Part shown: positions 1-63,993 of the stretch, piece after piece
Layout of the letters: each line of letters begins with the position of its first letter
Position numbering within the stretch: the first letter of the stretch is position 1
Source: Nitrosomonadales bacterium
GTDB lineage: Bacteria > Pseudomonadota > Gammaproteobacteria > Burkholderiales > Methylophilaceae
Assembly: GCA_024642775.1 (NCBI GenBank)
Contig: JAHEAL010000003.1
Span: forward strand, 1-63,993
Length of the DNA: 63,993 bases
Direction: 5' to 3'
Notes under the pieces: generated by a model
Database searches by the model: none
Told to the model about the DNA's origin: nothing
The model's input: the letters and a program-made list of their open reading frames with translations, nothing else
Translations under genes and position numbers: made by a program

Positions 1-843
1 ATTCCTGGAAATTCGCCCAGACAGCTTTATACAAAACAAATTTCTGATTCACTTTCATCAGCTGGAGTAAGAGCAAAAATAGCTGATTTAAATGCTAATG
101 CTAGTGTTGATTTTGACGCCGTGCTTTATTCAGGCCCACAGTTAAAGTCGCAACTTCGAAATGCTGCTCCTGGTATGGAATTTACAGTAGATTATGGCTG
201 GCTAACGTTTATTGCAGCACCTTTATTTTCACTTTTATCAGGTATTCAGAAGATTTTTCATAACTGGGGTGTATCTATTATTTTGTTAACTCTGATAATT
301 AAAATTTTCTTTTATCCCCTATCTGCATCAAGCTATCGATCAATGGCTCAACTAAAAGAAGTTGCCCCAAGATTGCAAAGCATGAAAGAAAAATTTGGTG
401 ATGATAAACAAAAAATGCAACAAGCGATGATGGAGCTTTATAAAACAGAAAAAATTAACCCTTTAGGTGGATGTTTACCTATTTTGATACAAATCCCGGT
501 TTTTATTGCTTTATATTGGGTTTTATTAGGCGCAGTTGAGTTGAGACAGGCCCCATTTTTTGGATGGATTACTGATTTATCAGTTAAGGACCCTTTTTAT
601 GTTTTACCTATTTTGATGGCAGCTTCGATGTTTTTGCAACAAAAATTAAATCCAAAACCAACCGATCCTGCTCAAGCCAGACTGATGATGATCATGCCAG
701 TTGTATTTAGTATTTTCTTCTTTTTCTTTCCTGCGGGTCTCGTGTTGTACTGGTTTATCAACAATGTGCTTTCGATGGCCCAACAATGGTATGTTAATAA
801 GTCTATTCATGCTGCTGCGATGAAAAAAAAGAAGGCCGGTTAA
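1..843 (+). CDS. yidC: Membrane protein insertase YidC, C-terminal part (5' end outside window)
   Basis: The frame is open from base 1, so this is the last 280 residues of a longer protein. YidC/Oxa1 inserts and folds inner-membrane proteins, alone or with SecYEG, and is needed for the ATP synthase c subunit encoded downstream. The conserved insertase core is present: the segment around MKEKFGDDKQ, the NPLGGCLPILIQIP segment, and the final hydrophobic helices with FPAGLVLYW, ending in a lysine-rich tail. At the position of the groove arginine of E. coli YidC (the IVRGIMYP segment) this protein reads IIKIFFYP, so lysine replaces arginine. The missing 5' part holds the periplasmic domain. In most bacteria yidC lies beside rnpA, rpmH and dnaA, so the replication origin is probably just left of the window. 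Confidence 0.97.
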   Translation: MPGNSPRQLYTKQISDSLSSAGVRAKIADLNANASVDFDAVLYSGPQLKSQLRNAAPGMEFTVDYGWLTFIAAPLFSLLSGIQKIFHNWGVSIILLTLIIKIFFYPLSASSYRSMAQLKEVAPRLQSMKEKFGDDKQKMQQAMMELYKTEKINPLGGCLPILIQIPVFIALYWVLLGAVELRQAPFFGWITDLSVKDPFYVLPILMAASMFLQQKLNPKPTDPAQARLMMIMPVVFSIFFFFFPAGLVLYWFINNVLSMAQQWYVNKSIHAAAMKKKKAG

Positions 844-847
844 AAAA

Positions 848-2194
848 ATGCGGGATAGTAGCACAATAGCTGCTATAGCGACTGCAGCAGGAACAGGCGG
901 TGTGGGAATTGTAAGAGTTTCAGGATCAAAAGCTGAAGCTATTGCGTTAGCGATTACACATTTAAAAAAACTTACCTCTCATAAAGCACAACTCACTTCT
1001 TTTTTTAATCAAGATAATCAATTGCTCGATAAAGGATTGGTTTTATTTTTTAAAGCCCCTAAGTCTTTTACTGGAGAAAATATTGTTGAGTTTCATGCTC
1101 ACGGCGGCCCAGCATTATTGCAATGTCTCCTTGACGCAACTATTAGTAACGGCGCCACCCTAGCTGAACCGGGAGAGTTTACAAAAAGAGCATTTTTGAA
1201 TAATAAAATTGATTTAACTCAAGCAGAAGCTGTAGCAGATATTATTAGTGCGTCAACTGCTCATGCTGTTGTTAATGCAGCAAACTCACTTTCAGGAAAA
1301 TTTTCCTTTAAAATCAATATTTTATTAGAAAAACTTGTTGAAATAAGAATGTATATTGAAGCGTGCCTTGATTTTCCTGAAGAAGATATCGATTTTATTG
1401 AGAAGGGTCAGATTTTAGAAAAGTTAAGTCAGGTACAAACAGAAATTAATGATATTTTAGTAGTAGCAAAAAAAGGGCAAATTATTCAAGAGGGATTTCA
1501 GGTATGTTTAATTGGTAAACCTAATGTAGGTAAATCCACGTTGTTAAACCTTTTTTCTCAAGAAGACCTTGCGATTGTTACAAATATTCCTGGAACAACT
1601 AGAGATCCAGTAAGAGCCTTAATAAATATTAATGGTATTCCGATTAAGGTTGTTGATACTGCCGGTATTCATGAAACAAATGACCCGGTTGAAAAGGCAG
1701 GAATTGATAAATCTATTTCTATCATTAACACATCCAGCTTGGCTTTGGTCATCATTGATGATCTCAATGACATTGATAAATATATAAATTATTTCTTAAA
1801 ATTAAATCAAAACGTAAAATTAATTTGGGTTTTCAATAAGATTGATTTAATTGATAAGTCTCCCTGTGTTGATTTGATAGGTAAACATCGAGTCATTTCG
1901 ATATCAGCAAAATTCAATGAAGGAATTGGACTTTTAGAGAAAGAAATACTTGATGTATTTGGTGTTCAAAGTATGGACAGTAATGAATCTTTGTATGCTT
2001 CGAGAAAAAGACATATATTGGCTCTAAATGATATAGATAGATATTTAAAGTCTGCTCTTAATAATTTAAATCAACCAGAGCTTTTGGCTCAAGATTTACT
2101 TTCAGCACAGAATAAACTCTCATCAATAACTGGTGACTTTTCGCCTGATGATCTTTTAGGTGAAATTTTTAGCCGTTTTTGTATTGGCAAATAA
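848..2194 (+). CDS. mnmE: tRNA modification GTPase MnmE (TrmE)
   Basis: MnmE works with MnmG to place carboxymethylaminomethyl groups on U34 of tRNAs. The 448 residues are close to the usual ~454. The N-terminal folate-binding domain (about residues 1-118) carries GTGGVGIVRVSG and EFHAHGGP. A helical domain follows, with an inserted G domain holding the P-loop GKPNVGKS (223-230), GTTRDP, DTAGI and NKID. The C-terminus FCIGK is the family's essential C-x-G-K motif. The start lies 4 bases after the yidC stop. The partner gene mnmG follows, across the parS region. Confidence 0.98.
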   Translation: MRDSSTIAAIATAAGTGGVGIVRVSGSKAEAIALAITHLKKLTSHKAQLTSFFNQDNQLLDKGLVLFFKAPKSFTGENIVEFHAHGGPALLQCLLDATISNGATLAEPGEFTKRAFLNNKIDLTQAEAVADIISASTAHAVVNAANSLSGKFSFKINILLEKLVEIRMYIEACLDFPEEDIDFIEKGQILEKLSQVQTEINDILVVAKKGQIIQEGFQVCLIGKPNVGKSTLLNLFSQEDLAIVTNIPGTTRDPVRALININGIPIKVVDTAGIHETNDPVEKAGIDKSISIINTSSLALVIIDDLNDIDKYINYFLKLNQNVKLIWVFNKIDLIDKSPCVDLIGKHRVISISAKFNEGIGLLEKEILDVFGVQSMDSNESLYASRKRHILALNDIDRYLKSALNNLNQPELLAQDLLSAQNKLSSITGDFSPDDLLGEIFSRFCIGK

Positions 2195-2201
2195 TTTTTA
2201 A

Positions 2202-2217
2202 TGTTTCACGTGAAACA
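2202..2217. promoter_or_regulatory. parS centromere site 1
   Basis: Perfect 16-bp palindrome TGTTTCACGTGAAACA, the consensus bound by chromosomal ParB. It lies in the mnmE-mnmG gap, about 2.6 kb from parA. ParB bound here loads as a CTP-dependent sliding clamp and, with ParA, segregates the origin region. The match is read directly; function is from family knowledge. Confidence 0.95.
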
Positions 2218-2236
2218 AATTAAAATTTAAATAACG

Positions 2237-2252
2237 TGTTTCACGTGAAACA
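2237..2252. promoter_or_regulatory. parS centromere site 2
   Basis: Second perfect copy of TGTTTCACGTGAAACA, 35 bp centre-to-centre from the first. The flanking bases differ, so only the 16-bp core is shared. Paired sites this close put two ParB loading points upstream of the candidate mnmG-rsmG-parA-parB promoter, which may also give ParB a means of influencing its own expression. Confidence 0.95.
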
Positions 2253-2269
2253 TGTCTTTCTTATTTTTT

Positions 2270-2298
2270 TTGAAGTAAAATACTCATCTTATTAAAAT
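2270..2298 (+). promoter_or_regulatory. Candidate sigma-70 promoter of mnmG-rsmG-parA-parB
   Basis: TTGAAG (2270-2275) and TAAAAT (2293-2298) are separated by 17 bases. Both are close to the sigma-70 consensus, and transcription would start only a few bases before the ATG at 2312. This is a pattern call only. The site begins 18 bp after the second parS copy. Confidence 0.5.
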
Positions 2299-2311
2299 TA
2301 AAGTATTGATA

Positions 2312-4219
2312 ATGGAATTTCCAAAAACATTTGATGTGATTGTCGTCGGTGGCGGTCATGCTGGTACTGAAGCAGCTTTGGCTTCAGCGCGCATGGGCCA
2401 AAATACACTTTTAGTCACTCATAACATGGAAACATTAGGACAAATGTCTTGTAATCCCTCAATCGGTGGTATCGGAAAGGGACACTTAGTTAAAGAGATT
2501 GATGCGTTAGGTGGGGTGATGGCTAAAGCGGCCGATGAAGCGGGAATCCATTTTAGAACATTAAATGCAAGTAAGGGGCCTGCTGTTAGAGCTACTCGGG
2601 CTCAAGCTGATCGGGTACTTTATCGTTCAGCTGTAAGAAAATATCTAGAAAACCAAGAAAATTTATGGATTTTCCAGCAGCCGGTTGATGATATCTTGGT
2701 TAATAGAAATGATGAGGTTGATGGGGTCGTAACGGAGTCCGGAATTAGATTTTTAGCAAAAAAAATTGTTTTAACAGCAGGAACCTTTCTGCAAGGCGTT
2801 GTTCATATTGGATTAAAAAATTACGAAGCCGGAAGAGCTGGTGACCCATCTGCAAATAGTTTAGCTAAAAGGCTTAATGATTTAAAGCTTCCTGTGGGCA
2901 GATTAAAAACAGGAACCCCCCCAAGAATTGATGGACGTAGTATTAATTTTTCCGTAATGGAAGAACAACCAGGGGATACACCAACACCACAGTTTTCATT
3001 ACAACAACCAAAAATAGAGCACCCAAATCAAATATCATGCTGGATTACGCATACCAATAATAAGACCCATGACATTATAAGATCAGGTTTGGACAGGTCA
3101 CCAATGTACACAGGTGTTATTGAGGGTGTAGGACCAAGATATTGTCCATCAATTGAGGATAAGATTCATAGATTTTCTGATAAAAATTCCCATCAAATTT
3201 TTTTGGAGCCTGAGGGGTTAACAACTCATGAAGTATATCCAAACGGAATTTCAACTAGCTTACCTTTTGACATTCAATATGATCTAGTTAGGTCCATCAA
3301 GGGATTAGAAAATGCTTACATTATCCGACCTGGATATGCAATTGAATATAATTATTTTGACCCAAGAAACTTAAAGAAAACTCTTGAAACAAAGACGATT
3401 CAAGGCCTTTATTTTGCGGGACAAATCAATGGAACTACGGGGTATGAAGAAGCGGGTGCACAGGGACTAATTGCTGGAATAAACGCCGCTTTGAGTGTGC
3501 AAGGAAAAGAGGGCTGGTGCCCAACAAGAGAAGAGGCTTATATTGGGGTACTAATAGATGATCTTATAACTCGTGGAGTGACTGAACCATACAGAATGTT
3601 TACTAGCAGAGCTGAGTATAGGCTGTTATTGAGGGAAGACAATGCAGATTATAGGCTGACAAGAAAAGGTTTTGAGTTAGGCGTTGTTGATAGTGAACAA
3701 AATAATGAATATCTTAGAAAAAATAAAAATATTCACCAGTGTGAGCTTTTCTTTAATAAAACAATCATCAAGGCTAATACATTAAATAATGAATGCCAAG
3801 AAAAACTATTTGGAAAACAGCTTGAAAGAGATTATTCTGCTTTTGAGTTGATTAAACGACCAAATGTTAATGCATTAGAGCTAATAAACATCATGGGTTT
3901 TAATGATAAATTTGATGAATCTATTATTGAGCAGGTAGAAATTAATGCGAAATATTCTGGTTACATCAATAGGCAAAAAGATGAAATACAAAAAATGCAG
4001 TCTCAATATGAATTAAAGATTCCAGAAAGTATAAATTATAATAAAATCAATGGGTTAAGTAATGAAGCTATACAGAAATTAAGTAATATAAGACCTGAAA
4101 ATATTAAACAAGCTAGTGGTATTTCTGGTATAACGCCTGCAAACATATCTTTAATTATTGTTTATTTAAAAAAATACAAAGGATTGGATGCGCCATTGAA
4201 AAAACAGATTGAGGCATAA
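2312..4219 (+). CDS. mnmG: tRNA uridine-5-carboxymethylaminomethyl modification enzyme MnmG (GidA)
   Basis: FAD-dependent partner of MnmE in wobble-uridine modification. The Rossmann FAD motif [10 protein letters not shown] starts near residue 13, and the family signatures [12 protein letters not shown] and the [19 protein letters not shown] region are intact. A helical C-terminal domain binds MnmE and tRNA. Length is 635 residues against about 629 in E. coli. I take the ATG at 2312 as the start, because translation from the TTG at 2306 only adds two residues and [15 protein letters not shown] matches the family's N-terminus. The 3' end overlaps rsmG by 11 bases. Confidence 0.98.
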
Positions 4220-4835
4220 ATTTTTGGAACAATTGATCGTTAAGGGTTTAAAAAGTTTAAATGTTAATTCAGAAGCAAATGTAAATAAATTATTGATTTA
4301 TAAAGATTTTTTAAAAAAGTGGAATAAAGTTTATAACCTAACAGCGTTAAACGACGATGAAGATATAGTAATCAAACATTTTTTTGATAGTTTGACAATA
4401 AATGAATATATTCAAGATCATAATTTAATTTTAGATGTTGGAACGGGTGCAGGATTCCCTGGGATGATTTTGGCTTTATTCAATCCTGACAAGAAATTTA
4501 TTTTGGTAGACGGGGTAGCAAAAAAAATAACTTTTTTAAATGAGTTAAAAGGTAAGCTGGGCTTAAAAAACGTTGTTTCTTTTCATTCAAAGGTTGAAGA
4601 TTTATTATTAGATAAACCAGTGGATATGATTGTATCAAGAGCGTTTTCTGAAATCAGCAATATGATGAAATTATCCAAACATTTGTTAAGTAAAGAAGGA
4701 AAGTTTTTTGCTATGAAAGGTCCAGAAGTAGATAAGGAGCTGTTAGGGCTGGGAGATCAAATAAATAGTGTTCATCTTCTTAAAGTTCCTTATTATGAAG
4801 GGACCCGAAAGTTAATAATAATAAATAATAAATAA
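4209..4835 (+). CDS. rsmG: 16S rRNA (guanine527-N7)-methyltransferase RsmG (GidB)
   Basis: RsmG methylates G527 in the 530 loop of 16S rRNA using S-adenosylmethionine. The SAM-binding motif [11 protein letters not shown] is clear, followed by [11 protein letters not shown] and VSRAF, which are typical of the family; the 208 residues are normal. No ATG lies near the expected N-terminus, so the start must be TTG, at 4209 (overlapping mnmG) or at 4224. It sits inside the mnmG-parA chain and is probably translationally coupled to mnmG. Confidence 0.95.
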
Positions 4836-4837
4836 TA

Positions 4838-5605
4838 ATGACAAAAATTCTAGCAATTTCAAATCAAAAAGGTGGAGTCGGCAAAACCACAACGGCCGTG
4901 AATTTGTCAACGGCTTTGGGACTAAAGGGAAAAAAGGTGCTGTTGGTTGATTTGGACCCACAAGGTAACGCAACTTCCAGCTCAGGGCTTGAAAAAACCA
5001 AGCTTAAAAGTACGGTTTACGATTTGTTAATAAATGATGCTGATATAAAAGAGGTTGTTAAAAAAGGAAAGTACTATGATGTTGTTCCTGCAAATCAACA
5101 TTTAGCTGGCGCTGAAATTGAAATGATACAAATTAAGCAAAGAGAAGTTTTGCTTAAAAATCAATTAAAAATAATTCAACAAGATTATGATTATATTTTA
5201 TTAGACTGCCCTCCTTCTCTTGGCTTAATAACCTTAAATGGATTGACAGCTGCAACATCAGTTTTAATTCCTATGCAATGTGAGTATTTTGCATTAGAAG
5301 GGTTAACGGATCTTGTAAATACTATTAAAAAAATCAAAACAAATATGAATAAAGAAATTCAGATTGAAGGTTTGCTTCGTACAATTTACGATCGGAGAAA
5401 TACCCTAAGCAAGGAGGTTTCAGATCAATTGTCGACTTATTTTCCAAATAAAGTTTATAAAACGATAGTGCCAAGAAATGTTCGAGTTGCAGAGGCACCC
5501 AGTCATGGATTGTCGGCAATTCAATTTGATAAGCATTCAAAAGGGTCAAAAGCATATTTAGAGCTAGCAGATGAGATTATAAAAAAGGAGGCTAATAATG
5601 GCTAA
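4838..5605 (+). CDS. parA: Chromosome-partitioning ATPase ParA (Soj)
   Basis: ParA is the nucleoid-bound ATPase that pulls or tethers ParB-parS complexes and so segregates replicated origins. The deviant Walker A box QKGGVGKTTTAVNLS begins near residue 9, with the signature lysine before GGVGKT. DLDPQGNATSS and LLDCPPSLGL (Walker B) follow. At 255 residues, without an N-terminal DNA-binding extension, it is the chromosomal type. It starts 2 bases after rsmG and overlaps parB by 8 bases. Two parS sites lie upstream, completing a parABS system. Confidence 0.97.
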   Translation: MTKILAISNQKGGVGKTTTAVNLSTALGLKGKKVLLVDLDPQGNATSSSGLEKTKLKSTVYDLLINDADIKEVVKKGKYYDVVPANQHLAGAEIEMIQIKQREVLLKNQLKIIQQDYDYILLDCPPSLGLITLNGLTAATSVLIPMQCEYFALEGLTDLVNTIKKIKTNMNKEIQIEGLLRTIYDRRNTLSKEVSDQLSTYFPNKVYKTIVPRNVRVAEAPSHGLSAIQFDKHSKGSKAYLELADEIIKKEANNG

Positions 5606-6479
5606 AGAAAAAAGACTCGGAAAAGGTCTAAGTGCTTTATTTGAATCTGAGGTTGAGGAAAATCAATTAAGTGAGAATCTTAACGCAGGCGAACAAATCC
5701 GAAATATCAATGTAAACATCTTGGAAAAGGGAAAGTATCAGCCTAGAAGCTATTTTTCGGAAGAATCATTAAAAGAACTATCTGATTCAATTCTAGAACA
5801 GGGACTAATGCAACCCATCATAGCTAGAAAAATCAATGATACGCATTTTGAAATAATAGCAGGTGAACGAAGATGGCGCGCTGCAAAGCTGGCAAAAATT
5901 ACTGAAGTACCAGTAATTGTTCGAGAAATTAATGATAAAACGGCATCCATAATAGCGCTAATTGAGAACATGCAAAGAGAAGATTTAACTGCTCTTGAGG
6001 AAGCAAATGGAATAAAAAAAATGATTGAGGAATTTGGTATGACTCATGAAGAAGCCGCTTCAGCAGTCGGAAAGTCAAGAACTACTGTAAGCAACCTATT
6101 AAGATTGCTTCAACTTTCAAGCTTTGTTAAAGGGAAGCTAGAGAGTGGTCAAATAGAAATGGGCCATGCAAGAGCTCTAATTTCTTTGGAGGCTGATAAA
6201 CAAAATATGTTGTGTGAAAAGATAATCAAGGAAAAGTTGTCGGTAAGGGCGGTAGAAGACATTGTAAGCAATGTTCAATTTACAAACAAAAAAACAAAGC
6301 CAAAATATGTCATTAAAAAGAGTATGGACTTGATTAAAATTGAACAGGAGTTATCAGATTTTATTGGATTTCCAGTAGATATTGAAAATAAGTCCAATAA
6401 CAATGGATACATAAAAATACGATATAGAAATTTAAATGAACTAGATGATTTGTTGAAAACTTTAAACAAAACTAATTAG
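5598..6479 (+). CDS. parB: Chromosome-partitioning protein ParB (Spo0J)
   Basis: ParB binds parS and spreads as a CTP-switched clamp. The N-terminal KRLGKGLSALFE is the short basic segment that stimulates ParA. The ParB/Srx CTPase domain has the box GERRWRAAK, followed by LIENMQREDLTALEEA and a helix-turn-helix region (TVSNLLRLLQL). The C-terminal part should be the dimerisation domain. Length 293 is normal. The start overlaps the parA stop within an AATAATGGC context, preceded by an AAAAAGGAGG ribosome binding site. Confidence 0.97.
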   Translation: MAKEKRLGKGLSALFESEVEENQLSENLNAGEQIRNINVNILEKGKYQPRSYFSEESLKELSDSILEQGLMQPIIARKINDTHFEIIAGERRWRAAKLAKITEVPVIVREINDKTASIIALIENMQREDLTALEEANGIKKMIEEFGMTHEEAASAVGKSRTTVSNLLRLLQLSSFVKGKLESGQIEMGHARALISLEADKQNMLCEKIIKEKLSVRAVEDIVSNVQFTNKKTKPKYVIKKSMDLIKIEQELSDFIGFPVDIENKSNNNGYIKIRYRNLNELDDLLKTLNKTN

Positions 6480-6502
6480 TCATAATGACTTTTTATAGGG
6501 GC

Positions 6503-6531
6503 TTGACTTGAGCCTGTTTTCCATTCAAAAT
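6503..6531 (+). promoter_or_regulatory. Candidate sigma-70 promoter of the ATP synthase operon
   Basis: TTGACT (6503-6508) differs from the -35 consensus at one base. With a 17-base spacer it is followed by CAAAAT (6526-6531). It lies between parB and atpI, 30 bases before the atpI start, where the operon promoter is expected. Confidence 0.55.
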
Positions 6532-6560
6532 TCAGTGTTTTTGTAAGGAACGTTTCGGTG

Positions 6561-6965
6561 ATGAAAAGTGAATTTGATGAAATCACTGAAAAATTGGGAG
6601 GTTTGCCAACTCAGCTTAAAAAAATGCTGATGCGACAAATTGTTGTTGCGGGTCTAATGTTTATTATTATTGTAAACATTTACTCAGTTAATATTGCATA
6701 TTCACTCCTAATTGGGTTCGGATCAGTAATTGGTGGATTTTTACTGGCTTTCCCCATTGCAAAACTAAACAAAAAAGGTCAGCCTGCATCAACGGTGCTT
6801 ATTAATATATTAAAAGCAGAATTAGTAAAGTTGCTATTTATTATTGTGATGTTGTGGTTGGCATTTAAGTTTTATGGTGATATACAGCCTTTTGGATTAG
6901 TTCTGGGGCTAGCAATTTCAGCATTAATGTCTGGACTAGCAATATCAAAATTAGATAATAAATAA
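6561..6965 (+). CDS. atpI: ATP synthase subunit I (AtpI), c-ring assembly factor
   Basis: 134-residue integral membrane protein at the head of the atp operon. Four hydrophobic segments are visible (about residues 27-43, 47-65, 85-103 and 108-127), as expected for AtpI, which helps assemble the c-ring and is poorly conserved in sequence. The identification rests on position and topology more than on motifs. I prefer the ATG at 6561 over the GTG at 6558. An AAGGA sequence lies 11 bases upstream. Confidence 0.85.
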   Translation: MKSEFDEITEKLGGLPTQLKKMLMRQIVVAGLMFIIIVNIYSVNIAYSLLIGFGSVIGGFLLAFPIAKLNKKGQPASTVLINILKAELVKLLFIIVMLWLAFKFYGDIQPFGLVLGLAISALMSGLAISKLDNK

Positions 6966-6974
6966 TTTAAGTAG

Positions 6975-7790
<816 letters not shown>

Positions 7791-7811
7791 TTTATTTTGA
7801 AGGGAATTTAA

Positions 7812-8093
<282 letters not shown>

Positions 8094-8120
8094 TTTGAAC
8101 ATAATTGATTTGGAGAAGAA

Positions 8121-8591
8121 ATGAATATTCATTTTACCTTAATCGCTCAAGCAATAACGTTTGCTATTCTTATATGGTTTACCGTTAAGTTTGTTTGGCC
8201 GCCTCTTTTGAGTGCTATAGAAAACCGTCAAAAAGAAATTGCAGACGGCCTAGCTGCTGCAAAAGAAGGAAAAGCATCTCTTGAAATGGCAGAGAAAAAA
8301 ACAACAGAAGTTTTAGATTCAGCAAAAGAAAAGTCATCTGAAATAGTTTCCCAAGCAGAGAAAAGAGCTAGTGAAATTGTAGAAGAGGCTAAACAAAATG
8401 CAAAGGTTGATGCAGATCGTATTATTGCTAATGCTAAATCTGAAATAGAACAAGAAGTTAATAAAGCAAAAGAAACCTTGAGATCTCAAGTTGCAAATCT
8501 TGCTGTTGAAGGCGCTCAAAAAATACTTGAAAAAGAAATTGATGCAAAAGCACATAGTGCTATGTTAACTAAACTATCTAAGGATCTTTAA
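8121..8591 (+). CDS. atpF: F1Fo ATP synthase subunit b
   Basis: Peripheral stalk subunit of 156 residues. One N-terminal membrane helix (about residues 5-27) is followed by a long charged coiled-coil rich in Ala, Lys and Glu, which forms the stator dimer and contacts subunit delta. Only one b gene is present, so the stalk is a homodimer. Its last base is the first base of atpH (TAATG overlap). Confidence 0.96.
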
Positions 8592-9127
8592 TGGCAGAAA
8601 TTTCAACAATAGCTAGACCTTATGCACAAGCCATTTTTGACTTAGCAAAAGAAAAAAACCAACTTAATGAGTGGTCAGCCACTGTTGGTTTATTGGCTAA
8701 AATTGTTGAAGATGAGCAAGTAAAAGCTATCATTCAAGATACAAAAGTTGATGTTTCTGATAAAGAAAAATTCATCTTAGATATATGTAAAGGCAAAATT
8801 ACCAATGAAGGTGAAAACTTCATTAAGTTATTAATTGAGAATAAAAGGTTACTGGTACTTCCCTTCATCAGTGATTCTTTTGAAGAACTCAAAGCCAACG
8901 AAGAAGGAACTGTTGCTGCAACTATTGTTGTTGCAACAAAAATTTCTCAAAATGAAACAGATGGAATCATTAAAAACTTAGAAAAAAAATTAAATAAGAA
9001 AATTGAAGCAACTGTAAAGATAGATGAATCAATATTAGGTGGAAGTGTTATTACAGTTGGCGATACTGTTATAGATGCTTCAGTTAAAGGACAACTAGAA
9101 AGCTTGGCTTTCAAAATGAAAGCATAA
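8591..9127 (+). CDS. atpH: F1Fo ATP synthase subunit delta
   Basis: 178-residue stator subunit linking the b dimer to the top of the F1 head. Family features are the N-terminal ARPYAQAIFDLA, the six-helix domain, and the C-terminal IDESILGGSVITVGDTVIDASVKGQL segment split across residues ~143-170. The start overlaps the atpF stop by one base, so the two are translationally coupled. Confidence 0.96.
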   Translation: MAEISTIARPYAQAIFDLAKEKNQLNEWSATVGLLAKIVEDEQVKAIIQDTKVDVSDKEKFILDICKGKITNEGENFIKLLIENKRLLVLPFISDSFEELKANEEGTVAATIVVATKISQNETDGIIKNLEKKLNKKIEATVKIDESILGGSVITVGDTVIDASVKGQLESLAFKMKA

Positions 9128-9145
9128 TTTACCCAGGAGAAAGTA

Positions 9146-10687
9146 ATGCAATTATCAACTTCAGAAATCAGCGAACTGATAAAAAGTCGAATAAAGGACT
9201 TTAAATCATCATCAGAAGCTAGGACACAGGGAACAGTTGTTTCCGTAACTGACGGAATTGTTCGTATTCATGGATTATCCAATGTGATGTCTGGAGAGAT
9301 GATTGAGTTTCCTGGAAATACATTTGGTATGGCGTTGAACTTAGAAAGAGATTCAGTTGGAGCCGTTGTTTTAGGCGACTATGAACATATTTCCGAAGGA
9401 GATGTTTGCAAATGTACAGGTAAAATTCTAGAAGTACCGGTTGGGCCAGAGTTAATTGGAAGAGTTGTTGATGCGCTTGGCAATCCTTTAGATGGTAAAG
9501 GTCCAATAAAATCTAAATTAACTGACAAAATTGAAAAAGTGGCTCCTGGTGTTATTGCAAGAAAATCAGTATCTCAGCCAGTGCAGACGGGTTTGAAATC
9601 TGTTGACTCAATGGTACCTATTGGTCGTGGACAGCGTGAACTTATTATTGGGGATAGACAGACAGGTAAAACAGCAGTAGCTGTTGATGCGATTATTAAT
9701 CAACGTGGTCAAGACATGAAATGTATTTATGTTGCGATTGGACAAAAAGCATCAACGATTGCAAACGTGGTTCGTAAACTTGAAGAGACTGGTGCAATGG
9801 AATATACAACTGTGGTTGTTGCTTCTGCATCTGACTCAGCGGCATTGCAATTTTTAGCCCCCTATTCTGGTTGCACTATGGGTGAATACTTTAGAGATCG
9901 AGGCGAAGACGCACTTATTATTTATGACGATTTGAGTAAACAAGCGGTTGCGTATAGACAAATTTCACTTTTATTAAGAAGACCTCCAGGTCGTGAAGCT
10001 TATCCTGGTGATGTGTTTTATATTCACTCAAGATTACTTGAGAGGGCAGCGAGAGTTAACGAAGAATATGTTGAAAAATTTACAAATGGTAAAGTAAAAG
10101 GAAAAACAGGTTCCTTAACTGCTTTACCAGTGATTGAAACAGCTGCGGGCGATGTTTCAGCATTCGTGCCAACTAACGTAATTTCAATCACTGATGGACA
10201 AATCTTTTTAGAATCAGATTTGTTCAACGCAGGTATTCGCCCAGCTATCAACGCAGGTGTATCAGTTTCTCGTGTAGGCGGCGCTGCTCAAACTAAAGTA
10301 ATTAAAAAACTTGGTGGTGGTGTTCGTTTGGCTTTAGCTCAGTATCGTGAATTGGCTGCTTTTGCTCAGTTTGCATCTGATCTAGACGAAGCAACTCGTA
10401 AACAGTTAGATCGAGGAAGAATGTTTACCGAATTGATGAAACAAGCACAATATGCTCCGTTAAGTGTTTCAAAAATGGCAATTACATTGTACGCAGCAAA
10501 CAATGGTTATTTTGACGATGTTCCAGTAGACAAAATTCTAAATTGCGAATCTGATTTACATGGATTTATTGGATCGAAACATAAAAAAGTTATGGAGAGT
10601 ATTGAAAAAAATCTTGAGCTATCTGAAAAAGATGAAAAAGATCTAATTAAAGCAATTGAAGACTTTAAAGCTTCAAGCAAATATTAA
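9146..10687 (+). CDS. atpA: F1 ATP synthase subunit alpha
   Basis: Non-catalytic nucleotide-binding subunit, 513 residues, the standard proteobacterial length. The P-loop [11 protein letters not shown] lies near residue 170, and [17 protein letters not shown] is the alpha/beta signature. The N-terminal region through STSEISELI contacts subunit delta. It has a good ribosome binding site (AGGAG) 8 bases upstream. Confidence 0.98.
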
Positions 10688-10705
10688 AAATTATTTGGAA
10701 ATAAT

Positions 10706-11572
10706 ATGGCCGGTAGTAAAGAGATACGAACCAAAATTAAGAGTGTAGAAAACACTAAGAAAATCACGAAAGCGATGGAAATGGTGGCTGCCTCTAAAAT
10801 GAGAAAAGCACAAGATCGAATGACGGCATCAAGACCTTATGCTGAAAAAATTCGTAATGTAGCTGCTCACTTGTCGTATGCTGAATCAGAATCAAAACAT
10901 CCATTTTTGGTTGCTCGTGAAAAAGTTAAAAATGTGGGTCTAATTGTTGTAACTTCTGATAAAGGCTTATGTGGCGGCTTAAATACTAACGTATTACGAA
11001 CATCTTTAAATCAGATTAAAGATTGGGAAAAAGAAGGAAAAAAAGTTCAAGTTGCAGCAATTGGAACTAAAGGATTTAGTTTCATGAACCGTATAGGAGC
11101 AGATGTTAAATCAAATATAACTGGTTTAGGTGATACCCCGCATTTAGATGATCTCATTGGAAGTATCAAAGTTATGCTTGATGCATACATCAACGGTGAA
11201 ATTGATCAGCTATACGTATGCTATACAAAATTTATTAATACCATGAAACAAGAGCCATTAATGGATCAAGTATTACCTTTAAATGGTGAGAAAATGGGTG
11301 CACCTGAAGGTCCATGGGATTATATTTATGAGCCAGATGCTGAAGCAGTTATTGAAGAGTTATTGAAACGATATATAGAGTCAATAATTTATCATGCAGT
11401 TGCAGAAAATATGGCTTCTGAGCAATCTGCACGGATGGTCGCTATGAAGGCAGCCTCAGATAATGCAGTTAATGTTATTGACGAGTTGACGTTGGTTTAC
11501 AACAAAGCTCGACAAGCAGCAATTACGAAAGAAATATCGGAAATCGTTGGTGGAGCTGCAGCGGTTTCATAA
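10706..11572 (+). CDS. atpG: F1 ATP synthase subunit gamma
   Basis: Central rotor shaft, 288 residues. The N-terminal helix has [18 protein letters not shown] and [11 protein letters not shown]. The C-terminal helix ends in [19 protein letters not shown], the segment that rotates inside the alpha-beta hexamer. The order alpha-gamma-beta-epsilon is the usual one. Confidence 0.98.
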
Positions 11573-11594
11573 TTTAAATTTTTTAGATGAGTAA

Positions 11595-13037
<1,443 letters not shown>

Positions 13038-13060
13038 TCACTTATTAACTGGAAAATTTT

Positions 13061-13480
13061 ATGAGTAAAGTAATGGTAGATGTAGTAAGTGCCGAAGAAT
13101 CCCTTTTTTCAGGAGAGGCTGAGTTTGTAGTAGCACCCTCTTCGATGGGTGAGGTAGGTATTTATCCTAATCATGCTCCAATGATTACAACATTAAAGCC
13201 TGGATCTGTCCGTATAAAATTATCTGGCAAAAATGATGAAGAATTAGTTTATGTTTCGGGAGGTATTTTAGAAGTTCAACCAGGCTCCGTTACTGTGTTA
13301 TCTGATACAGCGGTTAGAGGATCAGATCTTGATGAATCAAAAGCTAATCAAGCGAAAAAGCAGGCTGAAGATGCTTTAAGTAAGCAAAAAGGAGATATTG
13401 ATTACGCGAAGGCACAGGCTGAGTTAGCTGAGGCGGTTGCTCAATTACAAGCCATACAAAAACTTCGAAAACGTAAGTAA
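13061..13480 (+). CDS. atpC: F1 ATP synthase subunit epsilon
   Basis: 139-residue central stalk subunit. The N-terminal beta-sandwich includes [14 protein letters not shown], and the C-terminal helical hairpin is rich in Ala, Gln and Lys (residues ~88-137). That hairpin can insert into F1 and inhibit ATP hydrolysis. It is the last gene of the operon and is followed directly by a terminator. Confidence 0.97.
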
Positions 13481-13492
13481 ACTAAAACAAAC

Positions 13493-13519
13493 AAAAAAGC
13501 AGCATTAAGCTGCTTTTTT
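13493..13519 (+). terminator. Rho-independent terminator of the atp operon
   Basis: GCAGC-ATTAA-GCTGC stem-loop flanked by A and T runs, so the stem extends through A-T pairs and ends in seven T residues on the top strand. It lies 13 bases after the atpC stop and 20 bases before glmU. The A run on the other side would also let it work from the opposite strand. Confidence 0.9.
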
Positions 13520-13538
13520 TGTTTATACTCAAAATATT

Positions 13539-14897
13539 ATGGATCTTGACATCGTTATATTGGCTGCAGGCAAAGGAACTCGAATGAAATCCGATTTGCC
13601 TAAAGTTATGCATCAATTTTTGAAAAAACCATTTTTACAAATGGTTCTTGAAACAGCCAAGGAGCTCAAGCCAAATAGAATAATCCCAGTGATTGGATAT
13701 AAATCTGAAATAATCAGGGAACATTTTAAAGAATTAGACCTAGAGTTTGTTGAACAAAAAGAGCAGTTGGGAACAGGACATGCTGTTCAGCAAGCTATCT
13801 CAAAAATAAACAGTAAGTTGACGATGATTTTGTACGGGGATGTTCCTTGTATAAATAAAGATGACCTTATTAATCTTTATAGAAAGTCTGAAAAAACACA
13901 ACTGGCCCTCATCACTTTTAAAAAATCTAATCCTAAAGGGTTTGGCAGAATAGTTCGAGATAATAATCAAAAAATAGCAAAAATAGTTGAAGAAAAAGAC
14001 AGTAATGATGCTGAAAAAGAAATTAATGAGATAAACACGGGGATAATGTGTGTTGAAACTGCGCTATTAAAAAATCTTTTATCATCAGTAACTAATGATA
14101 ATGCTCAAAAAGAATATTATTTAACGGATATTATTAAACTCGCCGTTGATGCTAAAATAAATGTAGATAATATTGAAGCAAAAAATGAATATACAATTCA
14201 AGGAGTAAATTCAATTGAGGAATTGGTGCAATTGGAAAGGGATGTCATGAATGAAAAAGCAAAAAAACTTCTTGAAGAGGGAGTAAAAATTTCTGACTGT
14301 TCGAGAATAGATATTCGTGGCGAATTAGTTTGTGAAGAGAATGTGTCTATTGATATAGGATGTATTTTTGAAGGTAAGGTTACTTTAAAAAAAGGCAGTG
14401 TCATAGGACCTTATAACATTATAAAAGATACAAATATTGGTAGTGGAACAGAATTGCTTGCATTTAACCATGTTGATAATTCAATAATTGGAAATGATTG
14501 CCGTGTCGGCCCATACTCAAGGATTCGACCGCAAACTCAATTAAATAATAAAATTAATATTGGAAATTTTGTTGAATTAAAAAATGTAAAGGTAGGCGAA
14601 GAGACAAAAGTGAATCATTTATCATACGTTGGAGATTCAATAATAGGAAAAAATGTGAATGTTGGCGCTGGCACAATTACCTGTAATTATGATGGGGCAA
14701 ATAAGCATCAAACAATTATTGAGGATGGTGTTTTCATAGGATCTGATAGTCAATTAATCGCTCCAATAACAATAAAGAAAGGTTCAACGATTGGAGCAGG
14801 ATCAACAATAACTCAAGATACTATAGAAGGTAAATTAACTTTATCACGAGTAAATCAAATAACTGTTGATTCTTGGGAAAGACCAAAGAAGAAATAA
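13539..14897 (+). CDS. glmU: Bifunctional N-acetylglucosamine-1-phosphate uridyltransferase/glucosamine-1-phosphate acetyltransferase
   Basis: Makes UDP-GlcNAc for peptidoglycan and lipopolysaccharide. The N-terminal uridyltransferase has [18 protein letters not shown] (about residues 8-25) and [11 protein letters not shown]. The C-terminal acetyltransferase is a left-handed beta-helix with hexapeptide repeats and the motif [11 protein letters not shown], which carries catalytic residues. Length 452 is standard. It sits one step upstream of glmS, the enzyme supplying glucosamine-6-phosphate. Confidence 0.97.
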
Positions 14898-14899
14898 TT

Positions 14900-16729
14900 A
14901 TGTGTGGAATTGTCGGAGGTATTTCTAAGAATAATAATATAGTTCCTGTTCTTATAAGTGGACTAGAAAAACTTGAGTATCGTGGTTACGACTCTGCGGG
15001 AATTGCAGTCATCAATGACAACAAAATAACAAGGGTTAGATCTGTAGGACGAGTATCTGAGATTAAGAAAAAGGTTCTTAATAAAAAGTTAAAGAGCAAA
15101 ATCGGAATTGGCCATACAAGATGGGCAACACATGGTGGCGTGGCAGAAAAAAATGCACACCCACATATATCAAACAATGAGATTACGGTTGTTCACAATG
15201 GGATTATCGAAAATCATACGCATTTATGCCAATTATTAAAAAAAGATGGGTATAAATTTAAATCCGAAACTGACACAGAAGTAATTGCTCATTTAATTCA
15301 CTCTTATTATAAAAAATCAAATGATTTAAAAAACTCTGTTTTAAAAGCAACAAAAAAATTAATGGGAGCTTACGCAATAGCAGTAGCGGATAAAAAAACA
15401 AGTGAAATTATTGTAGCTAGAGATGGATGTCCGTTAATTATTGGGATTGGTAAACAAGAACACTTCATAGCATCAGATATATCAGCACTATTATCAGTAA
15501 CTAACAAAATAATATTCATGGAAGATGGGGACGTAGCTTCTATTAATGAAGATAAATATACAATTTATAATTCGGAGAAAAAAGTTGTTAAAAGAAAAGT
15601 TCACATAAGCTCAATCAAGCAAGATCAAGCTGAGCTGGGCCCTTATAAACATTTCATGCAGAAAGAAATTCATGAACAGCCAGTGGCTGTGGCTGACACA
15701 ATTGAATCAATTATTGATGAAGCGAGTATTAGTCCAAAGTTAATTGGGGGTAAAAATTTTGATGCAACAAAGTACGATAGTATTCTAATTTTGGCAGCGG
15801 GCACTAGTTTTTACGCAGGATTAACGGCAAAATATTGGTTTGAGCAAATATCAAATATACCTGTCAGTGTGGAAATAGCGAGCGAGTATAGATACAGGAA
15901 TGTATATACGCCAAAAAAACAACTGGTCATAACTATTTCTCAGTCAGGTGAAACGCTTGATACATTAGAAGCTCTTAAACAATCTAAAAAAAATAAAAAT
16001 TTAAAATCTTTAGCTATATGTAATGTTCAAGAAAGTGCCATTGTTAGGCAATCAGATTATGTTTTATACACACGCGCGGGTATGGAAATTGGAGTAGCGT
16101 CAACCAAGGCTTTTACAACACAATTGGTTTGTTTATTTATGGTGGCGCTGTTATTTGCTAAGCAGAAAAAATTATTAACCAAATCAAAAGAAAAAGATTA
16201 TTTATCTGATTTAAGGAAATTGGCTGGTCATATTCAATCGGCATTAAATTTAGAACCACAAATAAAAGAGTGGGCAAAGTTATTCGGCAAAAAAACCAAT
16301 GCATTGTTTTTAGGTAGAGGACTTCATTACCCGATTGCACTTGAGGGCGCTTTAAAGCTTAAAGAAATATCATATATTCATGCTGAAGCATATCCTGCTG
16401 GTGAATTAAAACATGGGCCATTAGCTTTAGTTGATAAAAATTTGCCTGTAGTTGTCATTGCACCTAACGATAAGTTATTAGAAAAAGTAAAGTCAAACAT
16501 GCAGGAAGTAAAAGCTAGAGGGGGCGAGTTATTTGTTATTGCAGATGGCGATAGTAAATTTGATGCTGAAAAAGGAATAAGAGTTATTCGTATGGATAGA
16601 CATGTTGGCATACTTTCTCCGATTGTTCATACAATACCTATTCAGTTGTTGGCTTATCATGTCGCATTATTTAAAAAAACAGATGTTGATAAACCTAGAA
16701 ATTTAGCAAAATCTGTAACCGTAGAATAA
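14900..16729 (+). CDS. glmS: Glutamine-fructose-6-phosphate aminotransferase (isomerising)
   Basis: First committed step of amino-sugar synthesis. After removal of Met1 the N-terminus is CGIVGG, whose cysteine is the glutaminase nucleophile; this fixes the start at ATG 14900, 2 bases after the glmU stop. GYDSAGIAV and HTRWATHG follow. Two SIS domains carry the sugar site ([21 protein letters not shown]), and the C-terminus ends in [13 protein letters not shown]. Length 609 is normal. I see no glmS ribozyme upstream; that element is typical of Firmicutes. Confidence 0.97.
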
Positions 16730-16821
16730 AATTTAAAATTTTTTTTTGAATAAGCTTTACTGGAACCTTCCAAATTATCATTTCAATATATTGTTGTCAA
16801 TACTAAAAAAAATACTAAATG

Positions 16822-16849
16822 TTGTATTTTTAATTAAAAAGAGTATTGT
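16822..16849 (+). promoter_or_regulatory. Candidate promoter of the 78-residue membrane protein gene
   Basis: TTGTAT (16822-16827) and TATTGT (16844-16849) are separated by 16 bases, within a 194-base AT-rich gap after glmS. The match is modest. Just upstream AATACTAAA occurs twice (16799-16807 and 16811-16819), one helical turn apart, which could be a binding site. Position and strength are unproven. Confidence 0.35.
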
Positions 16850-16923
16850 TTAAATATGTTTAGAGCGATGAGAGTTTAAACGTATATTTCCATAGATATA
16901 AAACTATATAGGAGAGGTTATAA

Positions 16924-17160
16924 ATGGATATTTTAAAAACAGTACGTAATTGGTCAGCTGCACTTTCAGAAACAGTAGTAAGTTTGTTGGCACTTGGAAT
17001 CGTTTTACAAATCTTAATGGGTAACTCAGCAATTCCCTTTTTTGGTGAGCCTAGGATAATCGAAACCGTTACAGGACATATTAATGCATTGGGCGGTGAA
17101 GGTATTGTCGGTTTAGTTGCTATTTGGGTGCTTTACTCTATTTGGAAAGCAAGAAAATAG
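16924..17160 (+). CDS. Small membrane protein of unknown function upstream of rhodopsin
   Basis: I do not recognise a named family. The 78 residues read as an amphipathic N-terminus (1-15), a hydrophobic helix (about 16-32, VVSLLALGIVLQILMG), a loop with AIPFFGEPR and a Gly-rich stretch, a second hydrophobic helix (about 60-74) and a basic tail KARK. The gene has a very good ribosome binding site, GGAGAGG at 16911-16917, spaced 6 bases from the ATG. It has its own strong terminator, a ~190-base leader region and no operon partner. That layout fits a highly expressed monocistronic gene. It lies directly upstream of the rhodopsin, but a functional link is inference only. Confidence 0.8.
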   Translation: MDILKTVRNWSAALSETVVSLLALGIVLQILMGNSAIPFFGEPRIIETVTGHINALGGEGIVGLVAIWVLYSIWKARK

Positions 17161-17179
17161 TCTTAGTATAAGTTTTATA

Positions 17180-17207
17180 AAAACCCTTGGAAACAAGGGT
17201 TTTTTTT
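17180..17207 (+). terminator. Rho-independent terminator after the small membrane protein
   Basis: A 10-bp perfect stem, AAAACCCTTG paired with CAAGGGTTTT, closes a GAAA tetraloop and runs into eight T residues. It begins 20 bases after the stop codon. Transcription of the small gene should therefore end before the rhodopsin leader. Confidence 0.93.
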
Positions 17208-17240
17208 GCAACTTTTTTTTAAAGATTACGTCTTACCAAA

Positions 17241-17257
17241 AATCAGTTATACTGATT
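17241..17257. promoter_or_regulatory. Perfect palindrome overlapping a TATACT element upstream of rhodopsin
   Basis: AATCAGT-TAT-ACTGATT is a perfect 7-bp inverted repeat with a 3-base centre. Its centre and right arm contain TATACT (17248-17253), a good -10 element, although no convincing -35 sits at the right distance. It could be an operator over the rhodopsin promoter, or simply a small RNA hairpin. It lies 130 bases before the rhodopsin start. Confidence 0.45.
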
Positions 17258-17265
17258 GTGGTCTT

Positions 17266-17309
17266 TAAATTTAGTTTAATGGCTGAAGAGAGATATTAAA
17301 TTAAATTTA
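17266..17309 (+). promoter_or_regulatory. Long hairpin in the rhodopsin 5' leader
   Basis: Bases 17266-17280 pair with 17295-17309 over 15 consecutive positions, 14 Watson-Crick and one G-U. They enclose a 14-base purine-rich loop, GGCTGAAGAGAGAT. The AGAGAT in the loop, and a second AGAGAT at 17338-17343, are both complementary to ATCTCT at 17381-17386, the six bases just before the rhodopsin ATG. The leader could thus switch between structures that free or mask the start region. Confidence 0.5.
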
Positions 17310-17386
17310 CAGGTATTTAAAAATTTCCTAACGAGAAAGAGATGACAGTTTCTTGGGAGGTCATTATTTTTTAATGGAGAATCTCT

Positions 17387-18121
17387 ATGGAAGTAGGCGG
17401 ATTTAACTTAGTATATAACTCGCTGTCTTTTGCCATCGCTACATTTGGCGCCTCGACAGTATTTTTCTTTGCTCAGCGTTCTCAAGTCGCTCCAGCATAC
17501 AAAACAGCCCTAACATTATCTGGACTGGTTTGTTTAATCGCTTTTTATCATTACGTAAGAATATTTGATAGCTTTAACGAGGCTTATCATCTTGTGGATG
17601 GTGCAGTCGAAGCAACGGGTGCTCAGTTTAATGATGCATATCGTTACGTCGATTGGTTATTAACAGTTCCACTTTTACTTCTTGAATTAGTTTTAGTAAT
17701 GAGACTATCAAGAGAAGAAACATACTCAAAAGGAACTAAGCTTGCTGTTGCGGCTGCAGTAATGGTGGTACTAGGTTATCCTGGTGAAGTAATCACTGAT
17801 GCGGCTATGTTTGGTGACAGATGGATGTGGTGGGTTCTTGCAATGATTCCATTCTTATACATTGTATGGGATTTAGTTGCTGGTCTAGGTGCATCAATCA
17901 GTAAACAGCCTAAAGCTGTTCAAGGCTTAGTAAGTAAAGCTAGAACGCTCACAATTGTTTCATGGTGTTTTTACCCAGTTGTTTTTGTATTCCCAATGTT
18001 AGGCCTTTCTACAGGCGTAGCTGTTCAAGTTGGTTATACAATTGCAGACGTAGTTGCAAAAGCACTATTTGGTGTAATGATTTATATGATTGCTCAGCGC
18101 AAATCTGACGCTGGTGCATAG
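17387..18121 (+). CDS. Light-driven proton pump, xanthorhodopsin-like proteorhodopsin
   Basis: Seven-helix retinal protein of 244 residues. On helix C, RYVDWLLTVPLLLLE gives Asp89 (Schiff-base counterion), Thr93 and Glu100 (proton donor), the DTE set of outward proton pumps. His55 (YHYVRIF) is the usual His partner of the counterion. Lys225 in DVVAKALFG binds retinal. Leu97 at the spectral-tuning position predicts green absorption. The helix E-F region and GYTIADVVAK resemble xanthorhodopsin. However, by alignment, the small glycine that lets xanthorhodopsin hold an antenna carotenoid is Trp149 here. No cleavable signal peptide is evident. A GGAGA ribosome site lies 6 bases upstream. Retinal-synthesis genes follow after a terminator. 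Confidence 0.96.
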   Translation: MEVGGFNLVYNSLSFAIATFGASTVFFFAQRSQVAPAYKTALTLSGLVCLIAFYHYVRIFDSFNEAYHLVDGAVEATGAQFNDAYRYVDWLLTVPLLLLELVLVMRLSREETYSKGTKLAVAAAVMVVLGYPGEVITDAAMFGDRWMWWVLAMIPFLYIVWDLVAGLGASISKQPKAVQGLVSKARTLTIVSWCFYPVVFVFPMLGLSTGVAVQVGYTIADVVAKALFGVMIYMIAQRKSDAGA

Positions 18122-18155
18122 TTGTATAAAAACATTATTACCTAAAACTTGAGAT

Positions 18156-18186
18156 AAAAAACGCGTCGAATAGGCGCGTTTTTTTT
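18156..18186 (+). terminator. Rho-independent terminator between rhodopsin and crtE
   Basis: ACGCGTC pairs with GGCGCGT (one T-G wobble), with flanking A and T runs extending the stem, followed by eight T residues. It starts 35 bases after the rhodopsin stop, and the T run ends 3 bases before the crtE ATG, so the retinal genes have no space for a separate conventional leader. Confidence 0.85.
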
Positions 18187-18189
18187 AAT

Positions 18190-19095
18190 ATGAAAATAAC
18201 AATAAGCAGCCATTTTGATGATTTCTTTATGCCTCCAGAAGCGTTGAATCATCTGAGTATTGTCAAAAATGAATTACAAAAAACTTTTAAAGTAAAAGAA
18301 AAAACATTAAATCAATGGTTATCACATTATGGTAAGGCAGAAGGAAAGTATATAAGAGCGCAATTGGCCTTGGCAACAGGTGAGCTCTTCGGGCTTCCAA
18401 TTAATACAGTTACAAAGTGGGCTATATCATGCGAACTAATTCACGCAGCGTCTCTCATCCATGACGATATATGTGATAAAGATATTCAGAGAAGAGGGAT
18501 CACAACGGTATGGAAAAAGTTTGGAATACCGGCAGCTGTATGTTCAGGAGATTATTTAATTGCTGAGTCATTTTTAAAACTATCAGAAATAGAAACAGGA
18601 TGGCACCAAACAATACTCTTAAAGTCATTATCTGAGAGTATAAAAAAAATAACAGAAGGTCAGGCCGAAGATTTAGAGGCTAATCAAAAAAAAATTACCA
18701 TAAAAGATTATGAAAAAATTGCCTATGCCAAAACTGGACCATTATTAGGTATGCCGCTAGAGGGAATGTTTCGATGTAAGGAAATTTCAGAAAATGAGAT
18801 TAAGGGTTTAAAAAAATTAATCAATGTAATGGGTTTGGTTTATCAAATGATTAATGATTACCAAAACATTTTAAAATCGAAAACTGATATTAAATTAAAT
18901 CATATGAATTTCGTAAATATAATTACTAAAGCTAAAAACAAAGATCATAAAAAAATGTCTCATGAAATATTGATGGAGGCAAAAAAAATGATAAATAAAA
19001 AATTACAAATGATTGAAAAATACATACACAACGTTCCAATAATAGTGCAGCCAATATTTATGAATATTGCCAAATCAATGAAAGAGGGTTTATGA
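18190..19095 (+). CDS. crtE: Polyprenyl diphosphate synthase, probable geranylgeranyl diphosphate synthase (CrtE-like)
   Basis: Isoprenyl diphosphate synthases extend allylic diphosphates; the position before crtI-crtB points to geranylgeranyl diphosphate for carotenoids. The first aspartate-rich motif is intact: HDDICD with Asp92, Asp93 and Asp96, followed by RRG. The second motif is degenerate: INDYQN (222-226) replaces the usual DDxxD, with Asn at the first and last Asp positions. Length 301 is normal. The ATG directly follows a terminator T run and lacks a ribosome binding site; ATG 18229 is an alternative start. The 3' end overlaps crtI by 4 bases. Confidence 0.85.
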   Translation: MKITISSHFDDFFMPPEALNHLSIVKNELQKTFKVKEKTLNQWLSHYGKAEGKYIRAQLALATGELFGLPINTVTKWAISCELIHAASLIHDDICDKDIQRRGITTVWKKFGIPAAVCSGDYLIAESFLKLSEIETGWHQTILLKSLSESIKKITEGQAEDLEANQKKITIKDYEKIAYAKTGPLLGMPLEGMFRCKEISENEIKGLKKLINVMGLVYQMINDYQNILKSKTDIKLNHMNFVNIITKAKNKDHKKMSHEILMEAKKMINKKLQMIEKYIHNVPIIVQPIFMNIAKSMKEGL

Positions 19096-20555
19096 AAGTA
19101 ACAGTTATTGGATCTGGATTTGGGGGAATATCATCAGCATTGAGAATGAAGGCCAGAGGTCATGAAGTTACATTAGTAGAGAAATTAGATAAAATTGGAG
19201 GCAGAGCGCAGCAATTTAAGAGAGAAAAGTATATTCATGATGCTGGGCCTACGGTAATAACTGCGCCAAATTTATTTTATGAACTATTTGAGTTATTTGA
19301 TGAAAACCTAGAAGATTATTTAAATTTTGTACCACTAGATCCTTGGTATAGTTTTTACTTTGTAAATGGTTTTGAATTTGATTATGTTCCAAATAAAGAT
19401 AAGATGCTTAGCCAGATTGAAAAAATCAATTTCAGTGATGTAGATGGATACTTAAGAATGCTAAAAAAAGCACAAGAGATTTTTGAGATTGGGTACACAA
19501 AATTAGCAGACAAGCCTTTTCATAAATTTACCACCATGGCTAGGTACACACCTGAAATTATAAAATTAAAGGGCTATCAGTCAGTTTATAAATTTGTATC
19601 ATCTTATTTAAAAGATGAAAATCTAAGACAAGTATTTTCTATACAGCCTCTTTTGGTTGGGGGAAATCCATTTCAAACTTCTTCAATTTATGCTCTTATC
19701 CATGCGCTAGAACAAAAATGGGGAATCTATTTTGCAATGGGAGGGATGGCGAAAGTAGTCGACGAATTGCATAAATTAATGATAAGAAAAGGTGTTGTAA
19801 TAAAAACAAATCACCAAGTTGAAGAGTTTGAAACAGCTGGAAATCAAATCAAATCAATAATTTTCAAAGATAAAAGCCCCATTAAGAGTGACATAGTAAT
19901 TTCAAATGCAGATCCTGTTACGGTCAGTACCCATTTTTTAAAAAATAGAAAAGTATCTTTACATAATAAAATTTTAGCAAAATACGGTAAGCAGTCGATG
20001 GGACTATTTGTGATATTTTTTGGAACTAGAGCTAAGTATAAAAAAATAGCTCATCATACAATATGGATGGGACCTCGTTATAGAGAGTTGCTAAATGATA
20101 TTTTCAATAAAAAGATTTTAGCTGACGATTTTTCAATATATCTTCATAGGCCAACTGCTACAGACCAAAGTTTTGCAACAAACGGTGGGGATAGCTTTTA
20201 TGCTTTAGTTCCCGTTCCAAATCTTCAGGGTGACATAGATTGGGATGATACAAAAGACGAATATGCCAAAAAAATTATAAAAGCTTTAGGGCAAACAATA
20301 ATGCCAGATATTGAAAATCAAATAGAAGATTTATTTATCATGACCCCAAATGATTTTAAAGAAAACTATATGACACCACATGGAACAGGATTTTCCATAG
20401 CACCAATATTAAGTCAGTCTGCTTGGTTTAGAACGCATAATAAAGACGACTATTACAATAATTTATTTTATGTTGGGGCTGGGACACATCCGGGAGCAGG
20501 TGTGCCAGGTGTAATTAATTCAGCAAAAGTAGTTGACAGGATTATCCATGGATAA
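19092..20555 (+). CDS. crtI: Phytoene desaturase (lycopene-forming type)
   Basis: FAD enzyme introducing double bonds into phytoene to give lycopene. The N-terminal dinucleotide motif is GSGFGGISSALRMKARGHEV (residues 7-26), followed by EKLDKIGGRAQQF. The C-terminal signature is GAGTHPGAGVPGVINSAKV. Length 487 is typical. Its ATGA overlap with crtE and the 8-base overlap with crtB show tight coupling. Four-step desaturation is inferred from the presence of a lycopene cyclase downstream. Confidence 0.95.
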   Translation: MKVTVIGSGFGGISSALRMKARGHEVTLVEKLDKIGGRAQQFKREKYIHDAGPTVITAPNLFYELFELFDENLEDYLNFVPLDPWYSFYFVNGFEFDYVPNKDKMLSQIEKINFSDVDGYLRMLKKAQEIFEIGYTKLADKPFHKFTTMARYTPEIIKLKGYQSVYKFVSSYLKDENLRQVFSIQPLLVGGNPFQTSSIYALIHALEQKWGIYFAMGGMAKVVDELHKLMIRKGVVIKTNHQVEEFETAGNQIKSIIFKDKSPIKSDIVISNADPVTVSTHFLKNRKVSLHNKILAKYGKQSMGLFVIFFGTRAKYKKIAHHTIWMGPRYRELLNDIFNKKILADDFSIYLHRPTATDQSFATNGGDSFYALVPVPNLQGDIDWDDTKDEYAKKIIKALGQTIMPDIENQIEDLFIMTPNDFKENYMTPHGTGFSIAPILSQSAWFRTHNKDDYYNNLFYVGAGTHPGAGVPGVINSAKVVDRIIHG

Positions 20556-21429
20556 TGGTAGCCAAATAATGAAACTAAATGGTAAGTCATTTTATTGGGC
20601 AACCAAGTTCATGGATAAAAAAGTACTAGATTCAATATACGCTATTTACGAATTATGCAGAAAAATTGACGATATGGTTGATGAACAAGATGCTCGTAAA
20701 GCAAAGCAAGACCTTGAGTTTCTTAAAAAAAATATCTCAATTGGGAAATTAAAAAAACAATTTCCTGTATTAAATATAATAAATGATAATCAATTTCCTC
20801 AAGAAAAATATATTAATGAGTTTATTAAAGGTCAAGAAAGTGACTTGGAATTTAAACAACCAAAATCAATCAATGAATTATTAAAATACTGCTATCGAGT
20901 AGCAGGTGTGGTCGGGTTAATGTTGTGTGATGCTCTTGAAATAAAAGATAAGAAATTAAGATATTACGCAATTGATTTAGGAATTGCTATGCAGTTAACG
21001 AATATTGCAAGAGATATTGATGAGGATTTAAGCAAAGGAAGAGTTTATATCCCGGTGAATATGGTGGGTAAGATTGACATTGAAAAAATTATAGATAATG
21101 AAAAGGAAATGAAAATAAATAATAAAAAATTAGAACTATTAAATATAGCTTCAAAATATTTTAAAAGTGCTAATAAAGCAATTGAAGTTCTTCCAAGCAA
21201 TATCTCAAAAGGATTTGGTTTAGCATCACAACTCTATGAGGGTATTGGCAAAAAAATTATTAAAAAGAGTAAAAGCTACAAAGAAGGAAGGATTTACCTA
21301 AACATATATGAAAAATTAGAAATAACAATAAAGTATTTTATGAAAATTCAAACGAAAAAAAAATATGTAATTCCGCACAATAAGATATTACATTTTCCAA
21401 TTAAAACATCACCGGATGTAAATGCATAG
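20548..21429 (+). CDS. crtB: Phytoene synthase
   Basis: Condenses two geranylgeranyl diphosphates to phytoene. The two aspartate motifs are present: DDMVD (41-45) after IYELCRKI, and NIARDIDED (152-160), followed by GRVYIP. The start is ATG 20548, inside the last codons of crtI (ATGGATAA overlap); a TTG at 20533 in the same frame is less likely. Length 293. The Lys/Ile-rich C-terminal third reflects the AT-rich genome. Confidence 0.94.
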   Translation: MDNGSQIMKLNGKSFYWATKFMDKKVLDSIYAIYELCRKIDDMVDEQDARKAKQDLEFLKKNISIGKLKKQFPVLNIINDNQFPQEKYINEFIKGQESDLEFKQPKSINELLKYCYRVAGVVGLMLCDALEIKDKKLRYYAIDLGIAMQLTNIARDIDEDLSKGRVYIPVNMVGKIDIEKIIDNEKEMKINNKKLELLNIASKYFKSANKAIEVLPSNISKGFGLASQLYEGIGKKIIKKSKSYKEGRIYLNIYEKLEITIKYFMKIQTKKKYVIPHNKILHFPIKTSPDVNA

Positions 21430-22516
21430 TCAATACGACATAATTTTGGTGGGGAGGGGTTTAGCAAACTTATTGTTTGCAGTTCAATACCTTCAAAAAA
21501 ATAAAAAGTTAAAAATTCTTATCATCGAAAAGCAAAAAATAATTCCGAAACGTTACATTAGTACATGGCAAGGTCCAGGTCTGATAGACCTTAAAAAAGA
21601 ATTTGGCTTAAAAAAAGAAAAGTCATGGAAAAAAATTTCAGTTTCGAATGATAAAGAATACATCGTAAGAAAGACGGCTCCTTATGAATATGTATCATAT
21701 GAATACAGTAAAAACATTAGAATTCTACTAAGTCGAGTACTGAAATATAACGTCGATATTATTTATCAAAATGTTAAATCAATAACAGAGTTACAAGATT
21801 ACATAGAAATAAAGACGACAAAAGATAGCTTCAAAGCCAAATTTGTGATGAACAGTATGATAAATGAAAATAAAAAAGAAATAGACCCTTATATGTTACA
21901 TCAATATTTTGTTGGTACAGAGATTAAACCTAACTCTTCAGATCGAATAGATGAATGTCAGTTGATGCATTTTACAAAAGTAAGGAATGCTATTCAATTT
22001 AATTACATCTTACCATTTGCGAAAAATAGAATATTAATTGAAACGACAGAATTCTCAAAAAAAATAGATTTCAAAAAACTTCAGAGAGTTAATAATCAAT
22101 TAATTAAAAAAAGTAAAATTAATTTTAAAGAAATGGGAGTAATACCCATGAGTACCAAGTTAAAATTTCAAAGAACTAAAAGAGTTATACCAACTGGGAT
22201 AGGTGGAGGGTTTGCAAGGCCTTCTTCTGGGTACTTGCTGATAAGAACTGCAATGTGGGCAAAAGAGAATAAGGATAAACATCTGAGTGAGATATTATTT
22301 AGTCAAAAAAAGGTTATAAATTTTTTGGATAAGATATTTTTAAGAGCATGTGCAAATTCATCCGAAGATGCACAAAAAATATTTATGGCATTATTTAAAG
22401 CAAAAAATATTCATTCAGTCATCAGGTTTCTAGCTGACTCAGCAACAATAAAAGATTTAATAAACATAATAATAATAAGCCCTAAGAAGATTATGATAAA
22501 TGCTCTCTTTAAATAA
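21422..22516 (+). CDS. crtY: Lycopene beta-cyclase, CrtY type
   Basis: Converts lycopene to beta-carotene with a bound flavin. The N-terminus YDIILVGRGLANLLFA is the family's dinucleotide fold. YILPFAKNRILIETTEFS matches the conserved cyclase segment with its catalytic glutamate, and GGGFARPSSGYLL matches the C-terminal flavin region. The early HTWSFH motif reads STWQGPG here, so it is only partly kept. Length 364 against ~380 in Pantoea. It overlaps crtB by 8 bases and blh by 17 bases. Confidence 0.9.
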   Translation: MHSQYDIILVGRGLANLLFAVQYLQKNKKLKILIIEKQKIIPKRYISTWQGPGLIDLKKEFGLKKEKSWKKISVSNDKEYIVRKTAPYEYVSYEYSKNIRILLSRVLKYNVDIIYQNVKSITELQDYIEIKTTKDSFKAKFVMNSMINENKKEIDPYMLHQYFVGTEIKPNSSDRIDECQLMHFTKVRNAIQFNYILPFAKNRILIETTEFSKKIDFKKLQRVNNQLIKKSKINFKEMGVIPMSTKLKFQRTKRVIPTGIGGGFARPSSGYLLIRTAMWAKENKDKHLSEILFSQKKVINFLDKIFLRACANSSEDAQKIFMALFKAKNIHSVIRFLADSATIKDLINIIIISPKKIMINALFK

Positions 22517-23357
22517 AAAATTTATAATTCATCAAATATTTTTTGTAATACTCGGATTGATAATAGCAATTCTGCCGTATGAAAAAGATAATATTGCGAT
22601 ACTTGGTTCAATGAATAAACTATTTCTTGTATCCTTAATTCTTATATCAACAATCGGGATAGGGCATGGAGCATTAGATGGAAAAATAATATGGAAGAAT
22701 CTTGAAAATATTAAGAGCAAATTCTATGCATATTTTTTATATTTAATCATTGTTTTGTTAGCAATATTACTTTGGTTGATATCTCCAGCGTATAGTATTA
22801 TGTTGCTTATTATCATGTCAATAGTTCATTTTGGTGATAGTGATCTCAAAGGATTTGAGTTTAAAAATATAGAAAAGCTCTCTTGGGGTTTTATGATGTC
22901 AACTATACCTTTAATTTTGAATTCAGAAAGTACGAATGAAATAATATTGATGTTAATAGGTATTGAGATTGATCAAACAATAATTTTTATCTTCTCAATA
23001 TTCTTTTTATTTTCACTAATTATTGTTTCTGTAAAAATTATAAAGAATCAATATTATTCATTAGGACTGTGTTTGATTACCTTAATTTTACTAGGAAATT
23101 TAATTCATCCTTTTTTATGGTTTGGTTACTATTTCTCTTTTTATCATGGTTTAAAGGCTTTAATTAACAATCAATTTAGTATCAAAAAAGATATCCTGTG
23201 GATAATATTTTTCTCATTTCCGGTAATAATTTTATGGGTACTGATAAATCAGCATATGGGAATAATCGAAATAATATTTCCTACTTTATTTGCTCTGACA
23301 GTAGCTCACATGCAAATACATAAAATTTTAAAGTTAGTTACTAAGAAAGTAGTTTAA
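22500..23357 (+). CDS. blh: Beta-carotene 15,15'-dioxygenase, Brp/Blh family
   Basis: Cleaves beta-carotene into two retinals, the last step feeding the rhodopsin. The 285-residue polytopic membrane protein has the family motifs GIGHGALDG (His56), IVHFGDSD (His110), YFSFYHGLKAL (His216) and TVAHMQ (His270); these four histidines are the likely iron ligands. It closes the crtE-I-B-Y-blh chain, and its last 24 bases overlap a convergent gene. No carotenoid hydroxylase or ketolase is present, so beta-carotene appears to be made only for retinal. Confidence 0.93.
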   Translation: MLSLNKKFIIHQIFFVILGLIIAILPYEKDNIAILGSMNKLFLVSLILISTIGIGHGALDGKIIWKNLENIKSKFYAYFLYLIIVLLAILLWLISPAYSIMLLIIMSIVHFGDSDLKGFEFKNIEKLSWGFMMSTIPLILNSESTNEIILMLIGIEIDQTIIFIFSIFFLFSLIIVSVKIIKNQYYSLGLCLITLILLGNLIHPFLWFGYYFSFYHGLKALINNQFSIKKDILWIIFFSFPVIILWVLINQHMGIIEIIFPTLFALTVAHMQIHKILKLVTKKVV

Positions 23358-23666
23358 ACAGTAAGTTACAAAACAAATACCAATTGAAACTAACAATAGT
23401 GAAAAATAAAAATTGAATCCATGCTTCAGCATCAAGGATAATAAATATAGGAATGGTAAAACTGGAATGATATAGACAACAGTTTCATATGTAAGCTGAG
23501 CTATTTGATTATTATTATTTGATTGATGATAAATAAATGCAAATGAAATAAAAAGAACTATAGGCATTGCTAAAAGCATAGCCGCCAGGGTGGTACTTTT
23601 TTTACTTAGTTCTGATGCAACTAAGATGATTGATACCGCAATTAATGTTTTAATAATAAAGGCCAT
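23334..23666 (-). CDS. DUF3147-like small integral membrane protein
   Basis: 110 residues with about four hydrophobic helices. The opening MAFIIKTLIAVSIILVASEL, followed by SKKSTTLAAML and a central proline-rich VLPFLYLLSLML, resembles DUF3147 proteins as I remember them (function unknown). I choose ATG 23666; the upstream in-frame TTG at 23681 has no such match. It converges on blh with a 24-base overlap and diverges from the SDR gene with only 37 bases between them. Confidence 0.7.
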   Translation of the reverse strand: MAFIIKTLIAVSIILVASELSKKSTTLAAMLLAMPIVLFISFAFIYHQSNNNNQIAQLTYETVVYIIPVLPFLYLLSLMLKHGFNFYFSLLLVSIGICFVTYCLNYFLSN

Positions 23667-23703
23667 ATGGCATGGATCCAAAAAAAAAGGAAAGATTCAA
23701 TAA

Positions 23704-24390
23704 ATGATGGAGATATTATTAGTTGGTGGCAATGGGGCAATTGGAAAGGCAATGAGAAATGAGTATCTGTCTCTGAAAAATAAGGTAACCATTTTATCAA
23801 GAAAGCCGGTAGAAGATGACTCAGCATTAATGACCTCACATTTATATGATTATGAAAATCCGGGTGAGCTTAACATAGAGGAAGGGAAAAAATTTGATCT
23901 AATTATCTTTGCAACAGGACATCTTCATAATCATAAATATAAGCCAGAAAAAAGTATAAAAGATATAGAGGAAAGCGCATTAAGCTTTTCTTATTTGATT
24001 AATTGCATAGCTCCATTATGTTTAATAAAAAAATTATCCGATCAAATAAAAAACAATACAAAAATAGTTTTCTTGTCAGCCCGTGTAGGAAGTATTAGTG
24101 ATAATAATCTAGGGGGTTGGTATGCCTATAGAATGAGCAAGGCTGCATTGAACATGATGATAAAAAATTTATCAATAGAGTTGGGTCGGAGATATAAAGA
24201 GTCAATCATTATGGGCCTTCATCCAGGAACGGTTGAGAGTAAGCTTTCAGCTCCATTTGTGAGCCATGTAAACCATGAAGTATTTACTCCAAATGATAGT
24301 GCAAGAAAATTGATAAAAGTAATAGAAAATCTAAAAAAACAAGATACAGGAAAGATATTGGATTATGCTGGAAATAAAATTGAGTGGTAA
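23704..24390 (+). CDS. Short-chain dehydrogenase/reductase family protein
   Basis: Rossmann-fold oxidoreductase, 228 residues. GGNGAIGKAM (about 8-17) is the cofactor loop, although the usual TGxxxGxG is changed to GGNGAIG. FLSARVGSIS carries the catalytic serine and YAYRMSK the Tyr-x-x-x-Lys pair. The spacing resembles the C-factor (CsgA)-like subgroup. The substrate cannot be read from the sequence. It ends flush against a convergent micropeptide gene. Confidence 0.85.
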   Translation: MMEILLVGGNGAIGKAMRNEYLSLKNKVTILSRKPVEDDSALMTSHLYDYENPGELNIEEGKKFDLIIFATGHLHNHKYKPEKSIKDIEESALSFSYLINCIAPLCLIKKLSDQIKNNTKIVFLSARVGSISDNNLGGWYAYRMSKAALNMMIKNLSIELGRRYKESIIMGLHPGTVESKLSAPFVSHVNHEVFTPNDSARKLIKVIENLKKQDTGKILDYAGNKIEW

Positions 24391-24480
24391 TTATTTTTTT
24401 GCTAAGAAGATAAGTAAAATTAACAATATAATTAGTATGATAAAAACTAATGCATCCAACAAGTAATAATTTATTTGCAT
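24391..24480 (-). CDS. 29-residue membrane micropeptide (candidate)
   Basis: The ATG at 24480-24478 lies inside the last codons of the upstream 155-residue gene, in another frame, and the reading frame ends at 24391, flush with the SDR stop. The peptide begins MQINYYLLDALV, is almost wholly Leu/Ile/Phe through its second half, and ends AKK, so it would be a single membrane helix with a basic cap. A 10-base overlap with the preceding gene suggests coupled translation. It is short enough to be chance, but it fills the gap exactly. Confidence 0.4.
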   Translation of the reverse strand: MQINYYLLDALVFIILIILLILLIFLAKK

Positions 24481-24938
24481 AAGAATTTCCCTTTAGCAAC
24501 TTCCTTTGAATTGATCTTTTGGGGCTCAGTTACATCAGAGAAAATTTCAAGATTGAAAAATAATTGTTTTGATAGCAGATCATAGTTTATTTCAATATCA
24601 TGTTTTGTAGTTGCTGTTAAATCATAAACTAGTTTTGTTTTAGAATCGATTTCATTTAATTTAGATTGATGGTTAAAGCGCTTTCCACATGTGATTATAG
24701 TTTTATTTCTGCTACAGTTATAGGTAACTTCATTATTAATCCGGAGTTGATGGTCATAGTCAAACCTAATCTCTTTAAATTGGTTAGAAAATTCAATCTT
24801 AGTTTCTTGGTTGTTATTATTGCTTTGATTATGCAATGTGTTATCAATAAAATATTTTTGTTCAAGATCGCCAGAACAAACTATAGCAAAGAGGTTGTTA
24901 CTTATTAAAAATATGATTGAAAAGTAAATAAATTTCAT
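24471..24938 (-). CDS. Exported protein of unknown function
   Basis: 155 residues with a clear signal peptide: MKFIYFSIIFLISNNLFA, with cleavage likely after Ala18. The mature part is Asn/Lys-rich and mostly beta-like, with cysteines in IVCSGD, YNCSRN, ITCGK and the C-terminal LCK, which suggests disulphides in the periplasm. I recognise no family. It is coupled to the gene upstream by a TAATG overlap. The CSG near the mature N-terminus recurs in the exported gene at 26930-27271. Confidence 0.7.
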   Translation of the reverse strand: MKFIYFSIIFLISNNLFAIVCSGDLEQKYFIDNTLHNQSNNNNQETKIEFSNQFKEIRFDYDHQLRINNEVTYNCSRNKTIITCGKRFNHQSKLNEIDSKTKLVYDLTATTKHDIEINYDLLSKQLFFNLEIFSDVTEPQKINSKEVAKGKFLCK

Positions 24939-25213
24939 TATTTTGCAAGACTAAAATGAAGTATAAAATAAAGAAAAAATAATAATGATACGAATAGGAT
25001 AGCTTCCATATTACCAATAAAACTTATAAAAAAAATATCTGAACAAAATAGATTAAAAACCTCACAGGCTGTTAGAGATTTTACCCATCCACCCAGCTTT
25101 AAATATTTATATATTGCAAAACCAATATAAAGAAAAAAGGTAACCAATGAAGTCAGAAGTGTGGCTCCAAGAATGATAGTATCAAAACGTGAAAATTTGG
25201 TATGTTTAGTCAT
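24938..25213 (-). CDS. Small membrane protein of unknown function
   Basis: 91 residues from ATG 25213, with two or three hydrophobic segments (about 13-36, 62-78 and 75-89) and the cysteines TACEVFNLFC between them. It heads a minus-strand chain with the exported 155-residue protein and the micropeptide, linked by overlapping stop and start codons. It diverges from the plus-strand gene at 25232 with only 18 bases between the two ATGs, so any promoter must lie inside the neighbouring gene. Confidence 0.6.
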   Translation of the reverse strand: MTKHTKFSRFDTIILGATLLTSLVTFFLYIGFAIYKYLKLGGWVKSLTACEVFNLFCSDIFFISFIGNMEAILFVSLLFFLYFILHFSLAK

Positions 25214-25231
25214 ATCAATTATTATACTCGT

Positions 25232-25510
25232 ATGGAACATAACTTTTGGATACGATTGGGGGGAATTATTATATTAATTTCCCTATTTGCTTGCTTTCTA
25301 ATGGGGGCAGTCAGACTGGGTTGGATTTGGGTATTATTCTTAATCCCAAGTTATCTTTTAGGGTATTACCTTTACCGAATTGCAGGTAATGAAAAAAATA
25401 GAATAGAATTTAAATACAAAATACACTTTTTTATTATTGCAGGCATCGTAACGCTATCAATAATTTACATTATAGGAGTAATTTTTAATATAATAGGTAC
25501 ATACATATGA
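25232..25510 (+). CDS. Small membrane protein of unknown function
   Basis: 92 residues from ATG 25232 with three hydrophobic helices (about 6-24, 27-45 and 63-90). The upstream in-frame ATG at 25202 is inside the divergent gene and less likely. TATACT at 25223-25228 lies right before the ATG and no ribosome binding site is visible, so the message may be leaderless. The stop overlaps the next start in an ATGA arrangement. Confidence 0.6.
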   Translation: MEHNFWIRLGGIIILISLFACFLMGAVRLGWIWVLFLIPSYLLGYYLYRIAGNEKNRIEFKYKIHFFIIAGIVTLSIIYIIGVIFNIIGTYI

Positions 25511-25995
25511 GACCGCCAATATTATCAAAGTATCCAGTAGATGAAATCATCGCTGATCTAAAAGAATCCAAAGATAAAGAAAAATGGATTATTCGATTTA
25601 TTCCGCAAATTTTAAGTAAGGATAAACTAAACGCAAATGCAATTTCATTGCAGAAGAGAATTAGTTTGCTAAAAACAGAGCCAGTTTCAGATGAGGAGCT
25701 TGAGCGTTTGCAAAAATATTTCAAAGAACAAAAAAAAGATGATTTAATTGTTATTAGACAAGAACAAAGTCGTCAACAAAGAGTTTTAATTTTTTGTGCT
25801 CATGATGATGCACCTGAAACAATTGATGGTTTAGAAAGACATATTTATCGAGTAATTCCCAATGCTAAATTAAAATTCGGAGCTTCTGATATTAATAGAG
25901 ATCGTTGTAGGGTCGTAAAAAGAAGAACATGGAAAACCGAGAAAGAGCGCCCAACTGGCGTTTATTCAATTACAGACTTAACAGGCTCAGAGTAA
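25507..25995 (+). CDS. Cytoplasmic protein of unknown function
   Basis: 162 residues, charged, without membrane segments. The N-terminal half is helical with many Lys and Glu. The C-terminal half has alternating hydrophobic strands (QRVLIFCAHDD, LKFGASDI) and a basic stretch RDRCRVVKRRTWKTEK. I recognise no family. Coupled to the preceding membrane-protein gene by an ATGA overlap. Confidence 0.6.
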   Translation: MRPPILSKYPVDEIIADLKESKDKEKWIIRFIPQILSKDKLNANAISLQKRISLLKTEPVSDEELERLQKYFKEQKKDDLIVIRQEQSRQQRVLIFCAHDDAPETIDGLERHIYRVIPNAKLKFGASDINRDRCRVVKRRTWKTEKERPTGVYSITDLTGSE

Positions 25996-26222
25996 GTTTA
26001 GGGATTCTGTTTTTCCCATTCGGGCTAGTGTTTGCTGATGAAGTTGTTATAGACAGAACATTAAAAGATAAAAAATTCCAAAAAAGCACAGACATTGAGA
26101 AGATTGAATTCTATGAGACTACAAGTCGTATCACAGGAAACACTTGCGGACCAGAAAGCGACTGGCCATGTCTTGAAGACAATGGCTGCTTAGTAATCAA
26201 AAGATTACAGAAAGTCGATTAA
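25929..26222 (+). CDS. Small exported protein of unknown function, overlapping the upstream gene
   Basis: 97 residues. No ATG other than 25929 is available, so the gene overlaps its neighbour by 67 bases. The N-terminus is an unusually long Arg-rich region (RERAPNWRLFNYRLNRLR) before a hydrophobic core LGILFFPFGLVFA and a likely cleavage before DEVV. The mature part carries three cysteines near TCGPESDWPCLEDNGC. Family unknown. It converges on the MORN gene with a 4-base overlap. Confidence 0.6.
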   Translation: MENRERAPNWRLFNYRLNRLRVSLGILFFPFGLVFADEVVIDRTLKDKKFQKSTDIEKIEFYETTSRITGNTCGPESDWPCLEDNGCLVIKRLQKVD

Positions 26223-26647
26223 TTTGAGATTTTTCCATCTTTATAGAGAGTTTTGGACTCTAAATTTCCATCTTTGCTCCATACAAATTCAGGACCATTT
26301 TTAATTCCATTCTCCCATTCGCTTTGAGATTTTAGTAAGCCATTTTCAAACCATTGCTGCCATAATCCGTTTTCTTTACCATCTTTGTAATTAACACTTA
26401 ACTTTAATTGGCCATTTTCAAACCATTGCTGCCATAATCCGTTTTCTTTACCATTGATATAGTGACTTTGCATTTTCAGATTACCGTTTTCATACCAAAA
26501 AGATTCCTTGCCATTTTTTTTCCCATTCATGTAGGTAACTTCAAACTTTAAATTGTTATCATCAAAAAATTCTTGATAAGTACCATCTGAATTGTTACCT
26601 GCGATAACAAAAAATGGAAAAAAAAATAAAATTAAAAATAATTTCAT
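26219..26647 (-). CDS. Exported MORN-repeat protein (YwqK-like)
   Basis: 142 residues from ATG 26647; an upstream in-frame ATG at 26689 would disrupt the signal peptide MKLFLILFFFPFFVIAG. The mature protein is a tandem array of MORN_2-type repeats of about 24 residues, each with a W/F-Y/F-ENG-x-L-K core: SFWYENGNLK, QQWFENGQLK, QQWFENGLLK and VWSKDGNLE. Such repeats are thought to bind lipids or other proteins; the YwqK group is often listed as an antitoxin component on weak grounds. Two of the repeats are nearly identical at DNA level. Confidence 0.8.
   Translation of the reverse strand: MKLFLILFFFPFFVIAGNNSDGTYQEFFDDNNLKFEVTYMNGKKNGKESFWYENGNLKMQSHYINGKENGLWQQWFENGQLKLSVNYKDGKENGLWQQWFENGLLKSQSEWENGIKNGPEFVWSKDGNLESKTLYKDGKISN
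26339..26454 (-). repeat. Perfect 44-bp direct repeat inside the MORN gene
   Basis: Bases 26339-26382 and 26411-26454 are identical, with a 72-base period, that is exactly 24 codons, one MORN repeat. Flanking bases differ at once on both sides. The other repeats in the gene are diverged, so this pair is a recent duplication or has been homogenised by conversion. Confidence 0.95.
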
Positions 26648-26678
26648 ATAACAATGACAAAGGAATTTTGAAATGGTT

Positions 26679-26945
26679 TCAACCATCAAATAGATGATCG
26701 TATTCTGGAAAATATTTAGAAATTATACTTAGATCAAATGTAGATAATATCGATGTGTTAGGTTCTTTATTTAGCAAGAATTCAATTGATTTTTTTACAA
26801 TTTCTAACTTGGAGAGGTTGATAGAATTGTATTTATTAATCATGACGTCATCAAATATTACTGTATGTGATGTTTCTATTTCATCAAATATAACGACACT
26901 AAAAGTGCGATGATCAATTTCAGTAATTATTATTTTTTTTGACAT
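26679..26945 (-). CDS. Cytoplasmic protein of unknown function
   Basis: 88 residues, no signal peptide or membrane helix, acidic, opening MSKKIIITEIDHRTFSVVIF. Predicted alternation of short strands and helices; I recognise no family. It overlaps the 3' end of the exported gene upstream by 16 bases and lies 31 bases before the MORN gene, in a four-gene minus-strand chain. Confidence 0.55.
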   Translation of the reverse strand: MSKKIIITEIDHRTFSVVIFDEIETSHTVIFDDVMINKYNSINLSKLEIVKKSIEFLLNKEPNTSILSTFDLSIISKYFPEYDHLFDG

Positions 26946-27271
26946 TGCCCCTTAAAGCTTTCAATATACTGGCCAAACCCTTTATTTCCAGAGATGAAAT
27001 CTGTTAATTTCATGCTTTTAAGATCAAATTTAAGCGAACGAACATTTAAAAAATTAGAATCACATTCTATAATTTCATTATCTGAAATACATTGAATATC
27101 ATTTAAATCTTTAAGTATTAAATCATTGAAAATATACTCACGCTCTTGTTTTTCTTCTTTAACCCCGGTTGCTCCAACAAGTTCAAATTGACTAATACCT
27201 GAGCATGAAAGTGATAAATTATTTGCAAATGCCAAACTAGAAAAAATCATTAAAAGTAAAAATTTGATCAT
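26930..27271 (-). CDS. Exported protein of unknown function
   Basis: 113 residues with a signal peptide MIKFLLLMIFSSLAFA, cleavage likely after Ala16. The mature part has four cysteines (SLSCSG, IQCISD, IECDS and the C-terminal GQCQKK), an even number suited to periplasmic disulphides. It resembles the exported protein at 24471-24938 in architecture, including the CSG near the mature N-terminus. Family unknown. Linked to the lipoprotein gene upstream by a 4-base overlap. Confidence 0.65.
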   Translation of the reverse strand: MIKFLLLMIFSSLAFANNLSLSCSGISQFELVGATGVKEEKQEREYIFNDLILKDLNDIQCISDNEIIECDSNFLNVRSLKFDLKSMKLTDFISGNKGFGQYIESFKGQCQKK

Positions 27272-27669
27272 TGAGTCAATTCCTCCAAACAGTTAGAAAA
27301 GGATTCGCTACCCACTTTAAATCCTAATTTTTCACATTTCTTTTTCGCAATTGTTCCATTAAGTCTTTTTGAGGATCTGCCATCAATATCAAGCTCCTCT
27401 TTAAGTTTATTGGCAAAATTACATTGATACTCATATACATCTTGCAACAATAAATCATTATCAATTTTTGCGATGCTGTCTTGATTCAGTCCACCATAGA
27501 TTTTACAGGATTGCATCATGTAATCATTTGGATCTTCGCTATTAAAATGCATTTCTGTATAAAGCCCTTTAAAATTATTATGGGGAGCTGGTATTTGTTT
27601 GGATTGATTGACGCTTGCGCAAGCGCTTAAAAGCAGAAAGACTAATGTGAAAACTAATACATTATTCAT
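27268..27669 (-). CDS. Lipoprotein of unknown function
   Basis: 133 residues from ATG 27669, which places a canonical lipobox LSAC at residues 14-17 after a hydrophobic stretch; the longer upstream frame would bury it. Cys17 would be lipidated, and Ala at +2 predicts the outer membrane. The mature part holds four cysteines (QSCKIYGG, YQCNF, KKCEKLG and SNCLEE). Family unknown. First gene of the minus-strand chain ending in the MORN protein. Confidence 0.7.
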   Translation of the reverse strand: MNNVLVFTLVFLLLSACASVNQSKQIPAPHNNFKGLYTEMHFNSEDPNDYMMQSCKIYGGLNQDSIAKIDNDLLLQDVYEYQCNFANKLKEELDIDGRSSKRLNGTIAKKKCEKLGFKVGSESFSNCLEELTQ

Positions 27670-27873
27670 AAAAATATTATAAACCAATAAACAGTGAATT
27701 ATCCACTTATACAAGAACCATATGATTGATAAAATGTCAGACAGAAATGAAGAAAAGTAACTTACCAAATAAAGTATGTTTGACTTGCAAGCTCCCCTTT
27801 AATTGGAGAAAAAAGTGGGAAAATTGTTGGGATGATGTCAAATATTGTTCAAAAAGATGCAGGAATCATCGTG

Positions 27874-29121
27874 ATGCATAACATTTTTTGGTTTAGAAAT
27901 AATTTTCGTTTATCAGCTAACGAGCCACTTCTTCAGTGCCTAAAAAATTCAACAAGCTTATCTTTTATTCATATAATCAACCCAAAAATTAATGAATTGA
28001 ATTTAGAAGGTAATAAAAAAAATTTGTTTTACTTAAGAGCTCTTATAGAATTAGAAAAAAAATTACAAAAAAAAGGCCACAAACTTTATATTTTTCATGG
28101 CGAACCTAAAGAAGTCTTTGCTCAAATAATGATGGGAAATAAGATCAATGAGGTATACGCAGAAAAGATTTATGCCCCTTATGAGCTGGAAGAAGAAAAT
28201 ATTGGGATTCACACAAACTTTATTTGGGATTCAACATTAATCAATGAGAGTGATTTACCTTTTGCTATAAATGAGCTGCCAGATACCTTTACAACATTTA
28301 GAAAACAAATTGAAAATAATAAAATTAGAGTTTTCTCAGAAGATACACCTAAATTTCCATCAAAGACGAATTTAAAGGAAGTAAAAGAATTTAAATTGCC
28401 ATTGCTGCCGGAGTTTATGTTTACAGGTAGCGTTGAGTTTTTAAATGATTATCCAATATCTGAGGAAGGAGCCAATAGATATGTCGATGATTACTTTTCT
28501 ACGCAAAAACCTTCTACATACAAATCTACTAGGAATGAATTAAGCGGAATGAATTTCTCAACTAAATTTTCTGTTTGGTTATCCCTCGGTTTTATTTCAG
28601 TAAAACAAGTCTTTAATAAATTAAAGGAATATGAGTCATTAAACGGAGAGAATGAAAGCACGTATTGGATTTTTTTTGAATTATTATGGAGAGATTACTT
28701 TAGATTTTTACATATAAAATACAATAAACAACTTTATTTAAAAAATGGATTGGAAAGAAATTTACAAAGGATCAATTATTCCAACGAAAATATACCATTA
28801 ATTAATTCAGCAAATACCAATTCCACCTTTATTAATGCTGCAATAAATGAGTTAAAAAAAAGTGGCTTTTTATCCAATCGGATGAGGCAAATATTAGCTT
28901 CATTCATTGTGAATGAAATGAATATTGATTGGAGATGGGGGGCAGATTTCTTTCAAAAATTTCTGATAGATTTTGATATTTATTCCAATCAAGGCAATTG
29001 GATTTATATAGCAGGATTTGGCACAGATCCTCGAGGTGGAAGAAAATTCAATATTGTGAAACAAAAAAAAATGTATGATCCAAATAATCAATATGAAAAC
29101 AAATGGAATGAAAACACTTAG
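27874..29121 (+). CDS. DASH-type cryptochrome / photolyase
   Basis: FAD-dependent blue-light enzyme of the photolyase family. The start ATG 27874 gives [19 protein letters not shown], matching the N-terminal antenna domain. The FAD domain has [57 protein letters not shown] and [16 protein letters not shown], which are diagnostic of Cry-DASH rather than classical CPD photolyase. DASH proteins repair cyclobutane dimers mainly in single-stranded DNA and may signal. Length 415. It overlaps the next photolyase gene by 14 bases. Confidence 0.9.
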
Positions 29122-30634
29122 AGTAATTTTAGGTGATCAACTAAATCACCAACATAGCTGGTTTAAAGAAGTAAACAATGAGATAACTTATCTAATGATG
29201 GAAACAAAGTCAGAAATGACTTATGTAAGCCATCATATCCAAAAGATAGTGGCGTTTATGCATGCTATGCGGACATTCTCAAAAGAACTAATAGAAAAAG
29301 GTCACAAAGTTATTTATGTAGGCCTTTCTGACCCAAATAATCTTCAAACCTTAAATAAAAATATTCAAAAAATAGTAGCCGAGCTAAAAATTAAAAAAAT
29401 TGAATTTCAAGAACCTGATGAATACAGATTAGACCAAGAAATTAGAAGTATGATTAAACTATTTGGAATTGATTATTCGATTGTCTCAAGCGAACATTTC
29501 TTGACTGAAAGAAATGATTTAGAGCTATTTTTTGAGAATAAAAAAATATGGAGAATGGAAGATTTTTATCGTCATATGCGTTTAAAAAAAAAGGTGCTGG
29601 TTCAAGATAATAAGCCAATAGGCGGTAAATGGAATTTTGATCATGAGAATAGAAAAAAATGGAATCCTGATGATAATAAGGCTAACCATATTTCATTTAA
29701 CCATGATGTGACCAACTTGATGAACGAGGTTATAGAAAATAAGATTTCTTACATTGGCAATATAAATTTAAATAATTTTAAGTGGCCTTGCTCTAGAGCT
29801 GAGTCGCTAGCGCTACTAAACCATTTTATAAATAATAATTTGGATAATTTTGGGACCTACCAAGATGCAATGGCTGAAGAGGATGATTATTTATTCCACT
29901 CATTACTTTCATTCTCATTAAATATAAAATTACTTCACCCACTTGAAGTTATAGAACTGGCCGTTAATGAATTACAAAATAACTTAGAAAATCTTAACTC
30001 TATTGAGGGTTTTGTAAGGCAAATTTTAGGTTGGAGAGAGTATATTCGTGGTGTTTACTGGACAAAAATGCCTGGATATGAAGAAAATAACTTTTTTAAT
30101 TTTTCAAGAAAAATTCCTGAATATTTCTGGACGGCAGATACTCAGATGAATTGTTTAAAGCGCTCTATTAACAACTCTCTTGAAAATGCTTATGCGCACC
30201 ATATTCAACGATTAATGGTAATTGGTAATTTCTTGTTATTAACAGAATCGGACCCAGGGCATGTTCAGCAATGGTTCTTGGGGGTTTACATTGATGCAAT
30301 TGAGTGGGTAGAACTTCCAAATGTGAATGGGATGTCTCAATATGCTGATGGTGGTTTGTTGGCTACAAAGCCTTATGTATCATCCGGTTCTTATATTAAT
30401 AAAATGAGCAATTATTGTGGAAGTTGTAAATATAACGTTAAAACAAAATTTGAAAAGAATTCTTGTCCATTTAACGCCCTCTATTGGAACTTCTTTTTGA
30501 ATAACCAGGACAAACTTAGTAATAATCCTCGATTGGGTATTGTGAAGATGCAACTTTCCAAAATGCAAGATGCTGAAAAAAAGCAAATTTCATTAAAGTC
30601 TAAAGAATTGATAAATGATATTGAAAAATTATGA
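29108..30634 (+). CDS. Iron-sulphur photolyase (FeS-BCP / PhrB (6-4) type)
   Basis: 508 residues from ATG 29108, opening [13 protein letters not shown] as in prokaryotic (6-4) photolyases. Four cysteines at 349, 437, 440 and 453 (TQMNCL, YCGSC, NSCPFN) correspond to the cluster ligands of Agrobacterium PhrB (350, 438, 441, 454), and the His-His pair of AYAHHIQRLM (364-365) is kept. These enzymes carry FAD, a lumazine antenna and a 4Fe-4S cluster, and repair (6-4) photoproducts. Upstream in-frame ATGs at 29075 and 29093 lie deep in the previous gene. Confidence 0.92.
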   Translation: MKTLRVILGDQLNHQHSWFKEVNNEITYLMMETKSEMTYVSHHIQKIVAFMHAMRTFSKELIEKGHKVIYVGLSDPNNLQTLNKNIQKIVAELKIKKIEFQEPDEYRLDQEIRSMIKLFGIDYSIVSSEHFLTERNDLELFFENKKIWRMEDFYRHMRLKKKVLVQDNKPIGGKWNFDHENRKKWNPDDNKANHISFNHDVTNLMNEVIENKISYIGNINLNNFKWPCSRAESLALLNHFINNNLDNFGTYQDAMAEEDDYLFHSLLSFSLNIKLLHPLEVIELAVNELQNNLENLNSIEGFVRQILGWREYIRGVYWTKMPGYEENNFFNFSRKIPEYFWTADTQMNCLKRSINNSLENAYAHHIQRLMVIGNFLLLTESDPGHVQQWFLGVYIDAIEWVELPNVNGMSQYADGGLLATKPYVSSGSYINKMSNYCGSCKYNVKTKFEKNSCPFNALYWNFFLNNQDKLSNNPRLGIVKMQLSKMQDAEKKQISLKSKELINDIEKL

Positions 30635-31516
30635 TTTTTTTGTTGCTATTAAACACACCCAGCCATCTAGATATATTGATTTATCAAAAAAAAAGCTGTG
30701 GTGATAAAATTCTTTTACTTCATCTTCTTGGCTTTCAAGAATGCCAGATAATGCGATTTTTCCTCCACTATTACATTTAGCCGTAATTAATGGAGATAGA
30801 ACTTTTAAGGCGCTTGAGAGAATGTTGGCAACTACAATATCAAAACTTTCGCTTAATAAACTATCCGAAGTAAAAAATTTAATATCAGTTGTATTATTTT
30901 TTTTTGCATTTTGGTTGCTAGAAAGAATGGCTTGAGAATCTATATCAATGCCAACGGTTTTATTTGCACCAAGTTTATTGGCGGCAATGGCTAAAATACC
31001 GGAGCCACAACCATAGTCAAGAACGGATCTATTCTTTAAGTCTAATTTGCTGAGCCAATCCAAACAAAGCTTTGTTGTTGGATGTGATCCTGTTCCAAAA
31101 GCAAGCCCAGGATCTAAATGAATATTTAATGCATTGTTATTTTGAACTTGATGCCATGAGGGGATAATCCAGATCTTTTCATTAATCTTAATGGGCTCAA
31201 ATTGTGATTGCGTTTCCTTAACCCAGTCTTTATCTTCGATATTCTTAATCTTGATGGCTTCAGAGGGAATTTGATAAATACTGAATAGCTTTATTGAAAT
31301 ACTCTGAATACTTTGCAGACTTTCAAATAAGGAAATAACATTTGTGTTATTCCAAAATCTTTCAGCTTCATCAGGATCTTCACCAAATATAGCTTCTTCT
31401 TTCTCAGTATTCAAATCGGAATCTTCAAAGGAAACGGACAAGGCGCCATTTTCAAGCAAAAAATCTCCGACAGCTTGAGCAAGACTTTGATTAACATTAA
31501 GTGATATTGAAATCAC
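30629..31516 (-). CDS. prmA: Ribosomal protein L11 methyltransferase
   Basis: SAM-dependent trimethylation of ribosomal protein L11. Motifs LDPGLAFGTGSHPTT (linker to the methyltransferase fold) and LDYGCGSGILAIAA (SAM site) are intact, as is VVANILSSAL, the usual NANI/NIL region. Length 295 is typical. It follows accC directly (0-base gap), a common betaproteobacterial arrangement, and converges on the photolyase with a 6-base overlap. Confidence 0.96.
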   Translation of the reverse strand: MISISLNVNQSLAQAVGDFLLENGALSVSFEDSDLNTEKEEAIFGEDPDEAERFWNNTNVISLFESLQSIQSISIKLFSIYQIPSEAIKIKNIEDKDWVKETQSQFEPIKINEKIWIIPSWHQVQNNNALNIHLDPGLAFGTGSHPTTKLCLDWLSKLDLKNRSVLDYGCGSGILAIAANKLGANKTVGIDIDSQAILSSNQNAKKNNTTDIKFFTSDSLLSESFDIVVANILSSALKVLSPLITAKCNSGGKIALSGILESQEDEVKEFYHHSFFFDKSIYLDGWVCLIATKKS

Positions 31517-32863
31517 TTATTTTTTCATTCCAAGTTTTTCTTCAAGGTAATGGATACTTGTTCCGCCTGACTGGTAGGCTAAGTCTGCTAGTAAATCACG
31601 ATGCAAATCAATGTTAATTTTAATACCTTCGCAGTACATTTCGGCCAAAGCCATTCTAAGTTTTGCAGTTGCTTCCTCTCGAGTTGATCCGTGAGCGATA
31701 ACTTTTCCGATCATGGAGTCGTAGTGAGATGGAACACGATACCCTCCATAAACATGGGTATCAACTCGTATTCCGGGGCCACCTGGTACATGAAATCGAT
31801 TAATGAGTCCAGGCGAGGGTACAAAAGTAAAGGGGTCCTCTGCGTTAATTCGACATTCAATCGCATGGCCTGTAATTTCCACATCTTTTTGTCGTATGGA
31901 AAGTTTTTGTCCTGCTGCAACTTTGATTTGTTCTTTAATAAGATCAATTCCAGTAATCATTTCCGTTACGGGATGCTCTACTTGAATACGTGTATTCATT
32001 TCGATGAAGTAAAATTCTCCGTTCTCATAAAGAAACTCAAAAGTACCCGCTCCACGATAACCAATTTTTCGGCAAGCATCTGCACATCGATCACCCATTT
32101 TTCTTCTGATCTTATCTGGAAGACCAGGAGCAGGCGCTTCTTCAATAACTTTTTGATGACGTCTTTGCATCGAGCAGTCACGCTCAAAGAGATGAATGGC
32201 ATTTTTATAATTATCAGCAAGAACCTGGTATTCAATATGTCGAGGATTTTCAAGATACTTTTCCATATATACAGCGGCATTACCAAAAAAACTGTGAGCT
32301 TCATTTTTTGTCATGGATACAGCATTTAATAGGGCTGCTTCTGTATGAACAACTCGCATGCCCCTACCTCCACCTCCACCGGCTGCTTTAATAATTACCG
32401 GATAACCAACTTTATTTGCAATTTTAATAATCTCATCAGGATTACTTGGGAGTTCGCCATCAGATCCTGGAACAACCGGAATGCCGGCCTTTATCATCGC
32501 TTCTTTTGCACTTACTTTATCACCCATTAGTCTGATGGTTTCTGATTTTGGCCCTATGAAAGTAAAACCACTTTTTTCTACTTGTTCAGCAAAATCAGCA
32601 TTTTCTGACAAGAATCCATAACCCGGATGAATAGCTTCTGCATCGGTAACCTCAGCCGCACTAATGATAGCGGGAATATTTAAATAACTTAGGTTTGATT
32701 GAGCTGGTCCGATACATACCGACTCATCAGATAATTTTACATATTTGGCATCAACATCCGCCTCCGAATGAACGGTGACAACTTTGATACCCATTTGTCG
32801 ACAGGCTCTTAGAATTCTTAATGCGATTTCGCCTCGGTTAGCTATAAGTATTTTTTCAAACAT
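31517..32863 (-). CDS. accC: Acetyl-CoA carboxylase, biotin carboxylase subunit
   Basis: ATP-dependent carboxylation of the biotin on AccB, the first half-reaction of fatty acid synthesis. ATP-grasp features: [16 protein letters not shown] (glycine-rich lid), [12 protein letters not shown], and [26 protein letters not shown] split over ~275-300. Length 448 is standard. It lies 7 bases after accB, so the two should be made together. A 212-codon open frame on the other strand (31691-32329) is only a shadow. Confidence 0.97.
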
Positions 32864-32870
32864 AAATTAG

Positions 32871-33329
32871 TTACTCAATAATAAATAGTGGTTCACCAAA
32901 CTCAACAGGTTGTGCGTTTTCTGCCACAATTTTTTTAATTACGCCATCCTTATCGGCTTCAATTTCATTGAGCAGTTTCATAGCCTCGATAATACAAAGT
33001 GTATCGCCTTTTTTAACTGTTGAACCCAGTTCCACATAAGGAGCTGATTCTGGAGAAGATGACCGATAAAAAGTACCCACCATAGGCGAAGTTAAAACAT
33101 GACCACTTTCTTGATCTGTAACCGATTCTTCATGAGCGATTGGTTGACTTGATAATGATGTTGAAGCAGCTGGCTGTGGTTGGGGGATCTGAATTTGTTG
33201 AGGAATAAATGGTTGAGTCGAGCCTTGACGACTAATGCGAACTTTTTCCTCACCCTCGGTAAGCTCCAATTCGTTAATTCCAGATTCTTCAACCAGATCA
33301 ATTAGTTTTTTTAATTTTCTTAAATCCAT
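32871..33329 (-). CDS. accB: Acetyl-CoA carboxylase, biotin carboxyl carrier protein
   Basis: 152 residues. An N-terminal helical part is followed by a Pro/Gln/Ser-rich linker (about 34-75) and the biotinyl domain with the modification motif EAMKLLNE, whose lysine carries biotin. The thumb-bearing region [15 protein letters not shown] is typical of AccB. Operon aroQ-accB-accC-prmA. Confidence 0.97.
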
Positions 33330-33339
33330 ATTTTTACCC

Positions 33340-33756
33340 TTAAGAATTTTCTATTATGTGTTGTATTGCCGAAAAGTAACCTTGTTTTCCTAATCCGCAT
33401 ATAACAGCAACTGCGCTATCGGAGAAAAAAGACTGATGCCTGAAAGGTTCTCTTCGGTGAACGTTAGATAAGTGAACCTCATAAAAAGGTACGTTAATAC
33501 TTTTAATCGCGTCTCTTAACGCCACGGACGTATGTGTGAAAGCTGCGGGATTAAATACTATATAGTCAACTTTTAAATCATGAATAAAATTGATCAGATC
33601 AGATTCGCTATTACTTTGAAAAAAATTAAAATCAATGTCAGTAAAAGTAGATTTTATCTGATTATTAATTTCATCCAGGGTACTTGAACCATAGTGCTCA
33701 GGCTCTCTTTTTCCAAGCATATTTAGATTCGGACCGTTAATAATAGCTATATTCAT
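33340..33756 (-). CDS. aroQ: 3-dehydroquinate dehydratase, type II
   Basis: Shikimate-pathway enzyme removing water from 3-dehydroquinate. [16 protein letters not shown] (9-24) includes the catalytic tyrosine on the mobile loop. [16 protein letters not shown] and [15 protein letters not shown] hold the catalytic His and binding Arg. Length 138 is slightly short but complete. First gene of the aroQ-accB-accC-prmA group. Confidence 0.96.
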
Positions 33757-33903
33757 AATTTGTGTTTAAAGATATAGTCTACCAGTTTGACGAATTTAAG
33801 AGAATTTGTCCACATAATTATAGAAAATAAGCTTTAAAGGATAGAAATTAAAGGATTATAGATAATGAAAAAGAAACAAATTTTTTAGTTATACGAAGAT
33901 AGA

Positions 33904-33937
33904 GTGATTAAAAGTAATTTTAATCACTTTTAATCAC
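33904..33937. repeat. Inverted repeat with an extra arm at the 3' end of the TlpA-like gene
   Basis: GTGATTAAAA (33904-33913) pairs perfectly with TTTTAATCAC (33918-33927) across a GTAA loop, and TTTTAATCAC is repeated at once at 33928-33937. The gene's stop codon lies inside it. Either arm could pair, and no T run follows on the minus strand, so it is not a textbook terminator; it may be a processing or stability hairpin for the tlpA-dsbD message. Confidence 0.45.
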
Positions 33938-34444
33938 TTTTGTTAGATCTTCTAATTTTATTTTCCCATAAAATTTATTAAGTACGTTATACGAAGTATC
34001 TACTATGACGGTATAAGGCAAAACACCTTTATCATTTCCAAGCTGTTTGCCTAACTTAAATCCATTCGGCTCACTGACTAAAATGGGATAATTTACCGGT
34101 ATTTTTTTGATAAATTCGCTTACAGCATCAGCCTCATCAATAGCAACACCTATGATCTTTATTTCTTGATTATTTGTTAATTGCTTGTGAAGGTTATTTA
34201 ACTCGGGAAGTTCTTCCTTGCATGGTTCACACCAAGTTGCCCAAAAATTGATAATAAGCTTGTCATGAAATTGAAACTCGTTTAAAAATAATGGTTTATT
34301 CTCAGGGCTAGTAAAAGGTAACGTTGTTATATCTTTGATTGCAATAGCATCAAAGGTTTTAGTATTCTTTTTGGAATAGTAATGGCTAAAAAACCCTACA
34401 GCAAACGATAGTAAAATTACTGCTCCCAAGAGACTTTTACTCAT
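33920..34444 (-). CDS. TlpA-like membrane-anchored thiol-disulphide oxidoreductase
   Basis: 174 residues: an N-terminal anchor helix (about 5-20) and a periplasmic thioredoxin fold with the redox motif WATWCEPCKEELPE. The TlpA/ResA group reduces specific periplasmic partners such as apocytochrome c or copper-delivery proteins. Its start overlaps the dsbD stop by 4 bases, so DsbD is the probable electron source. The exact client cannot be read from the sequence. Confidence 0.88.
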   Translation of the reverse strand: MSKSLLGAVILLSFAVGFFSHYYSKKNTKTFDAIAIKDITTLPFTSPENKPLFLNEFQFHDKLIINFWATWCEPCKEELPELNNLHKQLTNNQEIKIIGVAIDEADAVSEFIKKIPVNYPILVSEPNGFKLGKQLGNDKGVLPYTVIVDTSYNVLNKFYGKIKLEDLTKVIKSD

Positions 34445-36117
34445 TGTATTTCCTTTATAGTCTTTAAAAATTGTTCCGCATCTATAAAACCATAGATTTG
34501 CGAACTTTTTAATTCAGATTTCTCCGTATTGTAAAATACAATTGAGGGAGGCCCGTAGATACCATACTTTTCCATAATCAACTGATCGTCTTTGGTAAAA
34601 GAGGTGACATCAATTTTGATAAGTTTAAATCTTTTGAGCTCTTCCAAAACATTTGGGTCTGTAAAGGTGTATTCATGAAGCTCTAGACAGGCTGCACACC
34701 AATCAGCATAAAAATCTATCATAACCGGTTTATCTGTGGCTTTAAGTGATTCATTAAGGAGTCCCATATTGTCGATAATAGTAAAAGGTAATTTATCTTC
34801 AGATGTTTTACTTAACTTTAAAGATAAGGACTGAAAGCTAAACATTATGATAATGATAAGAGAGCAAATAGTTATTAAAGTCTTAAAGATTCGATATTTT
34901 GTTTGAATCTTGATATACAAAAAAGCAATGATGATAAAACATAAAAGCGCATAAAGAAGGGCGGTGATTAAATCTCCGAGTAAAGGTTTGCCAATAAATA
35001 TTCCAGTTGCAATTAAAATAAAGCCGATCATATTTTTTATTAGCACGTTAAAATTGCCACTCCGTAATTTTATTTTTGAGGAAGTGAATCCAAGAATTAG
35101 CATAGGAAAAGACATACCTAGAGCCATAAAAAATAAAGAAAGTACCCCAGTGGATACGTCACCATTTTGGCTTATAAAAAGAATTCCACTGGCAAGAGGA
35201 GGGGCAACACAAGGGCTGAGGATCAGCGATGAGATTGCCCCTAAAAGATAAATTCCAATATATCTTTGAGTATTAATTCTGTTAGCGACACTATTAAAAA
35301 AAGTCTGTAAAGAGCTCGGCAAACTAAGTTCGTAGAGGTCAAACATGGATGCGGCAAATATTAAAAATAAAATTGATGAAAAAGCAATTATGTAATCATT
35401 TTGGAAATACAACGAAAGCAGACTTCCCGTTTGTGAAGCAATCAAGCCAATTACTGAATATGTTGAACAAATCCCCATTACATATGCAGCAGTGGCAGCA
35501 CCCTTGTTTTTATTAATTTTAGATAACATGGTAAGCATCACTGGAATAAGTGGCAGAACACATGGGGTAAGTGATAGAAGAAGGCCAGCAACAAAGAAGA
35601 CTAATAATGCTTGAAAAATATTACTGCTTAATGCTGTTTCAAATGAATTTAGTTGCAATTTGTTGTCGGGAATATTTTTGAGGTTTACGCTAATTTTTTG
35701 TGGTGGATAACATAAGCCTTTTTCGCTGCAACCTTGATAAGAGACTAAAATTGAATCATCTGGTGATATTGCATTTTTAAAGTTAATTTGAATTTGGAGG
35801 GGGTCTGAATAAATAATCTGGTCCCCAAAGAATTCATCATACTTTTCTTTTCCTTGGGGTAATTGATAATTCAGCTCGGCATTATTATTGCTGGAAAAAG
35901 AAAGTTTAGATTGGTAGAGATAGTATCCTGGCTGAATATCAAATTTTATTATAAAACTAGTTTTAGTAGGTGAAATTGAATAGCTGGGATCAAAAGCTTC
36001 TTCCACGCTCAAAAAATCTGAAGATTTATTTTTAGAAAAATCAAAGATGTTAGATTCATCAGCTAATACGCTGCATGATGTTAAAATAATTATTAGTAAT
36101 CTAAAAAAAAGTTTCAT
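34441..36117 (-). CDS. dsbD: Thiol:disulphide interchange protein DsbD
   Basis: Carries electrons from cytoplasmic thioredoxin to the periplasm. Signal peptide at 1-19 (cleavage near VLADES). The alpha domain has the cysteine pair in YQGCSEKGLCYPPQ. The central membrane part has the redox cysteines SLTPCVLPLIP and LSPCVAPPLA. The C-terminal thioredoxin-like gamma domain has DWCAACLE. Length 558 is near E. coli DsbD. It forms a two-gene operon with the TlpA-like protein. Confidence 0.95.
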   Translation of the reverse strand: MKLFFRLLIIILTSCSVLADESNIFDFSKNKSSDFLSVEEAFDPSYSISPTKTSFIIKFDIQPGYYLYQSKLSFSSNNNAELNYQLPQGKEKYDEFFGDQIIYSDPLQIQINFKNAISPDDSILVSYQGCSEKGLCYPPQKISVNLKNIPDNKLQLNSFETALSSNIFQALLVFFVAGLLLSLTPCVLPLIPVMLTMLSKINKNKGAATAAYVMGICSTYSVIGLIASQTGSLLSLYFQNDYIIAFSSILFLIFAASMFDLYELSLPSSLQTFFNSVANRINTQRYIGIYLLGAISSLILSPCVAPPLASGILFISQNGDVSTGVLSLFFMALGMSFPMLILGFTSSKIKLRSGNFNVLIKNMIGFILIATGIFIGKPLLGDLITALLYALLCFIIIAFLYIKIQTKYRIFKTLITICSLIIIIMFSFQSLSLKLSKTSEDKLPFTIIDNMGLLNESLKATDKPVMIDFYADWCAACLELHEYTFTDPNVLEELKRFKLIKIDVTSFTKDDQLIMEKYGIYGPPSIVFYNTEKSELKSSQIYGFIDAEQFLKTIKEIQ

Positions 36118-36183
36118 ACAGTCTTTTAGGAGCTTTCGAATAGAATTGGTTCAGATTAATATTTTACAGGAAAGAGTATTGCG

Positions 36184-36615
36184 ATGAAATTATTTGGGAT
36201 ATGGGCAATAATTTTAATTCCATTCATTGAGATTTGGGGCTATTTTAAAATTGGTAGTCTTTACGGGTGGTGGTATATGTTTTATATCTTCATTGTTGGC
36301 ATTCTTGGCTGGAGGATGATCAAGGAAGAGAAGGCAAATATGATTTCTCGAATGATGGGGGCAATCGGGAATCAATCTTCACCTATTCAGATGATTTTGG
36401 GTGCTGCAAAAAATATGATAGCGGGAGGATTATTTTTATTTCCGGGTGTTTTTACAGATTTTGTGGCGGTTACTATTTTGTTAATACCTGGTTCAAAAAA
36501 AAATATAGATAATTCAATGTTTGAAGAGATGGAAAGAAAATTTAATGAATCCAAAAAAACAAAAGATGATGATTCAGTAATTGAGGGCGAGTATAAGAAA
36601 GAGGATGACAAATAA
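36184..36615 (+). CDS. fxsA: FxsA family membrane protein
   Basis: 143 residues with hydrophobic segments (about 5-22, 27-43 and 75-100) and a charged, Lys/Asp-rich cytoplasmic tail. The pattern PFIEIWGYFKIG, GWRMIKEE and LFLFPGVFTDFVA matches FxsA, named for suppressing phage T7 exclusion by F plasmid when overproduced; the native role is unknown. It overlaps the next gene by one base (TAATG). It diverges from dsbD. Confidence 0.88.
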   Translation: MKLFGIWAIILIPFIEIWGYFKIGSLYGWWYMFYIFIVGILGWRMIKEEKANMISRMMGAIGNQSSPIQMILGAAKNMIAGGLFLFPGVFTDFVAVTILLIPGSKKNIDNSMFEEMERKFNESKKTKDDDSVIEGEYKKEDDK

Positions 36616-37607
36616 TGTTCTTGGTTAAAATTAAAAATGGTGTTGAATTTAAAGTAAAGCCAAGTCAGAATCTTCTTGAGGGAGCGATCAGCTCAGGAAT
36701 AAATTTACCGTATGGATGCCGAAGTGGATCGTGTGGAGCATGCAAGACGAAAATTCTAGATGGTGAAGTATTTCATTCCGACATTATGCCGGGGGTCTTA
36801 ACTGATAAAGATAAAGAGCAAGGGAAGTATTTAATCTGTAGAGCACATGCTGCAAGTGACTTAATAATTGAAGACAGTCGTTTTGATGAACGGGATGAAC
36901 CTGATCCACAAATCACCCCTGTAAGAGTAGAAGAGATTAATAAATTAAATCATGATGTCATTCAGATTTATCTCAAATTACCTGGAGTGAATTCCCTAGA
37001 TTTTTATGCAGGACAATATTTAGAATTTATTTTAGCGGACGGATCAAGAAGAGCTTTTTCGATGGCGAGCTGTCCAGGGGACGATTTAATTGAGCTTCAT
37101 ATTCGGCTTATAGAGGGTGGTAAATTCACTAATTTTATATTTAGCGATATGAAGGAAAAAAGTATTCATCGGATTGAGGCGCCACTAGGAAGTTTTTACC
37201 TTCGCGAATCTGATAAGCCCATAATTTTTATTGCAGGCGGAACAGGTTTTGCACCAATAAAGTCAATAATTAATGATATGTTACGTAAACAAAACAATAG
37301 AAAGATTATTTTATACCGGGGAGCAAGAACCTATGCAGACCTTTATGAGGATAAGGCGATCAATGAATGGATACAATCTGATTTAGATATTTCCGTAGAA
37401 AATGTTTTATCAGATGAAAAATTAGAAAATTTTAAGCATGGTCTTGTTCACCAGCAGGTACTTATGGATGAAAGAAATATAAAAGATTATCAGATTTACT
37501 GTTGCGGATCTCCAGGACTAGTGGAAGCCGCATATAAAGATTTTGTAAAAAATGGACTACCAGATTCTGAGTTTTATTCAGATGCTTTCACATTTGCTCC
37601 TAGGTAA
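36615..37607 (+). CDS. 2Fe-2S ferredoxin/flavin oxidoreductase (CDP-6-deoxyglucoseen-reductase-like)
   Basis: 330 residues combining an N-terminal plant-type ferredoxin domain, cysteines CRSGSCGACKTKIL (35-43) plus LICRA near residue 75, with a FAD domain (RRAFSMASCPGDD) and an NAD(P) domain (FIAGGTGFAPIKSII, CCGSPGLV). This architecture is common in Betaproteobacteria and is often annotated CDP-6-deoxy-delta-3,4-glucoseen reductase, though no deoxysugar genes are nearby. It may instead supply electrons to an oxygenase or biosynthetic enzyme. Its end overlaps hemD by 8 bases, convergent. Confidence 0.85.
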   Translation: MFLVKIKNGVEFKVKPSQNLLEGAISSGINLPYGCRSGSCGACKTKILDGEVFHSDIMPGVLTDKDKEQGKYLICRAHAASDLIIEDSRFDERDEPDPQITPVRVEEINKLNHDVIQIYLKLPGVNSLDFYAGQYLEFILADGSRRAFSMASCPGDDLIELHIRLIEGGKFTNFIFSDMKEKSIHRIEAPLGSFYLRESDKPIIFIAGGTGFAPIKSIINDMLRKQNNRKIILYRGARTYADLYEDKAINEWIQSDLDISVENVLSDEKLENFKHGLVHQQVLMDERNIKDYQIYCCGSPGLVEAAYKDFVKNGLPDSEFYSDAFTFAPR

Positions 37608-38334
37608 AATTTTGCATCAGTAAGGAAATATTTCTAGGATCTAATGTTTTAGTGAGTAATATTTTGTTTTTTAGAGGCTCGAGTAGGTCCATAATTTTTT
37701 TATGGTTGACAATGTAAGTTGCCTCAAACTTTTCGTTATTTCTGTTAAATAGACTTAAGTAGTGCTTTGCCACCTCGGTACTAGTGATCAGGATAAAAGT
37801 TTTACTTGATTCTGCGTGAGATTTAATCTCATTAAAATTAATTGGCATGAGTAATCTTCTGTAACATTCAAGATATTCAACAGAGGCACCTTTTGATTCT
37901 AAAGTATCTTTCAAAACTTCCCGCCCGCCCTGTCCTCTGATAATTAGAATCTTTTGAGAGTTAGGATAAATTAATTCTGGATGATTCAGAAGGGATTCAG
38001 AATCAAAATTATTCTCAGGATATTTTATTTTCTGTGTTAAAAAAGAAACTAATTCATTTTTGGTGGTGGGGCCAATACAAAATACTTGTTGTTCATTCGT
38101 CAAGGAGAGTTTATGAATGTTGAGTAATTGTTTAAAGCAAGCTGCAGCATTCGAGCTGATAAAAATCAATTTATCATACTTGTTAATCTGATTGATAATT
38201 TCAAAATTATTATGGTCGGTTAATGGCTCTATGGAAATAAATGGACGATCTAAGACTTTAATATCTGAGTCTGTAAAATACTTAATAATATTTTTATTTT
38301 GCAGATGTGATCTAGATGCAATCAGAGTTTTCAC
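37600..38334 (-). CDS. hemD: Uroporphyrinogen-III synthase
   Basis: Closes hydroxymethylbilane to uroporphyrinogen III with inversion of ring D. HemD is poorly conserved; identity rests on the 244-residue length, the two-domain pattern, LIFISSNAAACF and LITSTEVAKHYL segments typical of the family, and the position directly after hemC (0-base gap). No fused methyltransferase or HemX domain is present. Confidence 0.88.
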   Translation of the reverse strand: MKTLIASRSHLQNKNIIKYFTDSDIKVLDRPFISIEPLTDHNNFEIINQINKYDKLIFISSNAAACFKQLLNIHKLSLTNEQQVFCIGPTTKNELVSFLTQKIKYPENNFDSESLLNHPELIYPNSQKILIIRGQGGREVLKDTLESKGASVEYLECYRRLLMPINFNEIKSHAESSKTFILITSTEVAKHYLSLFNRNNEKFEATYIVNHKKIMDLLEPLKNKILLTKTLDPRNISLLMQNFT

Positions 38335-39249
38335 TTATATACCAAGTACTTCCTTGGCACCATTTTTTATTAATTGCTTTGATACAGATTCCGCAATTAA
38401 AGTATTTTGATTTATCGATCCACTATCTTCTGCAAAAATAATCTTATTTCCATCAGGGGAAGCCACAAATGCTTTAAGATTTATAGTGTCTTTGATTACC
38501 ATTGCATGTGCTCCGATAGGCACAGTACAGCTTCCAGCAAGCGAGCGACTGATTATTCTTTCCGTATTCACACAAATCTCAGTTGGATGATCATTTAAAA
38601 AATTTAAAAACTCACTGAGCTCCTTGTTATCTTTTAGTATTTCAATACCTAGAGCGCCTTGTCCCACAGCTGGAATATATGTCGAAGTATTCAGTCTCTC
38701 TTTGATTCTTTCACTTAAGCCAAGCCTGATCAATCCAGCCGAAGCTAGGACAATCGCATCAAAAAAACCGTCATCAAGTTTTTTAAGTCTTGTTTGTAAA
38801 TTTCCTCTAAGACTATTAATTTGAAGGTCAGGTTTTTGGTGATAAAGGAGACTTTGGCGCCTTAAGCTTGATGTTCCAACAATGGCTTGTTTAGGAAGTT
38901 CGTCAAGAGAATTAAATTTTGTACTAACAAACGCATCGCTGGAATCTTCTCTTAATGGAATAGCCGCAATTTTAAAAGGTTCAGGGAGATCCATTGGAAC
39001 ATCCTTCATTGAGTGAACAGCCAAGTCAGCATGTCCATCAAGTAGCGCCTGTTCAAGCTCTTTGATAAATAGACCTTTACCTCCAATTTCAGCCAATGGT
39101 TGATTTAAGATAATATCTCCTTGAGTTTTAAATCCAATTACCTCAACCGAAATAGATGGATATTTTTGCTTAATAAGAGAAGCAATATGATTAGATTGCC
39201 ACATGGCAAGTTCGCTTTGTCTGGATGCAATTCGTATAGTATTTTTCAT
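38335..39249 (-). CDS. hemC: Porphobilinogen deaminase (hydroxymethylbilane synthase)
   Basis: Polymerises four porphobilinogens for haem. N-terminal [32 protein letters not shown] (active-site Asp region), [11 protein letters not shown], and [14 protein letters not shown] whose cysteine holds the dipyrromethane cofactor. Length 304 is standard. It has a good candidate promoter just upstream and a divergent argH. Confidence 0.97.
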
Positions 39250-39260
39250 TTTGGAATTTT

Positions 39261-39290
39261 ATCATAGAGATTATCGATCTTAATGATCAA
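39261..39290 (-). promoter_or_regulatory. Candidate sigma-70 promoter of hemC-hemD
   Basis: Read on the minus strand, TTGATC (39290-39285) and TATGAT (39266-39261) are separated by 18 bases, 11 bases before the hemC start codon. Both hexamers are near consensus. Pattern call only; the predicted leader would be very short. Confidence 0.45.
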
Positions 39291-39311
39291 CAAAAAGGAT
39301 TGATATATACT

Positions 39312-40712
39312 ATGCCTATGAAAAAACAAATTAAAAAATGGTCGGGAAGATTTAATGAACCGGTAGATCAGCTCGTCCAAGATTATACGGCTTCTGTTAA
39401 TTTTGATAAGAGGCTAGCAGCTTATGATATTGAAGGGTCGCTTGCTCATTCTGAGATGCTTCAAAAACAAAAGATAATCTCTGTTTCAGATTTCAATAAG
39501 ATTAAAAAAGGTCTTTTGCAGATTAATGAATTAATTAAAGAAAATAAATTTGAATGGAAAATAGCGGATGAAGATGTTCATTTAAATATCGAGAAAAAAT
39601 TAACTGAGTTAATAGGCGATGCCGGCAAGAAATTGCATACGGGCAGATCCAGAAATGATCAAATTGCGACGGATTTAAGATTATATTTAAGAGACGCTAC
39701 CGATTCAATTGTCAAAAAAATTATCACTTTGCAAAAAAATTTACTTTCTTTTGCTAAGAAGAATATTGGGGTGAGTATGCCTGGACTTACCCATTTACAA
39801 ATTGCACAACCGATTAGTTTTGCTCATCATCTTCATGCTTATTTTGAAATGCTGGAGAGAGATAAAAAACGATTCATAGACGCCAGAAAAAGAATTAATC
39901 AACTTCCTCTTGGCGCTGCTGCTCTTGCTGGGACAACTTATCCAATTGATAGGAAATGGGTTGCTAAAAAATTAAAGTTTGAAGGGGTATGCAACAACTC
40001 ACTTGATGCGGTATCCGATAGAGATTTCGCAATAGAGTTTTGTTTTCATGCTTCATTATTGATGACGCACTTATCTAGATTTTCTGAAGAATTAATTATG
40101 TGGATGAGTCCATTTTTTAACTTTATTGAAATATCAGATAGATTTTGTACAGGATCAAGTATCATGCCACAGAAAAAAAACCCTGATGTTCCAGAGCTTG
40201 TGAGGGGAAAGGTGGGTAGGACAAATGGTAATTTGATGGCTCTACTTACTCTTATGAAGTCACAACCACTGGCCTACAACAAAGATAACCAAGAAGATAA
40301 AGAGCCAGTTTTTGATTCTGTGGATACGCTAGAAGCGACTTTAGTTATTTATGCAGATATGATAAAAAATATTAAAGTTAATAAAGAAAAAATGATGGCG
40401 GCTGCTGGAGATGGTTTTTCTACGGCAACTGATCTGGCTGATTATTTGGTAAAAAAAGGCATGCCTTTTAGGACTTCGCACGAGGTTGTGGCAGAGTTAG
40501 TTAATTTTGCCATAAAAAATAAGTTAGATCTTCATGAGATCACATTAGATACCTTTAAACATTACTCAAAATTAATTGATAAAGACATTTATGATGTCAT
40601 TACTGTTGAAGGATCGGTGCAAGCAAGAAATCACGTAGGAGGAACAAATACACAAACCGTAGCGAATGCCATCAAATTAGCTGAGCAAAGTTTAAGCAAA
40701 AAGGGGAGTTAA
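39312..40712 (+). CDS. argH: Argininosuccinate lyase
   Basis: Last step of arginine synthesis. The fumarase/aspartase superfamily signature [15 protein letters not shown] is present, with HTGRSRNDQ and [11 protein letters not shown] place the start at ATG 39312 ([14 protein letters not shown]); ATG 39318 is equally possible and a TTG at 39300 is less likely. Length 466. argC lies 12 kb away, so arginine genes are scattered. The 3' end overlaps the convergent neighbour by 21 bases. Confidence 0.96.
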
Positions 40713-41096
40713 GTCATAACCGGCTTTTTTAGTTTGTATAAGAATTTCATCTTTAGCTAATTCATCAATTTGAGATATTGCCCAAAGTTGACATGAGCGG
40801 GTTCCGGTGCGGCAATAGGCAAAAATTGGGTAATTATTTTTATTGGAGTAGATGGCTTTAAATTGATCTATATTTTCTTGGGTAAATTTCCCCGGGATAA
40901 TTGGTAGATCATTAAAAAAAAGTCCTATTGATATTGCCTGTTGCTCAATTTGTTTTGATGAGGGCTGGTCAGGAGACTCATTATCAGGACGGTTACAGAT
41001 GATGGTTTTAAAACCTGCTTCTTTAATCGCATATAAATCATCAAAAGTAATTTGTTCAGATACACAGAAGTTTTCATTAACTTTGTTAAAATTCAT
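40692..41096 (-). CDS. TIGR01244-type protein tyrosine phosphatase-like/sulphur transferase protein
   Basis: 134 residues of the DUF442 family found alone or fused to sulphide-detoxifying beta-lactamase-like enzymes. The phosphatase-like active loop AYCRTGTRS carries the cysteine and arginine of the CxxGxR pattern. [18 protein letters not shown] is the conserved early segment. The physiological substrate is unknown. Confidence 0.85.
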
Positions 41097-41111
41097 TTTA
41101 TCCCCTTATGT

Positions 41112-42260
41112 TTAAATAAAAATTTGGAGCATGTCATTGAGAAATAGAGCCCCTTTTTTTGTTGGACTAATGACGTTTCCATCATCAATTAAAAGTCCTT
41201 TATTTACCGACAATTTAATTTTATCTTGAATTACCGAAAACTCTAACCCTGTTCTTTGAGTAAATAAAGCTTTTTCAAATCCCTGATTGAGTCGAAGAGC
41301 ATTCATCATAAATTCAAAGGGTAAATTATCCTGGCTTATGGATTCTTTATTTTGAAAAAATATTTTTTTATTGATGCTATCTACATAATTTTTTGGATTT
41401 TTTGTGTTGTGCGTTCGAATAATCGTTTCATTATCAAATGTAATTTTGGAATGTGCACCGGCACCCAGCCCCAAATAGTCACCAAAAAACCAATAATTTT
41501 GATTATGCAAAGATTTATAATTACTTTTAGCAAACGCCGAGGTTTCATAATGAATATACTTCTTTGATTGAAGAAGGCTGGTTATCATTTCATACATTTC
41601 AAAGGCTAGATCTTCAGATGGAAGTTTTGGTGGATTTTTATAAAATGTTGTTTGAGGCTCAATAGTCAGGTGATAAAAGCTGAGATGATTGGATTCAAAT
41701 TCAATTGCTTGTAGGAGCTCTTTTTCTAGGTTTTCCAATGATTGTCCGGGAAGGGCAAACATTAGATCTAAGTTATAGTTTGTGAAAAGCCTTTTTACAA
41801 CCTCTATAGCTTTAATCGCCTCTTCTGAGCTATGAATCCTTTCAAGTTTTTTTAAATGATTGTTGTTAAAGCTCTGAACTCCTAATGAGATTCTGTTTAC
41901 GCCGGCCAATTTGTAGTCTGAAAAATTGTTGACGTCTATTGTTCCTGGGTTGGCTTCCATAGTTATTTCAGGCATATGCTCTTGATTACATGACTGAATA
42001 CGATCAATAATTTTTTGAATCAATTTCGGAGAAACTAAGCTAGGTGTACCTCCCCCAAAAAATATTGATGAGATGTGTCGATGAGGAATTTCCTTTTCAT
42101 AGTAAGAAAACTCCTCCAAGATAGCGTTGATATAATTCTCTTCTAAATTTTGTACTTTATCTAAAGATGCTTCATGGGAATTAAAGTCACAATAAGGGCA
42201 CTTATGAATACACCAAGGGAGATGTATATAAACACCAAGATTTCTAGGTGGATTAAGCAT
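41112..42260 (-). CDS. hemW: Radical SAM protein HemW (haem chaperone, HemN-like)
   Basis: 382 residues. The radical SAM cluster motif CIHKCPYCDF (about 17-26) lies after GVYIHLPW, with FFGGGTPSL and EANPGTID following. HemW resembles coproporphyrinogen dehydrogenase but lacks the extra N-terminal segment and is thought to deliver haem to respiratory proteins. It overlaps the small gene upstream by one base. Confidence 0.93.
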   Translation of the reverse strand: MLNPPRNLGVYIHLPWCIHKCPYCDFNSHEASLDKVQNLEENYINAILEEFSYYEKEIPHRHISSIFFGGGTPSLVSPKLIQKIIDRIQSCNQEHMPEITMEANPGTIDVNNFSDYKLAGVNRISLGVQSFNNNHLKKLERIHSSEEAIKAIEVVKRLFTNYNLDLMFALPGQSLENLEKELLQAIEFESNHLSFYHLTIEPQTTFYKNPPKLPSEDLAFEMYEMITSLLQSKKYIHYETSAFAKSNYKSLHNQNYWFFGDYLGLGAGAHSKITFDNETIIRTHNTKNPKNYVDSINKKIFFQNKESISQDNLPFEFMMNALRLNQGFEKALFTQRTGLEFSVIQDKIKLSVNKGLLIDDGNVISPTKKGALFLNDMLQIFI

Positions 42261-42478
42261 TATGATTTTTTGTAAGGATTATTTAGCTTATGAATTATTT
42301 CCTCAAACACAGTTTTCATTTGTTCTTCAGATACTTCCATCAATAAGCCATCTTCAAAAGCATCTTGCATGAGCTGATTAATTTCATCAAAGTTCTCTTT
42401 CATAACTTTGATTTTTTCTGTACAAGAGACAATGCTTTTATCTTCTCGTTTCCATACTGGCCATTTATTCTTGCTCAT
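42260..42478 (-). CDS. Small conserved-looking protein of unknown function between rdgB and hemW
   Basis: 72 residues, acidic and helical, no membrane segment, opening MSKNKWPVWKREDKSIVSC. It sits in frame-overlapping contact with both neighbours (14 bases with rdgB, 1 base with hemW), so it is clearly part of the rph-rdgB-hemW chain. I do not recognise a family with confidence. Confidence 0.7.
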   Translation of the reverse strand: MSKNKWPVWKREDKSIVSCTEKIKVMKENFDEINQLMQDAFEDGLLMEVSEEQMKTVFEEIIHKLNNPYKKS

Positions 42479-43064
42479 ATTTAATTTTAAGCTTATGAAT
42501 TAATTGTTGCAATGCCTTACCACGATGACTTAATTTATTTTTTAATGTCGTATCAAGTTCTGCTGCTGTTTTTTCAGTTTTGATATCTTCAAAAATTGGA
42601 TCATACCCAAAGCCATTATTACCTCTTGGTGATTTGGTAATTCTTCCTTTCCATATGCCTTCACAAATTAGGGGTTGCGGGTCTAAATGTGAAGAGATAA
42701 AGACTATAGAAGAATAATAATAAGCATTTCTATCAACAACTCCATCAAGACTTTGAAGCAGTAAATTTAAGTTGTCTATGTCAGATGCATTATCTCCAGC
42801 ATATCTTGCTGATCGAACTCCTGGGAGCAGGTTCAATGAATCAACACAAATTCCAGAGTCATCAGCAATTGCTGGGAGATTTGTGTGCAATGAAGCATGG
42901 CGTGCTTTAGCAAGTGCATTTTCAATGAAGGTGTCATAAGGCTCATCTGCCTCACTTATATTGAAATTAGACTGAGGAATAATTTCAAAATTTGTGCCCA
43001 TCAATAGGGTTTGTAACTCCCCAATTTTTTTTGGATTGCTTGATGCCAAAACAATTTTTATCAT
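42465..43064 (-). CDS. rdgB: XTP/dITP pyrophosphatase (RdgB/HAM1)
   Basis: Removes non-canonical purine nucleoside triphosphates. LASSNPKKIGEL (start), ADDSGICVDSL, GVRSARYAG, NNGFGYDPIF and SHRGKAL are all family motifs. ATG 43064 gives the canonical MIKIVLASSNP; an upstream in-frame start at 43085 lies in rph. Length 199 is normal. It starts one base after the rph stop. Confidence 0.96.
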   Translation of the reverse strand: MIKIVLASSNPKKIGELQTLLMGTNFEIIPQSNFNISEADEPYDTFIENALAKARHASLHTNLPAIADDSGICVDSLNLLPGVRSARYAGDNASDIDNLNLLLQSLDGVVDRNAYYYSSIVFISSHLDPQPLICEGIWKGRITKSPRGNNGFGYDPIFEDIKTEKTAAELDTTLKNKLSHRGKALQQLIHKLKIKYEQE

Positions 43065-43065
43065 A

Positions 43066-43770
43066 TTATTTTTTTGCAATCTCAAATATTAAATTTATAG
43101 CTTTCTGACTGGCGTCTAAAATACTATTTAATTCTGTCAGACTAAACGCTACTCCCTCAGCAGTACCTTGAATTTCAATAAATTTGTTATCCTGGTTCAT
43201 TACTATATTCATATCCGTTTCGCAATTGCTGTCCTCATCGTAATCAAGATCTACTAAAACCTGATCACCTACAACTCCTGCTGAAATAGCAGCGACTTTA
43301 CTAATAATTGGTGACTCAGTAATCAACCCTTTTTTAATCATGAATTGGATGGCATCTTCAACGGCGCATGCTGCACCAGTAATAGATGCAGTTCGAGTAC
43401 CCCCATCCGCTTGAATGACATCACAGTCAATATGAATTGTATTTTCTCCTAATTTTTTTAGATCAACCATGGCACGGAGACTTCTACCTATTAATCTTTG
43501 GATCTCTTGTGTTCGACCGGTTTGTTTTCCTCTGGCTGACTCTCGTTGCATCCTAGAAGATGTTGATCTGGGAAGCATTCCGTATTCGGCTGTGAGCCAC
43601 CCCTGATTTTTTCCTTTTAAAAAAGAGGGTACGCCTTCAACGACGCTTGCTGTGCATAACACGTGCGTTTGCCCACATTTAATTAGAACAGAACCCTCTG
43701 CATGGCAAGTGAAGTTTCTGATTATTTCTATTTTACGTAGCTCATGGTTTTGTCGATTGCTATTTCTCAT
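43066..43770 (-). CDS. rph: Ribonuclease PH
   Basis: Phosphorolytic 3' exonuclease trimming tRNA ends. Motifs [24 protein letters not shown]-like [20 protein letters not shown], and [20 protein letters not shown] (split). Length 234 is standard. The gene pair rph-rdgB is a common proteobacterial arrangement, and divergent yicC starts 87 bases away. Confidence 0.97.
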
Positions 43771-43857
43771 TTAGATACCTAAAGTTTTTTAAATTACTTA
43801 AGATTATAAAGAATAAAGCAGATAAAATAATGTTTTCAAACAAGAAAGAAGCACTGA

Positions 43858-44718
43858 ATGACAAAAAGCATGACGGGTTTTTATAACGGTTCAATGAAGA
43901 TTGACAAAATAAATAATATTTCTGTTGAGATGCGCTCCGTAAATAATCGATATTTTGATTTTAATTTAAGGATTGATGATGACCTTAAATATCTTGAAAC
44001 TAAAATAAAAACATTAGTCGGTGTTGTTGTTAAAAGAGGTAAGGTCGACCTAAGAGTTTCAAGAGTTACGGATATTAATAATGAAAAAAAATTAACAGAT
44101 GAACAAATATTGACTGCTGTAAAAGATATGAAAAGAATATCTAGTTTATCAAAGCAGGAATTTAAAGCTTCATCAATGGAGATTATCAATTTTATCAATT
44201 ATTATCAGGGTAGTGAAAAGCAAAAGATCAATGAAAAAAAACTTATGGATTTTTTATCAGATGCATTAGAAAATTTTAACAAAGATCGAAAAAGAGAGGG
44301 GTCTGTTTTAGGAAAAATTCTTTTAAAAAATGCAAAAGAAATTTCAAAAAAAACCAAACAAATAAAATCTTATTTTTCTTCTGATGCAAAGCAATATCAA
44401 AAAAAATTAATGGAAAAGCTAGAAGGTCTTAATGTTGAAGTTACGGATCAAAGATTGCAACAAGAGGTAATCTTTTTTTTGCAGAAGTCCGATATTCAGG
44501 AGGAAATTGATCGTTTGTTTTCCCATCTGATAGAAATCGAAAATCTTCTTAGATCAAATGAAGCTGTCGGTAAAAAATTAGATTTTATGATGCAAGAGCT
44601 CAATAGAGAAGCTAATACATTGGCATCTAAGTCAATATCTAATAGAATTTCATCGGAAGCAATTGATATAAAAGTATTAATCGAACAAATGCGTGAACAA
44701 ATCCAAAATATTGAATAA
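43858..44718 (+). CDS. yicC: YicC/YloC family endoribonuclease
   Basis: 286 residues. The N-terminal MTKSMTGF and SVNNRYFD segments and the C-terminal DRLFSHLIEIENLL and GKKLDFMMQELNREANTL segments define the family, whose E. coli member cleaves RNA and affects sRNA turnover. Divergent rph and downstream gmk give the usual rph-yicC-gmk-rpoZ-spoT neighbourhood. It abuts gmk with no gap. Confidence 0.94.
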   Translation: MTKSMTGFYNGSMKIDKINNISVEMRSVNNRYFDFNLRIDDDLKYLETKIKTLVGVVVKRGKVDLRVSRVTDINNEKKLTDEQILTAVKDMKRISSLSKQEFKASSMEIINFINYYQGSEKQKINEKKLMDFLSDALENFNKDRKREGSVLGKILLKNAKEISKKTKQIKSYFSSDAKQYQKKLMEKLEGLNVEVTDQRLQQEVIFFLQKSDIQEEIDRLFSHLIEIENLLRSNEAVGKKLDFMMQELNREANTLASKSISNRISSEAIDIKVLIEQMREQIQNIE

Positions 44719-45279
44719 ATGAAAAATAATAAATTGGCAAAGTTATATATTATTAGTGCTGCTTCTGGCGCAGGCAAAACAACGATTGTAAAAGAGTTAC
44801 TAGATAAAATATCGACTTTGAGAGTTTCCGTATCTCATACTACTAGACCTCCCAGGCCTCTTGAGAAAAATGGAAAGGATTACCACTTTGTCTCCATTGA
44901 AGAATTTGAAGGTATGATCGAAGATGGTTTATTTTTGGAGTATGCCGTTTGTCATGGAAATTTCTACGGCACCTCAAAAGACTCGGTTTTGAGTTTATTG
45001 GAAAATGGAAAAGATGTAATTCTAGAAATTGATTGGCAAGGTGCGCAAAGTATTAAAAAATTATTTCCTGAGGCTAAAAGCATCTTTATAATGCCGCCAT
45101 CTTTGGAGACACTCAGGGAAAGATTAATTCAAAGAAATCAGGATAGTATTGAAGTTATAGACAGCAGAATGAATGCCGCTGAGGAAGAAATGTCGCATGC
45201 TTCTGAATTCGATTATGTTACAATAAATAATAATCTCGACGAGACAGTCGGACAATTATTACAAATTATAAATCATTAA
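44719..45279 (+). CDS. gmk: Guanylate kinase
   Basis: GMP + ATP to GDP + ADP. The P-loop ASGAGKTTIVKELL opens the protein; SVSHTTRPPRPLEKNGKDYHF is the GMP-binding region, and LEIDWQGAQSIK follows. Length 186 is slightly under 200 because the C-terminus is short. Directly upstream of rpoZ and the (p)ppGpp enzyme, a classic arrangement joining guanine nucleotide supply with alarmone control. Confidence 0.97.
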   Translation: MKNNKLAKLYIISAASGAGKTTIVKELLDKISTLRVSVSHTTRPPRPLEKNGKDYHFVSIEEFEGMIEDGLFLEYAVCHGNFYGTSKDSVLSLLENGKDVILEIDWQGAQSIKKLFPEAKSIFIMPPSLETLRERLIQRNQDSIEVIDSRMNAAEEEMSHASEFDYVTINNNLDETVGQLLQIINH

Positions 45280-45294
45280 AATATCGAGGAAGTT

Positions 45295-45555
45295 ATGGCA
45301 CGAATTACAGTAGATGATTGCTTAGCAGTAATACCTAATAGATTCCAATTGACTCTTATTGCATCAATCAGAGCACGTCAGCTTGCAAATGGTGCGGAAT
45401 CAACAATTAAAAATGCAAATAATGATAAACCTTCTGTTTTAGCGCTTCGTGAAATCGCTGCAGGACTGATTGGGTTAGAATTACTTGGCGGTAATAGCCC
45501 TGAAAGCGCAGCTACAATTAATGAAACAGAACAAAATGAGGAACAACCTCAATAA
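45295..45555 (+). CDS. rpoZ: RNA polymerase omega subunit
   Basis: 86 residues. [10 protein letters not shown] and [16 protein letters not shown] are the conserved omega signature, and [16 protein letters not shown] follows. Omega aids assembly of the beta' subunit and forms part of a ppGpp site on RNA polymerase in proteobacteria. Located between gmk and spoT as usual. Confidence 0.97.
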
Positions 45556-45578
45556 ATTTTAAAACATGAGGCTACTCG

Positions 45579-47783
45579 TTGAATAAGCCAAAGTTAAAAA
45601 ATAAACCTGAGGCTGAGAATTCAGAATCAGGTTTTCTTCTTCCTGCCGATAGTCCTAAATCTAAATTAGGATGCCTAGTTTCTGCATATTTAAAAAAATC
45701 TGAGATTGATTCAATCAATGAGGCCTATCGTTATTCAGAGAATTGTCATAAGCATCAAAAACGCAAAAGCGGAGAACCGTATATAACTCATCCAGTATCT
45801 GTAGCATGTATTGCTGCAGAGCTTCATTTGGATGCTCCATCGATAATGGCAGCATTATTGCATGATGTGGTTGAAGATACAGAGGCTACCTTGCAAGATA
45901 TTGAGGACCGATTTGGAAAACAGGTTTCTAAGTTAGTTGATGGACTATCAAAACTGGATAAATTAAGTTTTTCGGATGTAGTGGAAGCTCAGGCTGAAAA
46001 CTTTAGAAAAATGTTGTTAGCTATGTCTTCCGATATCAGGGTAATGTTAATTAAATTATGTGATCGAACGCACAATATGCAGACACTTCATCATTTGCAT
46101 GAAGAGAAAAGGAAGAGAATTTCACAAGAGACGCTGGATATTTATGCGCCGATTGCTAATAGACTTGGCTTAAACAATATATATCAGGAACTGGATAATC
46201 TTAGCTTTAAATATATTCATCCATTAAGACACCAAACAATTACCAAAGCCATAACGTCTACAAGAGGAAACCGAAAAGAGGTTGTGGAAAAAATTTTAGT
46301 CGACATAACAGAAAAGTTAAAAAAAGAAAAACTTAAAGCCAGTATTTATGGGAGAGAGAAGCAGCCGGCCAGTATTCATAAAAAAATGTTAGAAAAAAGT
46401 TTAGGGTTTTCTGATATTTCCGATATCTATGCTTTTAGAATTATTGTTGATGATGTAAAAAATTGCTATATTGCTTTAGGAGCTCTTCATTCATTATTTA
46501 AGCCAATTCCAGGAAAATTTAAGGATTACATAGCAATTCCAAAAGCTAATGGGTATCAGTCACTCCATACGACTTTATTTGGACCTTTTGGAATGCCATT
46601 AGAAATTCAGATACGAACAATAATGATGAATAATCTTGCTGAAGCTGGCGTAGCTGCTCATTGGATGTACAAAACAAAAGAAAACCAAGTATCCAGATTG
46701 CAACAAGATACCAACCAGTGGTTAAAAAGACTATTAGAAATTCAATCAGATAGCGCGGATTCATTAGAGTTTCTAGAACATCTTAAAGTGGATCTTTTCC
46801 CGGATGAAGTATATGTATTTTCTCCAAAAGGAAAAATCTTTGTTTTACCTAAAGGTTCATCAGCTGTTGATTTCGCTTATGCGGTTCATTCGGATGTCGG
46901 AAATAGTTGCTTATCATGCAAAATAAATAATGAATTAGTACCCTTAAGAACAAAAGTGAAAACAGGGGACCATATTGAGATAATAACCGGTCCATTGGCT
47001 AAACCAAATCCAGCATGGTTGAATTTTGTTATTACTGGAAAAGCAAGGTCGCAGATAAGAGCATTCATGAAAAATGCTGAGTCTACGGATCTAGTAATAT
47101 TGGGATACAGTATATTAAACAAAGCATTAAAAGCATTTCACATTGAGCCTGATAGCATAAAAAAAAGGCATTGGGAAAAACTTTTACATGATTACCACTT
47201 AAAAAATAAAGACGATATTTTGATTGATATTGCTTTAGGCAGAAGAGTAAATATTATGGTTGCCCATCAACTATCTACAATTGTTAGTGGGCAGACAAGC
47301 CTTGGAAGACAAGAAAAGTTTCTTGATGTCATATCAATTAAGGGGTCTGAGGGAATGGCTTTAGATTTAGCAGATTGCTGCTATCCAATTCCAGGAGATC
47401 CAATTCTCGGGTATATAGATAAAGATAAAGGTCTTATTATTCACACGCATGATTGCAATGAAATTAAGAAGATTAAGGTTGACCCTGAAAAATGGGTGGA
47501 TGTGGAATGGGAGCCAAATCCCGATCGAATATTTAAAGTTAAGATGGATATTTTAGTCACCAACGAAAGAGGTGTGCTAGCAAAAATTGCCGCTGTGATT
47601 GCTGATTTAGAATCAAATATTGATAACCTTATCACTGAAGAGGGTGATGGAAGTAACTTTACAACGATTAGATTTTTGATAGAGGTAAGAAACAGAATAC
47701 ATTTAGCTGATATTATTAGGCAGCTTAGAAAAATTGAACAAGTCAGTCGTATTACAAGAACTAAAATGGGATCAATTAAATAG
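45579..47783 (+). CDS. spoT: Bifunctional (p)ppGpp synthetase/hydrolase, Rel/SpoT type
   Basis: 734 residues. The hydrolase domain has the intact metal motif LLHDVVEDTE. The synthetase domain has GREKQPASIHKKM, KFKDYIAIPKANGYQSLHTT and EIQIRT; KFKD corresponds to the RxKD of bifunctional enzymes with Arg changed to Lys. A TGS domain (DEVYVFSPKGKIF) and C-terminal ACT domain (LVTNERGVLAKIAAVIADLE) follow. The start is TTG 45579, preceded by GAGG; no in-frame ATG fits. The out-of-frame ATG at 45566 encodes a six-residue peptide overlapping the start. Confidence 0.95.
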   Translation: MNKPKLKNKPEAENSESGFLLPADSPKSKLGCLVSAYLKKSEIDSINEAYRYSENCHKHQKRKSGEPYITHPVSVACIAAELHLDAPSIMAALLHDVVEDTEATLQDIEDRFGKQVSKLVDGLSKLDKLSFSDVVEAQAENFRKMLLAMSSDIRVMLIKLCDRTHNMQTLHHLHEEKRKRISQETLDIYAPIANRLGLNNIYQELDNLSFKYIHPLRHQTITKAITSTRGNRKEVVEKILVDITEKLKKEKLKASIYGREKQPASIHKKMLEKSLGFSDISDIYAFRIIVDDVKNCYIALGALHSLFKPIPGKFKDYIAIPKANGYQSLHTTLFGPFGMPLEIQIRTIMMNNLAEAGVAAHWMYKTKENQVSRLQQDTNQWLKRLLEIQSDSADSLEFLEHLKVDLFPDEVYVFSPKGKIFVLPKGSSAVDFAYAVHSDVGNSCLSCKINNELVPLRTKVKTGDHIEIITGPLAKPNPAWLNFVITGKARSQIRAFMKNAESTDLVILGYSILNKALKAFHIEPDSIKKRHWEKLLHDYHLKNKDDILIDIALGRRVNIMVAHQLSTIVSGQTSLGRQEKFLDVISIKGSEGMALDLADCCYPIPGDPILGYIDKDKGLIIHTHDCNEIKKIKVDPEKWVDVEWEPNPDRIFKVKMDILVTNERGVLAKIAAVIADLESNIDNLITEEGDGSNFTTIRFLIEVRNRIHLADIIRQLRKIEQVSRITRTKMGSIK

Positions 47784-47790
47784 GATAATT

Positions 47791-48171
47791 ATGAGTAAAG
47801 AAATAATAAGTACAAAAAATGCACCACAGGCAATTGGAACATATTCACAAGCGATTAGAAAAAATAATATGGTGTTCTTGTCCGGCCAAATTGGCTTGGA
47901 CCCGAAAACTATGCAAATGGTAGATGGTATAGAGCAACAAATCCATCAGGTTTTTAAGAACTTATTAGAGGTAATTAGTTCAGCAGGTGGAAGTAAGGAA
48001 GATATAGTAAAACTTAATATTTATCTTACTAATCTTGATAATTTTTCGTTAGTAAATTCAATTATGGAGGAATATTTTAGTTCTCCATATCCTGCAAGAG
48101 CGGCAGTAGGTGTTTTATCACTCCCTAAAGGAGCACTGATAGAGGCTGATGGTTTTTTAGTTCTTGATTAA
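47791..48171 (+). CDS. ridA: RidA family reactive intermediate/imine deaminase
   Basis: 126 residues from ATG 47791. Hydrolyses reactive enamines/imines formed by PLP enzymes such as threonine dehydratase. NAPQAIGTYSQAI (early), VFLSGQIGLDP, and YPARAAVGVLSLPKGALIE with the key arginine are present. It follows spoT by 7 bases and precedes recG by 3, a common betaproteobacterial order. Confidence 0.95.
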   Translation: MSKEIISTKNAPQAIGTYSQAIRKNNMVFLSGQIGLDPKTMQMVDGIEQQIHQVFKNLLEVISSAGGSKEDIVKLNIYLTNLDNFSLVNSIMEEYFSSPYPARAAVGVLSLPKGALIEADGFLVLD

Positions 48172-48174
48172 CTA

Positions 48175-50217
48175 TTGAAATCACTATTCACAGACAGACA
48201 AAAGCAGCTCCTAGAAAATTTAAATATTACAAATTGGTTTGATTTAATAACTCACTTGCCATCGAGGTATGAGGACCGAACTACAATCGTTAAGATTAAT
48301 AGCGCAGATCTTGGTCAAAACATATTAATTTTGGGAAAAATAATACGAACGGAAATTACTTACAGAGGAAAAAGAAACTTAAATGTATTTGTCCAAGATG
48401 AAGATGAAAATTTAATCATCTTACGATTTATTAATTTTTACCCAAACCAATTAAAGCAATTTGTTGAAGGAATGAATATTTTAGCTTACGGGTTAGTCAG
48501 AAAATATTTAACTAATCTAGAAATGATTCATCCTGAGGTTCAGGTTTCTGAAAATTTAATTTTTACCCTGCCGACAAATTATACGCCAATTTACCCTACG
48601 ACCTCAGGGCTTGGGCAAAAGAACCTTTCTAAATTAATTCAAAAAGCATTGGCATATACAAAAGAAAAAAAATTTTTGAATTTTATTGATGAGTTTTTAA
48701 ATAAAGATAAAAAAATTAATTTCATTTCAGCATTAGATTACATTCATAACCCAACTAAAGAATTTAGTTTAAATGAAATCAATCAAAAAATTACTCCATA
48801 TCATGAGCGAGTAAAATACGCTGAAGTATTGGCTCAACAATTATATTTAAAGATTTCTAAAGCAGACAGAGTATCTGAAAAAGCATTTAGCTATAAGGAT
48901 ATAAATTCTGATTTTAAATCACGGATCTTAGAAAAAATTCCCTTTGTATTAACAAAATCACAGAAGTTGGTAATAGAAGAAATTGAGAATAATCTAAATA
49001 ACAGCCAGCCAATGTACCGAATTCTTCAAGGTGATGTTGGATCAGGTAAAACAATTGTAGCAATAATAGCATCTGTAAAAATTCTTTCAAAGAACCACCA
49101 GGTAGCATTAATGGTGCCCACGGAAATTTTAGCTAAACAACATTATCTGAAGATAAAAAATATTTTCGATGGAAGTAAAATTAGGGCGAGTCTTTTAACA
49201 GGAAGCATAAAGGGTAAAGAACGAGAGGATGTACTAAGAAAAATTAGCTCGGGTGAAACTCAATTTATTATAGGAACACATGCTTTATTTCAGGATAGTG
49301 TTGATTTTAAACAATTAGGATTATGCATAATTGATGAACAGCATCGATTTGGTGTAAAGCAGCGGATGGATTTAATGAAAAGGGGAAAGCAAGAGTTCAT
49401 GCCTCATCAGCTTATGATGAGTGCTACTCCAATACCCAGAACTTTAAGCATGACTTATTTTGCTGACTTAGAGGTTAGTTCAATTTCAGAAATGCCAAAA
49501 AATAGAATTCCGATTACAACAAAATTAATACGGGAAACGCGACGAGATGAGTTAATTGAATTATTAAAGTTGGAATTACATAAAGGGAATCAAATTTACT
49601 GGGTTTGTCCTTTAGTTGAAGAAAGTGAAAAAATAAAATTAGTGGACGCAAAAAATACTTTTGAAGGTTTAAAAAGTACCTTACCAGAATTTAATGTTCA
49701 ATTAATTCATGGAAGAATGAAAGAAATTGAAAAATCAGAAATTATGCAAAATTTTTTAGATGGAAAAATAAATTTACTAGTTGCTACAACTGTTATTGAG
49801 GTAGGGGTTGATGTTCCTAACGCAACTGTTATGGTAATTGAGCATTCAGAAAGACTTGGGCTTTCTCAACTTCACCAACTTCGTGGTAGGGTCGGAAGAG
49901 GCGATAAAAAAAGTATGTGTATTTTTCTTTATTCAGATAACTTATCTATAAATGCAAAAGATAGATTAAGAACAATTTATGAAAATACGGATGGATTTAT
50001 AATTGCAGAGAATGATCTTAAGATAAGAGGACCTGGAGAGTTGATAGGAACTAGGCAAAGTGGTATTCCCTCTTTAAAAATTGCAAATTTAATTGATGAT
50101 GAGGACATTGTTCATCAAGTAGTTAAAGATTCAGCTAATATGATAAACAGCCAATATAACGACGTAATAAAATATACGGACTTGTGGTTTGGGCATAAAA
50201 ACTTTTTAAGATCTTAA
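48175..50217 (+). CDS. recG: ATP-dependent DNA helicase RecG
   Basis: Remodels stalled forks and branched DNA. The N-terminal wedge domain (about 1-150) is followed by helicase motifs GDVGSGKT (I), IIDEQHRFGV (II, DEQH), MSATPIPRTL (III), LIHGRMKE, TTVIEVGVDVPNAT (V) and QLHQLRGRVGRG (VI). Length 680 is normal. The start is TTG 48175; ridA's stop is 3 bases upstream and no ATG is available nearby. Confidence 0.96.
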   Translation: MKSLFTDRQKQLLENLNITNWFDLITHLPSRYEDRTTIVKINSADLGQNILILGKIIRTEITYRGKRNLNVFVQDEDENLIILRFINFYPNQLKQFVEGMNILAYGLVRKYLTNLEMIHPEVQVSENLIFTLPTNYTPIYPTTSGLGQKNLSKLIQKALAYTKEKKFLNFIDEFLNKDKKINFISALDYIHNPTKEFSLNEINQKITPYHERVKYAEVLAQQLYLKISKADRVSEKAFSYKDINSDFKSRILEKIPFVLTKSQKLVIEEIENNLNNSQPMYRILQGDVGSGKTIVAIIASVKILSKNHQVALMVPTEILAKQHYLKIKNIFDGSKIRASLLTGSIKGKEREDVLRKISSGETQFIIGTHALFQDSVDFKQLGLCIIDEQHRFGVKQRMDLMKRGKQEFMPHQLMMSATPIPRTLSMTYFADLEVSSISEMPKNRIPITTKLIRETRRDELIELLKLELHKGNQIYWVCPLVEESEKIKLVDAKNTFEGLKSTLPEFNVQLIHGRMKEIEKSEIMQNFLDGKINLLVATTVIEVGVDVPNATVMVIEHSERLGLSQLHQLRGRVGRGDKKSMCIFLYSDNLSINAKDRLRTIYENTDGFIIAENDLKIRGPGELIGTRQSGIPSLKIANLIDDEDIVHQVVKDSANMINSQYNDVIKYTDLWFGHKNFLRS

Positions 50218-50220
50218 GTC

Positions 50221-50727
50221 ATGTGGATAAAAAAACCTCAAAATAACATTAATAGTCTCGTTACTTATAGAAAATCATTAACTTCAAGACTAAAACGTCA
50301 CAATTTATTTAAAATTAAGCTGGTATCCAATAAAAGATCAAGCATAACCAGTTATGAAAAAAATTTATATGGGATACGTGCAAGGAATTTTTTTGTAAGG
50401 AATGTCTTAATTGAGCTAGACAACCAACCTGTAATTTATGCGAAGACTATAACGCAATATAAACATTCGAGAGATTTAATCTCTAAGCTGAAAAATCTTA
50501 AGAACAGGTCTTTGGGAAGTTTTGTTTTCAATAAAAGTCATTATAAAAGATCAGATTTTAGATTTCAGCAAACGAATTCAAATAACAACCTTATTAAAAT
50601 TTTAAACAAAGAAAATATTGATCCAAAAAATATTTTTATAACGAGGTTGTCATTTTTTGACTCGTCTTCAAACAGAATACTCTTAATTGAAAATTTCATG
50701 AAAAAAATTAATCAATATGAGTTATAA
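50221..50727 (+). CDS. ubiC: Chorismate lyase
   Basis: Makes 4-hydroxybenzoate from chorismate, first step of ubiquinone synthesis. Similarity to E. coli UbiC is remote but the layout holds: RNFFVRNVLIELDNQPVIYA with the active-site arginine, SLGSFVFN, and a final LLIENFM with the catalytic glutamate position. Length 168 matches. Strongly basic composition. It overlaps ubiA, the next enzyme, by 11 bases, which supports the call. Confidence 0.8.
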   Translation: MWIKKPQNNINSLVTYRKSLTSRLKRHNLFKIKLVSNKRSSITSYEKNLYGIRARNFFVRNVLIELDNQPVIYAKTITQYKHSRDLISKLKNLKNRSLGSFVFNKSHYKRSDFRFQQTNSNNNLIKILNKENIDPKNIFITRLSFFDSSSNRILLIENFMKKINQYEL

Positions 50728-51571
50728 GAAACTAAGAGGCTATATACAACTAGCTCGAGTAGATAAACCAATTGGTATTTATCTATTATTGTGGCCAACA
50801 TTATGGGCACTGATTTGTGCATCAAATGGTTTTGTGCATATCGAAGATCTAACTCTCTTTGTTCTTGGAGTTTTTTTATCTCGATCAGCAGGGTGTGTGA
50901 TCAACGATATTTTTGATAAAAATTTCGATAAAAAAGTTCACAGGACAAAATTAAGACCGTTGGTCAGTGGAGTATTGGAAAAAAGAGAAGCCTTTATATT
51001 GTTCTTTATTTTGTTGTTCTGTGCATCTTGCTTGATGTTTTTTTTGACCCCCTTAGCTATAAAAGTAGTTTTTATATCGGCATTACTATTGTGCACATAT
51101 CCATTAGCCAAAAGGTTTATGAAAATTCCCCAAATTTATTTAGGTATGGCTTTTAGTTCAAGCATACTAGTTGTTTTTGCGCATGTTAATAAGAGCTTTC
51201 CTTTGATTTGTTGGCAACTTTTTTTGGCAAATTTTTTCTGGGTTATGGCATATGACACAATATACGCCAAAGAGGATTATGGGGATGATGTAAAATTAAA
51301 TATTTATTCAGCACCAAAATTTTTTAAGGGAAAAACGATTTTTTATACAAATCTTTTCTATTTTTTGATGTTTTTTTTCTTTTATCAGGTTGTTTCCCAA
51401 TTCAACGATACTTTTTTTGTTTTTTTATTAATCCTTACACTTTTTATTATTTCAATAATAAGGGTCAGAAAATTGGCTTTGAAAGAGAGTAAATTTATAA
51501 AATTATTTAAAGAAAACAATTACTTAGGTGCTATAATGATGATCATATTACTTTTTGTGGTTAATTATTGA
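50717..51571 (+). CDS. ubiA: 4-hydroxybenzoate polyprenyltransferase
   Basis: Membrane enzyme attaching the polyprenyl tail to 4-hydroxybenzoate. 284 residues, about eight helices. The first aspartate motif is NDIFDKNFD (about 68-76), followed by HRTKLRPLVSG; the second is DTIYAKEDYGDD. RVDKPIGIYLLLWPTLWAL is the conserved N-terminal segment. Paired with ubiC. Confidence 0.96.
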   Translation: MSYKKLRGYIQLARVDKPIGIYLLLWPTLWALICASNGFVHIEDLTLFVLGVFLSRSAGCVINDIFDKNFDKKVHRTKLRPLVSGVLEKREAFILFFILLFCASCLMFFLTPLAIKVVFISALLLCTYPLAKRFMKIPQIYLGMAFSSSILVVFAHVNKSFPLICWQLFLANFFWVMAYDTIYAKEDYGDDVKLNIYSAPKFFKGKTIFYTNLFYFLMFFFFYQVVSQFNDTFFVFLLILTLFIISIIRVRKLALKESKFIKLFKENNYLGAIMMIILLFVVNY

Positions 51572-51598
51572 AATTAAAACAAAAAATTAGTAATTAAT

Positions 51599-51628
51599 TT
51601 GACAAAACACTAGGATTCGTAATAAAAT
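51599..51628 (+). promoter_or_regulatory. Candidate strong sigma-70 promoter of rplM-rpsI
   Basis: TTGACA (51599-51604), a perfect -35, and TAAAAT (51623-51628), one mismatch from the -10, are separated by 18 bases. The predicted start lies about 28 bases before the rplM ATG, as expected for a ribosomal protein operon. Confidence 0.7.
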
Positions 51629-51662
51629 CACGCTCTTTTATAAATTTTGGAAGTAAAGATAA

Positions 51663-52091
51663 ATGAGAACTATTTCAGCTAAAGGTCACGAGGTTAAAAG
51701 GGACTGGTTCCTTGTAGATGCAACTGATGCTACTCTTGGTAGGCTAGCAAGCGCAATTGCACACAGACTAAGAGGTAAACATAAGACTATCTATACACCT
51801 CACGTTGACACTGGAGACTATATAGTTGTTGTTAATGCTGAAAAGATCAAAGTGACTGGTAATAAATCAAATGATAAGATTTATCATAGACATTCTGGAT
51901 ATCCAGGTGGTTTATATTCAGCAAACTTTTCTCAAATGCAGGAAAAATTCCCTGGTCGTGCCCTAGTTAAAGCAGTTAAAGGCATGCTGCCAAAGGGTCC
52001 ATTGGGTTACGCAATGGCAAAGAAATTAAAAGTATACGCTGGTGATACACATGAGCATGTTGCTCAACAACCAAAACCACTAACTATTTAA
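51663..52091 (+). CDS. rplM: 50S ribosomal protein L13
   Basis: 142 residues, canonical length. [32 protein letters not shown] (split), [12 protein letters not shown] and [12 protein letters not shown] match the family. L13 is an early assembly protein of the large subunit and, in E. coli, represses its own operon. Forms the usual rplM-rpsI pair. Confidence 0.98.
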
Positions 52092-52103
52092 TAAGAGAAT
52101 TAT

Positions 52104-52496
52104 ATGATTGGTAAATATTATTACGGTACAGGAAGAAGAAAAAGTTCAGTCGCAAGAGTATTCATGCAACAGGGAAAAGGACAAATAATCATTAACGGCT
52201 TACCTGTTAATGAATATTTTTCAAGATTTACTTCTGAAATGATCTTAAGGCAACCATTGGATCTAACAAAAAATGAAACTTCATTTGATATTAAAGTTAA
52301 TGTTACAGGTGGTGGAGAATCAGGTCAGGCTGGTGCAGTAAGACATGGAATAACAAGAGCATTGATGGACTTTGATGCAGAATTAAAACCTGAATTATCT
52401 AAAGCAGGTTACGTTACTCGTGATGCTCGTGAAGTTGAACGTAAGAAAGTGGGCTTAAGAAAAGCTAGAAGACGTAAACAGTTTTCTAAACGATAA
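52104..52496 (+). CDS. rpsI: 30S ribosomal protein S9
   Basis: 130 residues. [15 protein letters not shown] at the start and the C-terminal [17 protein letters not shown], whose last arginine reaches the P site, are diagnostic. It lies 12 bases after rplM and is followed by a strong terminator. Confidence 0.98.
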
Positions 52497-52510
52497 TATA
52501 TCGTTATACA

Positions 52511-52538
52511 AAAGCCGCTTTGAAGCGGCTTTTTTTTT
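52511..52538 (+). terminator. Rho-independent terminator of rplM-rpsI
   Basis: AAAGCCGCT and AGCGGCTTT pair around a TTGA loop and run into nine or more T residues. It lies 15 bases after the rpsI stop and 28 bases before argC. Confidence 0.93.
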
Positions 52539-52565
52539 GATAAATCATTTATAATCGTTGAAATT

Positions 52566-53609
52566 ATGAAAAAAATAAATGTGTCAATTATGGGCGGTTC
52601 TGGATATACAGGATCTGAACTTTTAAGGTTACTGAGTAATCATCCGTATATAGAAATCGATCAAATTACCTCAAGACAAGATGAGGGCAAAAATATCTCA
52701 GATGTTTTTCCTTTTCTTACAGGCAATTCCAAATCTTTTTTTATTCACCCAGATAAGGCTGACTTTACAAATTCAGATTTGATTATGTTTGCAACACCGA
52801 ACGGAATTGCCATGAAGTATGCCAAAGATCTTTTATTGAAAGGTAAAAAAATTATTGATCTTGCGGCTGATTTTAGAATAAAAAATCTTCAAATTTGGGA
52901 GAAATGGTACCAAATACAGCATGAGTCAGCTGATTTAATCGATGAAGCCGTTTATGGGTTACCTGAATGGAATAGGGAAAGTATTAAAAATGCTCATTTA
53001 GTAGCAAACCCTGGCTGTTATCCAACTGCGATCCAGCTTGCACTAGCCCCATTACTTAAGGAGCAAGTGATTCAAGAAAGTAATATTATTATTGATGCTA
53101 AATCTGGAATAAGCGGGGCTGGCAGAAGATTAGAAAATAACTTGCTAATGAGCGAAGCAAGTGAGAATTTTTATGCCTATGCAGTTGAAGGACACAGACA
53201 TGAACCAGAAATAGAAGAAAATTTAAAAATCTTTGCTGATAACAAAAATATTAATGTTTTATTTATTCCGCATCTCCTGCCGATGGTAAGGGGAATATAT
53301 GCAACAATTTATGCTGATTTAAAATCAACTGATATAGGTATTGATAAGATTGACTCTTTATTTAATCAAACGTATGAAGATAGTTTTTTTGTCGATTATC
53401 TGGGCATTAACAAGCTACCTCAAACAAAAGCGGTCAGAGGTTCAAACTACTGTAAAATATCTGTTTTTAAGCGAGATAATAAATTGGTGATACTTTCAAC
53501 AATAGATAATCTTGTAAAAGGTGCAGCTGGTCAGGCAATTCAAAATATGAATTTGATGTTTAATTTTAATGAAAATGAAGGTTTGCAAAGTCTTCCAACA
53601 TACCCATAA
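52566..53609 (+). CDS. argC: N-acetyl-gamma-glutamyl-phosphate reductase
   Basis: Third step of arginine synthesis, NADPH-dependent. GGSGYTGSELLRLL binds the cofactor, and VANPGCYPTAIQLAL carries the catalytic cysteine. DAKSGISGAGR and AYAVEGHRHEPEIEE are further signatures. Length 347 is normal. The gene order rplM-rpsI-argC-erpA is familiar from Betaproteobacteria. Confidence 0.96.
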   Translation: MKKINVSIMGGSGYTGSELLRLLSNHPYIEIDQITSRQDEGKNISDVFPFLTGNSKSFFIHPDKADFTNSDLIMFATPNGIAMKYAKDLLLKGKKIIDLAADFRIKNLQIWEKWYQIQHESADLIDEAVYGLPEWNRESIKNAHLVANPGCYPTAIQLALAPLLKEQVIQESNIIIDAKSGISGAGRRLENNLLMSEASENFYAYAVEGHRHEPEIEENLKIFADNKNINVLFIPHLLPMVRGIYATIYADLKSTDIGIDKIDSLFNQTYEDSFFVDYLGINKLPQTKAVRGSNYCKISVFKRDNKLVILSTIDNLVKGAAGQAIQNMNLMFNFNENEGLQSLPTYP

Positions 53610-53613
53610 ATTT

Positions 53614-53976
53614 ATGTTAAAAAAATTACAAAGAAAAAAAAGAATTAAATTAGCAAAAGCTAAACCCAGGGTAAGAATAGGGTCTGTTTGGAGAAAACAA
53701 ACAATGGTAATATTGTTAGCTTTTTTGGCTACGTTATATCTTTCTTATCGATTATTTGACGGAGGAAATTCTGTTAATTATTTACTAAAAATTAACGAGC
53801 TTAGCGAATCAAAAACAGATCTTTCTCAAGAATTAGATGCATTAAGATTGAAGATTCAACTAAAAGATGTTGCTATCTCCAAGATGGATGAGGAGCTTAA
53901 AAAGCTGAAAGAGGAAAATAATGATCTGCAAGAAGATATCTTATTCTATGAAAAAATTGTCGGAAAAAGGAGATAA
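53614..53976 (+). CDS. Single-pass membrane protein with coiled coil (possibly DUF6776-like), upstream of bactofilin
   Basis: 120 residues: a very basic cytoplasmic N-terminus (1-28), one membrane helix (about 30-46), then a coiled coil rich in Lys, Glu and Leu ending DLQEDILFYEKIVGKRR. The ending resembles the ...LREDLAFFE... region of betaproteobacterial proteins found at this locus, but the C-terminal domain those usually have is missing, so this is a short form. The topology also recalls FtsB/DivIC proteins. Start ATG 53614; the longer frame runs into argC. Confidence 0.65.
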   Translation: MLKKLQRKKRIKLAKAKPRVRIGSVWRKQTMVILLAFLATLYLSYRLFDGGNSVNYLLKINELSESKTDLSQELDALRLKIQLKDVAISKMDEELKKLKEENNDLQEDILFYEKIVGKRR

Positions 53977-53978
53977 GA

Positions 53979-54383
53979 TTGTTTAAAAAAAATAAATATA
54001 GTTCAATTGACACACTAATTGATGAAACAATGAATATCCGAGGCAATATGACATTTGCAGGAGGTATAAGGCTTGATGGAAAGCTGGTTGGAAGCCTTAC
54101 TTTGAGTGATGGAGCTCATGGAACTTTAATCATGGGAGAAAAGAGTAAAATCACAGGTGATATTATTACAGATTCAGCTATTATAGCTGGAGAAGTTAAA
54201 GGGAATATTCAAGCAACTGAATTCTTGGAACTTCACTCTACCGCAAAGATCTTAGGTGATATTGAATACAGCACAATTGAAATTCATGCGGGAGCAAAGA
54301 TTAACGGTCAATTGATTGAAGTAAAAAAAAATAAGTTAAATAAAAAGAATTTAGAAAATAAAGAGGTAAAAAATGACAAATGA
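53979..54383 (+). CDS. Bactofilin (DUF583 polymer-forming cytoskeletal protein)
   Basis: 134 residues. A central right-handed beta-helix of short repeats (about 15-110: [53 protein letters not shown]) between polar tails is typical of bactofilins, which polymerise without nucleotide and act as scaffolds for cell-wall or polar proteins. The start is TTG 53979 after a good AAAGGAG site. The end overlaps erpA by 11 bases. Confidence 0.92.
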
Positions 54384-54723
54384 AATAAAAATGCCAGACC
54401 CATTAATCTTTACTGATAACGCAGTAAAAAAGGTTAAAGAGCTGATAGAAGAAGAAGAGTCGGGCGATCTTAAGTTAAGAGTTTTTGTTAGCGGCGGAGG
54501 ATGCTCGGGTTTCCAATACGGATTTACATTTGAAGAGAATGTAAACGATGACGATACCCAAGTGACTAAGGACAATGTGACTTTACTAATAGATCCTATG
54601 AGCTTACAGTACTTGACTGGCTCTGAAATTGATTACCAAGATAACGTTCAAGGCTCTCAGTTTGTAATAAGAAATCCTAATGCAACTACAACCTGTGGAT
54701 GCGGATCTTCTTTTTCAGTCTAA
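54373..54723 (+). CDS. erpA: Iron-sulphur cluster insertion protein ErpA
   Basis: A-type carrier passing Fe-S clusters to apoproteins. The three conserved cysteines are in [11 protein letters not shown] and TCGCGSSF. Length 116 matches ErpA, and the acidic N-terminus with [16 protein letters not shown] is typical. A cluster client is encoded in the window, the Fe-S photolyase, though ErpA serves many. Convergent with gltA, overlapping by 4 bases. Confidence 0.95.
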
Positions 54724-56021
54724 TATTTTGAAACGTTTCGACCTGAAGGGACATTCCTTTGGGTTTTGCCTTTATAGATTTGTCTTGGGCGTCCTATTTT
54801 CAGATTATCATCCAGAAACATTTCATTCCAATGGGCAATCCATCCAGCCGTTCTAGCAAGAGCAAACACAGCCGTGAACATTGAATTAGGTATCCCTAAA
54901 GCACGCATTACAATTCCTGAATAAAAATCAACGTTGGGATAAAGTTTTTTTTCAACAAAATATTCATCCTCAAGAGCAATTTTTTCTAATTTCATTGCAA
55001 GCTTGAAAATAGAATCATTTTCTAGTCCAAGCTCGGATAAAACTTCATGACATGTTTTTCTCATAATTTCAGCTCTAGGATCTTTATTTCTATAAACTCG
55101 ATGACCAAATCCCATTAACCTAAAGGAGTCTGTTTTATCTTTCGCCCTTTCAATATACTCATTAATGCGATTTTCATTTTTAATTTCTTGAAGCATCTTT
55201 AGTGTTGCTTCATTTGCACCGCCATGGGCAGGCCCCCACAAGGAAGCTATACCAGCAGCAATACATGCAAAAGGGTTAGCTCCGGACGAACCAACTAACC
55301 TTACTGTTGATGTGGATGCATTTTGTTCATGATCTGCATGGAGAATTAAAATTCTTTCAAAAGCTCTTACTAGAATAGGATTTAGATGATACGCTTGCGT
55401 CGGGCTTGAAAAAAGCATATTTAAAAAGTTTGCCGCATAACCCAGATCATTTCTAGGATAATTAAAAGGTCGTCCTAAGTTATATAAATAACTCCAAGCC
55501 GCAATAGATGGAACTTTAGCAATAAGTCTATTGGCAGATAATCTTCTATGATTTCGATTATATACATTCATTTCATCAAAATAAAAAGCTGATTTAGAAG
55601 CTACAACAGCCGCCATAACTGCCATTGGATGCGCGTCTCTCCTAAAACCTTTAAAGACACTATTCAGTTGGTCATGCAGCAGATAATGTTTTTTTATTTC
55701 ACCAACGTATGCATTTTTTTCTGACTCATTTGGGAGTTCACCATTCAGGAGTAAATAAGAAACATCTAAAAAATCACATTGTTCAGCAAGTTGCTCAATA
55801 GGGTATCCCCTATGAAGCAAAATACTTTTTTCACCATCAATAAAGGTAATAGATGAGTCACAGGAAGCAGTTGACATAAATCCTGGATCATAAGTTACAT
55901 AACCATTTTCAGATAGCGCAGAAATATCAATGGCTGGTTTACCAAGTGACCCTTCTATAATTGGAAGATCAATTGTTGTTCCATTTGCTAATGTAAGTTT
56001 TGCTTTTTTTGAATCCATCAT
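54720..56021 (-). CDS. gltA: Citrate synthase, type II
   Basis: Condenses oxaloacetate and acetyl-CoA. 433 residues. The active-site histidine region [17 protein letters not shown] (split) and [28 protein letters not shown], and the C-terminal [13 protein letters not shown] are all present. A small N-terminal beta domain marks the large type II form. No other TCA genes are adjacent. Two consecutive ATGs open the gene; either can be the start. Confidence 0.97.
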
Positions 56022-56062
56022 TAAACTTTAATATTTTTTGATCTCGTATTATAACTTAAATG

Positions 56063-57172
56063 TTAGGAATCTGATTGAGTGGGGGGCTGACTTATTACTC
56101 CGTAAATATTTTTATTTTTTGAGCCAGTCACTGAACGTAAATCAAGATATTCATTGTTTATACTTTTTGATGCAATCCATGCAAATGCTGAGGATTCTAC
56201 ATATTTAGGGTCTAGATTGAAATCATTTGAAGATTTAAAATTGATTTGAGTTCTTTCCTTGAGCTGGTCCATCAAATAAGTATTGTAAAATCCACCTCCA
56301 AAAATATATGCATGATTTATATTTTTAAATTCTTTTAAATGCTTTTCAATCGCTTGAATGGTTAATTCGAGAAATGTTCGTTGAACATTTTCAGGTTTAT
56401 ATTTAGATAATTTAAAAGACTTAAGCCAACTTTCGTTGAAGTAATCTCGGCTAGTACTTTTTGCCCCCTTTTTGTTAAAAAAAGGATCCTTCAAGAATTG
56501 AGCAAGTAATTCATACTCTATCTGACCTTTTTTTGACCAAGAGCCGTTGTTATCAAAATTTTTATTTTTAACTTTTTTGATCCAAGAGTCTAAAAAAATA
56601 TTTCCGGGACCACAATCAAAACCAAGCATATTTGATTTATTGATGATAGAAATATTTGAAAATCCACCAATATTTAAAAAAATTGCAGAACTTATTTTAT
56701 TAATTTTCATTAGGTAATTATGAAATATGGGTATCAACGGAGCCCCTTGTCCACAATCAGCTACATCGGAATTTCTAAAATTGTGAACAACTTTTATTTT
56801 TGTATGCTTTGCAATTAAAGAGGCATTCCCTATTTGAATACTGAAAGAACTTTTAGGATTGTGTCGAACAGTTGGTCCATGAAAGCCAATTCCAATAATA
56901 TTATGCGCATCAAGATTATTTCGTTTGATTAAATTAAGAATTAGTTTGCTGGTTAAATTCGAGACCTCATTCCCAACTAAAATACTTTGCTCTAAGTCAT
57001 TAACTGATGGACTATTAAGATTAATTATTTTATCTCTTAATTTATTAGTATAATTTTTTGATATTCCATCGATGAGACTAAAGTTATCATTCTCTATTCT
57101 GCAAAGAGAGAGATCGATACCATCAGAAGATGTTCCTGACATTACACCAATGTATAAATTATTTTGTGGCAT
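56063..57172 (-). CDS. anmK: Anhydro-N-acetylmuramic acid kinase
   Basis: Recycles cell-wall 1,6-anhydroMurNAc to MurNAc-6-phosphate. GVMSGTSSDGIDLSL opens the protein; GFHGPTVRHNP, FLNIGGFSNIS, GFDCGPGNIFLD and AYIFGGGFYN follow, matching the sugar-kinase fold. Length 369 is normal. Divergent from tyrS, a standard pairing in proteobacteria. Confidence 0.95.
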   Translation of the reverse strand: MPQNNLYIGVMSGTSSDGIDLSLCRIENDNFSLIDGISKNYTNKLRDKIINLNSPSVNDLEQSILVGNEVSNLTSKLILNLIKRNNLDAHNIIGIGFHGPTVRHNPKSSFSIQIGNASLIAKHTKIKVVHNFRNSDVADCGQGAPLIPIFHNYLMKINKISSAIFLNIGGFSNISIINKSNMLGFDCGPGNIFLDSWIKKVKNKNFDNNGSWSKKGQIEYELLAQFLKDPFFNKKGAKSTSRDYFNESWLKSFKLSKYKPENVQRTFLELTIQAIEKHLKEFKNINHAYIFGGGFYNTYLMDQLKERTQINFKSSNDFNLDPKYVESSAFAWIASKSINNEYLDLRSVTGSKNKNIYGVISQPPTQSDS

Positions 57173-57245
57173 ATTTTTATGAAGTTCTTAAAGTTCTTTT
57201 AATAAGACTATATAATTATCATTTTCATTATAAACATAATCAAAT

Positions 57246-58415
57246 ATGCTGGCAGATTTAAAAAGAGGTTCAGATGAAATTTTAGTGATGTCTGAATTCG
57301 AGAAAAAGTTAAAAGGAGATAAGCCTTTAAAGATAAAAGCGGGTTTTGATCCAACCGCACCCGATTTGCATTTAGGGCACACGGTTCTGTTAAATAAATT
57401 GCGGCAATTTCAAAATTTAGGCCATGAGGTAATTTTTTTGATTGGCGACTTTACAGGGATGATAGGTGATCCAACAGGTAAGAACACCACGCGACCTGCG
57501 CTTACGGAAGAAGAAGTTCAAGAAAATGCCAAAACATATCAATCACAAGTATTCAAAATTTTAGACAAAGAAAAAACTAAGGTTGTTTTTAACTCAGCCT
57601 GGTTAAAAGATCTCGGTGCAGATGGCATGATTAAGCTATCTGCTAAATATACTGTTGCAAGAATGTTAGAGAGAGACGATTTTAGTAAACGATTCAAGAC
57701 TAACCAGTCAATATCAATTCATGAATTTATGTATCCGTTGATGCAAGGATATGATTCTGTTGCCCTTGAAGCTGATGTTGAGTTAGGAGGCACGGATCAA
57801 AAATTTAATTTACTCATGGGTAGAGAGTTACAAAAAGCATATGGTCAAGAACAGCAGTCGATTCTTACTATGCCGCTATTAGAGGGCTTAGATGGCATTA
57901 ACAAAATGTCAAAATCTTTAAATAATTATATTGGTATCAACGAATCACCTGAGATAATTTATTCGAAATTGATGTCAATATCGGATGAGCTAATGGTCCG
58001 CTATATTGATTTACTTTCGTTAAAGCATTTCGAAGAGATACAGGAATGGAAAAATAGACTGAAATCTGGAGACAATCCAAAAAATATTAAGGATGAGTTT
58101 GCTCAGGAGATTGTAGAGAGATTTCATAATAAAGAGGCTTACCAGAAAGCAAAATCAGATTTTTCAAAAAGATCATCTGGGCAAATACCGGATGAGATTA
58201 AAGCTTATGAGATTAAGAAAACTGATGATTTATCAATTCCTCAAATTTTAAAAAATATTTACTTTGTTACTAGCACTTCCGAGGCCATAAGACTTCTCAA
58301 ATCTGGTGGTATTAGGGTCGATAGTGAAAAGATAGATCAAGATTTCCAAACACCAAAAGAAGATTTTGTAGTGCAAGTTGGAAAAAGGAAGTTTGCTTTA
58401 ATTAAATTTGTATAA
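57246..58415 (+). CDS. tyrS: Tyrosyl-tRNA synthetase
   Basis: Class I synthetase, 389 residues. The HIGH motif reads [11 protein letters not shown] and the KMSKS motif is [26 protein letters not shown] and [19 protein letters not shown] mark the TyrRS type with the longer C-terminal S4-like RNA-binding domain ([19 protein letters not shown]). No tRNA gene is adjacent. Confidence 0.97.
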
Positions 58416-58431
58416 AGTATTGATTTAAATA

Positions 58432-58460
58432 TTTATTTTTAGAGAATAAGTCAGTATAAT
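58432..58460 (+). promoter_or_regulatory. Candidate promoter of rimP-nusA-infB
   Basis: A perfect TATAAT (58455-58460) is preceded at 17 bases by a weak -35, TTTATT (58432-58437). The predicted start is near 58467, immediately before a terminator-like hairpin (58471-58493), so nearly all transcripts from it would begin in that hairpin. Confidence 0.55.
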
Positions 58461-58470
58461 AAGTGTGAGT

Positions 58471-58493
58471 GGGCCTAAAAAGGCCCTTTTTTT
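58471..58493 (+). terminator. Terminator-like hairpin, possible attenuator upstream of rimP
   Basis: GGGCCT and AGGCCC form a perfect stem around an AAAA loop, followed by seven T residues. It lies 56 bases after tyrS and 20 bases before rimP. It may simply end tyrS transcription. Its place just after a consensus TATAAT also suits an attenuator of the nusA operon, an operon that E. coli NusA represses by termination in its leader. Confidence 0.85.
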
Positions 58494-58512
58494 ATTTTTA
58501 ACGATTTTGATA

Positions 58513-58947
58513 ATGGATATTGAAAAAATTATTTCAGATTCAATAGATAATATTGGCTATGAGCTAGTTGAGTGTGATTACAATCACAACAATGGCTTCA
58601 TACGCATTTTTATTGATAACGGATCAATTATTTCTGTTGAAGATTGTGTAAAAGTAAGCAATCACTTAAATCGTGTTTTATCTGTCGAATTAGATTTTGA
58701 TTTTTCAAGATTGGAAGTTTCATCACCAGGAGTAGACCGAAAATTAATTAAGCCTAAAGATTTTAAAAGATTTGAAGGCGAGAAAATAAAAATAAAACTA
58801 CACACAGCTATAGATAGTACAAAAAAATTTGAAGGAAAGTTAATTGACTCAAATGAAGACTTCATAAAGATTCAATTAACTGACAATAAACTACTTGAAC
58901 TGCCTTTTGATGAAATACAATTGGCCCGATTAAACCCTGACTTGTAA
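58513..58947 (+). CDS. rimP: Ribosome maturation factor RimP
   Basis: 144 residues from ATG 58513; the upstream in-frame ATG at 58465 would read through the terminator hairpin. Needed for 30S maturation. VEDCVKVSNHLNRVLSVE and LEVSSPGVDRKLIKPKDF are family signatures. First gene of the rimP-nusA-infB-rbfA-truB operon. Confidence 0.95.
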   Translation: MDIEKIISDSIDNIGYELVECDYNHNNGFIRIFIDNGSIISVEDCVKVSNHLNRVLSVELDFDFSRLEVSSPGVDRKLIKPKDFKRFEGEKIKIKLHTAIDSTKKFEGKLIDSNEDFIKIQLTDNKLLELPFDEIQLARLNPDL

Positions 58948-58964
58948 CTTGGAGAATAATAAAC

Positions 58965-60431
58965 ATGAATCGTGAAATGTTAATTTTAGTTGATGCACTC
59001 GCTCATGAAAAAAATGTAAAAAAAGAGATTGTCTTTAATGCGCTTGAGCTAGCTTTAGCGTCTGCTACTAAGAAAAAATATCCTCATGGAACAGAAATTC
59101 AGGTTGAAATTGATCCGGAGACTGGACTTTATAACTCTTTTAGATGTTGGACTATCGTTGAAGATGAGTTATTCGAGAACGAGGAGGGAGAGCTTATTTC
59201 TTCAGATGAAAAAGCTCAAGGTAAAGATATAGGCGAAGTTATTAGGGAAGAAATTCCTTCTGAGGAGTTCGGAAGAATAGGAGCTCAAGCGGCAAAACAA
59301 GTTATTTTGCAAAAAATAAGAGAGGCTGAGAGAGAGCAAATCTTAAATGATTTTTTAGCTAGAGAAGAAAAACTTGTTTCTGGCCAGATTAGAAGAATGG
59401 ACAGGGGTAACGCTGTAATTGAAATTGGAAAATTAGAAGCAATTTTACCTAGAGATCAGATGATCCCTAAAGAAAACTTGAGAGTTGGGGATAGAATTAG
59501 GGCTGCTTTGCTTAAAATTGAAACAACTCCTCGCGGACCACAATTAATTTTATCGAGAACATCTCCTGATTTTCTAATAAAGTTATTTGAATTAGAGGTT
59601 CCTGAAATTGAAGAAGGTTTGCTAGAAATTATGTCTGCATCAAGAGATCCTGGTTCAAGGTCAAAGATTGCTGTAAAGGCAAATGATCAAAGACTGGATC
59701 CAGTTGGCACATGTGTTGGCATGAGAGGCTCACGAGTACAGGCAGTCACTACAGAGTTGTCAGGAGAAAGAGTTGATATTGTTTTATGGTCAATTGAGCC
59801 TGCACAATTTGTAATTAATTCTATGGCACCAGCTGAAGTATCTAGTATTGTGGTGGATGAGGATAAAAGAAGCATGGACATTGTGGTTGATGAGGATCAA
59901 TTGGCTCTTGCAATTGGAAGAAATGGACAAAATATTCGTTTAGCATCTCAATTAACTAACTGGGAACTAAATATTATGTCGGAAGAAGAGTCTGATAAAA
60001 AGCATGAAGAAGAGTATTCAACTGTAAGTCAGCTTTTTATTGAAAAACTTGATGTTGATGAAGAGGTAGCTGATATTTTAGTTAAAGAAGGCTTTTCATC
60101 TTTAGAAGAGATTGCATATGTTCCAGAGGATGAATTAAATCAAATGGATATATTTGATGAAGATACTATCCAAGAATTAAGAGCAAGAGCAAAAGCGGCT
60201 ATTTTGACGGCAGCAATTGCAAATGAAGAAAAAGTTCCAGAACCAGCAGAAGACTTAAAAAACATGGAGGGTATGGATGAAAATACGGCCAGTTTGTTAG
60301 CTTCAAAAGGAATTATATCAATGGAGGATCTTGCAGAATTGGCGGTTGATGAGCTGTTAGATTTAATTAAAATCGAAGAAGATAGAGCAAAAACACTTAT
60401 CATGACTGCTAGAGCACCATGGTTCGCATAA
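58965..60431 (+). CDS. nusA: Transcription termination/antitermination protein NusA
   Basis: 488 residues. N-terminal RNA polymerase-binding domain (1-125), S1 domain ([19 protein letters not shown]), two KH domains ([34 protein letters not shown]) and two acidic C-terminal repeats (about 360-420 and 435-485) of the proteobacterial form. NusA controls pausing and termination. It sits in its usual place between rimP and infB. Confidence 0.97.
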
Positions 60432-60444
60432 TAATGGAGTAATA

Positions 60445-62871
60445 ATGAGTCAATATACTGTAGAACAATTTGCATCTGAATTAAACCTTCCAATTGATTT
60501 GTTATTAGATCAATTATCCAAAGCAGGTGTGAAAAAAGGGAGCTCTAAAGATGAGTTGTCGGAAAATGATAAAACTGCTCTTTTGGATTTTTTAAAAAAG
60601 TCTCATGGAGAGCAGAAGCCAAAAACTAAAATTACTTTAACGCGGAAGCAAAATTCAGAAATTAAAAAAACTGACAGTGCTGGCAGATCGAGAACAATTC
60701 AAGTTGAAGTGAGAAAAAAAAGAACAATCACCAAGACGCCCGAGCCGGTTCAAGCTAGCGAAGAAAGCAACATTCCAAAACCAATTTTAGATGATGAACA
60801 AAAAAAGATCAGAGAACAAGAGCAATCTAGACACGATGCTTTAATAAAAGCCCAACAAGCTGATAAGGTAAAAGCAGATGAAAAGAAAGAAGACTCTAAA
60901 AAGCATATTGATGGAACAATCCACAAACCAGAAAATAAAGAAATAAAAAAAGAAGAACGAAAAGATAACTGGGACGATAAGCCTAAGAAGAAAGTTTTAA
61001 AACCAAAAACTTCAACAGGTATGAATGAAGGTTGGAGATCACCAAAAACAAAGAATAGAAAACAACAAAAACAAAACAGCGACAGCGATACTTCTTTTGT
61101 TGCACCTACTGAACCTGTCATAAAAGATGTGATGGTTCCAGAGACTATTACTGTTGGTGAATTGGCCCATAAAATGTCGGTCAAAGCTGCTGAAGTAATT
61201 AAGTCACTAATGGGCATGGGCATGATGGTTACTATTAATCAAGTTCTTGATCAGGACACAGCGATGATTGTTGTTGAAGAGCTTGGACATGTTGCAAAAA
61301 AAGCTGAACAAAATGACCCTGAATCTATTTTAGACTTGGACGAAACCATAGAACCTATTTTGGAAACAAGACCGCCTGTGGTAACAGTAATGGGTCATGT
61401 GGATCATGGGAAAACCTCTTTGCTTGATTATATTAGAACTACAAAAGTTGCTTCTGGAGAGGCTGGAGGAATAACTCAGCACATCGGTGCATATCATGTC
61501 GAAACCAAAAAAGGTATGGTTTCATTTTTAGATACTCCTGGTCATGAAGCATTCACTGCGATGAGAGCAAGAGGAGCAAGCGTTACCGATATAGTAGTTC
61601 TCGTGGTTGCTGCAGATGATGGGGTAATGCCTCAAACCATTGAAGCGATTAATCATTCAAAAGCAGCCAAAACACCACTTATTGTAGCTATTAACAAGAT
61701 AGATAAACCCGAAGCTAATTCTGAAAAAGTTAAGAATGAGCTAATGAACCATGAAGTTATTCCTGAAGAGCTTGGTGGGGACAGTATGTTTATTGAGTTG
61801 TCAGCTAAAACAGGACAAGGTATCGACGATTTACTAGATGCAATTCTGTTACAAGCTGAAGTTTTAGAATTAAAAGCTCCAACTAATACGCCAGCAAAAG
61901 GAATAGTTGTTGAAGCTAGGTTGGATAAAGGTAGGGGTCCAGTTGCTACTATCCTTATACAGTCAGGACAAATGAAGTCTGGAGATATGTTGCTCGCTGG
62001 ATCTAGCTTTGGACGGGTAAGACTGATGTTAGACGAAAATGCAAAAAAAATTAATGAAGCAGGTCCATCAATTCCAGTAGAAGTTGTCGGATTGTCAGAT
62101 GTTCCAAACGCTGGTGAAGATGTGATTGTTTTAAATGACGAAAGAAAAGCTAGAGAAATTGCATTATTCAGACAAGGAAAATTCCGAGATGTTAAGTTTG
62201 CTAAACAACAGGCTGCCAAGCTTGAAAATATGTTTGATCAAATGGCAGAGGGTGATGTAAAGACGCTTCCGTTAATTCTTAAGTCAGATGTTCAAGGTTC
62301 GTTTGAGGCTCTTAAGGGATCTTTAGAAAAGTTATCAAATGAAGAAGTTAGAATCAATGTTATTCACAATGCCGTTGGTGCAGTGAACGAATCGGATATT
62401 AATCTTGCGGTTGCATCTAATGCAATTATCATTGCATTCAACGTTAGGGCTGAAGGCGGGGCTCGTAAATCAGCTGAATCCAATGATATCGAAATTAGGT
62501 ATTACAGTATTATTTATGATGCTGTTGATGATGTGAAAGCTGCCTTAACTGGAATGTTATCTCCTGATGAGAAAGAGAATATTTTAGGCTCTGTTGAAAT
62601 AAGAGAAATTTATAAGGTTTCAAAAATTGGATCTATTGCAGGCTGTTATGTCACCGATGGGCTAATTAAAAGAGACTCTAAGGTTCGTGTCTTAAGAGAC
62701 AATGTCGTGATTTATGATGGTGAGTTATCATCGCTTAAACGCTTCAAAGATGATACTAAGGAAGTTAAGTCAAACTTTGAGTGCGGCCTTTCAATCAAAA
62801 ACTTTAATGATATTAAAGTCGGTGATGTGATTGAACCATATGAAATTGTTAAAGTAGCAAGAAAACTATAA
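60445..62871 (+). CDS. infB: Translation initiation factor IF-2
   Basis: 808 residues. The N-terminus has the small IF2_N module ([20 protein letters not shown]), then a low-complexity Lys/Glu-rich stretch (about 50-200) and a second IF2_N module. GTPase motifs: [29 protein letters not shown] and NKIDKPEA. The C-terminal domains bind initiator tRNA. Shorter than E. coli IF-2 (890) because of the linker. Overlaps rbfA by one base. Confidence 0.97.
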
Positions 62872-63212
62872 TGGCAAAAGACTTTCCAAGGTCAAATCAA
62901 ATAGGTCAACAAATAAAAAAAGAGATTGCTCAAATTTTACAATTTGAGGTTCAACATCCTTTATTAAAAAATATAACTGTAACCGATCTTGAATTATCAA
63001 AAGATTTAAGACATGCAAAAATTTACTTTATTTCAAAGCAAAAGAAGGAAGATTTGCTTGAAGCCCTTAAGAGGTCAAACAGTTTTATAAGACAATGTTT
63101 ATCTAAAAGAATGACGACTCGAGGAATACCAAATCTTGAATTCATCTATGATCAAGGGATTGACCATAACGACCGAATCACAGAATTACTTAACTCAGCT
63201 CTTAAGAATTAA
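62871..63212 (+). CDS. rbfA: Ribosome-binding factor A
   Basis: 113 residues, a KH-fold factor needed for late 30S maturation and cold adaptation. RSNQIGQQIKKEIAQILQFEV and LELSKDLRHAKIYF are typical, as is the C-terminal IPNLEFIYDQGIDHNDRITELL (split). Coupled to infB by a TAATG overlap and followed by truB after 9 bases. Confidence 0.96.
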   Translation: MAKDFPRSNQIGQQIKKEIAQILQFEVQHPLLKNITVTDLELSKDLRHAKIYFISKQKKEDLLEALKRSNSFIRQCLSKRMTTRGIPNLEFIYDQGIDHNDRITELLNSALKN

Positions 63213-63221
63213 TATTTAACG

Positions 63222-63993
63222 ATGAAGGACAACGAAATTTCTGTAAATGGATTTATATCTGTTATAAAGCCAAAGGGATGGACATCAAACCAAGTTCTTT
63301 CAAAAATCAAATGGTTATTTAAAACAAAAAAAGCTGGTCATGGGGGTACGTTAGATCCATTTGCTACGGGAGTGATTCCAGTTTTTCTTGGCGAGGCTAC
63401 TAAATTCTCATCAAGAATTCTTGATGCTGATAAGGAATACATAGCAAATATTAAGCTTGGGTATGAGAGTACCACGGGAGATCTTGAGGGCGATGTTAAT
63501 AAGGATGATTCTTTTAACTATGAAGAGTTACCTGCAAATATTGATAATTTAATTAAAAATCAATTCTTGGGGAAACAAACGCAGATACCCCCCAAGTATT
63601 CAGCTTTGAAGTATAAAGGTAAACCCTATTACAAATATGCTAGAGCGGGAATAGAAATCCCCATAAAATCAAGAGAGATTGAAATCAAGGAAATCGTTGT
63701 TATCTCGCAAATTCATAATCAGCTCACGGTGCAAGTAAGTTGCTCTAAGGGAACATATATCCGGACATTGGGGGAGGATATTGCAAAAATACTAGGTACA
63801 AAGGGGTATCTTACAGATTTAAAAAGAGTAAGAGTTGGAGATATTCATGAAAGAGACTCCTTTCTTTTAGAGGATATTGAGAATAAAGAATTAGATCAGA
63901 GGTATCAGCTACTTAGACCAATCGAAAAATATATTGATTTACCTGAAATAATCTTAGATCAAGAACAAACATTAAAAATATTGCAAGGGCAGT
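63222..63993 (+). CDS. truB: tRNA pseudouridine-55 synthase TruB, 3' end outside window
   Basis: The frame opens at ATG 63222 and runs off the window with 257 codons read. VIKPKGWTSNQVLSKIK, GHGGTLDPFATGVIPV (with the catalytic aspartate) and KGTYIRTLGEDIAKILG are diagnostic of TruB, which converts U55 in the T-loop of tRNAs to pseudouridine. Fifth gene of the rimP operon; the sequence stops in the C-terminal domain, so the total length is unknown. Confidence 0.96.
   Translation, partial: MKDNEISVNGFISVIKPKGWTSNQVLSKIKWLFKTKKAGHGGTLDPFATGVIPVFLGEATKFSSRILDADKEYIANIKLGYESTTGDLEGDVNKDDSFNYEELPANIDNLIKNQFLGKQTQIPPKYSALKYKGKPYYKYARAGIEIPIKSREIEIKEIVVISQIHNQLTVQVSCSKGTYIRTLGEDIAKILGTKGYLTDLKRVRVGDIHERDSFLLEDIENKELDQRYQLLRPIEKYIDLPEIILDQEQTLKILQGQ

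Follow-up and report, generated by a model that had tools for sequence, protein, structure and literature searches.

The 5' untranslated leader of the ompA mRNA in Escherichia coli is an mRNA stabilizer of which the length, the two hairpins and the detailed structure have been described. In translational riboswitches of the preQ1 and SAM-II types, a hairpin loop forms a pseudoknot with the ribosome site. According to the accessible part of PMC7509114, the stability of the ompA mRNA depends on growth, being high when cells grow fast and lower when they grow slowly, and the small RNA (sRNA) MicA binds the translational start site of ompA and recruits Hfq. In situ, rhodopsin genes often rank with the most strongly transcribed genes that marine bacteria have, and the causes of changes in rhodopsin transcripts are described as not well understood (PMC5120137, accessible part). 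In the mostly open-access literature, as judged by titles and the beginnings of abstracts, we found no description of a leader RNA for rhodopsin; also, none is reported in the accessible parts of PMC5069720, PMC5120137, PMC6794327 and PMC2704228.

The DNA analysed here is a stretch of 63,993 nucleotides (called the window) from a Nitrosomonadales bacterium, a coastal marine methylotroph, and the leader in question lies directly 5' of the gene for its light-driven proton pump (Table 1). In marine OM43 bacteria, this rhodopsin is termed xantho-like and is a proton pump (PMC6794327, accessible part). On the 3' side of the gene, Pfam-type matches are found to polyprenyl synthetase, an FAD amine-oxidase-type enzyme, phytoene synthase, lycopene cyclase and beta-carotene dioxygenase, and these genes thus correspond to a retinal pathway. 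On the 5' side, an intrinsic terminator (arms at 17179-17189 and 17194-17204) should isolate the leader from upstream transcription, and a stem-loop with a T run also occurs in all eight relatives that share the leader. Upstream of the terminator, we also noticed an ORF at 16924-17160 encoding a hydrophobic protein of 78 amino acids with no Pfam match; its C-terminal part is likewise encoded upstream of rhodopsin in the eight relatives. The sequence of the window was read directly, and all features listed in an initial annotation of this DNA lie where that annotation had placed them.

Table 1. Positions of the leader elements and of the neighbouring features in the window
Feature	Position	Strand	Remark
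Intrinsic terminator after the 78-aa ORF, followed by a T run	17179..17204	+	11-bp perfect inverted repeat, 4-nt loop
Palindrome AATCAGT-TAT-ACTGATT around the -10 box	17241..17257	.	read in the sequence
-10 box TATACT, inside the palindrome	17248..17253	+	conserved; TATTCT or TATTTT in relatives
P1, 5'-terminal hairpin of about 21 bp	17262..17313	+	pair cells kept 186/189
AGAGAU (AGAGGU in eight relatives), P1 loop and 3' flank	17289..17294	+	complementary to AUCUCU 17381-17386
P2 hairpin	17327..17360	+	stem 17327-17329/17358-17360 and 17332-17338/17349-17355
P2 loop GAGAUGACAG	17339-17348	+	family pattern GA(U/A)GA(N)AG
Ten-codon ORF MTVSWEVIIF and stop, from the P2 loop to just before the SD	17342..17374	+	possible translated upstream ORF
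P3, SD hairpin AUGGAG-AAU-CUCUAU	17374..17388	+	SD paired with the spacer and the first bases of the start codon
GGAGAATCTCTATG, SD, spacer and start codon	17376..17389	+	invariant in nine leaders
Xantho-like proton-pumping rhodopsin gene	17387..18121	+	PF01036, 123.7 bits; class name from PMC6794327 (accessible part)

The transcript is predicted, from the conserved -10 box, to start at about 17260, and no good match to a -35 element is present at 17-nt spacing from that box. The palindrome, which had been proposed as a signal of the leader, does exist and does overlap the TATACT element; since the -10 box is inside it and the predicted start is downstream, however, it is most likely DNA of the promoter or of an operator that lies outside the mRNA. 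Only its left half (ATCAG) is invariant in the nine leaders, the right half (CTGAT) being kept in seven. A palindrome with 7-bp arms appears in 16% of 5000 dinucleotide shuffles of 17210-17380, the control used also for the stem and the AGAGAT copies below, and the palindrome alone is therefore unremarkable. In all nine leaders, P1 begins 2-6 nt after the predicted start (8 to 12 nt from the -10 box), which would place the hairpin inside the mRNA as had been supposed, the start being a prediction. The 127-nt segment from about 17260 to 17386 would then be the 5' untranslated leader of the rhodopsin mRNA, with a predicted 5' end.

The leader folds more stably than its shuffles, with a z-score of -2.0 for 17255-17400 (9 of 200 shuffles being as stable) and -3.4 for 17210-17400 (1 of 200). 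For the fold of the alignment, the z-score is -6.6, and none of 1000 column shuffles, in which dinucleotides are not preserved, is as stable. Three hairpins, P1, P2 and P3, were found by RNAalifold in the unedited MAFFT alignment with seven pairs changed on both sides (two-sided pairs). In a model-fitted alignment, 97.5% of 396 cells pair and eight pairs are two-sided; the slid controls give one to three such pairs, and 500 shuffles give a mean of 3.1 with none reaching eight. Covariation, which had been set beforehand as the test that could refute a structured leader, is hence found. Given that the shuffles ignore relatedness and that the nine sequences represent about three clades and thus few events, we regard the evidence from covariation as good, not overwhelming. 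The pairing and the covariation in nine leaders bear out the initial annotation in its central proposal, a structured leader of the rhodopsin gene, and our comparison shows that this leader is a conserved structured RNA under selection.

Degrees of conservation differ along the leader. Between the KB13-type and SFB-type subclades, the fourfold-degenerate sites of the rhodopsin gene are 58% identical, and the identity amounts to 91% in P1, 90% in the U-rich linker, 95% in the block from the SD to the start codon, 79% in the P2 loop, 62-69% in the P2 arms and 40% in the linker before the SD. Identity to the window is 54% at the fourfold sites and amounts to 70-76% in P1, 95-100% in the SD block and 73-80% in the P2 loop, with 30-47% in the P2 arms. 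In P1 and at the ribosome site, it is therefore the sequence itself that is preserved; in P2, it is the shape of the hairpin, together with a conserved loop.

The 15-bp stem with one G-U pair noted earlier (17266-17280 with 17295-17309) is present as part of the longer hairpin P1, and a stem of that length with at most one G-U pair is rare, being found in 1 of 1500 shuffles. When an arm of P1 is slid along the alignment, 38-98 of the 189 pair cells remain. AGAGR is invariant in the P1 loop and its flank. Two copies of AGAGAT, uncommon in shuffles (0.7% of 5000), had been proposed to pair with the ATCTCT abutting the start codon, and the two have fared differently. The complement in the P1 loop is kept in all nine leaders (duplex of -6.5 to -7.8 kcal/mol), albeit with no covariation: a change of A to G at one loop site preserves a G-U pair, and the complement is otherwise invariant. 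The second copy (17338-17343), in contrast, reads AGAGAT in none of the eight relatives and is rejected as a conserved pairing partner; the site spans the top of the P2 stem and part of the P2 loop, and GAGAT is kept there in L002, L005, L006 and L007. Also abandoned is an ATGAC/GTCAT stem at 17342-17346/17360-17364, both halves of which are absent from the eight relatives and which clashes with the conserved P2.

P2, which in the window reads CCT..CGAGAAA/TTTCTTG..AGG, was not part of the initial annotation. Its stem differs in sequence between clades, and the pairing is kept by compensatory changes. In an alignment with the arms placed by hand and right-justified on the loop, 90 of 99 cells are kept with four two-sided pairs, compared with 28-57 cells and zero to two such pairs after sliding; the unedited MAFFT alignment gives the same hairpins, and in the model-fitted alignment the lower helix of ten pairs contains six two-sided pairs. 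Swapping the arms between clades does not always break the pairing (11 of 12 for a KB arm with the window arm), because a U-rich arm can pair with many partners.

In the sequence after P1, we noticed a run of at least five T directly following the hairpin in seven of the eight relatives, the length of which differs by single bases between species; at this place, L006 reads UUAUUU and the window UAUUUAAAAAUUU. A transcription attenuator was considered and rejected, as the U run after P1 is not common to the window and L006. A simple scan of the window for terminators called no terminator-like site in the leader, and the same scan also missed the terminator at 17179-17204. A longer ORF starting from the P1 loop (M-x-RGI...) was likewise rejected: it is confined to the eight relatives, stops after five codons in L003 and is shifted in frame by the indels of the T run, the window reading only MAEERY. 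Another short frame, starting at an out-of-frame ATG that overlaps the SD (17374-17406 in the window), runs for ten codons into rhodopsin in eight of nine leaders and reads MENLYGSRRI or MENLYGSRWI; L003 has none, and in L008 the ORF from P2 continues in the frame of this ORF.

At the ribosome site, we found a self-complementarity (ATGGAG-AAT-CTCTAT) that is absent from the initial annotation and would form the hairpin P3. All six pairs of P3 are available in eight of the nine leaders and five in L003, and its energy is -8.6 kcal/mol at 5 °C, -7.2 at 15 °C and -3.9 at 37 °C. Taken alone, P3 is not significant, given that 44 of 500 alignment shuffles fold as well. Its predicted occupancy in the window is 0.10-0.18 (0.10 at 15 °C), and P3 would thus be a minority state because other pairings compete. 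The predicted exposure of the SD at 15 °C is 0-0.21 in the eight relatives versus 0.42 in the window. Among the 27 ORFs that were called mechanically in the window and have an SD-like motif, that of rhodopsin ranks 17th from the lowest in exposure at 15 °C and 11th at 37 °C; masking of the SD in the window is therefore not unusual by this measure, and the proposal that the leader masks the start site is not borne out there.

In terms of distribution, a rhodopsin of the same kind is encoded in 26 of 31 genomes of the genus, that of the window included and one of the 26 being a fragment. In a DNA search with the leader of a relative, the leader was found in nine of the 31, with one copy each and only before rhodopsin; the carriers include beta proteobacterium KB13 and Methylophilaceae LSUCC0717 and LSUCC0665. 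The nine leaders were used to build a covariance model, which found the same nine and no others among 101 genomes, in a search with stricter filters and 32 candidates scored per genome. Each of the nine genomes contains a single copy of the sequence GGAGAATCTCTATG, which is absent from the other 22. Six entries (L031-L036) duplicate L004, L007, L005, L003, L002 and L009 and were counted once, and in G024 and G023 the rhodopsin gene is cut by the contig end at or near its start, so that the leaders there cannot be judged. When the model (R1) was applied to 35 other rhodopsin loci (31 distinct), none was significant (best E-value, 1.2), the loci of HTCC2181 and the freshwater tandem-rhodopsin loci included. 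In the viral collection, no relative of the rhodopsin was found, and six viral contigs matching a P1 pattern have no model match at that pattern, the best E-value elsewhere being 0.1. Rfam gives no match at the gathering score across the 64-kb window; on 17150-17450, its best match (E-value, 0.05) is to an sRNA family on the other strand at 25.2 bits, compared with a gathering score of 47. The rhodopsin leader is a new RNA element with no Rfam family, though one of a familiar kind.

Two HTCC2181-like relatives, L010 and L011, have a different leader upstream of rhodopsin, in which a common TGCACTGGGAGGRATGCAGATTCTCCAT block was recognized by eye. The TTCTCC of this block is complementary to the GGAGAA of the SD, and the leader of L010 and L011 is possibly an independent, putative SD-masking leader.

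We also looked at the RNA chaperone genes of these genomes. The match to Hfq is weak (57-60 bits, in a 65-codon frame) in six of the nine leader genomes, compared with 85-94 bits in another 14 members of the genus; no match was obtained in the window's own genome, G011 and G020, all of which are incomplete. The RNA-binding motif of Hfq, YKHA, reads FIHA or FMHA in L144 786-983 (G015), L145 (G007) and L147 (G001) and is kept in L146 (G014) and L148 (G019).

How, then, might the leader act? The reading that we favour, tentatively and with confidence a little short of evenly balanced, is a cis-acting leader for post-transcriptional control, in which a hairpin shielding the 5' end, a hairpin for recognition and a self-complementary ribosome site are combined; the structure itself is seen in the alignments, and the function is what we infer from it. 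P1, located 2-6 nt from the predicted 5' end, would most likely be a shield against mRNA decay that depends on the 5' end. It is true that P1 is kept in sequence as well as in pairing, which a pure shield does not need. P2 probably presents its conserved purine-rich loop for contact, the partner being a protein, an sRNA or some other region of the leader RNA. The AUCUCU spacer could pair either with its own SD in P3 or with the P1 loop. Because the ribosome site is self-complementary, the loading of ribosomes would probably be held below its maximum, at a level set by competition among binding of the 30S subunit, P3 and the contact with the P1 loop. Together, P1, P2 and the start site would set the lifetime and translation of an abundant transcript. 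In the OM43 isolate NB0046, the rhodopsin mRNA is present at 16-36 copies per cell and drops 18-fold in nutrient-deplete medium (PMC5120137, accessible part). This change with nutrients means that control exists and does not indicate its level, and these data fit a regulated and abundant mRNA. The conserved leader thus suggests that the rhodopsin mRNA is tuned after its synthesis.

The same elements can be read in other ways. A signal sensed at the P2 loop might move AUCUCU between the SD hairpin and the P1 loop, which would make the leader a new class of translational switch; we consider this unlikely, and, if true, such a switch would couple the synthesis of the proton pump to the nutrient or energy state with no dedicated transcription factor. 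The stricter form of the idea, a true RNA switch in which a ligand or ion bound at P1 or P2 shifts AUCUCU between a P1-loop pseudoknot and P3 and thereby turns rhodopsin translation on or off, is quite unlikely, although it would account for AGAGR and AUCUCU being kept in nine of nine leaders, for a loop duplex stronger (-6.5 to -7.8 kcal/mol) than P3 (-3.9 kcal/mol) and for a P2 loop conserved on a drifting stem. A fold closing the SD with the 3' arm of P1, which excludes P1, is moreover the minimum at 37 °C in L002, L004, L006 and L007, i.e., in four of five KB13-type leaders (the exception is KB13 itself). This fold is, however, not conserved: in the window it lies 18.9 kcal/mol above the P1 fold at 15 °C and is equalled by 70 of 200 scrambled linkers, compared with 3 of 200 for L008, 5 for L004, 12 for L002, 17 for L005, 20 for L006, 25 for L007, 59 for L003 and 50 for L009 at the same temperature. 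As a general fold, it was rejected, being better than chance in the other six leaders and no better in the window, L003 and L009, and we keep the modelled alternative as a possibility for the subclade only. The reading as an RNA switch, once proposed from competing pairings, is thus not supported by this fold. Confinement to one gene and one subclade, a loop-spacer pairing with no two-sided change and the lack of any Rfam match, and so of a known aptamer class, also speak against a switch. The conserved P2 loop on its drifting stem, or else the U-rich linker or the P1 loop, might instead be where an sRNA or an RNA-binding protein acting in trans lands and tunes rhodopsin synthesis to nutrients, which we regard as rather unlikely. 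An Hfq-family gene is present in six of the nine leader genomes, but the Hfq of G001, G007 and G015 is short and lacks YKHA. CsrA (PF02599) was found in none of the 31 genomes of the genus, 14 of which are at least 90% complete, with 3 of 14 control genomes positive, and a leader controlled by CsrA was rejected for this reason. We know of no candidate sRNA for the leader; the nutrient dependence of the rhodopsin mRNA in NB0046 (PMC5120137, accessible part) is, for its part, in line with such a partner.

Conservation of the P2 loop could instead reflect the start codon of a short ORF. Translation from the ATG in or beside this loop would run for about ten codons and end at the SD; this would open P3 and link the translation of rhodopsin with that of the short ORF. 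An ATG-initiated ORF of at least ten codons that ends 10-20 nt before the rhodopsin start is found in seven of nine leaders, compared with 4-9% of the shuffles of each leader; it has exactly ten codons with a VSK(S/N/G)Q(F/Y) core in six of the seven, the window reading MTVSWEVIIF. Nonetheless, it is not shared by all members (the ATG is missing from L004, and in L008 no stop codon comes ahead of the SD), inspection by eye gives no convincing SD for the ATG, the codons of the core coincide with the 3' arm of P2 and may be kept for pairing, and related leaders are not independent trials; a translated upstream ORF is thus decidedly unlikely in our judgement. A thermosensor, as had been proposed, would close the SD by P3 in the cold and open it in warmth. 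The weakening of P3 on heating (-8.6 kcal/mol at 5 °C, -3.9 at 37 °C) agrees with this idea, and so does a modest rise of the predicted SD exposure in the eight relatives (0-0.13 at 5 °C, 0.01-0.27 at 25 °C and 0.10-0.36 at 37 °C). Every hairpin weakens with heat, however, and the predicted exposure in the window does not rise but goes slightly down, from 0.43 at 5 °C to 0.37 at 37 °C; at 25 °C, five of the eight relatives have reached no more than 0.01-0.02, heat favours another SD-closing fold in KB13-type leaders, and neither a four-U or ROSE pattern nor a matching Rfam family was recognized. We therefore hold an RNA thermometer to be very improbable. Equally improbable is conservation at the level of DNA, i.e., an operator or promoter-proximal element of which the hairpins are by-products. 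The sequence of the P1 arms is conserved, and they start directly downstream of the predicted transcript start, as such an element would have it, but P2 drifts freely in its stem with the pairing kept, and five pairs of P1 are G-U wobbles in 6 to 9 of the nine sequences, which a DNA palindrome does not favour; an RNA accordingly fits better than a DNA operator.

The cis-acting, post-transcriptional leader that we favour draws its interest from the gene on which the element sits and from its cultured carriers. In strains such as KB13 and the LSUCC isolates, it would provide a handle for the post-transcriptional control of marine phototrophy.

Among known systems, RNA thermometers of the ROSE and four-U types resemble the leader in having the SD in a hairpin weakened by heat; in our case, no such motif was recognized, and the predicted SD exposure in the window does not rise. 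Coupled upstream ORFs resemble the ten-codon ORF ending at the rhodopsin SD in most leaders, but this putative upstream ORF is missing in two of nine and has no clear ribosome site of its own. With translational riboswitches of the preQ1 and SAM-II types, the leader shares a hairpin loop complementary to the bases beside the start codon, whereas it differs from them in having no Rfam match, being limited to a single gene and a single subclade, and showing no covariation in the pseudoknot. The candidate structured RNAs of marine bacteria (Meyer et al. 2009, PMC2704228, accessible part) likewise came from comparative genomics, which located such an RNA upstream of a gene in the small, AT-rich genome of a marine bacterium; that study concerns Pelagibacter, and its main text, in the part accessible, is free of the word rhodopsin. 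The stabilizing leader of the ompA type in E. coli is similar in its length, in a stem-loop near the 5' end (the start being predicted here), in a second hairpin and in an AU-rich linker, and it also belongs to an abundant mRNA for a membrane protein, the mRNA level varying with growth. In contrast to ompA, the rhodopsin leader has a conserved sequence in both arms of P1 and a self-complementary ribosome site, and the likeness between the two is one of layout.
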